34,126 bases of DNA from Bacteroidaceae bacterium (GTDB lineage: Bacteria; Bacteroidota; Bacteroidia; Bacteroidales; Bacteroidaceae): NCBI GenBank assembly GCA_017556045.1, contig JAFZFF010000091.1:1-34126 (forward strand), written 5' to 3'. Positions 1 to 34,126 of this stretch are shown piece by piece. Position numbers and translations under genes: made by a program. The first letter of the stretch is position 1. Every line of letters starts with the position of its first letter. The notes beneath the pieces were generated by a model, which was not told the DNA's origin, searched no databases, and worked only from the letters and a program-made list of their open reading frames with translations.

Positions 1-2
1 AC

Positions 3-149
3 TTTTATCCATATATGCGACAGCGTGGGGTATTTGTTTCTCAGTTCATTTCTACAATGGCGTTTGGCGATGCCAGTAACATGATGAGCTCGACAAGTCT
101 CTACGCTTTTCTTGTATACAATGGCAAACACATGATTATGAATTGCTGA
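3..149 (+). CDS. Possible 3' end of a truncated CDS, unknown function
   Basis: One frame is open from the left window edge to a TGA at 147-149, giving 48 residues that begin FYPYMRQRGVF and end KHMIMNC. It lies on the same strand as the following small-gene cluster and stops 39 bp before the next start codon, a spacing like that within the cluster. The residues are compositionally plausible for a real protein, with no low-complexity or shadow-like bias. I recognise no domain, and 48 open codons can occur by chance, so this is only a candidate for the last part of an upstream gene of the same operon. Confidence 0.35.
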   Translation, partial: FYPYMRQRGVFVSQFISTMAFGDASNMMSSTSLYAFLVYNGKHMIMNC

Positions 150-188
150 TTTCGGGAGACTTGTAGGCGTTTAGGACTTACAAGGACT

Positions 189-494
189 ATGTATATTCCT
201 AAGATTAAGAATGGCAAACTCGAATTGTACAACGAACGAGGCATCTATCAACGTACGATTCAATCCTCTGGTGTGGTGTATGCCGACATCAATATGACTC
301 AGACGCTTATTGTTATCACTGATACCAAAGGTTGCGTAAAGTTGTACAATGAAAGAGGTATCTATCAACGAACCATTGTTTCTTCTGATGCAGCTTCTGC
401 CCGATGGGCAGGAAACGACCTTGCCGTGACTGACACCAAGGGACGGATAAAACTATACAATGAACGGGGTATCTATCAAAGAACAATTTCTTAA
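189..494 (+). CDS. Small protein of three repeated beta-propeller-like blade motifs
   Basis: The 101-residue protein is almost entirely an internal repeat. The string LYNERGIYQRTI occurs at about residues 13-24, 52-63 and 89-100, spaced 39 and 37 residues apart. The second and third copies are preceded by a near-identical TDTKG(C/R)(V/I)K strand. The alternation of strand, D-x-K-G turn and aromatic strand resembles blades of propeller-type repeats, but two and a half blades could not close a propeller alone, so oligomerisation or a different fold is likely. There is no signal peptide, so it is probably cytoplasmic. An AAGGA sequence just upstream of the ATG could be its ribosome site. It is first in a tight same-strand cluster, 35 bp before the next gene. 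I do not recognise a named family; the function is unknown. Confidence 0.75.
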   Translation: MYIPKIKNGKLELYNERGIYQRTIQSSGVVYADINMTQTLIVITDTKGCVKLYNERGIYQRTIVSSDAASARWAGNDLAVTDTKGRIKLYNERGIYQRTIS

Positions 495-529
495 AGCATC
501 ATACAATATTAACATAAAACATATTTACT

Positions 530-892
530 ATGGGACTTATCAACAACATTTTGGATAAATTCAACAAGGCAGAATTTACCGTAGCACCTCAGAAGAAGCT
601 TAAAACCATCTCTGCTGATTTCAAGAAGGCATTTAACCTCACACTTGTATTCTACAAGGGTGCACAGATTGCTGATGGTGATCTCACACTTGCTGCACTC
701 AATAAGAAGACCACGAAGGATGTAAAGACTACTGCTGATGGTCTCAAGATTAAGGGTAGCACCAAGGTGGGTGATGCCGAGAAACTCTTCGATACCAACT
801 TCGGTGTGACCGTACAGATCAAGGATCTTGATGGTAAGAAACTCGTTCCTAACGAGATTACTATCGGTCAGGCAGCACGTGGGGAATATTAA
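530..892 (+). CDS. Small conserved protein, paralogue A of a pair flanking the nuclease-like gene
   Basis: This 120-residue protein of unknown function is homologous over most of its length to the protein encoded at 1836-2150. Shared positions include AEFT near the N-terminus, the LK(T)-x-(A/S)-x-FK-x-x-F segment, a DxTLA motif, the KG-x-x-x-VG-x-x-EK stretch, and an (S/E)IT(L/I) strand near the end. Copy A has an extra N-terminal stretch (MGLINNILDKFNK) that may form an amphipathic helix. No signal peptide or membrane segment is present. Its stop codon lies 4 bp before the ATG of the next gene, which suggests translational coupling. Proteins of this type are, as far as I recall, known only as conserved hypotheticals. 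Confidence 0.85.
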   Translation: MGLINNILDKFNKAEFTVAPQKKLKTISADFKKAFNLTLVFYKGAQIADGDLTLAALNKKTTKDVKTTADGLKIKGSTKVGDAEKLFDTNFGVTVQIKDLDGKKLVPNEITIGQAARGEY

Positions 893-896
893 TGCT

Positions 897-1562
897 ATGT
901 CCACCTTGGTAGACATAGTTCGTGAAGATATTGTTGCGTTCTTAGATAGTAATAATGAACTGCTATTTAATGAACGTGATCTGCAGATGCATCTAGCTAC
1001 ATGGCTACGTGGATCGACAAATGCATATGATGATGTAGATGTTGAATATTATGTGCCATACCAGGAACTTAATGATTATGTATGGAGCAGTGAACTGCGT
1101 CTTGACATCGTTGTGAAGAAAGGCGACGAATATTGTCCAGTAGAACTGAAGTATAAGACCAAGCGCGTTGATAGAAAGATTAAGCGCTTCGATGAACAGC
1201 TTGATCACTTAGTAATTGTGATGAAGGATCAAGGAGCACAAGACTTGGGCATGTATGATTTCTGGAAAGATGTTCGCCGTGTAGAGTTAGTTAGCAAACG
1301 TTTCAAACAAGTGAAAGGAGGATTGGCTGTATTTGTAACTAATGACGCCTCCTACAAAAAAGATAGTAAACCGACTTCGAATAACTATTTGTTCAATATG
1401 TCGGAGGGAAGATTATTTGGAAAACAAATGCATTGGCGGAATCCCGAAAGCACTTGTGCAAAGACTCATCCAAACTTTGAGGTCGAGAAAGAATATCAAA
1501 TCAAATGGAATCAACACTCCATTGATGGTGTAGACTTTTATTATTGTATAGTAACTATTTAA
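897..1562 (+). CDS. Putative PD-(D/E)XK-fold nuclease-like protein
   Basis: The 221-residue protein starts at ATG 897. An upstream in-frame ATG at 828 would overlap the preceding gene by 65 bp and is not favoured. Residues 66-87 read as the core of a restriction-endonuclease-like fold: E66 and D70 in a hydrophobic strand (LRLDIVV), then a turn, then VELKYKTK with E83 and K85, i.e. D-x12-E-x-K. N-terminal residues 1-60 look helical, with E26 a possible extra acidic ligand. The C-terminal half (Trp and Tyr rich, ending in FYYCIVTI) may be a substrate-recognition or partner-binding part. The gene lies between two homologous small-protein genes in a tight cluster. The function could be DNA cleavage in defence or in a mobile element, but this is inferred only from the motif. 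Confidence 0.7.
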   Translation: MSTLVDIVREDIVAFLDSNNELLFNERDLQMHLATWLRGSTNAYDDVDVEYYVPYQELNDYVWSSELRLDIVVKKGDEYCPVELKYKTKRVDRKIKRFDEQLDHLVIVMKDQGAQDLGMYDFWKDVRRVELVSKRFKQVKGGLAVFVTNDASYKKDSKPTSNNYLFNMSEGRLFGKQMHWRNPESTCAKTHPNFEVEKEYQIKWNQHSIDGVDFYYCIVTI

Positions 1563-1596
1563 TTAAGATTAATTAACCAGTTTAAATTCTAAAAAT

Positions 1597-1803
1597 ATGG
1601 CGAAGAAATCTGTAATTGCAGGCGAGTACATACTATCAGTGTTGGATAGTGGAAGTATTGAAGTTTATCGTATTTACGACAATGTAAAGGGTGCTCTTCG
1701 TGAGATAGCAGAGAAAGAGGGTTTTGAGTATGATGACAATTGGACAACTCGCCAGTTTGGTTCCAAACTCATCGATTTTTTGAATGAAAAGAAAAATAAT
1801 TAA
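1597..1803 (+). CDS. Small conserved protein, 68 aa, unknown function
   Basis: This short protein starts MAKKSVIAGEYILSVL. It is predicted to have a beta hairpin (residues about 8-27), a helix (about 30-42), and a second helix near the end (about 52-65). There is no signal peptide or membrane segment. It lies 34 bp after the nuclease-like gene and 32 bp before the second paralogue, on the same strand, so it is very probably co-transcribed with them. I do not recognise a family. Its size, charge and position would suit an accessory or regulatory partner of the cluster, but the sequence gives no direct evidence of a function. Confidence 0.7.
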   Translation: MAKKSVIAGEYILSVLDSGSIEVYRIYDNVKGALREIAEKEGFEYDDNWTTRQFGSKLIDFLNEKKNN

Positions 1804-1835
1804 TTGATACAATTAACCATTTAACAAAAAGCGTT

Positions 1836-2150
1836 ATGGCAGAATTTACATTAAACGGCCGTACCAAGGTAAAGACCTTGAAGGCTAATTTCAAAGAGAA
1901 CTTCGGTGCTACACTTCGCGTGTACAAGAGTGCAACATGCAAGGGTGCGTTCGCTGACGACGACGCTACATTGGCATCAATTCGCGCTGAGGGCGCAAAG
2001 GGTGGTGACCTCGTAGTGAAGGGCAACATGCAGGTTGGCAACTTCGAGAAGAAGGTTGCTGAACTCTATGGTATCGGTGTACAGGTTGCTAATGCAGACG
2101 ACTCTAAGCTCGCTGACAACAGCATCACACTGACTGCTGCTGGTAAGTAA
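1836..2150 (+). CDS. Small conserved protein, paralogue B
   Basis: This 104-residue protein is homologous to the product of 530-892. It reads MAEFTLNGRTKVKTLKAN, then an FKENFGATLRVYK segment, a glycine-rich ADDDATLASIRAEG loop, a VKGNMQVGNFEKK segment, and an ITLTAAGK tail. It is probably a small alpha/beta cytoplasmic protein. Copy B lacks the N-terminal helix of copy A and has an insertion (CKGAFADDD) where A has a shorter loop. It is the last gene of the cluster and is followed by a GC-rich hairpin. Family members are, to my knowledge, uncharacterised conserved hypotheticals. Confidence 0.85.
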   Translation: MAEFTLNGRTKVKTLKANFKENFGATLRVYKSATCKGAFADDDATLASIRAEGAKGGDLVVKGNMQVGNFEKKVAELYGIGVQVANADDSKLADNSITLTAAGK

Positions 2151-2169
2151 TCGCTAACCAATCTTTAGG

Positions 2170-2195
2170 TATGTGGGGCTTGGCCGCCCCACATA
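2170..2195 (+). terminator. Hairpin after the small-gene cluster, candidate terminator
   Basis: A 10-bp perfect stem (TATGTGGGGC pairing with GCCCCACATA) closes a TTGGCC loop about 20 bp after the last gene of the cluster. No T-run follows, so intrinsic termination is plausible but not certain. Confidence 0.5.
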
Positions 2196-2203
2196 TCACA
2201 CAT

Positions 2204-2387
2204 AGAATCTGTTTTAAAATTATTTCGAGTTAAGCTGAGAAATATTTTTGGATAGATTTGTACTGTCAAGGCGCAGCAAATAGTAGTCTATTTGCAAGCA
2301 TTGAGAGTACGAAGATGCCAAAAAGAACCTCAGATAAACCGAAAAGCAGATTCAAAACATATAAACGGTAATTTTAAAACAGATTCT
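2204..2387. mobile_element. MITE-like element with perfect 19-bp terminal inverted repeats
   Basis: The 19-bp sequence at 2204-2222 (starting AGAATCTGTTTTAAAA) is found as its exact reverse complement at 2369-2387. The 146 bp between hold no convincing coding region but do contain a 7-bp-stem hairpin (GCAAATA, six bases, TATTTGC). The total of 184 bp without a transposase is typical of a miniature inverted-repeat element. I could not find a clear target-site duplication in the flanks, so it may be old, or it may instead be a regulatory or recombination structure. Confidence 0.5.
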
Positions 2388-2398
2388 TAAATACAATT

Positions 2399-2563
2399 AT
2401 GAAAATACCTGGATTATCGTTCTCGCCAAAGCGAGCTGTAGGCGTAACGAAAGTAAAGCAACAGATTGCCCGTGCAACAGGACTCCCCATCACACGCCAA
2501 GGATTGGAGCGTAAGATTGGTGGTGCAGTGTTAAAAGCTGTGACAGGTAAGAAAAGAAGATGA
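2399..2563 (+). CDS. Basic 54-residue micro-protein, unknown function
   Basis: ATG at 2399 opens a 54-residue frame beginning MKIPGLSFSPKRAVG and ending VTGKKRR. Its TGA overlaps the ATG of the next gene as ATGA (2560-2563), the classic signature of translational coupling, which is the main evidence that it is real. The product is strongly basic, with many K and R, few acidic residues and a Gly-rich centre, so nucleic-acid or membrane-surface binding would be reasonable; this is inference. The start lies 11 bp after the right end of the inverted-repeat element. I recognise no family. Confidence 0.6.
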   Translation: MKIPGLSFSPKRAVGVTKVKQQIARATGLPITRQGLERKIGGAVLKAVTGKKRR

Positions 2564-2823
2564 AAGATATACAGACTATGAGCAAAGAGTATTATAAGAA
2601 GAAAATCATAGATTTGCGTGCTGCAATTGATAAAGAAAAAGAAGCTAAAAAACGTGATGCTGAGCGTGATGCCATGTATATAAAGCGTGCGACTACACCT
2701 TCATCGAAAGCATCATATCGTAAACAGAAAGTTGACCATGCTGCATCGCATGCCAAACGCATTGAAAGTCTCAAACGTGAGATAGAAAGAGCACGTGAAG
2801 CTTTGAAGAGAGAAAAGAAATAA
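2560..2823 (+). CDS. Highly charged coiled-coil protein, 87 aa
   Basis: The protein is almost wholly helical and composed of Lys, Arg, Glu and Ala. Heptad-like segments lie at about residues 10-40 and 62-87, separated by a short Ser/Pro-containing break (TTPSSKASY). It has no signal peptide. The gene overlaps the upstream 54-residue gene by four bases and ends 30 bp before the lipoprotein gene. Both small proteins are basic and may work together. The family is unknown. The high charge lowers confidence in any homology guess, but the overlap and the consistent frame argue that it is expressed. Confidence 0.65.
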   Translation: MKDIQTMSKEYYKKKIIDLRAAIDKEKEAKKRDAERDAMYIKRATTPSSKASYRKQKVDHAASHAKRIESLKREIERAREALKREKK

Positions 2824-2853
2824 TTTTTAGGTATTATTACACGCGTAAACACT

Positions 2854-4125
2854 ATGAAATCACTTTTTCTTTCCTCACTAATCGCATTGTCCCTCTGTAG
2901 TTGCATGAGCGAAACGGCCAAGCAAACCATTGAGGAGTATAACCGAATGTTCGAAAAGGTAACAACCTTGGAGAAGTTGGTGCAAACGTCAGATTTCTCG
3001 ACATTGTCGGGCGAAGAAATAGTTACGCTCTATAATACGGGTAATGAGTTGTACTACGACTACAACCCCATGGACTTGAAGGAGGAACAAAAGGCTGCAT
3101 GTGAAGCACTGAAAGAACGTGTAGCTAAGTTGCGAGTGGAGATCCCCGCCAAGGCAAAGGCTGAAATCCCTAACTTCAAGATTACTCCGTGGCCTGCAGG
3201 GGACAAACTCTTTGAGAAGACAGAAACCTTCCCCGTCTTCTTGAAGCGTGGGGAGAAGTTGCGTTGGTCATTCTCGGCACAAAAGCCAATGAATGTAAAA
3301 GTGATAGACTATAATAGCCGTGCTACACTCAAGACATACACCGGAAAAGCCATGGTGAACGATTCGCTAGCCATAGAACACGATGCTATCTATCTCGTTG
3401 AGGTCAATCCTTTGGGTACGCAATACGTAGATATGGATATCAACTATAAGGTGACCGAGATGGCCCGACTGACTGCTTCCACACCTATCAAAGTAGAGCA
3501 AGTAGAGTGTAACAAGGGGGATTTTGGTGCTGTGGCTGTACAAGGTGTATCGATGCGAAAGGCTTTTGAGCAACCTCGTAAGTTCACATTGCGCGGACAG
3601 CTGAAGGCTGCATTTTCTGGTAGTGCCATCGCATTAGTAGCAGTACAGGTACCTGCTGGTGCTACTGATATCCTATATTCTATGCGTATTGATACCAGTG
3701 AGAGTGGGCGCTCTTCAGATGGTAAGTTTCATGACAATCTGAATACCTCGTATAAGAAAGTGAAGTTCCTTGGTCTTCCTCTTTATGAAAAGACTAATAG
3801 TAGTGGTTTGCTCAATACATTGCTCGATGACAATCGTCCCTTGCGTGATGAGGATGCCTATTGTAATATGTATGTGTTCCGCAGTCAGTCGTTGGCTAAG
3901 CAGTTCCAGGACGGCACAAAGCCTGCTTCGCAGTTGAGCTACGACGTGGATTACTCCACTCTCGGTACTCAATCGTGCAACGGACGCATCCCTGCTAATG
4001 GCTCAAAGACTATCTATCTCGGCTTCGAAAACGAGCGTGTACGTTATACCAATTATCTTTGGGTAGAGGCTGAGGTAGTGGTACCGACTATGGTGTATTA
4101 CACTACAAAGTATTCGGTGGAGTAA
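2854..4125 (+). CDS. Lipoprotein, 423 aa, unknown function
   Basis: The N-terminus has a short basic start, a hydrophobic core and a lipobox LCSC with the lipidated Cys at residue 17, so the product is a lipoprotein. A helical charged region follows (about 20-110), then a beta-rich remainder (about 115-423) with many alternating hydrophobic strands, consistent with one or two beta-sandwich domains. I see no catalytic motif. It lies 4 bp before pcp and is probably co-transcribed with it and the channel gene. It could bind a ligand or have a structural envelope role; nothing in the sequence decides. Its length and lack of internal stops make the coding call secure. Confidence 0.85.
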   Translation: MKSLFLSSLIALSLCSCMSETAKQTIEEYNRMFEKVTTLEKLVQTSDFSTLSGEEIVTLYNTGNELYYDYNPMDLKEEQKAACEALKERVAKLRVEIPAKAKAEIPNFKITPWPAGDKLFEKTETFPVFLKRGEKLRWSFSAQKPMNVKVIDYNSRATLKTYTGKAMVNDSLAIEHDAIYLVEVNPLGTQYVDMDINYKVTEMARLTASTPIKVEQVECNKGDFGAVAVQGVSMRKAFEQPRKFTLRGQLKAAFSGSAIALVAVQVPAGATDILYSMRIDTSESGRSSDGKFHDNLNTSYKKVKFLGLPLYEKTNSSGLLNTLLDDNRPLRDEDAYCNMYVFRSQSLAKQFQDGTKPASQLSYDVDYSTLGTQSCNGRIPANGSKTIYLGFENERVRYTNYLWVEAEVVVPTMVYYTTKYSVE

Positions 4126-4129
4126 ATCG

Positions 4130-4735
4130 ATGGCAAGAGCTCTACTTACAGGTTTCGAGCCCTTTGGAGGCTCAGAGATTAATTCGTCGTGGGAGATAGC
4201 AGTCCGTGTGGGGCAGTTGTCTCCCAAGGGCGTTGTGGTAGAGACCATGCAATTGCCTGTTAGTTTCAAATGTGCTGGAGAGGCGATAAGAAAGACCCTG
4301 CGAGAGAATCAACCTAATGTACTTGTGATGCTGGGCCAGCGTGGCAAGGGGACAAGCATAGACATTGAGCGCATTGCTGTCAACTTGATGGATTCGGTAA
4401 ACCCTGACAATGATGGTTGCCAGCCGCAAGAGCAAGCAATAACTGCTGATGGAGAAGCGGCCTACTTCAGCAACCTTCCTGTAAAAGTGTTGCGTGATGC
4501 ATTGTTGCAAAAGAGTATCCTGGCACGAGTATCAAATAGTGCAGGATTGTATGTGTGTAACAGCACATACTACAATGCATTGGAGGAGATACAAAAGCAT
4601 CAACTTTCAACTAAGGCGGTGTTTGTGCACTTGCCGAAAATAGGTGCCGATTTTCCTCTAGCAATGTTGATGGAAGCGGTGAAGACAATAATAGAAACGG
4701 TGATAACAATTGGAAAAGATGAACAGATTGGATAA
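4130..4735 (+). CDS. pcp: Pyroglutamyl-peptidase I (pyrrolidone-carboxylate peptidase)
   Basis: A cytosolic cysteine peptidase of family C15 that removes N-terminal pyroglutamate from peptides. The diagnostic N-terminal LLTGFEPFGG (residues 5-14) is present, and all three catalytic residues are recognisable: E80 in DIERIAVN, C143 in SNSAGLYVCN, and H167 in VFVHLP. At 201 residues it is slightly shorter than the usual 210-220. The gene starts 4 bp after the lipoprotein stop, and its end overlaps the start of the channel gene by 17 bp, indicating an operon. The usual GQAGG motif appears as GQRGKG, a modest divergence in the substrate-side loop. Confidence 0.93.
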   Translation: MARALLTGFEPFGGSEINSSWEIAVRVGQLSPKGVVVETMQLPVSFKCAGEAIRKTLRENQPNVLVMLGQRGKGTSIDIERIAVNLMDSVNPDNDGCQPQEQAITADGEAAYFSNLPVKVLRDALLQKSILARVSNSAGLYVCNSTYYNALEEIQKHQLSTKAVFVHLPKIGADFPLAMLMEAVKTIIETVITIGKDEQIG

Positions 4736-6413
4736 ATTTAAGAATGGATTGGCAAGGGTGTTTGATGACAACTTGCACACGAAACAATGGCACAACTATG
4801 TAGACTATGCTATCATTGCACTGATTATTATCAGTACACTACAGGTGTTTGTATCTACATTTGATGTGTCGAAGCAATTTGAGCATGTGCTACGGTGGAT
4901 TGATTTGATAACGACTATCACATTCACCTTTGAAGTAACTTTGCGTATTTGGGTAGCCGATAAGTTGGACCCTAAATATAAAGGTGTGTGTGGACGTATA
5001 CGCTACATATTCTCATTCTATGGTTTCATAGATGTGGTGTCTACCTATCCGTTCTACTTGACCTTTTGGTTGCCCATTCCTTATTCGTTGCTCAAGGTGT
5101 TCCGTGTGGCGCGACTATTTAGAGTGTTCCGCTATATGCGTTCGTTCAAACTGCTTGCTAAAGCGTTTCAATCTAAAAAGGAGGAACTTTGGGTGTCGGT
5201 ACAGTTTCTCACCATTGTGACGGTGATACTCTCGTTTGTTCTCTTCTTCTATGAGCATCAGGCACAGCCCGAGGTGTACGATAATGGTATAGTGTCTGTC
5301 GTTTGGGCCTTTGCCCAATACATCGGCGACCCAGGTGGTTTTGCTGAAACTCCTCCAATAACCATGGTGGGACGTCTCATCGCTTGTGTAATTGGTGTAC
5401 TGGGTATTGCTATCTTTGCCGTTCCTGCCGGTCTTATTGGGGCAGGATTTACAGAGGCGATGGCGGATGATAAGAAAGAACGCGTAATCGCAGAGAACCG
5501 AAAAAGATTGCAAAGTGCTTTTGAACGCAAATTGGATCGTCCAACAGGATTTCAAGTGGTGCCACAACATTTGTCCATTTGTGATATTCAAGCGCGAGTG
5601 GGATTGAAGAGTGATGACATCTTTGATGCCGTGCAGGCATCAGACAATTTCCGCTTGATAAACCTTGCCGTAACACAGACGATTGATGAGCACCCCCAAG
5701 ATAAATTGGCGGTAGAGAACTTTATAGTCAACAGACCTTACGGCTGTTGCATTGACCGAGGCTCAAAGGTTACTATTGTGTCACCATCAAGTCTTGCTGA
5801 TCCCTGTATAGGTAACTTCTCTTACTACTTGGCCTTAATCGGTGGATTTAACTATATTAGTCGTGAGATTGGCGAACTTCGTCCCTATCGTTCATACTAT
5901 TCATTTGCTGACCGCTATAATCATGAAGAGAACTTGCCTCTGTTCATGGAGGATTTGGAACGTTTGACTTCACGTGAAGGTAGTTGGACATTGACACCTC
6001 TTGTGGCAAGTGGTGCAAACGAACCAGCATATCCCACCATCTTCCATTTCTCGGCAGGTGGTGCTAAAGGTGACGAACGTTTCGAGGGAGAGAATCTTAT
6101 TGTCAAAGATATGCAGGCATATCGCACATTCTATGGAGATGTAACATCAGTTTTAGAAAAGAATTTCGGCTTGACTTCAGATCATCAGCGTTATCACAAT
6201 GTGACTAGCCCTAACGTCTTTGCTCGAAAATACGAAGAAGGTAAGGGTAGTGAAAATAATATCGTTCTGCGTATAGCGTGGAGTGCCTGCCTTTGGGACT
6301 CACGTCGCATAGTTATAGCCAAAACATTAGCAGATTGCCTTAACCGACATTTTGAAAATGATGTAACGAAGGAATATAATCCCGAGTTGAAAGTTAAGAA
6401 GAGTGGGTATTGA
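4719..6413 (+). CDS. Voltage-gated-type cation channel with atypical pore and large C-terminal domain
   Basis: An inner-membrane protein with the six-helix ion-transport layout: S1 about 27-48, S2 58-80, S3 94-112, S4 122-147, S5 156-178, pore loop 192-210 and S6 216-246. S4 has basic residues at every third position (KVFRVARLFRVFRYMR), a clear voltage sensor. The pore lacks the potassium signature TVGYG; the aligned segment is QYIGDPGGF. After S6, about 310 cytoplasmic residues follow, with part (around 290-350) resembling a regulatory ligand-binding region; I cannot name it. ATG 4719 is preferred over a TTG nine bases upstream. The gene overlaps pcp by 17 bp. The ion carried cannot be deduced; potassium is the family default. 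Confidence 0.85.
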   Translation: MNRLDKFKNGLARVFDDNLHTKQWHNYVDYAIIALIIISTLQVFVSTFDVSKQFEHVLRWIDLITTITFTFEVTLRIWVADKLDPKYKGVCGRIRYIFSFYGFIDVVSTYPFYLTFWLPIPYSLLKVFRVARLFRVFRYMRSFKLLAKAFQSKKEELWVSVQFLTIVTVILSFVLFFYEHQAQPEVYDNGIVSVVWAFAQYIGDPGGFAETPPITMVGRLIACVIGVLGIAIFAVPAGLIGAGFTEAMADDKKERVIAENRKRLQSAFERKLDRPTGFQVVPQHLSICDIQARVGLKSDDIFDAVQASDNFRLINLAVTQTIDEHPQDKLAVENFIVNRPYGCCIDRGSKVTIVSPSSLADPCIGNFSYYLALIGGFNYISREIGELRPYRSYYSFADRYNHEENLPLFMEDLERLTSREGSWTLTPLVASGANEPAYPTIFHFSAGGAKGDERFEGENLIVKDMQAYRTFYGDVTSVLEKNFGLTSDHQRYHNVTSPNVFARKYEEGKGSENNIVLRIAWSACLWDSRRIVIAKTLADCLNRHFENDVTKEYNPELKVKKSGY

Positions 6414-6456
6414 GTTGCCATCCAAAAACTTTCACATTTTGCAAGCATACGAGCAG

Positions 6457-6624
6457 ATGCAAAGTCTGTCTGTAATAACAATAGCAGCGATTACTCCAAT
6501 GATGGTAATCGCTGCTATTGCCGTAGTATATGTTATGAGAAACAAGGTTGCAAGAAATAGTCGCATACATATCTTGAAGGCTTTGTGGATTTATTGCTTC
6601 AAGCATCCTATCGGAATAATGTAA
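6457..6624 (+). CDS. Possible small single-pass membrane protein, 55 aa
   Basis: ATG 6457 opens a 55-residue frame with one hydrophobic helix (residues about 3-24, VITIAAITPMMVIAAIAVVY) followed by a basic tail, the layout of a tiny inner-membrane protein with positive-inside topology. It begins 43 bp after the channel stop on the same strand. Against it, the ribosome site is weak, and the helix codons largely coincide with a perfect 16-bp inverted repeat, so the hydrophobic reading may be a by-product of the palindrome. I treat it as a possibility only. Confidence 0.3.
   Translation: MQSLSVITIAAITPMMVIAAIAVVYVMRNKVARNSRIHILKALWIYCFKHPIGIM
6479..6520. repeat. Perfect 16-bp inverted repeat (hairpin)
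   Basis: CAATAGCAGCGATTAC at 6479-6494 is followed by a 10-base spacer and its exact reverse complement at 6505-6520. The stem is very stable and lies 66 bp after the channel stop. No T-run follows directly, so it could be a terminator, an mRNA stabiliser or a protein-binding palindrome. Confidence 0.75.
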
Positions 6625-6635
6625 ATGCCATCTTC

Positions 6636-6671
6636 AGGGCGGCGATAGGCATGTTCGCCCGTTGCCGCCCT
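6636..6671 (+). terminator. GC-rich hairpin, weak terminator candidate
   Basis: AGGGCGGC at 6636-6643 pairs with GCCGCCCT at 6664-6671 across a 20-base loop, followed by TTTGCC. It lies just after the possible membrane ORF and could end the transcript that starts at 2854 or upstream. The T-run is short. Confidence 0.4.
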
Positions 6672-6774
6672 TTGCCTGCAACTTCTTTTCAAGCAGGCTA
6701 TCCATTATTCTATGTTTGTAACCATTCATAAATCAATGCATTTACTACCGCAAGAGTAGTCAAATAATTTAATT

Positions 6775-6886
6775 TTCGGTAATTTGGCTCGAGTTTTTTC
6801 AGTAATTTGGCGTAAATTCATTCGGTAAAATGGATACGTTTCGGCTGTTTTCAGTAATTTGGCATTGATTTGTTCGGTAATTTGGC
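6775..6886. repeat. Iteron-like array of five 14-bp units with 23-bp period
   Basis: The 14-bp unit TTC(G/A)GTAATTTGGC starts at 6775, 6798, 6821 (degenerate: TTCGGTAAAATGGA), 6850 and 6873. Successive spacings are 23, 23, 29 and 23 bp, about two helical turns, so copies face the same side of the DNA. No gene overlaps it with confidence. This arrangement is what a multimeric DNA-binding protein (operator, replication iteron, or transposase end with multiple sites) would use. It ends in a GGCCGGCCAAAT palindromic stretch. Confidence 0.7.
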
Positions 6887-7164
6887 CGGCCAAATGGCAT
6901 CATTAGAACCGAGGAGGAAGCGGCTAAGCGGTACGTTGAGTTTTTAAGAGGGAAGAGGGAAGAGTGAAGAGGTAAGAGGGAAGAGTGAAAAGGGAAGAGG
7001 GAAAAGTGAAAAGTAAAAATATTGAAGAGATGAAGACAATACATGACGAACCTTCTTTTTGCCTTCTTTATAGCTTCGTCCTTGCTCTCTTTCCGCCCAA
7101 TCCCCAAGACGAACGAAAAGAACGTAGAGCCATGAGGCATTAGGAATTTTCGGGAAGTAATCAT
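6799..7164 (-). CDS. Doubtful minus-strand ORF, 121 aa
   Basis: On the minus strand a frame of 121 residues starts MITSRKFLMPHGSTFFSF. Its first 50 residues look protein-like (a hydrophobic segment, then GRKESKDEAIKKAKRR), but the rest is a translation of the purine-rich tract and the iteron array, reading as FHSSLFPLHSS-type repeats. It may be a short real gene with a spurious extension, a decayed gene, or part of a dispersed intergenic repeat. I keep it only as a record of coding potential here. Confidence 0.2.
   Translation of the reverse strand: MITSRKFLMPHGSTFFSFVLGIGRKESKDEAIKKAKRRFVMYCLHLFNIFTFHFSLFPFHSSLLPLHSSLFPLKNSTYRLAASSSVLMMPFGRPNYRTNQCQITENSRNVSILPNEFTPNY
6948..7015. repeat. 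Purine-rich low-complexity tract
   Basis: About 68 bp consist nearly only of A and G in variants of GAGGGAAGAGTGAA, a degenerate tandem repeat. Such tracts arise by slippage and can adopt non-B structures. It lies between the iteron array and the promoter of the four-helix-bundle gene. Confidence 0.7.
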
Positions 7165-7205
7165 TGAAAAACGATGAGTATATCGTATAATATAGATTGA
7201 TACTA

Positions 7206-7236
7206 TTGTAAGAAATCTGGTGATTGATTAACTTTG
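7206..7236 (+). promoter_or_regulatory. Bacteroidetes-type promoter for the four-helix-bundle gene
   Basis: TTG at 7206-7208 and TAACTTTG at 7229-7236 are separated by 20 bp, matching the Bacteroidetes -33/-7 consensus (TTTG and TAnnTTTG). Transcription would start a few bases downstream, just before the decamer array, giving a leader of about 125 nt to the ATG at 7369. Confidence 0.65.
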
Positions 7237-7251
7237 CGTGTATAATGTTTG

Positions 7252-7316
7252 CTAGGGCGTACTAGGTAAGACTAGGTTTGACTAGGTAGTGCTAGGTAGG
7301 ATTAGGCTGGCTTAGA
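7252..7316 (+). repeat. Decamer array CTAGGNNNNN, exact 10-bp period (5' array)
   Basis: CTAGG begins at 7252, 7262, 7272, 7282 and 7292, followed by TTAGG at 7302 and TTAGA at 7312: seven units with no drift. The other five positions of each unit vary. Ten base pairs is close to one helical turn, so every CTAGG faces the same side of the duplex. It lies in the predicted transcribed leader of the gene at 7369. A related array follows the stop codon of the same gene. Confidence 0.9.
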
Positions 7317-7368
7317 AGTTCCTTGGGAGACAAAACTAAAAAACTAACCCAATTAATAAAAACATCCT

Positions 7369-8040
7369 ATGAACAACGATACACAAGGCTTGGTGCTGAA
7401 GAAGCCTACCGTATGGAAGGAGCTTTACTTCTACCGCAAGAGTGATGCGATATTCCAGCTCACGGTGGCCTTCTGTGAACGTTTCTTGCCGAAGCATGGA
7501 GACCGCACGGTGGATCAGATGGTGCAGGCGGCACGAAGTGGTAAGCAGAATATTATCGAGGGTAGCGAGGATGGACAGACGAGTTCTGAGGTGGAGATAC
7601 GGCTCATCAATATAGCTCGAGGAAGTCTGCAAGAGCTACGTGCCGACTATCTCGACTATATCCATACGCATCATCTGGAGGTGTGGCCCTCGAATAGCAA
7701 GCGGCAAAAGAAGATGCGAGACTTCTGTCACAAGAAGAATGACTATGAAGACTATGAACCTTTGGTGCCCAAGATGACCGATGAGGAGTATGCTAACCTG
7801 TTGCTCACTCTCTGCCATCAGACCGATAAGATGATGTGTGCCTACCTGCGCAAGCTGGAAGAGCGATTTGTCACTGAGGGAGGCATCAAAGAACGCATGT
7901 ATGCCGCGCGCACTGGCTACCGACAAGCACAGGATGCCCGCACTAAGCAACTTGAGGCTGAGAACAACGCCCTGAAAGCAGAGAATGCGGAACTGAAAGC
8001 GCGCATAGTCGAGCTGGAGATGCGCTTGAGGGTGTCTTAG
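7369..8040 (+). CDS. Four-helix-bundle protein (S23/Avd-like) with C-terminal suffix and coiled coil
   Basis: The 223-residue protein has an N-terminal region (about 18-100) like the four-helix-bundle family related to the 23S-rRNA intervening-sequence protein and to the Avd accessory proteins of diversity-generating retroelements. The signature segment ARSGKQNIIEGSEDG lies at 55-69, followed by a conserved ARGSLQELRADYLDY helix (83-97). Residues about 105-190 match the longer suffix version known mainly in Bacteroidetes, and 191-222 form a leucine-rich coiled coil (QLEAENNALKAENAELKARI). No reverse transcriptase gene is in the window. The gene has its own promoter and is bracketed by decamer arrays, the stop codon lying within the first unit of the 3' array. 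The family binds nucleic acid in known cases; the role here is unknown. Confidence 0.85.
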   Translation: MNNDTQGLVLKKPTVWKELYFYRKSDAIFQLTVAFCERFLPKHGDRTVDQMVQAARSGKQNIIEGSEDGQTSSEVEIRLINIARGSLQELRADYLDYIHTHHLEVWPSNSKRQKKMRDFCHKKNDYEDYEPLVPKMTDEEYANLLLTLCHQTDKMMCAYLRKLEERFVTEGGIKERMYAARTGYRQAQDARTKQLEAENNALKAENAELKARIVELEMRLRVS

Positions 8041-8080
8041 GTAGTCCTAAGAATTCCTAGGTGGTCCTAAGAGATCCAAG
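8036..8080 (+). repeat. Decamer array CCTA(A/G)NNNNN after the four-helix-bundle gene (3' array)
   Basis: Units CTTAG (8036), CCTAA (8046), CCTAG (8056), CCTAA (8066) and CCAAG (8076) repeat with exactly 10-bp spacing, and the first contains the TAG stop codon of the gene. The units are largely complementary to those of the 5' array (CTAGG with CCTAG, TTAGG with CCTAA), so the two ends of the mRNA could pair or a protein could bind both as DNA. The array lies between convergent genes. Confidence 0.85.
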
Positions 8081-8097
8081 GAGAAAAAGACGATGCC

Positions 8098-8580
8098 TCA
8101 CTCCAAGAACGAGGCGTCGAAGGTGAAGGGGAGTAGCTCGGTGGTGCCTCCCTCGATGAGGTAGGTGCCCTCGGTACCGTAGAGGAGGATACGGATAGGG
8201 TGGTGGTGACGCTTCTCGGCCTCGAGCATCACCTGGCGGCAGGCGCCACAGGGGGCGATGGGGGTAGGGGTGAAATGTCCGTCAGTATGGGCGGCGATGG
8301 CGAGGGCTACCACGGGGGTGTCGGGGTGTGAGGAGCCGGCATAGAAGAGGGTGGTGCGCTCGGCACAGAGGCCCGAGGGGTAGGCGGCATTCTCCTGGTT
8401 GGTACCCGTCAGTACGGTGCCATCGGCAAGCAGGGCGGCAGCTCCTACGTGGAAGTGTGAGTAGGGGGCATAGCTATGCTCGGTAGCGAGCTTGGCGGCA
8501 TCGATGAGGTGGCGGTCGGCCTCAGGCAATTCGTCGTAGTCGCAGAGGAGGTAGTGACAGGTGTGGGTGAGACTCTTCAT
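8098..8580 (-). CDS. cdd: Cytidine deaminase
   Basis: The 160-residue enzyme converts cytidine and deoxycytidine to uridine and deoxyuridine in pyrimidine salvage; it is cytosolic and, in this family, usually tetrameric. The zinc ligands are visible as C72 in LCAERTTLF and C111 and C114 in APCGACRQ, with E74 as proton shuttle. SYAPYSHFHVGAA (36-48) is the conserved N-terminal motif. I place the start at the ATG complementary to 8578-8580; a longer frame upstream has no family match. A TAnnTTTG -7 element on the minus strand lies at 8605-8612. The gene is divergent from the glucosaminidase gene and convergent with the four-helix-bundle gene. Confidence 0.95.
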   Translation of the reverse strand: MKSLTHTCHYLLCDYDELPEADRHLIDAAKLATEHSYAPYSHFHVGAAALLADGTVLTGTNQENAAYPSGLCAERTTLFYAGSSHPDTPVVALAIAAHTDGHFTPTPIAPCGACRQVMLEAEKRHHHPIRILLYGTEGTYLIEGGTTELLPFTFDASFLE

Positions 8581-8632
8581 GGGGTATTTCTTTACGATTT
8601 TTTGCAAAGGTAAGTAAAAGTTGGTAATAGTG

Positions 8633-8663
8633 TTGTGTGCGCCGATGATTTTTACTATTTTTG
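8633..8663 (+). promoter_or_regulatory. Promoter for the glucosaminidase-LysM gene
   Basis: TTG at 8633-8635 is followed after 20 bp by TATTTTTG at 8656-8663, a full match to the Bacteroidetes -7 consensus. The ATG of the gene lies 17 bp downstream, implying a very short leader. Confidence 0.65.
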
Positions 8664-8680
8664 CGTGATAATGCGATAAT

Positions 8681-9568
8681 ATGACCAAAATGCAGAAATT
8701 GAAGAAATATTTGCTCCTCGTGGTGCTGGGTGTGGTGGCATTGGGCGCGCGTGCTCAGAGTAATGATTATGTGACCTACATCGAGACCTACAAGGATATT
8801 GCCATAGATCAGATGCACAGATACCATATCCCTGCGAGCATCACGCTGGCTCAGGCATTGCTGGAGTCGGGCGCGGGCAAGAGTGAGCTGGCTCGTAAGT
8901 CAAACAATCACTTTGGCATCAAGTGTCACTCGTGGGATGGCAAGCGTACGTACCACGATGATGATGCGGCGGGAGAGTGCTTTCGCGTGTATAAGAATGT
9001 GGCCGACTCGTATGAGGACCACTCGATATTCCTCGCTACGGGTGGCAGATATGCCTTCCTCTTCCAGCTGGAGAAGACGGACTATGAGGGATGGGCACGA
9101 GGACTGAAGCGCGCTGGCTATGCTACCAGCCCCACGTATGCTGACAAGCTGATAGAGATCATCGAGCGCTATGGGCTGGACCGTTATGACAACCCGCAGG
9201 GTAAGCGTACGACGCGCAACCTGGGTCCTCACACTCCGCAACTGGCATTCGACTTGGTATACATCGTGGTGAGACAGGGCGATACGATGCAGGGTATCGT
9301 GGATGAGTTTGGCATCACGAAGTCAAAGATCATACGCTACAATGACCAGTACAAGGGATATGTGCCCGCAAAGGGTGACATCATATATCTGCATCGCAAA
9401 TATCGTAAGGCGCAGAAGCCCTACGAGCACCATGTGGTGGCCGATGGAGAGAGCATGCATATGATATCGCAGATGTATGCGGTGCAGTTAGATCGCTTGT
9501 ATAGGATGAACAAGGTGTCGCCCGATACCTATTCGCCCATGGTGGGCGACGTCATACGCTTGCGCTGA
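8681..9568 (+). CDS. Exported glucosaminidase (GH73-type) with two LysM domains
   Basis: A 295-residue peptidoglycan hydrolase expected to cleave N-acetylglucosaminyl bonds in the cell wall. Residues 1-26 form a signal peptide ending GARAQ. The catalytic domain (about 28-175) shows the ASITLAQALLESGAGKSELA motif with the probable catalytic Glu at 62, then NNHFGIKC, typical of GH73/FlgJ-like domains. Two LysM wall-binding modules follow at about 193-236 (IVVRQGDTMQGIVDEFG) and 247-295 (HHVVADGESMHMISQMY). Export places it in the periplasm or outer envelope. ATG 8681 is used; ATG 8690 is an alternative. The next gene starts 40 bp downstream and may be co-transcribed. Confidence 0.92.
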   Translation: MTKMQKLKKYLLLVVLGVVALGARAQSNDYVTYIETYKDIAIDQMHRYHIPASITLAQALLESGAGKSELARKSNNHFGIKCHSWDGKRTYHDDDAAGECFRVYKNVADSYEDHSIFLATGGRYAFLFQLEKTDYEGWARGLKRAGYATSPTYADKLIEIIERYGLDRYDNPQGKRTTRNLGPHTPQLAFDLVYIVVRQGDTMQGIVDEFGITKSKIIRYNDQYKGYVPAKGDIIYLHRKYRKAQKPYEHHVVADGESMHMISQMYAVQLDRLYRMNKVSPDTYSPMVGDVIRLR

Positions 9569-9608
9569 TGAGATAGGATTAGTAATACACACGATATACC
9601 CCGATGAT

Positions 9609-10634
9609 ATGATAAAGAATATTTTCAAAACTGACGATATAGCAAAGCTGAAGGCGACGATCGCCGACAACAACTTCTTCGTGCTGACCTGTCACGCTGG
9701 CCCTGATGGCGATGCCTTGGGCTCTACGCTGGGTCTTGCGGGCTATCTGAAGGCCTTGGGCAAGGAGGCGCTCGTGGTGGTGCCCGATGCGTACCCTGAC
9801 TTTTTGGCATGGATGCCGGGCTCACAAGAGGTGTTGCGCTATGACAAGTATCGCGACAAGGCTGAGCTGATGATAGCGGCGGCCGATGTGGTGGTGGCGA
9901 TGGACTACAATGCGCTGAGCCGTGTGGACGACATGGGCGTGGCGATAGGCAAGTCTAAGGCGGTAAAGGTGATGATAGACCATCATCTGCAGCCCGATGG
10001 CTTCTGTGACCTTACGTTCTCATTCCCTCAGCTCTCATCGACCTGTGAGGTGGTGTTCCGCCTCATCTATGCCATGGACGGGTATGAGGTGATGGACAAG
10101 GGTGTGTGTGAATGTCTGTATGCGGGCATGATGACCGACACGGGATGCTTCTCATATGGGCCCTGCACGCAGGAGGTATATCTCATCATCAGCCTCATGA
10201 TGCAGAAGGAGATCAACAAGGATCGCATATACAATAAGGTGTTTAACAACTACTCGGAGGGCCGCCTGCGCCTGATGGGATATGTGCTGTATGAGAAGAT
10301 GAAGGTGTACCCCGACCATCATGCAGCGCTCATCACGCTCACACGTGAGGAGATGAACCGATTTAACTTTGTCAAGGGCGACACCGAGGGGCTGGTCAAC
10401 ATACCCTTGCAGATGAAGGGCATACACTTCTCGGTCTTCCTGCGTGAGGATACGGAGAAGGATCTCATCCGCGTGTCGCTACGCTCACAGGGTACCTTCC
10501 CGTGCAACAAGTTTGCAGGCAGGTACTTCAATGGTGGCGGACACCTCAATGCCTCTGGCGGACAGTATGATGGTTCGCTCGATGAGGCCGTGGCGCTCTT
10601 CGAAAAGGGCTTGGAGGAGTTCCTCAAATCATAG
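9609..10634 (+). CDS. nrnA: DHH/DHHA1 phosphoesterase, NrnA-like (nanoRNase / pAp phosphatase)
   Basis: The 341-residue cytosolic enzyme belongs to the DHH superfamily. Members of the NrnA branch degrade short oligoribonucleotides and dephosphorylate 3'-phosphoadenosine-5'-phosphate with Mn2+. Visible metal-binding motifs are CHAGPDGDALGS (29-40), VAMDYN (95-100), and IDHH (near 123-126). The C-terminal DHHA1 domain carries the substrate-binding GGGHLNASGG motif near the end. In the first motif the usual H-x-N-P-D-G-D is H-A-G-P-D-G-D, keeping the ligands. Length fits the family. It follows the glucosaminidase gene by 40 bp on the same strand. Confidence 0.88.
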   Translation: MIKNIFKTDDIAKLKATIADNNFFVLTCHAGPDGDALGSTLGLAGYLKALGKEALVVVPDAYPDFLAWMPGSQEVLRYDKYRDKAELMIAAADVVVAMDYNALSRVDDMGVAIGKSKAVKVMIDHHLQPDGFCDLTFSFPQLSSTCEVVFRLIYAMDGYEVMDKGVCECLYAGMMTDTGCFSYGPCTQEVYLIISLMMQKEINKDRIYNKVFNNYSEGRLRLMGYVLYEKMKVYPDHHAALITLTREEMNRFNFVKGDTEGLVNIPLQMKGIHFSVFLREDTEKDLIRVSLRSQGTFPCNKFAGRYFNGGGHLNASGGQYDGSLDEAVALFEKGLEEFLKS

Positions 10635-10778
10635 GAAAAGGCCCATCAGACATGCTCAGAAATAAGATTCTGTTAAGATTTTAGCGTTAACGGATTCTAA
10701 ATCATTTAAAAAAATGAACAAAGTAGTGTGAGGTATTGCTCTTTTTATTACTTTTGTCGAAAATTTGGAATAAACTGA

Positions 10779-11393
10779 ATGAAGAAAACGATTTTACTGG
10801 CCCTCTTGGCTGTCCTCTCTGTGGGGCTCTACTCGTGCGAAGACTACGAGACATATGCTGAGCAGAAGGAGAAGGAGCGCAAACATATACAGGACTTTAT
10901 CAAGGAACAAGGGATAACGGTCATCAGTATGGAGACCTTCGAGGCACAGGGTGATAGCACCAGCGTCGAGAAGAACGAGTTTGTGCTCTTCGAGGACAAA
11001 GGCGTGTATATGCAGATTGTGCGTAAGGGCGAGGGCAAGATGATGGAGGATGGCGACCGTGGCGTGTTCTTGGCGCGCTACCTCGAGTATAACATTGCCG
11101 ATGCTGATACCATCTCGGGCAACCTCTACGCCTCAGCACCCGACAAGTTTACCTGCGAACGCAAGGGCGATACCTTCTCGGCATCGTTCACCTATGGCTA
11201 TATGTATGGCATCTATGGTAGTGCTGTACCTAAGGGCTGGATGCTCCCGCTGAGCTATATCACCCCCGGCCGCCCCAATGACAAGGCTGCCAAGGTGCGC
11301 CTCATCGTACCTCATGGCGAAGGTACCTCACTGGCGGCGCAATACGTATACCCGACATATTATGAAATAACTTATATACCGGAGAGACAATGA
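10779..11393 (+). CDS. DUF4827-family lipoprotein
   Basis: The 204-residue protein has a lipoprotein signal (MKKTILLALLAVLSVGLYSC) with lipidated Cys at 20, then a charged helical linker (about 22-45) and a compact beta-rich domain. The MYGIYGSAVPKGWMLPLSYITPG segment resembles the active-site rim of FKBP-type folds, and the family (DUF4827) has been related to FKBP-like proteins; isomerase activity is not shown by the sequence. It overlaps glmM by four bases (ATGA at 11390-11393), so the two are translationally coupled. A TACTTTTG -7 element lies at 10749-10756, but its -33 element is poor. Confidence 0.85.
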   Translation: MKKTILLALLAVLSVGLYSCEDYETYAEQKEKERKHIQDFIKEQGITVISMETFEAQGDSTSVEKNEFVLFEDKGVYMQIVRKGEGKMMEDGDRGVFLARYLEYNIADADTISGNLYASAPDKFTCERKGDTFSASFTYGYMYGIYGSAVPKGWMLPLSYITPGRPNDKAAKVRLIVPHGEGTSLAAQYVYPTYYEITYIPERQ

Positions 11394-12781
11394 CACTTAT
11401 CAAATCAATTTCAGGAATCCGCGGCACTATCGGTGGCGTGGCGGGCGAAGGTCTCAATCCGCTCGATATCACTAAGTTTGTAGCTGCTTACGCTACACTC
11501 ATCCGTAAGACTACTACCGTACAGAGCAATACCATCGTGGTAGGTCGCGATGCACGTATCTCTGGTGAGATGGTGCGCAGCTGCGTATGCGGTACACTCA
11601 TGGGTATGGGCTTCGATGTCATCGACATAGGCTTGGCATCTACACCTACTACTGAGCTTGCCGTGACCATGTCAGGCTCATGCGGCGGTATCATCCTCAC
11701 CGCAAGTCACAATCCCCGTCAGTGGAACGCTCTCAAGCTCCTCAACGAGAAGGGTGAGTTCCTCAATGCCGTAGAGGGAGCAGAGGTGCTCTCATTGGCT
11801 GCTGCTGAGGCATTTGAGTTTGCAGATATCGACCACATCGGTCACTACACCAAGGACGACTCATACGACCAGAAGCATATCGATAGCGTACTCGCACTCG
11901 ACCTCGTAGACGTAGAGGCTATCCGCAAGGCAAACTTCAAGGTGGCTATCGACTGTGTCAACTCTGTAGGTGGCGTGGTACTGCCCAAGTTGCTCAAGCA
12001 ACTCGGTGTGGAGACCATCGAGGGACTCTATTGCGAGCCCACAGGTGACTTCCAGCACAACCCCGAGCCCCTGGAGAAGAACCTTACCGACATCATGGGC
12101 CTCATGAAGAAGGCTGACCTCGATGTTGCCTTCGTTGTTGACCCCGACGTTGACCGTCTCGCTATCATCGATGAGAATGGCGATATGTATGGTGAGGAGT
12201 ATACACTCGTGACCATCGCTGACTATATCCTCCAGCATACACCTGGTAACACTGTATCAAACCTTAGCTCTACACGCGCTCTGCGCGACGTGACCCGCAA
12301 GTATGGCCTCGAGTACAATGCTTCGGCTGTAGGTGAGGTTAACGTAGTGACCAAGATGAAGGCTACAGGTGCCGTTATCGGTGGTGAGGGTAATGGTGGT
12401 GTCATCTATCCCGCAAGCCACTATGGCCGTGACGCTCTCGTAGGTATCGCACTCTTCCTCACCTATCTCGCTAAGAAGCAGATGACCGTGAGCGAGCTCC
12501 GCAAGACCTACCCCGCATACTACATGGCTAAGAACCGTATCGACCTCACTCCCGACGTAGATGTAGACGCTATCCTCGTGAAGGTAAAGGAAATCTACGC
12601 TAACGAAGAGGTGAACGATATCGACGGCGTGAAGATCGACTTCCCCGATAAGTGGGTACACCTGCGCAAGAGCAATACTGAGCCCATCATCCGCGTATAC
12701 TCTGAGGCTGGCTCTCCTGAGGAGGCTAATGCTATCGGTGAGGCTGTGATGGCCGTAGTATATGAGCTCAGCAAGAAGTAA
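11390..12781 (+). CDS. glmM: Phosphoglucosamine mutase (alpha-D-phosphohexomutase family)
   Basis: The 463-residue cytosolic enzyme interconverts glucosamine-6-phosphate and glucosamine-1-phosphate for UDP-GlcNAc synthesis, hence for peptidoglycan and LPS. The phosphoserine loop ILTASHNPRQWNALK contains the catalytic Ser at 106; the Mg2+ loop DPDVDRLAIIDENG and the sugar-binding GEGNGGVIYP are present, and the C-terminal phosphate-binding RKSNTEPIIRVYSE is intact. A phosphomannomutase specificity is the main alternative, but this lineage-specific form is usually assigned to GlmM. It is coupled to the DUF4827 gene by an ATGA overlap. Confidence 0.88.
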   Translation: MTLIKSISGIRGTIGGVAGEGLNPLDITKFVAAYATLIRKTTTVQSNTIVVGRDARISGEMVRSCVCGTLMGMGFDVIDIGLASTPTTELAVTMSGSCGGIILTASHNPRQWNALKLLNEKGEFLNAVEGAEVLSLAAAEAFEFADIDHIGHYTKDDSYDQKHIDSVLALDLVDVEAIRKANFKVAIDCVNSVGGVVLPKLLKQLGVETIEGLYCEPTGDFQHNPEPLEKNLTDIMGLMKKADLDVAFVVDPDVDRLAIIDENGDMYGEEYTLVTIADYILQHTPGNTVSNLSSTRALRDVTRKYGLEYNASAVGEVNVVTKMKATGAVIGGEGNGGVIYPASHYGRDALVGIALFLTYLAKKQMTVSELRKTYPAYYMAKNRIDLTPDVDVDAILVKVKEIYANEEVNDIDGVKIDFPDKWVHLRKSNTEPIIRVYSEAGSPEEANAIGEAVMAVVYELSKK

Positions 12782-12821
12782 TAGCATATTTTTTTACAAC
12801 AAAAATCCTAACCTTAACACT

Positions 12822-12893
12822 ATGCTTATTACTCTCTTTCTGATCACTACCGTTATCGGATTCTTTATAAAGAAGAAGAAAAGAGCGCAATAG
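12822..12893 (+). CDS. Possible 23-residue membrane micro-protein
   Basis: ATG 12822 opens MLITLFLITTVIGFF followed by a basic IKKKKRAQ tail and TAG. The frame is exactly one short transmembrane helix with a positively charged end, typical of small regulatory membrane peptides. It lies 40 bp after glmM and directly before a strong terminator, so it would be on the glmM transcript. Only its composition and position support it. Confidence 0.45.
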   Translation: MLITLFLITTVIGFFIKKKKRAQ

Positions 12894-12909
12894 ACCTCAT
12901 TGAAGATTC

Positions 12910-12965
12910 ACGCTGACGTTGACGTTGACCTGATCGGTCAGCGTCGGCGTTGGCGTTCTTTTTAT
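12910..12965 (+). terminator. Strong intrinsic terminator after glmM
   Basis: A 20-bp stem with a few G-T pairs (12910-12929 with 12937-12956) and a 7-base loop is followed by TCTTTTTATT. The left arm has the repetitive pattern ACGTTGACGTTGAC. It ends the DUF4827-glmM transcript. Confidence 0.88.
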
Positions 12966-13050
12966 TAATTGAAAATTGAGAATTGATAATTGAAAATTAT
13001 GCTCCGCGGTGGGAATTCTCGACTTTCCTTCTTAACTCTTAACTTTTAAT
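12966..13050. repeat. AT-rich intergenic simple repeat
   Basis: Variants of AATTGAAAATTG/AATTGATAATTG are repeated at about 12968-12999, and variants of TTAACTCTTAACTTTTAATT follow at about 13031-13051, the two blocks being roughly complementary. A GC island (CTCCGCGGTGGGAATTC) separates them. This kind of filler sequence is often seen between genes in this order; no function is evident. Confidence 0.45.
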
Positions 13051-13056
13051 TTATTC

Positions 13057-13533
13057 ATGGCCAAGATACAGAAGACCAATGCTGCTCGCCTGCTCGACCA
13101 AGCTAAGATATCCTACGAACTCATCCCCTACGAGGTGGACGAGAACGATCTCAGTGCACCCCACGTAGCTGAGTCGTTGGGCGAAGATATTGCTCAAGTG
13201 TTCAAGACGCTAATCCTGCAAGGCGACCGCACAGGTTATTTTGTATGTGTCATCCCTGGTGATGCCACCGTAGATCTCAAACTTGCCGCCAAGGTGTCGG
13301 GCAATAAGAAGTGTGAGATGATACCAATGAAGCAACTTCTCCCCCTCACTGGCTATATTCGCGGAGGATGCTCACCTATAGGCATGAAAAAACATTTCCC
13401 GACCTATATACACCACACCTGTAATGACCATCCGTACATCTACATCAGTGCTGGTGTACGTGGCCTTCAAGCCAAAATTGCTCCTGCCGACCTCCTGCGC
13501 ATTGCTCAGGCCGAGGTGGCAGTGCTCTTTTAG
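13057..13533 (+). CDS. ybaK: Cys-tRNA(Pro) deacylase YbaK/ProX-type editing domain
   Basis: The 158-residue cytosolic protein matches the stand-alone YbaK editing domain, which hydrolyses Cys mischarged on tRNA(Pro) by prolyl-tRNA synthetase. Visible family marks are the VFKTLILQGD segment with the catalytic-site Lys at about 50, VCVIPGDATVDLKLAAK, and the glycine-rich TGYIRGGCSPIGMKK loop. Length is normal. It is a single gene, with a terminator upstream and a nested-palindrome region downstream facing a convergent operon. Confidence 0.92.
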   Translation: MAKIQKTNAARLLDQAKISYELIPYEVDENDLSAPHVAESLGEDIAQVFKTLILQGDRTGYFVCVIPGDATVDLKLAAKVSGNKKCEMIPMKQLLPLTGYIRGGCSPIGMKKHFPTYIHHTCNDHPYIYISAGVRGLQAKIAPADLLRIAQAEVAVLF

Positions 13534-13555
13534 GGTACTTCTATATTTTTATTAT

Positions 13556-13727
13556 GGTAATAATATAGGAGTTTACCCATTTTTACAATTCTCCTCCTAA
13601 GGTAGGAGGAGTACCCTCGTAGAGGGGGAGGTGGTATGAACTTTCTGCTAATACCCCCTCCGCTTCGGTCGTCCCCCTACGTTAGGGGGACAATCCGTAG
13701 CTCAGGGTAAACTGCTATATTATTTCC
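13556..13727. repeat. Nested-palindrome intergenic element
   Basis: Outer 23-bp arms at 13556-13578 and 13705-13727 are reverse complements at 21 of 23 positions (GGTAATAATATAGGAGTTTACCC on the left). Within lie TCCTCC-TAAGGTA-GGAGGA (13592-13610), a GAGGGGGAGG to CCCCCTCCGC region, and a perfect GTCCCCCT-ACGTT-AGGGGGAC (13671-13691). The whole lies between convergent genes, so it could be a bidirectional terminator or a small non-coding mobile element of REP/MITE type. Confidence 0.65.
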
Positions 13728-13734
13728 TTTATTA

Positions 13735-14913
13735 TTAATCAATAAGCTTGTGTTCCTTACACCCGTCACAAGCCGTACTGCTATAGCTACCTACGATGCC
13801 AAGTCCGCCACGGATGTTGGTGTGGATGTGTGTGGGCTCGCCTACGAAGGTGCCTCCCATGATGCCGTATGATGATGCGGTGCTGAGGTAGCGGTAGTAG
13901 TCTTCGCTGAGGGTCTCGAGCATGAAGTGGTAGTGATAGGTGGCCTTACTCACGGTGTCAGAAGGGAAGATGAAGCCATTGGCCCAGTCATTGCCGCCCA
14001 TCCAGCCGCTCTCGGGGTCAAACATCTCACCACTCGTGCGGGGCGACTCCATGAGCATGAGGAAATCTACGGTCGACTTACCATCAGTACTATGCAACTG
14101 TTCGTCGGTGAAGATGAGAGAGTTGTACGAAGTGAGGTAGAGTAGTCCGCCCAGGAGCTGGGCTGCGCTCTCGCTATCGATGACCAGTCGGCTACTGCTC
14201 TCAGTGAGTAGGTAGTGGGGGTAGAAGCCCTCTTCGGTAACGAAGTATCCCGATGTGTTGTCTTGCTTATCTTGATCATAGCCTCCATATATGTCTTCGG
14301 GATAGCGCGCAAGGTAGGTGCCGTAGTAGTCTATCGTGAGGCGATAGTAGTTTGCCTCATCAGCAGGATCGTCGATACGAAGGCTTACGAGCATGGCACT
14401 GTCCACCTCGTTGAGGGTGGCGAGGCTCACGGGGTCGCCGGGATTGGTGAAGGGCTGCATTGCCGTATGAGCTATGGTAAGGGGAGTGGGAGTTGTCACT
14501 TGTGCGGTGGCAGTAGCCGTACCTATAGCATGGGAGGCGGTGAGGGTGACCTCATCTCCTGAGCGAAGGGTATATTGGCTGCGATAGTCCTTGGTGTCGG
14601 CAGAGTAGGTGAGGGGTAGGCTTTCTCCATGGATGGTAGCCGTTACCGTAGCATCGGCAAGGCGCTGAGGCTCCTCGGTATCGAGAAAATGTGCCGTACG
14701 GCTTACCGTAGCGGTAAGTGTGCTATCGGGGAGCAGCAGGGCATTGAGCACCAGGCGGGGAGCCCCTATTTGCTCGTCATATGGGAGGTCGTTGACGCAG
14801 GAGGACATAATCATCGCGCAAAGGATAGGGCCTCCCCAACCCCTCCCAAGGAGGGGCTTGCCAGTATCGCGGATATCTTTTATAATCTTTATCATAGTGT
14901 TTCTTGCTTTCAT
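13735..14913 (-). CDS. DUF4249-family outer-membrane lipoprotein
   Basis: The 392-residue protein is the lipoprotein partner typically encoded beside a DUF4249-associated TonB receptor, probably binding a ligand at the cell surface; the substrate is unknown. A lipobox MSSC places the lipidated Cys at residue 39. A beta-rich immunoglobulin-like N-terminal domain (about 50-150) and a larger C-terminal domain follow. Oddly, the stretch before the lipobox is not a normal signal peptide: residues 18-28 (GKPLLGRGWGG) are encoded by a GC-rich palindrome, leaving a short hydrophobic core. The gene lies 70 bp downstream of the receptor on the same strand. ATG at 14913 is used; an ATG at 14895 is possible. 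Confidence 0.85.
   Translation of the reverse strand: MKARNTMIKIIKDIRDTGKPLLGRGWGGPILCAMIMSSCVNDLPYDEQIGAPRLVLNALLLPDSTLTATVSRTAHFLDTEEPQRLADATVTATIHGESLPLTYSADTKDYRSQYTLRSGDEVTLTASHAIGTATATAQVTTPTPLTIAHTAMQPFTNPGDPVSLATLNEVDSAMLVSLRIDDPADEANYYRLTIDYYGTYLARYPEDIYGGYDQDKQDNTSGYFVTEEGFYPHYLLTESSSRLVIDSESAAQLLGGLLYLTSYNSLIFTDEQLHSTDGKSTVDFLMLMESPRTSGEMFDPESGWMGGNDWANGFIFPSDTVSKATYHYHFMLETLSEDYYRYLSTASSYGIMGGTFVGEPTHIHTNIRGGLGIVGSYSSTACDGCKEHKLID
14829..14862 (-). repeat. GC-rich palindrome inside the DUF4249 signal-peptide codons
   Basis: CCCCTCC-CAA-GGAGGGG (14840-14856), flanked by GGCCTCCCC, lies in frame in the lipoprotein gene and encodes GKPLLGRGWGG. Its composition matches the intergenic palindromes at 13592-13691 and 14938-14969 rather than the surrounding codons, suggesting insertion of a REP-like element into the reading frame. 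Confidence 0.65.
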
Positions 14914-14937
14914 TTTTCTTTAGTTTCTGTGGAGGTT

Positions 14938-14979
14938 CTCCCCATAGAGGGGGAGATGTCCGAAGGACAGAGGGGGTCT
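14938..14979. repeat. REP-like palindromes between receptor and lipoprotein genes
   Basis: CTCCCC-ATAGAG-GGGGAG (14938-14955) is followed by TGTCC-GAA-GGACA (14957-14969) and AGAGGGGG, in the 70-bp gap of the TonB receptor-DUF4249 operon. Such hairpins could stabilise or attenuate the mRNA between the two genes. Confidence 0.6.
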
Positions 14980-14983
14980 TTCT

Positions 14984-17377
14984 TCAGAATTGAACCCCAT
15001 AACTAAACGAGGGGATGATGGGGAATATCGTCACCTTGCGTAGTGTACGGTAATACTCCCATGTCTTGTAGTCGTAGCCCTCGTAGAGGTATACCATGAA
15101 GGGATTCATATTGTTATAGGCGTTGTATACGCTGAGGTTGATGGTGCGCTTTACGCCTGGGTGGCGCTTGAATTGCTTGTGGAAGTTGACGCCAAGGTCG
15201 AGGCGGTGGTAGGGCTCGAGGCGATAGTTGTTGCGATCACCAAAGTAGCCAAGGGTGCCGGCATAGCTATCTGCCGTGTGGGGCTGCTCCTCGTAGTAAT
15301 GGGTGTAGAGGGTGCCGCAATTGCCCGTGGCGTATACCCATGTGGCGCTGAGATCTATGCGGTCGTTAAACTTGTAGTTGGCGGTGATGTTGACATCGTG
15401 GCGGCGGTCATACTTGGCATGGAAGGGGCGGCCCTCGTTGATGATGTGGCCCTCGCGGTCAAACTGGCGCATAGTCTTTGACCAGGTGTAGGCTATCCAT
15501 CCAGTAAATTGACCGATGGAGCGCTGAGCCATCAGTTCGAGTCCGTATGACCAGCCGTCGCCCATGGCCACCTTGTCTTGCCATGTAGAGGTGCCTGTCA
15601 TGAAGGAGGTTCCCTCGCGGTATTCGAGCAGATTGCTCATATGCTTGTAGTATCCCTCTGCAGAGAGGTCGCAGAGCCCATCTATCTCATAGTAGGCGCC
15701 ACCAGCGACCTGGTGTGAGTGCTCGGGTAGGATGGTCTCAGTGACGGGTACCCAGAGGTCGGTGGGGAGGCTGATGCTGCTATTGGAGAGCAGGTGTACG
15801 TATTGCGTCATATAGGCATAGCCAGCCTTGAGCGAGAGATTGTCGGTGATGAGCATACGGCTACTGAGGCGTGGCTCGAGGGCATGGTATAGCTCACCGC
15901 CCACGGTGAAGGTGGAGTAGTTGAGGCCTGCGTTGAGCTTCACCACATCGGTGAGTGTCATGTTGTCTTCTACATAAAGTTGTGTCTCGTGAGCGAGTAT
16001 GTCGGGCTCGCCCAAGCGTTGCGTGTTCTCCTCTTTGCCCTGCTTCTCGCTCATGGTCATCACGTCGGGGCTGAAGGTGTGGTGCGTGTAGGCTGTACCC
16101 ATGCGCATGTCGTGGTGGGGACTGGGGCTGTAGTGCAGCTCTACCTTGCCGGTGAGGTCATAGATGCCTGAGTGCATGTCGAGCTGTGCCTTGTAGTTTT
16201 GGCCCAGCACCTTGTCCTTCTCGTCGAAGCCCATGCCTATCTTGTGGCGATACTGGGTGTAGCTCACCGAGGCATCGAGAAATAACTGAGGGTTCACCAC
16301 GTGGTTCCATCGGGCTGCTGAGACGATATTGCCCCACTTCCACGCGAGGCGGCTATCGCTACGGTAGTCCTTGGTGTCGGCCTCGTTGATAGAGAAGTAT
16401 ATCTCGTCGTCGCCCATGTAGTGGCTCAGGTAGAGTCGGTCGCGGTCAGAGAACTTGTGGTTGACCTTTACGTTGAGGTCGTAGAAGTAGTAGCCAGCGC
16501 CGTAGTCGGTCTCGTCATCCTCGAAGCGGCTCATATACCATAGTGCGGCATTGGTGATGAGATCTGAATAGGTGCGACGTGCCGAGATGTTAAACGAGGT
16601 CTTGCCCTTCCACAGAGGACCTTCGAGGCTGAACTTTGACGATACGGCTCCTATGTGCAGATTGCCGTGGTAGTGGTACATGTCGCCCTCCTTCATGCGC
16701 ACATCTACCACCGAAGAGAGGCGGCCTGCGTAGTGGGCGGGGAAGCTACCCTTGTATAAGGTGACATTCTTGATGGCATCGGGATTAAAGGCTGAGAAGA
16801 AGCCAAACATGTGGTTTACATTGTATACGGGTACACCATCGATGAGCATCAGGTTCTCATCGGGGCTGCCGCCTCGTACGTAGAGTCCTGCAGAACCCTC
16901 GGTGCCGCTCTGTACTCCGGGAAGAAGCTGGAGTACCTTCAATACGTCGGTCTCGCCAAACATAGCGGGCACGGCCTTGATCTGCGCTATGGGGATGTCT
17001 ATGGCGCTCATCTGTGAGCCACGTACTCCGAGGTCGAGACGGTTGCCCACGATGGTCACCTCATCAAGGGTCGAGTGGGGATGTAGGGCGATGTTTACTA
17101 CCGTGTCACGTGTGAGGATAAACTGCTTTACCTGTGGAGTGTATCCCACGTATGAGGCGGTGAGCGAGACCTCTCCCGCAGGTAGTGTGAGTGAGTAGTA
17201 TCCGTAGGCATTGGTCACCGTGCCATTGCCGCTTGCGCGGTCGTATAGCGTGGCGCCTATCATGGTCTCCTCAGCGGCCGCGTCGGTGATGTATCCGCTC
17301 ACGGTGTGGTGCTGAGCTTGCATCGTTGTCGCGCACCAGACGAGTAGGGCAAGGAGGTATGTGAAACGCTTCTTCAT
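14984..17377 (-). CDS. TonB-dependent outer-membrane receptor with N-terminal carboxypeptidase-like domain
   Basis: The product (797 residues from the ATG complementary to 17375-17377; a longer frame adds 13 unlikely residues) is an outer-membrane transporter energised by TonB. It has a signal peptide (MKKRFTYLLALLVWCATTMQAQ), a CarboxypepD-regulatory-like domain (about 25-105), a plug domain (about 110-225) with VLKVLQLLPGVQSGTEGSAGL and YVRGGSPDENLMLIDGVPVYN, and a beta-barrel to the aromatic C-terminus FSYGVQF. It lacks a SusD partner and instead precedes a DUF4249 lipoprotein, an arrangement seen for non-glycan or unknown substrates. A TACCTTTG -7 element lies at 17386-17393 with a weak -33. 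Confidence 0.92.
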   Translation of the reverse strand: MKKRFTYLLALLVWCATTMQAQHHTVSGYITDAAAEETMIGATLYDRASGNGTVTNAYGYYSLTLPAGEVSLTASYVGYTPQVKQFILTRDTVVNIALHPHSTLDEVTIVGNRLDLGVRGSQMSAIDIPIAQIKAVPAMFGETDVLKVLQLLPGVQSGTEGSAGLYVRGGSPDENLMLIDGVPVYNVNHMFGFFSAFNPDAIKNVTLYKGSFPAHYAGRLSSVVDVRMKEGDMYHYHGNLHIGAVSSKFSLEGPLWKGKTSFNISARRTYSDLITNAALWYMSRFEDDETDYGAGYYFYDLNVKVNHKFSDRDRLYLSHYMGDDEIYFSINEADTKDYRSDSRLAWKWGNIVSAARWNHVVNPQLFLDASVSYTQYRHKIGMGFDEKDKVLGQNYKAQLDMHSGIYDLTGKVELHYSPSPHHDMRMGTAYTHHTFSPDVMTMSEKQGKEENTQRLGEPDILAHETQLYVEDNMTLTDVVKLNAGLNYSTFTVGGELYHALEPRLSSRMLITDNLSLKAGYAYMTQYVHLLSNSSISLPTDLWVPVTETILPEHSHQVAGGAYYEIDGLCDLSAEGYYKHMSNLLEYREGTSFMTGTSTWQDKVAMGDGWSYGLELMAQRSIGQFTGWIAYTWSKTMRQFDREGHIINEGRPFHAKYDRRHDVNITANYKFNDRIDLSATWVYATGNCGTLYTHYYEEQPHTADSYAGTLGYFGDRNNYRLEPYHRLDLGVNFHKQFKRHPGVKRTINLSVYNAYNNMNPFMVYLYEGYDYKTWEYYRTLRKVTIFPIIPSFSYGVQF

Positions 17378-17439
17378 AATGGCTGCAAAGGTATGTAAAA
17401 TATAGGAAACAGCCATACGAAATATGTTAAAATAAGAAA

Positions 17440-17468
17440 CTAGGCACCACCCTCGGGGTGATGCCTAG
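17440..17468 (-). terminator. Terminator after the GH84 gene
   Basis: A 13-bp stem with one mismatch (CTAGGCAYCACCC) and a 3-base loop is followed on the minus strand by TTTCTTATTTT. It lies 27 bp after the GH84 stop and separates that gene from the downstream receptor gene. Confidence 0.8.
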
Positions 17469-17494
17469 CTCTTTATTGCCTACGGTTAGGGAGA

Positions 17495-20164
17495 TTACTC
17501 CTTAACGATGGTGAAGATGTGTGCCTCTGACTGAGATGTCTTAGCGGTAGAGAGACGATTTCCCTCGATAATCCAGAAGTTGCTACCACCGCTACCTGCG
17601 TTGCGGATAGCAAACTTACCATCCTGCTCTGTGAGGATATAGGTGTTCCAGTTGTGTGCATATGCCTCGGGCTTTCCGAAGTTACATACCTCATTGACGT
17701 AGCGGTCGTCAGCTACGCTCTCGAGGCGGTAACGACCATTCTCGCCGATGACGATGAAGCGCCACAATTGAGCCTTGTCGCCTTCGCGCTTAGCTGCAAA
17801 GGTAGGTCTACCACCCTGGCCATTTACGTTGCCGTTGGTCAAGCAACGTCCGTTATCATCCATAATGTAGTATGCCTCACCGCTCTCTACGGTGGGGTAG
17901 GTCTTTGTCTCACCACCTACGGGGATGATTTCGAAGATGAAGTGCTCGGCCTTCACGCTCTTGTCTTCGGTGAGGTTGATGCGCTCCTCGTCAGCCATCC
18001 ACATACGGCTACCTGCGCTTGTGCCACACTGAATAGCATACTTGCCATTCATGCGGTAGATGCCCATTGAGTGCCATGCGGGGTCGTAGGGGTTATTGGT
18101 CTTGTCCTTCCAGAAGTTACCCACCTCGTTGATGTAACGGCCGTCCTGGGCATTGGTGATCTTGTAACGCTCGGTGATGGGGTCGATGTTGATGTTCCAC
18201 TCCTGACGCTGAGGATTGATGACATCCTCTGAAGCCTGCCATACGGGGTAGTCGCCAACGCGGTCGGGGTTAGCATTCACATCGGTGAGCCAACGTCCGT
18301 TCACCTTTATATAATAGCGTCCTGCTTCGATGAGGTCAGTGGGGAAGAGGTCGGTACGATAGGTGTACTTGTTCTTATACTCACGAGCGACGCTCTTGCT
18401 AACCGACTTGATGAAGGGAACTACCACCTCGTTTGCTACGATGGGGTTGGGCTTCTTGATAGAACCTTCGAAGTTACGTGAGATGATGGTCTTCTGCTTC
18501 TGCTCGAGTTGCAATTGCTTCTCGTAACCAGCGATAAATGCCTTGTCGTCACCCTTGTTGAGCAGGTGGTAGAGCTGCATCACCGTCTCACCACGCTGAC
18601 CGATGATCTTCATCACTTCGAGCCAAGGTGCTATCTCGGCGATCATCTCAGGCTCTTCGGTAGAGTTGAGCAACTCGTCGGCTGCCTGTACCATCTCTGT
18701 GAACTGCTGGGTCATCTTTTCTACGGCCTCTTTATTATAACCCTTAGCGATGGCTGCATAGAACTCGTCGACAGCCTTCTTGAATGTGGCAGACTCGCCT
18801 TGACGACGCAAACCGTGTCCTGTGGGGCCGAGGTCGATGTTGTGCTGGCAGAATACGCGGAATGCATCTACATGGTCGGGCATCAACTCCTGCAATGCAC
18901 GCTCCCATGAGGTCACTGATGAGTATGCATCCATGTTCCATGTGTAGTCGGCAATGCTATAAAGGGATACCTTAGAGGCTTCAGCATACTCCATGGGATT
19001 TGATACGAAGCCGCTGAGCTGATCTGCGATGTTGAGGTCATTGCCATAGGTGGGTCCCATGAGCATGTGGTCGATACAGAAGTCATTTACGGGATAGTTG
19101 AGCCAGATGTAAGCATCGCGCTTGATCTGAGCGTTGATCCAGTCCATGTCACTCTTGTTAATCATGTCTACAACGGTAGCACCTGTCCACATGATGCGGA
19201 TATCTTTGTCCATAGTGGTACCGAGATCGGTGAGGTAGGGGCCACCTGACCAACTCTTGTTGTACTGGGTAGGACAGAGGATGAGGGGAGCTACATCGGG
19301 ATGTTTCTGTACGAACTCGCGATTGAGGAAGTTCATGTACTCAGCCTGTTTTGCACCCTTTGATTGCTCTGCGCCGAAGATATCATCGAAGAAGATGGCG
19401 AAAGCACGTACGCCGAGAGCGTACATCCACTCCAACTTCTGTATTGAACTCTTGCGATCTGCATCGTTCCACTTAATGTCGCCACCCGGGTGCATAGCCC
19501 ATACGAAATCTACCTTGTTGGCTGCTGCCGCCTTAGCTAGTTCACCGATGCGCTGAGCCTCGTCTGCGGGGTAAGCCTCACGCCACTGATGACGGTGGTA
19601 GGGGTCATCCTTCGGACCATAGATGTATACGTTGAGCTTGTTCTTGCCGTAGAAGTCAAACTGGCGCAAGCGGTCCTTATGGCTCCAGGGGTTGCCATAG
19701 AAACCCTCTACCACACCGCGCTCCAATACATCGGGCCAGTCCTTCACTTCAGCCTTCATTACTTCGGGTTGCGATGCCATCTGCAAGAAGGTCTGTACAC
19801 CGTAGTAGGTACCCGCTTCGTCGTTACCAGCGATTACTACCTGCTTGTTATCGATGCTGATGTAGTATCCCTCTACCTTGTTGGGGATGGCTGAGCTGTA
19901 CTTCTTTACAGCCTTGTCACCACGCTCACCGATGATAACCTTAACACCCTTTGCGCTTTCGCCGAAATTACTGCGCAATAATGCTACTGCATCGGCGTCT
20001 GCCTCCTCGGCACCCTGTAATACAATAGCCTCGGGTTTGTCAAATGCCTTGTCACCCCACACCAAGCGTTGGGGAAGAGGCGAAACATTCACTGTCTGTG
20101 CTGTTGCAGCCACTGTCATACACAGTGCTGCGGTCATGGATAAGATAGTTCTGTTTTTCTTCAT
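17495..20164 (-). CDS. Exported GH84 beta-N-acetylglucosaminidase (O-GlcNAcase / hyaluronidase family) with tandem C-terminal repeats
   Basis: The 889-residue protein has a signal peptide (to about residue 23, ending ATAQ), an N-terminal GH20b-like domain (25-140), and a GH84 barrel (about 145-430) that starts RGVVEGFYGNPWS and has the catalytic Asp pair D260-D261 in FAIFFDDIFG, used in substrate-assisted catalysis. It should remove terminal beta-GlcNAc from glycoconjugates such as host mucins or hyaluronan fragments, in the periplasm or at the surface. After a helical segment (about 440-600), two homologous segments of about 130-145 residues (about 615-755 and 760-889) share Y-I-x-x-x-x-GR-x-LT, (D/A)(G/D)RY(I/V)NEV-x-NF and GKYAI/GKFAI motifs, resembling lectin-type trefoils. 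Confidence 0.92.
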   Translation of the reverse strand: MKKNRTILSMTAALCMTVAATAQTVNVSPLPQRLVWGDKAFDKPEAIVLQGAEEADADAVALLRSNFGESAKGVKVIIGERGDKAVKKYSSAIPNKVEGYYISIDNKQVVIAGNDEAGTYYGVQTFLQMASQPEVMKAEVKDWPDVLERGVVEGFYGNPWSHKDRLRQFDFYGKNKLNVYIYGPKDDPYHRHQWREAYPADEAQRIGELAKAAAANKVDFVWAMHPGGDIKWNDADRKSSIQKLEWMYALGVRAFAIFFDDIFGAEQSKGAKQAEYMNFLNREFVQKHPDVAPLILCPTQYNKSWSGGPYLTDLGTTMDKDIRIMWTGATVVDMINKSDMDWINAQIKRDAYIWLNYPVNDFCIDHMLMGPTYGNDLNIADQLSGFVSNPMEYAEASKVSLYSIADYTWNMDAYSSVTSWERALQELMPDHVDAFRVFCQHNIDLGPTGHGLRRQGESATFKKAVDEFYAAIAKGYNKEAVEKMTQQFTEMVQAADELLNSTEEPEMIAEIAPWLEVMKIIGQRGETVMQLYHLLNKGDDKAFIAGYEKQLQLEQKQKTIISRNFEGSIKKPNPIVANEVVVPFIKSVSKSVAREYKNKYTYRTDLFPTDLIEAGRYYIKVNGRWLTDVNANPDRVGDYPVWQASEDVINPQRQEWNINIDPITERYKITNAQDGRYINEVGNFWKDKTNNPYDPAWHSMGIYRMNGKYAIQCGTSAGSRMWMADEERINLTEDKSVKAEHFIFEIIPVGGETKTYPTVESGEAYYIMDDNGRCLTNGNVNGQGGRPTFAAKREGDKAQLWRFIVIGENGRYRLESVADDRYVNEVCNFGKPEAYAHNWNTYILTEQDGKFAIRNAGSGGSNFWIIEGNRLSTAKTSQSEAHIFTIVKE

Positions 20165-20468
20165 AATGATTATTTGTATAATGAATTGTTGTTGTGCTTG
20201 ATACTATTTAGCCTACGAAGATACGCATTCTTTTTTATATATACGTAGTGCTTACTGGTTTTTTCGTTAGTTTGTGGTGTAATTGTTATTTTAAGAAGAG
20301 ATTTTTAAGTGCTTAATAGCTCTTTTTGTATTCTCGATGCTTCTTTAACGGCTAAAGTTTTTTATTTACAAAGAGATAATCTTTGTTTTTACTTCTATTA
20401 TTCGTATATTTGCAGCTAATTTATAAAAATGGGGCGTGCCCCACACTGTTTTTTTATAAGAAAATTGT
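20165..20468. other. Intergenic region between divergent GH84 and wecC genes
   Basis: About 300 bp of AT-rich sequence without convincing ORFs. It should hold the promoters of both divergent units. On the plus strand a good promoter is seen at 20382-20412. On the minus strand a TATCTTCG at 20216-20223 is an imperfect -7 candidate for the GH84 gene. I see no other structure. Confidence 0.6.
20382..20412 (+). promoter_or_regulatory. Promoter for the wecC-wecB-glycosyltransferase operon
   Basis: TTTG at 20382-20385 and TATATTTG at 20405-20412, spaced 19 bp, match both elements of the Bacteroidetes consensus. The start codon lies 57 bp downstream, and a GGGGCGTGCCCC palindrome occurs in the leader. 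Confidence 0.75.
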
Positions 20469-21674
20469 ATGAAAGCATGTTTCATGGGGTTGGGATACAT
20501 TGGTCTCCCGACTGCAATTATAGCGGCTAAGCATGGCGTAGAGGTAGTTGGCGTGGATGTCAACGCTGACGTCGTGGAGGTAACCAATACCGGTAAGCTG
20601 CATATCGTAGAAGATGGACTGGAGGAGTTGCTACAGGAGGTAATAGCCATGGGCAACTTCAAAGCATATACGAAACCACAGGAGGCGGATGCCTTCTTTA
20701 TCGTTGTTCCGACTCCCTTTAAGGGTAGTCACGAACCAGATATCTCGTTCGTGGAGGCTGCTACCATGATGGTGCTCCCGCTGCTGAAGGAGGGTGACCT
20801 GTATGTGATAGAGTCGACCTCTCCTGTAGGTACTACAGAGAAGATGGCTGAACTGATATTCAAGCATCGCCCCGAGCTGAAGGGGAAAATACATATTGCA
20901 TATTGCCCCGAGCGTGTGTTGCCTGGTAATATCATCTATGAATTGGTCAACAATGACCGCGTGATAGGTGGTATCGATGAGGCTTCGACCGAGAAGGCAA
21001 AGGAGTTTTACCGTCACTTTGTAAAGGGGCAGCTGCACTCGACCAATAGCCGCACGGCAGAGATGTGTAAGCTTACAGAGAATGCTTCGCGCGACGTGCA
21101 GATAGCATTTGCTAATGAGCTTTCGCTAATCTGTGATAAGGCGGGTATCAATGTGTGGGAGCTGATAGAGCTGGCCAACAAGCATCCGCGCGTAAACATC
21201 TTGCAACCAGGATGTGGGGTGGGTGGCCATTGCATTGCTGTAGATCCCTATTTTATCTCATCGGCTTATCCTAATGAGGCTCGTATCATCTATCAAGCGC
21301 GTGAGATTAATAACTACAAAGCGCAGTGGTGTGCCGAAAAGGTGCGTAGCATGATGCTCGAGTATGAGCTCAAGAATCATCGCTCACCAAGAGTGGCTAT
21401 GATGGGATTGGCCTTCAAACCCAATATCGACGACCTGCGTGAGTCGCCCGCAAAGCTCATCACGTCGCGCGTGCTCCAGTCATGTAATAATGGTGATGTG
21501 ATGGTGGTAGAGCCTAATATCACTGAGCATAACGTATTTAAGCTAACAAATTACAAGACGGCATACGAAAAAGCTGATATTGTCGTTTACTTAGTAAACC
21601 ACCGTGAGTTTGCCGAGTTGGACTATCGCACAGATGTGCAGGTGCTCGACTTCTGCGGCGTGTTCAAGAAGTAA
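20469..21674 (+). CDS. wecC: UDP-N-acetyl-D-mannosamine dehydrogenase
   Basis: The 401-residue cytosolic enzyme oxidises UDP-ManNAc to UDP-ManNAcA with two NAD+, supplying a uronic acid for capsule or other surface glycans. The N-terminal Rossmann motif is [10 protein letters not shown] (7-16); the catalytic Cys is at 255 in [13 protein letters not shown], and the catalytic Lys lies in [10 protein letters not shown] (200-209). The C-terminal UDP-binding domain has [16 protein letters not shown]. The adjacent epimerase that makes its substrate confirms the specificity over UDP-glucose dehydrogenase. It is the first gene of a three-gene operon; the next gene starts 11 bp later. Confidence 0.93.
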
Positions 21675-21685
21675 TTCTAGGTATC

Positions 21686-22843
21686 ATGAGAAAAGTGATG
21701 TTGGTATTCGGTACTCGCCCCGAGGCTATCAAGATGGCTCCGCTGGTGAAGGTATTCGAGCAATATTCAGAAGATTTTGAAACGATAGTATGTGTCACAG
21801 GTCAGCACCGAGAGATGCTCGACCAGGTGCTCCGTCTCTTTGATATCACCCCCGACTATGACCTCAACATCATGAAGCAAGGACAAGATCTTTATGATGT
21901 GACCTCGCGCGTGCTCCTCGGTATGCGCGATGTGTTGCGTGAGGCTCAGCCTGATGTGGTGCTCGTGCATGGAGATACTACCACAAGTACGGCAGCTGCT
22001 CTCGCTGCATTTTACCAACAGATCCCTGTAGGTCATGTGGAGGCAGGCTTGCGTACGCACAATATCTATAGTCCGTGGCCTGAGGAGATGAATCGTCAGA
22101 TCACTGGTCGCATCGCTACCTATAACTTCTCACCCACACCGCTTAGTCGCCGCAATCTCTTGGAGGAGAAGGTGAGTGAGCAAAGCATCATCGTGACAGG
22201 TAACACCGTCATCGATGCGCTCTATTGGGTGGTGGACAAGATTAAAAGCAACGAGACGCTCAATGAAGAACTCAAAGCTACATTGTCCGCCGCTGGCTAC
22301 AATACTGATCGACTAAATGATCAGCGAAAGTTGGTGCTGATTACTGGGCATCGTCGTGAAAATTTTGGTGATGGCTTTATCCATATGTGTACAGCCATAC
22401 GTGACCTTGCGCAGAAGTACCCTGATGTTGATTTCGTATATCCCATGCACTTGAACCCCAATGTGCGTAAGCCCATCCATCAGGTTTTCGGTGAGGACTT
22501 AAGTGGATTGGGTAACATGTTCTTTATCGAGCCATTGGAGTACCTCTCGTTTGTGTATCTGATGGAGAAGGCAACTCTCGTGCTTACCGATAGTGGAGGC
22601 ATACAGGAGGAGGCTCCCGGATTGGGTAAGCCTGTACTTGTGATGCGTGATACTACCGAGCGTCCCGAGGCTTTGGAGGCGGGTACGGTGAAGCTGGTGG
22701 GCACAGACTACGATAAGATTATGTGCGAGGTGTCACGACTCTTGGATGATGCAGCCTATTACGATGCTATGAGTCAGGCGGTAAATCCGTATGGTGATGG
22801 CAAGGCATGTGAGCGTATCGTCGATTTTATAAGAAATATCTAA
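21686..22843 (+). CDS. wecB: UDP-N-acetylglucosamine 2-epimerase (non-hydrolysing)
   Basis: The 385-residue cytosolic enzyme converts UDP-GlcNAc to UDP-ManNAc, the substrate of the upstream dehydrogenase. Family marks are [12 protein letters not shown] near the start, [29 protein letters not shown], and the C-terminal [27 protein letters not shown] region (written here in part) that binds the nucleotide. Length is normal (about 375-390). It is 11 bp after wecC and 18 bp before the glycosyltransferase gene. Confidence 0.95.
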
Positions 22844-22861
22844 TATATATAATAAAGGTAT

Positions 22862-24046
22862 ATGAAGGTTCTCATCGTTTCATTCTACTATGAGCCCGAA
22901 GTGGGAGCGGCACCCAGCCGTATCACCAATCTGGCAAAGGGGCTGAAGGCCTCGGGGATGGATGTCGATGTATTGACCTGTTTGCCCAACTATCCCAAGG
23001 GACGCATCTTTGATGGGTATCGTGGTAGCTTCTCTATGAAGGAGACGATTGAGGGTATCAATGTGTATCGTTATTGGACCTATGCCACTGTATCAAAGAA
23101 TCCTCTGAAGCGGGTACTCGCGATGACGGCCTTTGCTACCACGCTATGGGCTTTCGCTCGCAGACGCAAGCTGATAAAGAGTTATGATCGTGTCATCATA
23201 CAGTCTCCTCCTATCTTAGTGGCGGCATCTGCAATAGTACTGTTTAAGAAATGCTTTGGTAAGCATACCATCCTCAATGTGTCTGACCTATGGCCCATGT
23301 CGGCCGTAGAGCTCGGTTTTATGCGTGAGGGTAGCCTGTCGCATCGTGCGATGAGTGGCATAGAGCGATTTATGTATCGTTCGGCTGATGCTGTCATGGG
23401 ACAATCGGGAGAGATCGTGGAGCATGTGTTGGGGATGTTCCCCGACAAGCGTACCTTCCTTTATCGAAACTTGCAGCCGGTACAGGTGGAGAAGCAAGCC
23501 AAGTCTAAGGGACAGAAGTTGAAGATTGTATATGCCGGCCTCTTTGGTGTGGCGCAGGATATGTTGTCTTTGCTTCGTGGTATAGACTTTGTGGATCTTG
23601 GGGTGGAGATGCATCTCTATGGTGGTGGAAATCAGATGGCTGAGATCGAAGAGTACATCAGCCAAGGCGATAAAAATATCTATTATCATGGATATGTGTC
23701 GAAACAACAGATGGGAGAGGAACTGAAAAAGTATGACCTTTCAATCATACCTTTGGCTGCGCATATTCATGGCGCGGTGCCTTCTAAAATTTTCGACTTA
23801 CTCCCCGAGGGTATCCCTATTCTTTTCAGTGGAGAGGGTGAGGGTGCTCGTATTGTGAATGAGTATGGTCTTGGCTTGGTGTCTCCGCATGGTGACTATG
23901 CTACTTTGGCTCAGAATATACAGGCATTCGTCAATATGACGGATGAGGAGTATGCCGCTCTTGTCAATAACTGCCTCTGCGCATCGCGAGATGCCTTCTC
24001 GTATGCTAAGCAGATGGAGCGCTTCTGTGAATTTATAGGTGAGTAA
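22862..24046 (+). CDS. Glycosyltransferase family 4 (WbuB-like)
   Basis: The 394-residue protein has a GT-B layout. The N-terminal half starts VLIVSFYYEPEVGAAPSRI, typical of GT4 proteins of the WbuB/FnlB-associated type, and has a membrane-association stretch around 75-135 (LAMTAFATTLWAFARRR and VAASAIVLFKKCFG). The C-terminal half has a nucleotide-sugar-binding site, with SIIPLAAHIHGAVPSK and a GEGARIVNEYG loop. It probably transfers a sugar, plausibly ManNAcA or a related residue given the upstream genes, onto a lipid-linked or surface glycan. The acceptor is unknown. It is the last gene of the operon. Confidence 0.88.
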   Translation: MKVLIVSFYYEPEVGAAPSRITNLAKGLKASGMDVDVLTCLPNYPKGRIFDGYRGSFSMKETIEGINVYRYWTYATVSKNPLKRVLAMTAFATTLWAFARRRKLIKSYDRVIIQSPPILVAASAIVLFKKCFGKHTILNVSDLWPMSAVELGFMREGSLSHRAMSGIERFMYRSADAVMGQSGEIVEHVLGMFPDKRTFLYRNLQPVQVEKQAKSKGQKLKIVYAGLFGVAQDMLSLLRGIDFVDLGVEMHLYGGGNQMAEIEEYISQGDKNIYYHGYVSKQQMGEELKKYDLSIIPLAAHIHGAVPSKIFDLLPEGIPILFSGEGEGARIVNEYGLGLVSPHGDYATLAQNIQAFVNMTDEEYAALVNNCLCASRDAFSYAKQMERFCEFIGE

Positions 24047-24071
24047 GAGAAGAATTTTATTTGCCTTGCGT

Positions 24072-24102
24072 TAATTTCAGCCTGCTTTACAGCCTGAAAT
24101 TA
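24072..24102. repeat. Inverted repeat in the glycosyltransferase-nusB gap
   Basis: TAATTTCAG at 24072-24080 pairs with CTGAAATTA at 24094-24102. It lies 26 bp after the glycosyltransferase stop, a reasonable position for a terminator, though no T-run follows. It abuts the repeat shared with 31640-31671. Confidence 0.5.
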
Positions 24103-24133
24103 GGCTTCGGCTCAGAAATACGCAAATAAATTT
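24102..24133 (+). repeat. Dispersed 32-bp repeat, copy 1
   Basis: This segment, from AGGCTTCGG to CAAATAAATTT, is identical at 24 of 32 positions to 31640-31671, with the same length and without gaps. Both copies are upstream of promoters that are themselves similar to each other. Confidence 0.55.
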
Positions 24134-24203
24134 AACTTTGTTGAATCTCTGCCTCTCTCAGTAATAGAAAAGTAAACTTTTCCGCAACTTTCGCTCGTTG
24201 AGA

Positions 24204-24235
24204 TTTGGTATTTCATTCGGTTTGCACTAATTTTG
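24204..24235 (+). promoter_or_regulatory. Promoter for nusB, similar to the rplY promoter
   Basis: TTTG at 24204-24207, 20 bp, then TAATTTTG at 24228-24235. The 32-bp promoter matches that of rplY (31669-31700) at 26 positions, including most of the spacer and a shared GTTTGCACTA just before the -7 end, far more than the consensus requires. Confidence 0.8.
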
Positions 24236-24256
24236 TAGAAAATTTCATATAGAGTT

Positions 24257-25183
24257 ATGATCAATAGAGTACTTATCAGATTGAAGGTGGTTCAGATTCT
24301 TTATGCCTACTACCAAAATGAGGGCAAGAGTTTGGAAGCAGCAGAGAAGGAGTTGTTTTATAGTTTGAGTAAAGCGTACGACTTGTACCATTACTTGCTG
24401 TTGCTGATGGTGGAGGTGACACGTTTTGCTGATCGCCGCATCGATAACCGCCGCAATAAGTTGCGCCCTACAGAAGAAGATCTCAACCCCAATACACGCT
24501 TTATCGATAATGCCTTCATGGCTCAGCTCGCTCAGAACAAGCAACTGGAGGAGTATAGCAATAACCAAAAGCGTACATGGGAGGATGAAGGTGAGTTTAT
24601 CAAGCGTTTGTTTGCTGCCATCGAGGAGACCAAGGCTTATCAGGAGTATATGAGCAAGGATGCCTTGACCTACGAGGATGACCGTGAGTTGTGGCGTAAG
24701 TTGTACCGCTCTTTGATTGCTCAGAATGAGCAGATTGATGAGATCCTCGAGGAGCAGAGCCTCTACTGGAATGATGATAAGGCAATCGTAGATACCTTCG
24801 TGTTGAAGACCATCAAGCGCTTTGAACCAGAGAATGGCGCAGATCAGGAGTTGATGCCTGAGTATCGCGATGAGATGGATACTGAGTTTGCTCGTAAACT
24901 CTTCCGCAACGCTATCGTAGGTGCTGAGCCCTATCGCAAGATGATCGCTGAGAATACCAAAAACTGGGATATGGAGCGTATCGCTTTCATGGATGTTCTC
25001 ATCATGCAGGTGGCGTTGGCTGAGATGTTTAGCTTCCCCTCAATCCCTGTATCAGTGACACTCAACGAGTACGTAGAAATCGCTAAGATGTATAGTACTC
25101 CTAAGAGTGCCAGCTTCATCAATGGCATGCTTGATACCATCGTGAACAAGCTGAAAGAAGAGGGTAAACTGAACAAAGCATAA
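24257..25183 (+). CDS. nusB: Transcription antitermination factor NusB, extended form
   Basis: The 308-residue protein carries the NusB helical fold mainly in its C-terminal part (about 185-305: FARKLFRNAIVGAEPYRKMI, then MERIAFMDVLIMQVALAEM and PVSVTLNEYVEIAKMYSTPKS, each given in part). The N-terminus MINRVLIRLKVVQILYAYYQ also matches the start of NusB; the middle (about 40-180) is an insertion characteristic of this phylum, since most NusB proteins have about 140 residues. It binds boxA RNA with NusE in rRNA antitermination. It heads a row of housekeeping genes and has a well-formed promoter. Confidence 0.9.
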   Translation: MINRVLIRLKVVQILYAYYQNEGKSLEAAEKELFYSLSKAYDLYHYLLLLMVEVTRFADRRIDNRRNKLRPTEEDLNPNTRFIDNAFMAQLAQNKQLEEYSNNQKRTWEDEGEFIKRLFAAIEETKAYQEYMSKDALTYEDDRELWRKLYRSLIAQNEQIDEILEEQSLYWNDDKAIVDTFVLKTIKRFEPENGADQELMPEYRDEMDTEFARKLFRNAIVGAEPYRKMIAENTKNWDMERIAFMDVLIMQVALAEMFSFPSIPVSVTLNEYVEIAKMYSTPKSASFINGMLDTIVNKLKEEGKLNKA

Positions 25184-25261
25184 CTAAAAATTGTGTATCT
25201 TTGTACGCAGGAAAGTGTAACAGATTAATTATTTACTTATAACATAAAAACGTATAAAACA

Positions 25262-25585
25262 ATGTTGTTCTTACAAGCACAAGCAGGAGGCTCAGCCTCA
25301 CTTCTCTCATCGCCCATCGTCATGTTGGTATTGATGTTTGTTATCATGTGGTTCTTCATGATTCGTCCGCAGCGCAAGCAGCAGAAGGCTATCGAAGCTT
25401 TCCGCAATAGCCTCAGCGCAGGTCAGCAGGTGGTGACAAGCGGTGGCATATATGGCACAGTAAAGGATATCATCAATGAGAATGGTCGCCAGATCGTAGT
25501 GCTGGAGATTGCTACAGGCGTGAAGATCAAGATCGACAAGTCTTCAATCTTTGCAGACATGTCGGCAAATGCACAACAGAAGTAA
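25262..25585 (+). CDS. yajC: Preprotein translocase accessory subunit YajC
   Basis: The 107-residue inner-membrane protein associates with SecDF in the Sec translocon. A single membrane helix spans about 17-35 (SPIVMLVLMFVIMWFFMI) and is followed by the family signature IRPQRKQQKA and a small beta domain with VTSGGIYGTVKDI. Length is typical. A TATCTTTG -7 element at 25196-25203 suggests a promoter of its own, though the -33 region is poor. The next gene starts 13 bp after its stop. Confidence 0.94.
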   Translation: MLFLQAQAGGSASLLSSPIVMLVLMFVIMWFFMIRPQRKQQKAIEAFRNSLSAGQQVVTSGGIYGTVKDIINENGRQIVVLEIATGVKIKIDKSSIFADMSANAQQK

Positions 25586-25598
25586 AAACTCGTCATTG

Positions 25599-26612
25599 AT
25601 GGCTGGAAAGCAACCCCGTCAGTTACAGAGCACAAAACATTTCCTTAGAAACTTCCTGCATATTAATGATAGCAGGGAGTTTCTCGTATTTTTATTGTTT
25701 CTGCTCGTGGCCTTCTTCTTCTGGTACCTGACGACCATGACCAATGAGTATGAGATGAAGTTTACTCCTACACTCAAACTGAAGAATGTGCCTCAAGAAC
25801 TCATTGTGATAGAGCCGCTGCCCGAGAAGATTGAGGTGACGCTCAAGGATCAGGGTGATAAACTCATCGAATACAAGGCTCGTGGCATGTTTAAGGAACT
25901 GGTGATTGACTATCGACAGTATGCCAATCCCTCGGGGCGCGTGGCTATCTATGGCAATGAGCTCAATAGATTGATAACCGACAGGCTTGCTTCGTCTACC
26001 CAAGTAACAAAACTATCGCTCGACACGTTGCAGTGTTATACCGCTTCGGCTCGCGGGGTAAAGGTGCCTGTTAAGGTGAACGGACGCATCGAAGCGAGTG
26101 GTCAGTACCGTGTAAATCGTATCGGAGTATCACCCGATAGTGTCATGGTATATGCAGCATCTTCATTCTTGGATTCGCTGAAGGCTGTATATACTCCTCG
26201 TGTGAACTTTGCAGATCTTACCGACTCTGTAAGCCAGGTGCTCGCCCTTAGTGGTGGACGACGTGGGGTGAAGTATGTGCCCTCGGAGGTGGTGGTAAGC
26301 GTTGCCGTTAGTCCCTATGTGACCAAGACCGTAGAGGTCCCCATTACTGGATATCTCTTTCCTTATGGTATGTCGCTCAAGACATTCCCGTCAAAAGCGA
26401 AAGTCTCTTTCCGCATAAGCTTGGAGGACTATAATAAGGTAAGCGAAAAGGATTTTGCACTTCAAGTAAACTATACGCAGATACAGAATAATCTTTCGGG
26501 AAAGATTGCGCCGAAGTTGGAAAGCGCTCCCAGCAGTGTGACCAATATAAGCATCGAGCCCGAAGAGGTGGATTACCTTATAGAAGTGAATCCCCTGTAC
26601 TATGCTCCATAG
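25599..26612 (+). CDS. YbbR-like domain protein, membrane-anchored
   Basis: I start this 337-residue protein at ATG 25599; an upstream in-frame ATG at 25551 would overlap yajC. One membrane helix (about 28-46, FLVFLLFLLVAFFFWYL) anchors a periplasmic region with repeated YbbR-like beta modules: LKLKNVPQELIVIEPLPEKI (about 58-77), then around 150-220, and a further module ending in EPEEVDYLIEVNP. In Firmicutes the YbbR protein CdaR regulates a diadenylate cyclase; no cyclase gene is adjacent here, so that role is not implied. The gene lies between yajC and coaE, an order I recall as usual for this lineage. Confidence 0.82.
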   Translation: MAGKQPRQLQSTKHFLRNFLHINDSREFLVFLLFLLVAFFFWYLTTMTNEYEMKFTPTLKLKNVPQELIVIEPLPEKIEVTLKDQGDKLIEYKARGMFKELVIDYRQYANPSGRVAIYGNELNRLITDRLASSTQVTKLSLDTLQCYTASARGVKVPVKVNGRIEASGQYRVNRIGVSPDSVMVYAASSFLDSLKAVYTPRVNFADLTDSVSQVLALSGGRRGVKYVPSEVVVSVAVSPYVTKTVEVPITGYLFPYGMSLKTFPSKAKVSFRISLEDYNKVSEKDFALQVNYTQIQNNLSGKIAPKLESAPSSVTNISIEPEEVDYLIEVNPLYYAP

Positions 26613-26635
26613 TCGTCTATATACTTATATATAAG

Positions 26636-27247
26636 ATGTATACATCGCACACTCCACATAAGATAGCCGTGACTGGCGGTATTGGTAGTGGCAAATCTGT
26701 AGTATCGCGCCTCTTACGTATGATGGGGGTACCCGTATACGATTGCGATGCTGAAGCTAAGCGGCTGATGAACAATAGTCCTGAGATACGTGCGGCATTA
26801 GTTAAGGCTATAGGTGCTGATGTGTATGGCGCAGATGGTTGTATCAATCGCCCTTACTTAGCCTCCTATATGTTTGGCAATCCTGAGCATGTGACAATTG
26901 TTAATCACATCGTACATCCCGCAGTGCGCGCTCACTTTAATCAGTGGGCGATGTGCGCTCATGCACCTATTGTGGCGGTAGAGACAGCCATACTCTATGA
27001 GTCTGGTATGGATGCTGATGTGGACTCGGTGCTTCTGGTGCAGGCTCCTCTTGATTTGCGCATACGGCGTGCGATGCTAAGAGATGGTTCCGATGAGCAG
27101 AGCATACGTCGTCGCATCGGTGCTCAGATGTCAGATGAGGAGTTGTTAAAGAAAGCTACTTATGTGATACTCAATGATGATAGCGCATCACTCATTGCTC
27201 AGACTCGAAGAGTCTTGGCTCTTGTCGCAGAAAATAGCGCGCAGTAG
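26636..27247 (+). CDS. coaE: Dephospho-CoA kinase
   Basis: The 203-residue cytosolic P-loop kinase phosphorylates dephospho-CoA, the last step of CoA synthesis. The Walker A motif TGGIGSGKS is at 13-21; DCDAEAKRLM (35-44) is the substrate-binding motif; HPAVRAHF and VAVETAILYESGMD are typical of the family. The C-terminal lid (RRAMLRDGSDEQSIRRRIGAQ) carries the arginine-rich segment. Length is normal. It starts 24 bp after the YbbR-like gene and is probably co-transcribed. Confidence 0.94.
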   Translation: MYTSHTPHKIAVTGGIGSGKSVVSRLLRMMGVPVYDCDAEAKRLMNNSPEIRAALVKAIGADVYGADGCINRPYLASYMFGNPEHVTIVNHIVHPAVRAHFNQWAMCAHAPIVAVETAILYESGMDADVDSVLLVQAPLDLRIRRAMLRDGSDEQSIRRRIGAQMSDEELLKKATYVILNDDSASLIAQTRRVLALVAENSAQ

Positions 27248-27270
27248 GGGCTAAGTTTTCTGCTAATATA

Positions 27271-27302
27271 TTTCGCAAAGTCACATAGATGATGTATTTT
27301 TG
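27271..27302 (+). promoter_or_regulatory. Probable promoter of the DUF5606 gene
   Basis: TTTC at 27271-27274, 20 bp, TATTTTTG at 27295-27302. The -7 element is perfect and the -33 element has one mismatch. The start codon is 62 bp downstream. Confidence 0.55.
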
Positions 27303-27363
27303 CACCTGCAATAAAAAAATATAGGCAAAGGAATAATTTATTAATACAAAAAAGAAAACTATT

Positions 27364-27792
27364 ATGCTTAGAACAGTTTTGACAGTTGCCGGCAAGCCCG
27401 GTTTATATAAGTTGGTATCAAGTGGTCGTAACATGCTCATTGTTGAGGCTATCGACAGCACCAAGAAGCGTATGCCCATACATGCTACCGACAAGGTGGT
27501 ATCATTGGGTGATATCGCCATGTTTACCGATGATGAAGAGGTGCCCTTGTGGCAGGTGCTGGAGAATGTAAAGAATGTCTGCGAAGGCAACCTCTGCAGT
27601 CTCGACCATAAGAAAGCTGCTAATGAGGATCTCGCTGAGTGGTTTGCTCAGGTGTTGCCCAACTATGATCGTGACCGCGTGTATATGTCACACGTGCGCA
27701 AGCTTATCCAGTGGTACAACCTCTTGATTGAGAATGGTCTTAACGAATTCGTTCCCGAAGAGGAGGCTGAAGAGGCTGGCGAAGAGGCATAA
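27364..27792 (+). CDS. DUF5606-family protein
   Basis: The 142-residue cytosolic protein has an N-terminal small beta-barrel-like domain (about 1-50: LRTVLTVAGKPGLYKLVS and AIDSTKKRMPIHATDKVV) and a helical C-terminal part (about 85-130), ending in an acidic tail (EEEAEEAGEEA). It matches my memory of DUF5606, a conserved Bacteroidetes family of unknown function. The N-terminal barrel suggests nucleic-acid or protein binding, but that is inference. It has its own promoter and is 38 bp before the next gene. Confidence 0.82.
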   Translation: MLRTVLTVAGKPGLYKLVSSGRNMLIVEAIDSTKKRMPIHATDKVVSLGDIAMFTDDEEVPLWQVLENVKNVCEGNLCSLDHKKAANEDLAEWFAQVLPNYDRDRVYMSHVRKLIQWYNLLIENGLNEFVPEEEAEEAGEEA

Positions 27793-27830
27793 TCAAGCTT
27801 ACATTCATTAATCAAACACACGATACGAAT

Positions 27831-28583
27831 ATGAAGAAGCTCTTTACCGTATGTGCCCTTGCAGGAGCGATGTCGCTCAATGCTAATGCGCAAAACTGGG
27901 GTGGCTTGCTCAAGTCACTCACAGGTGGTGATAAGACTGAGACTACTACCGAGACAACAACTACTGAAAACGCTGCCTCTGCGGCAACAGACTTGTTGGG
28001 CGGTTTGCTCGGTACTTTGGCTAATACAGGCACCAGTGCAAACGATGATGGCACCGCACTCACCACAGATGGCGTAGTATCAGGTCTCTTGGGTGCAGTG
28101 CTCAATGCCTTCACTACAGTAAATCAGCAGACCCTCATCGGTACATGGAACTTTAAGGGTTCTGCATTTGTCTTCGAAAGTGAAAAGGCTTTGGCTAACT
28201 TGGGTAGCAGTGCTATCGCTTCACAGGTAGAGGCTAAGGTAGATGGTTACTTGGCAAAGCTCAATATTAAGGAAGGTGCTTGTACTATCACTTTTAACGA
28301 AGATAACACATGTATATTTGTTGCGGGCAAGCGCTCTTTGAACGGTACTTATGAGTTTAATGCTGAGACTAAGGAGTTGAAGCTCAGCTTTGGAGTTCTG
28401 CTCTCTACCACAGCATACCTCGTGTACGATGCTGGTACCATCAATATCGTATACCAGAGCGATGGTCTTTTGCGCATCCTCAAGGCTATCGGTTCTATGA
28501 ATAGCAATGGTACTTTGGCATTGCTCAATACCTTGCTCGATCAGTACGATGGATTGCGTATCGGTATGGCATTTACTAAGTAA
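27831..28583 (+). CDS. DUF4923-family exported lipocalin-like protein
   Basis: The 250-residue protein has a signal peptide (MKKLFTVCALAGAMSLNANAQ), then a Thr/Glu-rich low-complexity linker (about 35-55, KTETTTETTTTENAAS), a hydrophobic glycine-rich helix region (about 57-100), and a beta-rich domain (about 103-250) beginning LIGTWNFKGSAFVFES. The GTW motif and repeated strands resemble lipocalin-type barrels. The family is DUF4923, of unknown function in Bacteroidales. Periplasmic or outer-membrane location is expected. A strong terminator follows. Confidence 0.82.
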   Translation: MKKLFTVCALAGAMSLNANAQNWGGLLKSLTGGDKTETTTETTTTENAASAATDLLGGLLGTLANTGTSANDDGTALTTDGVVSGLLGAVLNAFTTVNQQTLIGTWNFKGSAFVFESEKALANLGSSAIASQVEAKVDGYLAKLNIKEGACTITFNEDNTCIFVAGKRSLNGTYEFNAETKELKLSFGVLLSTTAYLVYDAGTINIVYQSDGLLRILKAIGSMNSNGTLALLNTLLDQYDGLRIGMAFTK

Positions 28584-28621
28584 GCCTTAGAAGAAAGATA
28601 TACAGAAAATATTTATTATTA

Positions 28622-28651
28622 GGGAGAGTTCGTGTGAACTCTCCTTTTTTT
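28622..28651 (+). terminator. Intrinsic terminator after the DUF4923 gene
   Basis: GGAGAGTTC-GTGT-GAACTCTCC (28623-28644) is a perfect 9-bp stem followed by TTTTTTTG. Confidence 0.9.
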
Positions 28652-28919
28652 GTTTACCATTTTGTAGATACGTCAGTGAAGTGAACTCTGCTGGTATATC
28701 ATTTTGTGTAGATTTTTTACTTTCAAAAAGTAGAGGAAATTTCTTTTTGGAAAACTTTTTCTCTGTTTTGTATAGGAAAATTGTCAATTTTGACAATTTT
28801 TGTAAAGAATTTTGTGTTTTTTCTTGTTTAAATTATCAAGAGCTATTACCTTTGTAAGTGAAAGAGTTAGCAACTGAAAGGAAGTTTTCGTAATACATTT
28901 AAAAAGTTTCTTTACTAAA
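28652..28919. other. AT-rich gap before the Dam gene
   Basis: About 270 bp of T-rich sequence with no credible gene. It contains AAATTGTCAATTTTGACAATTTTT at about 28779-28802, an interleaved palindrome, and the promoter at 28824-28854. A 69-residue minus-strand frame here is rich in Lys, Phe and Ser and looks spurious. Confidence 0.55.
28824..28854 (+). promoter_or_regulatory. Promoter for the adenine methyltransferase gene
   Basis: TTG at 28824-28826, 20 bp, TACCTTTG at 28847-28854: a good Bacteroidetes promoter, 65 bp before the start codon. Confidence 0.7.
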
Positions 28920-29855
28920 ATGGCAAGTTTGAATATAGGCGCACAACCATTCGTGAAATGGCCCGGACAAAAGAGTCAGCACTTACATATACTGACTCAA
29001 GCTCTCCCCTCAGACTTTGCCGAGATGACCGACGTTACTTATATAGAGCCTTTCGTAGGTGGCGGTGCCATGCTCTTTCACATGTTGCAGACCTATCCTA
29101 ACATCAAGCGAGCTATCATCAATGACAGCAACCTTGATCTTATGCGTGCCTACAATACCGTACGTGACCGTTCCAAAGAACTTATAGCAGAGCTCAAGCA
29201 GATACAAAAAGAGTTCCTACCTCTCGACGAAGAGGAGCGTCAGGAGTACTTCAATGAGATGCGAGACGAGTTTAATGCTCGTCTTGTAGGTGGATTGCGC
29301 CATTCTGCTCTCTTTATCTTTTTGAACAAGACCTCCAATGCCAGCTACCGCACTAATGGGAACGGAAAGTTTAATGGCGCCTACAATCACTTGCATAATC
29401 CTGTCATCTGTGACGAACGTACAATTCTTGCTGATAGCAAGTTGCTTCAGCGTGTGACAATCGTTTGTGGAGATTATGAGAAGACCTACAGCGAAGCGTG
29501 TGGCAATACCTTCTTCTTCCTCGACCCTCCTTACAGACCTACCGGTAAGCGTCATCAGCATACAGACTTTAACGATAAGGAGCAAATACGACTGAAGAAG
29601 TTCTGTGATCTACTCTCTTTCCGTCATTTCCAATGGATGCTCACCAATAGTGACGGCAAGTGCCAAGATCCTGACGATACCTTTATGGAGCAACTCTACA
29701 GAAATTATAATGTAGAGCGTATATGGTCAAAGAATGCTATCGTGGCTAAGCCAGAGAAGCGTGAAAAACTTTCTGAACTTTTAGTGCGCAACTTCTCTCG
29801 TGAGATTCTCTCATTACGTGATGTGAATTGTCGGCAGCTCTCATTTGCTTTTTAA
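28920..29855 (+). CDS. dam: D12-class adenine-specific DNA methyltransferase (Dam/DpnM-like)
   Basis: The 311-residue enzyme transfers a methyl group from SAM to N6 of adenine in DNA. The family order is clear: FVKWPGQK (11-18, equivalent to FLKWAGGK), motif I YIEPFVGGGAML (41-52), the FLNKTSNASYRTNGNGKFN region (134-152), and motif IV LDPPY (201-205). GATC is the usual target of the class but cannot be proved here. No restriction endonuclease or other modification gene is adjacent; the gene has its own promoter and a terminator, so it looks like an orphan methylase. The two altered glycines of the first motif (WPGQK) are unusual. Confidence 0.9.
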   Translation: MASLNIGAQPFVKWPGQKSQHLHILTQALPSDFAEMTDVTYIEPFVGGGAMLFHMLQTYPNIKRAIINDSNLDLMRAYNTVRDRSKELIAELKQIQKEFLPLDEEERQEYFNEMRDEFNARLVGGLRHSALFIFLNKTSNASYRTNGNGKFNGAYNHLHNPVICDERTILADSKLLQRVTIVCGDYEKTYSEACGNTFFFLDPPYRPTGKRHQHTDFNDKEQIRLKKFCDLLSFRHFQWMLTNSDGKCQDPDDTFMEQLYRNYNVERIWSKNAIVAKPEKREKLSELLVRNFSREILSLRDVNCRQLSFAF

Positions 29856-29876
29856 TAAGGCACATACTTAATATAA

Positions 29877-29910
29877 TAAAAACTGCCAAGCTTTAGCCTG
29901 GCAGTTTGTT
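29877..29910. terminator. Bidirectional terminator between dam and the oxidoreductase gene
   Basis: AACTGCCA (29881-29888) pairs with TGGCAGTT (29899-29906). A-rich sequence lies on the left and TTTGTTG on the right, so it can serve both converging genes. Confidence 0.8.
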
Positions 29911-29927
29911 GTATAATGAAATTGTTG

Positions 29928-30944
29928 TTATGCATCAGCAGGGTAGGTGACACCAAGTTGGCGGCGTATTTCGTCGATGACCTCCATAGTAGCGAGTGAG
30001 GTGTCAAGAGTGTTGACGGATGATTCGGGATGGCCTGAGATGACGAGGTCTATAAATTCTTTTATTTCGTAATAGTAGGGACTGTGGCTAAGTGGGATAC
30101 TCAGCGCTTGGCGTGTGTCCTGTTGTGACTGTCCTTGTGATGTGGGAATGCGTGGGATGAGGTCTACCTGGCGTGCGATGTGGATGTGGTCAATGATGAG
30201 GTTACCCTCTTCGCCTTCGATCTCTGTGGGGAGGAAGGAGTTGGCTATCTTAGAATACAGTACTGTGGCATCCATGCCTGGGTAGCGGAAGTTGACAGCT
30301 CCCTGACCATCTACACCAGTATGGAGTACGATGCCTTGTGCTTCGATGCTTTGTGGGCGGCCAAAGAGTGCTATCATCGGGTAGATGGTGTAGATGCCGA
30401 TATCCATGACGGCGCCATTGGAGAGTTCGGGCTTGAAGGCGTTGAGGATGGTACCCTCTTTGAACTTGTCGTAACGTGAAGAGTATTGACAATAGCAGGC
30501 AAAGTAGCGGCGTAGGGTGCCGAGTGTGCTGAGTTGTTCCTTTACGCGCAGGAAGTTGGGATTGAGGGTAGATATCATTGCTTCCATGAGGGTGACGCCA
30601 TATTGGCGAGCTGCTGTGATCATGGCGCTTGCTTCACGTGCATTCGAGGCGAAAGGCTTCTCGCACAACACGTGTTTGCCGTGGCTCATGCAGAGTATGG
30701 CTTGCTCAGCGTGACAGCAATTGGGGGTGGCGATATATATAGCATCTACATAGTCGCTCGCTGCCATCTCTTCGAGTGAGGTAAATGTGTAGGGTATGCC
30801 GTGCTTGGCTGCAAATTCAGTAGCTCGCTCATGTGTACGTGAACATACGGCGGTGAGCTCGAAGCGCTCGTCTTCTCTGCCACCTTGTATCACCCAGTCG
30901 GTGATGTTATTGGTGCCGATGACACCGAATCTGACCTTTTTCAT
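29928..30944 (-). CDS. Gfo/Idh/MocA-family NAD(P)-dependent oxidoreductase
   Basis: The 338-residue cytosolic protein has an N-terminal Rossmann fold (VRFGVIGTNNITDWVIQGG, 4-22, with GxxGxx reading as GVIGTNN) and the family marker HVLCEKPFASNAREA (about 90-104), in which the Lys is catalytic. The C-terminal alpha/beta domain (about 125-330) contains NGAVMDIGIYTIYPM, with the probable catalytic His position of the family not obvious in this reading. Substrates in the family are sugars, inositols or their derivatives; nothing here identifies which. It is monocistronic and convergent with dam. A TACATTTG -7 element is at 30972-30979 on the minus strand. Confidence 0.9.
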   Translation of the reverse strand: MKKVRFGVIGTNNITDWVIQGGREDERFELTAVCSRTHERATEFAAKHGIPYTFTSLEEMAASDYVDAIYIATPNCCHAEQAILCMSHGKHVLCEKPFASNAREASAMITAARQYGVTLMEAMISTLNPNFLRVKEQLSTLGTLRRYFACYCQYSSRYDKFKEGTILNAFKPELSNGAVMDIGIYTIYPMIALFGRPQSIEAQGIVLHTGVDGQGAVNFRYPGMDATVLYSKIANSFLPTEIEGEEGNLIIDHIHIARQVDLIPRIPTSQGQSQQDTRQALSIPLSHSPYYYEIKEFIDLVISGHPESSVNTLDTSLATMEVIDEIRRQLGVTYPADA

Positions 30945-31185
30945 AGGTAATGATATTTTTTATTAATGTTGCAAATGTACGAATAATTCTTAAAACGAAC
31001 GCTCTAAAAGGCGAGTGTAGTTGATAAATTAGAAGCTATAGTGAGGTGTTTTGTAAATAATCATAAAAAAAGTGCGATTTTGGATGAAATACTTGCTTTT
31101 CTCAAATAAAATATCCAACTTTGGCATTGATATGTAGATAGTACGAACGCAACTCCTGGGGAGTCGCACAAAAAGAACTTATAGC

Positions 31186-31563
31186 ATGGAGAACGACAAA
31201 GAGAAAGACATCGTATATTCACAGGCAATCAAGGCTGGTAAGAGAATCTATTATTTAGATGTGAAGCGCAACAAACGTGATGAACTTTTCCTCTCTATTA
31301 CGGAGAGCAAAAAGAAGGTCGCAGGAGAGGGCCCTGATGCGTCATACACTTTTGAGAAGCATAAGATATTCCTGTATCAAGAGGATTTTAGCAAGTTTAT
31401 TAGTGGACTTAGTAAGGCTATTGGCTATATTCATGAGAATCAGCCTCTGAGTGAGCGTTATGCGATAGCTGAGGATATACCTTTAGTGGATGAATCTTTG
31501 GTAGATGGTAGCTCGCTCCCCGAGTTGGAAGGTTCGCTGGATATCCAGATTGATTTTGAGTGA
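31186..31563 (+). CDS. DUF3276 / PUR-alpha-like nucleic-acid-binding protein
   Basis: The 125-residue protein matches the bacterial PUR-repeat family (DUF3276) found in Bacteroidetes and spirochaetes. The core (about 10-85) has the strand pattern IYSQAIKAGKRIYYLDVKRNK-like (VYSQAIKAG then RIYYLDVK), then ELFLSITESKKK and FEKHKIFLYQEDFSKFISGL. Members fold like one PUR domain and bind single-stranded DNA or RNA as dimers. The C-terminal 35 residues are acidic and probably disordered. It is a single gene preceded by a 240-bp AT-rich gap containing an ACTCC-TGG-GGAGT hairpin. Confidence 0.88.
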   Translation: MENDKEKDIVYSQAIKAGKRIYYLDVKRNKRDELFLSITESKKKVAGEGPDASYTFEKHKIFLYQEDFSKFISGLSKAIGYIHENQPLSERYAIAEDIPLVDESLVDGSSLPELEGSLDIQIDFE

Positions 31564-31639
31564 TGTGTAATAAAATGTGAGGGAAATGGATTTTTTGCTC
31601 GATTTGTACTAATTTTAATCTACTTCGTAGCTTGAAGAT

Positions 31640-31671
31640 AGGCTGCACTTCGGAAATTGCCAAATAAATTT
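31640..31671 (+). repeat. Dispersed 32-bp repeat, copy 2
   Basis: From AGGCTGCACTTCGG to CAAATAAATTT, identical at 24 of 32 positions to 24102-24133. Here the repeat runs directly into the -33 element of the rplY promoter, whereas in copy 1 it lies about 70 bp upstream of it. Confidence 0.55.
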
Positions 31672-31700
31672 GGAATTTCGCTCAGTTTGCACTATCTTTG
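31669..31700 (+). promoter_or_regulatory. Promoter for rplY
   Basis: TTTG (31669-31672), 20 bp, TATCTTTG (31693-31700). The leader to the ATG is about 100 nt. Confidence 0.82.
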
Positions 31701-31713
31701 CAGCCGCTTTTCG

Positions 31714-31738
31714 TAGGATACCTCGTGAAGGCGTCCTA
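31714..31738 (+). promoter_or_regulatory. Hairpin in the rplY leader
   Basis: TAGGA (31714-31718) pairs with TCCTA (31734-31738), with an inner CCT/AGG stem closing a CGTGA loop. It starts about 7 nt after the likely transcription start. It might be an autogenous control element as in other ribosomal-protein leaders, but the structure is small. Confidence 0.3.
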
Positions 31739-31805
31739 ACATCGTGTGATGGCGAATTGAGCAGAGAACTTAATTTAGAGTAACACATTTTAAAAAAAGA
31801 AGAAA

Positions 31806-32381
31806 ATGAAGTCATTTGAACTTAAAGGTACTTTTAGAACCGAAGTAGGTAAGAAGAGCACTAACGAGCTCCGTAAGAACAATGGTATTCCTTGCGTATT
31901 GTACGGAATCGAGAAGGAGGCTAAGGCTTTCGCTGTAACAACTGATGCTGTACGCAAGTTGGTTTATACTCCCGATATCCACGTTGTAAACTTGACTATC
32001 GATGGTCAGGAGTGCACCGCTGTATTGAAAGATATCCAGTTCCACCCCGTTAAGGATACTATCCTTCACATGGACTTCCTCCAGATCGTAGCTGACAAAC
32101 CCATCGTAATGGAGGTTCCCACCGTTCTCACTGGTCTCGCTGCTGGTGTTAAGCTTGGTGGTAAGTTGCAGCAGGCTATCCGTAAGATTAAGGTTAAGGC
32201 TGTATATGCTAACATTCCTGAGAAGTTGACAATCGACGTAACTGAGCTCGCTCTCGGTAAGTCAATCAAGGTAGGTGAGCTCTCATTCGAGGGTCTTGAG
32301 CTCGTAACTCCCGCTCAGACTGTTGTATGCAGCGTAGCTGCTACTCGTGCTTCACGTGAGGCTGCAAACGGTAAGAAGTAA
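31806..32381 (+). CDS. rplY: 50S ribosomal protein L25, CTC (general stress) form
   Basis: The 191-residue protein binds 5S rRNA in the large subunit. Its N-terminal L25 domain (about 1-90, SFELKGTFRTEVGKKSTNEL then IPCVLYGIEKEAKAF) is followed by the C-terminal beta domain of the CTC type (about 95-185, PIVMEVPTVLTGLAAGVKLGG in part). Codon choice is strongly biased (CGT, GGT, CTC, AAG), as expected for a highly expressed gene. It has a strong promoter and a very strong terminator, and is followed by pth, a widespread neighbour pair. Confidence 0.95.
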   Translation: MKSFELKGTFRTEVGKKSTNELRKNNGIPCVLYGIEKEAKAFAVTTDAVRKLVYTPDIHVVNLTIDGQECTAVLKDIQFHPVKDTILHMDFLQIVADKPIVMEVPTVLTGLAAGVKLGGKLQQAIRKIKVKAVYANIPEKLTIDVTELALGKSIKVGELSFEGLELVTPAQTVVCSVAATRASREAANGKK

Positions 32382-32403
32382 TTATCTACTTAGATATTAA
32401 GAA

Positions 32404-32442
32404 TAGGAGTTAGGAATGTGATTCCTAACTCCTACTTTTTTT
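32404..32442 (+). terminator. Strong terminator after rplY
   Basis: A perfect 14-bp stem (TAGGAGTTAGGAAT with its complement at 32421-32434) and a GTG loop are followed by CTTTTTTT. Confidence 0.92.
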
Positions 32443-32476
32443 AATTATTGCTCACTTCTATCTTTTTTGAAATAAT

Positions 32477-33040
32477 ATGAAATATCTGATTGTCGGCTTG
32501 GGTAATCCTGGCTACGAATACGATGGCACACGCCACAATGTAGGGTTTCGCGTGGTGGACGCCTTGGCTAAGGATGCCAATGTGACATTCGAGGACAAAC
32601 GTTATGGCTTTGTGGCCAATATGCGTGTAAAGAACTGTCAGCTTGTGCTGCTCAAGCCTACTACCTATATGAATCTCAGTGGCAATGCGGTACGCTATTG
32701 GATGGAGAAGGAGAATATCGCTCCCGAGAATTTACTCATTGTAGTCGACGACCTCTCATTGCCTACAGGTACACTGCGCTTGAAGGGCAAGGGTAGCGAT
32801 GCGGGACACAATGGCCTGAAGCATATCGCGCAGATTCTTGGTTCGCAGGCTTATGCACGCCTCAAGTTTGGTATTGGCAATGATTTTCCTCGTGGAGCGC
32901 AAGCAGACTTCGTGCTCGGTAAGTTCAACGCCGAGGACGAGGCTATCATCGAGAAGCAACTCACTACAGCCTGTGAGATTGTAAAGAGTTTCTGCCTGGC
33001 AGGGATCACCATCACGATGAACCAGTATAATAAGAAGTAA
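32477..33040 (+). CDS. pth: Peptidyl-tRNA hydrolase
   Basis: The 187-residue cytosolic enzyme releases tRNA from peptidyl-tRNA dropped off the ribosome. Catalytic positions are present: N10 in [11 protein letters not shown]20 in [11 protein letters not shown], and D93 or nearby in [28 protein letters not shown] and [12 protein letters not shown] are the standard motifs, and the C-terminal FVLGKF segment is intact. It is 36 bp after the rplY terminator and precedes an S4-domain gene. Confidence 0.95.
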
Positions 33041-33066
33041 ATCCCTTTTAATTAGGAATTAGTAAG

Positions 33067-33150
33067 TAGGAGTTAGGAATTTATTTATAAAATACGCGCA
33101 ATGCCTAACTCTCTATTAAATTCTAACTCCTAATACCTAACTCCTAACCC
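33067..33150. repeat. Repeats of the TAGGAGTTAGGAATT type between pth and the S4 gene
   Basis: TAGGAGTTAGGAAT at 33067-33080 is the same 14-mer as the left arm of the rplY terminator. A nearly complementary copy lies at 33120-33132, followed by a second (ACCTAACTCCTAA). The region can fold into a long imperfect hairpin and looks like a spread intergenic repeat. Confidence 0.55.
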
Positions 33151-33156
33151 ATAAAA

Positions 33157-33585
33157 ATGGAAGCACGAATAGACAAATGGCTGTGGGCAGTGCGTCTCTA
33201 TAAAACACGCTCGATGGCTACAGATGCCTGTAAGAAGGGTCAGATAACGATGAATGGCGCTACGATGAAGCCCTCGAAGACAATTAAGGAGGGCGATGTG
33301 GTGAGTGTGCGCAAGCCGCCTATTACCTATACCTTCCGTGTGCTCAAGGCGATAGAAAATCGCGTAGGTGCTAAGCTGGTGCCCGAGATGCTCGAGAATA
33401 TCACGCCAAAGGAGCAGTACGATATCCTTGAGATGAGCAAGATAAGCGGCTTCGCCAATCGTATGCGTGGCACAGGTCGCCCCACTAAGAAGGAACGCCG
33501 TGACCTTGATGAGTTCCTTGGTGACGATAACTTCGGCATGGCAGACTTCCCCTTCTTCGATGATGAGGATGATGACGAAGTATAA
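33157..33585 (+). CDS. S4-domain RNA-binding protein, Hsp15-like
   Basis: The 142-residue protein begins with an S4 RNA-binding domain (2-60: RIDKWLWAVRLYKTRSMA, ACKKGQITMNG, KTIKEGDVVSV), as in Hsp15, which binds stalled 50S subunits carrying nascent chains. Residues 65-120 are a helical extension with a basic RPTKKERRDL segment, and the tail is very acidic (DDEDDDEV). The position downstream of L25 and Pth supports a ribosome-recycling role. ATG 33157 lies directly after the repeat region. Confidence 0.9.
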   Translation: MEARIDKWLWAVRLYKTRSMATDACKKGQITMNGATMKPSKTIKEGDVVSVRKPPITYTFRVLKAIENRVGAKLVPEMLENITPKEQYDILEMSKISGFANRMRGTGRPTKKERRDLDEFLGDDNFGMADFPFFDDEDDDEV

Positions 33586-33637
33586 ACCAGGAAGGAATCT
33601 ATCAAGTTAAAAACAACAGTATCCTTATTGTTCAAAA

Positions 33638-33667
33638 GTAGGAGGAAGGACATAGCTTTCCTCTTAC
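33638..33667 (+). terminator. Hairpin after the S4 gene, probable terminator
   Basis: A 12-bp stem (GTAGGAGGAAGG with CTTTCCTCTTAC, two G-T pairs) and a 6-base loop, followed by TCGTTTTATAG. Confidence 0.6.
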
Positions 33668-33766
33668 TCGTTTTATAGTTTATCGTTCAGATCCTTTACG
33701 CCGTTCTCACTAATTTCTTATGTCTGCAATCGTCTGAATTGCAAAAATTACGACATATTCCTTGTC

Positions 33767-33990
33767 TTACGTTTCGCCCAGATACTGAACAATCACTCTT
33801 ACTTGGCCCCGGGTCAATACCTTTGTATAGTCTTTATACCCTACGGCTTGCATAGCCTTCCCTTCTACATGCCTCGTGTCTCGTGCATCTCGCGACGAAA
33901 GAGGCGTAACGTGCTATCGTAGTTGTGGTCGGGATAGTACATCTGTGTCAAGTCACCGAAGCTATATTCTTTGATTTGATCTGGGGTGCT
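33767..33990 (-). pseudogene. Frameshifted DUF4248-like gene remnant
   Basis: On the minus strand one frame reads QIKEYSFGDLTQMYYPDHN, continues to RREMHETRGM and stops at TAG (33865-33867). A second frame overlapping it reads VEGKAMQAVGYKDYTKV and ends VIVQYLGET before TAA (33767-33769). Joined, they give about 70 residues with the layout I know for DUF4248: an N-terminal K-x-Y-x-x-x-x-L-x-x-x-Y-x-P motif and a C-terminal GY-x-x-Y-x-K-x-x-T-x-x-QV-x-x-IV-x-YLGE motif. A single frame change near 33866 separates them, and no good ATG is present upstream, where the sequence is an inverted repeat. It therefore appears to be a dead gene. Confidence 0.68.
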
Positions 33991-34121
33991 TACAATTACG
34001 ATTACAGTTAATATGCGCACTCACGATAGAGGCAAATATACTGTTGAGTAAAAACTCTTATTTTTTATATACCCACTCGATAGAGACAGAGCAAAGTAAC
34101 TGTAATCGTAATTGTAATCAC
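33986..34121. repeat. 25-bp inverted repeat at the window edge
   Basis: Arms at 33986-34010 and 34097-34121 are reverse complements with one mismatch (21 of the bases, 33990-34010 and 34097-34117, perfectly). The arm reads TTACAATTACGATTACAGTTA. The 86-bp interior holds two related segments, CACTCACGATAGAG at 34018-34031 and CACTCGATAGAG at 34074-34085. The left arm overlaps the 5' end of the DUF4248 remnant. It could be the end of a small mobile element or a recombination site. Confidence 0.6.
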
Positions 34122-34126
34122 TTTAC

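Follow-up and report, generated by a model that had tools for sequence, protein, structure and literature searches.

The gene at positions 7369–8040 of the analysed window, i.e., the whole 34,126-nucleotide stretch of contig JAFZFF010000091.1 from a Bacteroidaceae bacterium, probably encodes the protein of a small mobile element, the two ends of which are short-period repeat arrays. The element comprises the following features.

7206–7236, + strand: promoter-like TTG-N20-TAACTTTG ahead of the upstream array, read from the sequence
7252–7326, no strand: upstream decamer array of five exact CTAGG units, then TTAGG, TTAGA and CTTGG, from the sequence and a pattern count
7369–8040, + strand: gene for a 223-aa S23-type four-helix protein with a suffix domain and a coiled coil, from profiles and a structure model
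7420–7644, + strand: four-helix bundle (S23/23S_rRNA_IVP) domain, residues 18–92, from profiles and fold
7780–7926, + strand: four helix bundle suffix domain TIGR04258, residues 138–186 (75.8 bits)
7927–8034, + strand: C-terminal coiled coil, residues 187–222, from a model helix and weak coiled-coil family matches
8037–8081, no strand: downstream decamer array of five units with the stop codon in the first, from the sequence and a pattern count

An earlier note, made from the sequence alone, had described seven exact CTAGG units upstream of the gene. By direct reading, five of the seven are exact and follow each other at 10-bp steps (7252, 7262, 7272, 7282 and 7292), while the remaining two, TTAGG at 7302 and TTAGA at 7312, are degenerate units in the same register, with a further CTTGG at 7322. 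The downstream array has the five units at 10-bp steps that had been claimed (TTAGG 8037, CTAAG 8047, CTAGG 8057, CTAAG 8067 and CAAGG 8077) but is more degenerate than described, and the TAG stop codon (8038–8040) falls inside its first unit. A three-unit pattern, counted with up to two mismatches, on both strands and with overlapping matches allowed, was matched 10 times in the window against a mean of 0.07 and a maximum of 1 in 100 dinucleotide shuffles. In the whole genome, it was matched 16 + 13 times against 0 for a reversed control pattern. The sequence at 7206–7236, which we take to be promoter-like on the Bacteroidetes promoter consensus, places the upstream array probably near the 5′ end of the transcript, and the TAACTTTG box also precedes the array at three other loci (L043, L167 and L169). 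Rfam gave no match above the gathering score over window positions 6400–8700, which rules out a known RNA family in this region and places the element outside a 23S rRNA gene.

The protein belongs to the S23/23S_rRNA_IVP four-helix family by profile and fold, in agreement with the earlier reading of an S23-like protein with a coiled coil. TIGR02436 (35.3 bits, cut-off 24) and TIGR04258 (75.8 bits, cut-off 40) both exceeded their cut-offs, the latter assigning the protein to the suffix subgroup; PF05635 fell just below its own (32.5 bits, cut-off 33.8) and was detected at E ≤ 0.01 in 69 of the 69 aligned family members. An AlphaFold model based on these 69 aligned sequences had a mean pLDDT of 91 and seven helices, and the coiled coil, for which the family matches were weak, corresponds to the last part of model helix 173–222. 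The best solved folds in Foldseek were 2gsc (Xcc0516) and 2rld (the S23-family protein BT_0352), with a probability of 1.00 in the first seven rows, although the E-values were only 0.016 and upwards; the four-helix domain resembled 2gsc with a TM of 0.81 by target length. Neither a recombinase domain nor a Y1/HUH transposase was found in the protein with the Pfam and NCBIfam profiles. Among distant family proteins, L144 has a C-terminal stretch resembling the topoisomerase DNA-binding zinc ribbon PF01396 (43.1 bits, over the cut-off of 32), and L041 has a zinc-ribbon-like end that scored under it (27.8 bits); judged by their sequence, these ends hint at DNA. Elsewhere, the S23-type domain is fused in frame with a MeaB-type GTPase (L301:1221–2963, by the PF03308 profile), and a like fusion is seen at L302:1203–2942 by sequence similarity to the former.

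Periodic arrays were found beside most homologues, as the earlier note had anticipated for decamer-type arrays. The 300-bp flanks were scanned for any period from 6 to 14 bp, each against 20 dinucleotide shuffles, and the loci were compared with control ORFs by Fisher tests. An array was called on at least one side at 73 of 76 suffix loci, drawn from the best 80 of 564 relatives, and on both sides at 36, against 15 and 0, respectively, of 92 control ORFs, which had at least 180 codons and were taken only from suffix loci. The corresponding numbers were 18 and 6 among 30 more distant suffix loci, which include the window itself (L018), with no array called on either side within the 300-bp flanks at the other 12. 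Among 29 short-family loci, chosen as the best-scoring TIGR02436 matches and not at random, they were 27 and 21; this set includes one locus with internal stops and misplaced flanks (L129) and one with a longer, zinc-ribbon protein (L144). Plasmid loci, hand-picked from 39 and 26 match records, had an array on at least one side in 16 of 17 cases and on both sides in 12, and the association extends over several phyla, these loci belonging to Cyanobacteriota (14), Spirochaetota, Bacteroidota and Chloroflexota (1 each). A looser inspection without shuffles revealed periodic flanks also in Bacillota (L278, left out of the array scan for lack of an annotated ORF), Gemmatimonadota (L293) and Riemerella (L294). 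In the source genome, each of the seven short S23 genes had, by score, a periodic flank on one or both sides, and for six of these genes the period was 7, again without shuffles. The array cores vary among homologues (CCTAGG, CTAGA/CTAGT, CTATAG, TAGAC and others). The suffix gene ends with TAG at 53 of 80 loci (best 80 of 564), compared with 84 of 287 neighbouring ORFs; where a downstream array was called, it begins within 12 nt of the stop codon at 48 of 62 suffix loci.

The relative orientation of the two arrays was compared across loci. The earlier note described them as complementary unit by unit, such that the mRNA ends could pair in register. This apparent complementarity arises largely because the core CCTAGG is palindromic, although a slight advantage of the actual unit order over permuted units was retained in the window (z −2.2). 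Across 31 suffix loci with both arrays, the median z was −1.1, with values below −2 at 8. At 24 of these loci, the upstream array paired less well with the downstream array in sense than in antisense orientation, and at 4 it paired better, indicating that suffix arrays are more often direct than inverted copies. Likewise, the direct match exceeded the inverted match at 40 of 76 suffix loci and the reverse held at 6, and register pairing was rejected as a general property of suffix elements. The shorter S23 family, by contrast, typically has inverted arrays that can pair: the inverted match clearly exceeded the direct match at 22 of 30 loci of the short set, with the reverse at 3. Upstream arrays of this family were G-rich in 29 and C-rich in 6 of 39 cases, and downstream arrays were C-rich in 28 and G-rich in 4 of 37. 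Such strand polarity suggests that the transcribed strand or a single strand matters, and may be a hint of RNA or single strands as the form that is read. Downstream of the genes at L111 and L116, non-palindromic TAGAC arrays turn to GTCTA half-way, forming a long inverted repeat.

Comparison of empty and occupied sites, as proposed earlier, lent support to a small mobile unit delimited by the arrays. Two Nostoc plasmids have a common three-gene operon, A-B-C (94, 99.7 and 93% identity, respectively). In one plasmid, an S23 unit separates B from C, and in the other a different unit separates A from B. Each occupied junction is empty in the other plasmid, so that, to judge from these sequences, whole units of the short family insert. 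The inserts are approximately 500 and 420 bp long, the first extending approximately 45 bp past its downstream array, and no target duplication was established at the insertions. Also in Nostoc plasmids, approximately 163 bp with a gene-less inverted pair, which has the unit of the adjoining S23 gene (L298), correspond to approximately 22 bp at the same place in L299. In the suffix family, L167 and L043 share 86% identity from a point approximately 240 bp ahead of the gene to within the downstream array, a stretch that includes the promoter, the upstream array, the gene and the start of the downstream array, and their flanks are unrelated. Between aspS and menA, the gene and its arrays are present at four loci (at L110 on the downstream side only), whereas L237 is empty, with 70 nt between the matched ends. 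Thirty menA loci were compared, an aspS match being found only in L237; L115, with aspS present and the menA match absent, was left out of the occupied count. At the window's own site, the congener with the closest cdd (G396) has neither the gene nor the arrays, and its homologue (83%) lies at another place in the genome. The shared blocks around cdd are 156 bp apart as against 938 bp, without a clean junction and with one block that looks dispersed in the genus. Insertion at base level is therefore apparent only for the short family, and the suffix family presents presence or absence at fixed loci without a clean junction. Nearby, window positions 6721–6941 form a block 90.5% identical to G396 near cdd, with repeated TTCGGTAATTTGGC motifs, and the block beside it (7065–7160) has matches in other congeners.

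Seven of 18 plasmid loci placed the S23 unit between annotated defence genes (CRISPR, restriction, DISARM/BREX and helicase/methylase), so such units also shape defence operons. The flanking pairs at these seven (L267, L270, L278, L280, L281, L282 and L284) were cas6/cas4 (two), hsdS/hsdR, drmD/pglX, helicase/methylase, cas2/cas1 (antisense) and cas10/cmr3. Another unit (L283) sits between a DUF1156 gene and a HEPN-domain gene.

Arrays without a gene were dispersed through genomes. CTAGG arrays were present in 14 of 121 family genomes, and TIGR04258 was detected in 11 of these 14, compared with 21 of the 107 genomes without them, counts that include the gene's own flanks. In eight of the 11 (G000, G309, G313, G325, G354, G377, G393 and G404), listed arrays also lay off the gene's contig, while no off-contig CTAGG array was found for the other three among the matches listed; G417 and G393 are apparently one genome, with identical array coordinates. 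Three genomes (G344, G356 and G370) had CTAGG arrays without a detectable homologue. The source genome has the suffix gene once, while CTAGG arrays occur on further contigs as well, namely, C3, C6, C53 (with a single exact unit) and C100. Arrays near unrelated genes, which the earlier note had named as damaging to its proposal, are thus common as gene-less CTAGG arrays, but occur mostly in gene-bearing genomes. A 7-bp unit, AATTGAN, occupies 33 places in the source genome, as judged by eye among 52 matches (the reversed pattern gave 7), including window position 12967, and flanks two of its seven short S23 genes. Some arrays contain runs of identical spacers, as from local duplication. Further arrays were observed in the window: a purine-rich 7-/21-bp array (AAGAGGG) upstream of the element at 6946–7019; a 6-bp inverted array (ACGTTG type) followed by 7-bp AATTGAN arrays at 12910–13049; and a gene-less inverted pair of 7-bp arrays (AATTAGG/CTAACTC type) at 33050–33148, which immediately follows the stop codon of one gene (peptidyl-tRNA hydrolase-like) and precedes another (S4-like), both named by sequence reading.

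The placement of gene-less chains was counted in 35 regions, with no chain of four CTAG units in L154, L195, L198 and L202 and with L155 left out. This yielded 36 chains without a four-helix gene (7 without a called neighbour and 6 inside called ORFs), some neighbouring chains within one gap being counted separately. Among the 29 with both neighbours called, the neighbouring genes were tandem in 17 cases, convergent in 10 and divergent in 2, and 22 of the 27 tandem or convergent chains were within 60 bp of a stop codon. Such a distribution, together with the position of the gene's own arrays, one within the predicted leader and one at the stop codon, would also suit a resident RNA regulator, i.e., a protein that binds the arrays in its own leader, in its 3′ end and in other mRNAs and tunes stability or translation, mobility being incidental. 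Passages of the literature on other repeats point the same way, reporting similar placement and transcription for Xanthomonas and Nostoc heptamers (PMC4692102) and proposing a translational role for TAACTGA repeats (PMC4679880). We nevertheless consider such a regulator unlikely, since whole units insert in the Nostoc plasmids, unit positions differ in close relatives, and one Nostoc plasmid lacks a gene-less inverted pair that another has.

The period of the arrays followed the protein. Periods of 9 or 10 accounted for 126 of 136 called arrays in both suffix sets, and periods of 7 or 8 for 40 of 49 in the TIGR02436 short set; 7 or 8 also predominated when the shorter S23 family was taken as a whole, with 16 of 17 plasmid-borne genes included. 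Mapped onto a tree of 106 suffix proteins, of which 87 carry a label of 8, 9 or 10, the period requires nine changes, and the clade of the window (47 proteins) has a period of almost uniformly 10, with L065 and L086 as exceptions and some rows without a call. Vertical inheritance of the gene together with its flanks is part of this match between period and phylogeny. The sister proteins L111 and L116 have called periods of 10 and 9, respectively. CTAG arrays off the gene's own locus agreed with its period in 13 of 17 genomes (p 0.05), namely, 6 of 9 belonging to the 10-bp type and 7 of 8 to the 9-bp type, a modest correspondence; with own-locus arrays included, the values were 9 of 11 and 7 of 8 (p 0.005). 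Twenty-four genomes were searched for the off-locus test, two of which had no arrays elsewhere; L101, L103, L114, L116 and L121 were left out of the 9-versus-10 comparison, and four of these five matched neither pattern. L114 has CTATAG arrays of its own, yet its genome contains 28 matches of the 9-bp pattern. In G415, G416, G420 and G423, arrays of the other period outnumber those of the gene's period, with further S23 genes there left uncounted. The earlier proposal that the protein recognises its own flanking arrays thus gains comparative support, and the protein is a candidate binder.

These results also bear on the view that the gene is passive cargo, carried by slippage-born tandem repeats that recombine easily and are not recognised by the protein. 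An excess of heptamers has been ascribed to polymerase slippage, an idea cited in passages of PMC4692102, and the runs of identical spacers are compatible with it. Nevertheless, none of the 92 control genes of the same loci had arrays on both sides, cores and spacing are retained although the spacers vary, and the period goes with the protein, if more weakly genome-wide, which makes passive carriage improbable, somewhat more so than the regulator. Least credible, with very little probability left to it, is that the arrays are DNA sites presenting one helix face to a repeated DNA-binding protein, as the earlier note had offered as an alternative: the 10-bp step in the window clade, the palindromic cores and the PF01396-like ends of L144 (over the cut-off) and L041 (under it) would fit, but the argument from the step is refuted by the arrays of related proteins, whose 7-, 8- and 9-bp steps do not keep one B-DNA face, and short-family arrays are strand-polar.

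Under the mobile-element reading, which we prefer, the layout would be promoter, decamer array, S23-type gene and decamer array. In the course of events that we infer, covering binding, the oligomer on the array, the type of nucleic acid, service in trans and the chemistry of movement, the protein would most likely be an oligomer, as is its S23 relative Xcc0516, reported as a homopentamer in passages of PMC4990558. This oligomer would read the array unit in nucleic acid, with one protein unit per repeat, which would explain why the period tracks the protein family while the spacer bases drift. With both ends bound, the unit, as RNA or single-stranded DNA, may be marked for copying to other sites, as a rule right after a stop codon, a position that would leave the adjacent genes intact; arrays lacking a gene would represent defective copies that are served in trans. 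In favour of the mobile-element reading are the association of arrays with the gene, the agreement in period, the differing positions of the units, the strand polarity of the short family and the Azospirillum 23S rRNA insertion described below. Counting against it are the mostly direct suffix arrays, which are unlike ordinary element ends, the three genomes with CTAGG arrays but no detectable homologue, the 12 of 30 more distant suffix loci with no called array, the confinement of base-level insertion to the short family with no target duplication established, the modest off-locus period match, and the share of the period-phylogeny match that is due to vertical inheritance.

More tentatively, with the chances in our judgement just short of even, S23 genes with inverted or palindromic arrays may together constitute a single large class of mobile elements that spans bacterial phyla, their movement being assisted by a four-helix oligomer that reads the arrays, with no classical recombinase. 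The 23S rRNA intervening sequences (IVSs) would then be one branch, and gene-less copies would account for many of the unexplained 7- to 10-bp repeats in Bacteroidetes, in Cyanobacteria and perhaps in Xanthomonas. The widespread gene-plus-repeat units may explain some hitherto unexplained short tandem repeats, offering a candidate protein partner for repeats catalogued without explanation in several bacterial groups and connecting them with the 23S rRNA insertions. A protein family whose repeat spacing changes with the protein also provides a direct test of recognition.

Among known systems, dispersed extragenic REP repeats, often behind stop codons, outnumber the linked RAYT gene, which carries repeats on its flanks. 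The window element resembles this system in that dispersed cognate repeats outnumber the gene (once in the source genome, with CTAGG on further contigs), but differs in that its protein has no Y1/HUH match and its repeats are periodic arrays, not single palindromes. Avd of diversity-generating retroelements belongs to the same four-helix superfamily as S23. The 23S rRNA IVSs are closer, sharing the protein family: they carry an S23 ORF between complementary ends and, in passages of PMC4990558, are termed selfish, with function and origin termed unclear. In Azospirillum, an S23 match lies inside a 23S rRNA gene, and the two arms of the insertion consist of heptamer arrays in inverted orientation (score 52, against 23 for direct). 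The window element differs in its location outside rRNA, its 10-bp palindromic units, its additional suffix domain and the mostly direct arrays of its family, many relatives lying between protein-coding genes. Published heptamers, namely, TAACTGA in Beggiatoaceae, Cyanobacteria and Bacteroidetes and GGGAATC or GGGGA(C/T)T in Xanthomonas and Nostoc, are likewise intergenic 7-bp arrays, some in inverted pairs, and occur in Cyanobacteria and Bacteroidetes, as do the S23 genes with 7-bp arrays found here. Terms for S23 or helix bundles have no occurrence in the main texts of PMC4679880 and PMC4692102, and a link between heptamer arrays and S23 genes was not found among the matches listed in the open-licence literature, outside which most subscription papers lie. 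Overall, the S23 protein family and the 23S rRNA insertions are already known, and three points appear to be new: family-specific arrays commonly bound the genes of this family, the units move between operon genes, and arrays of a similar kind are scattered about without a gene.
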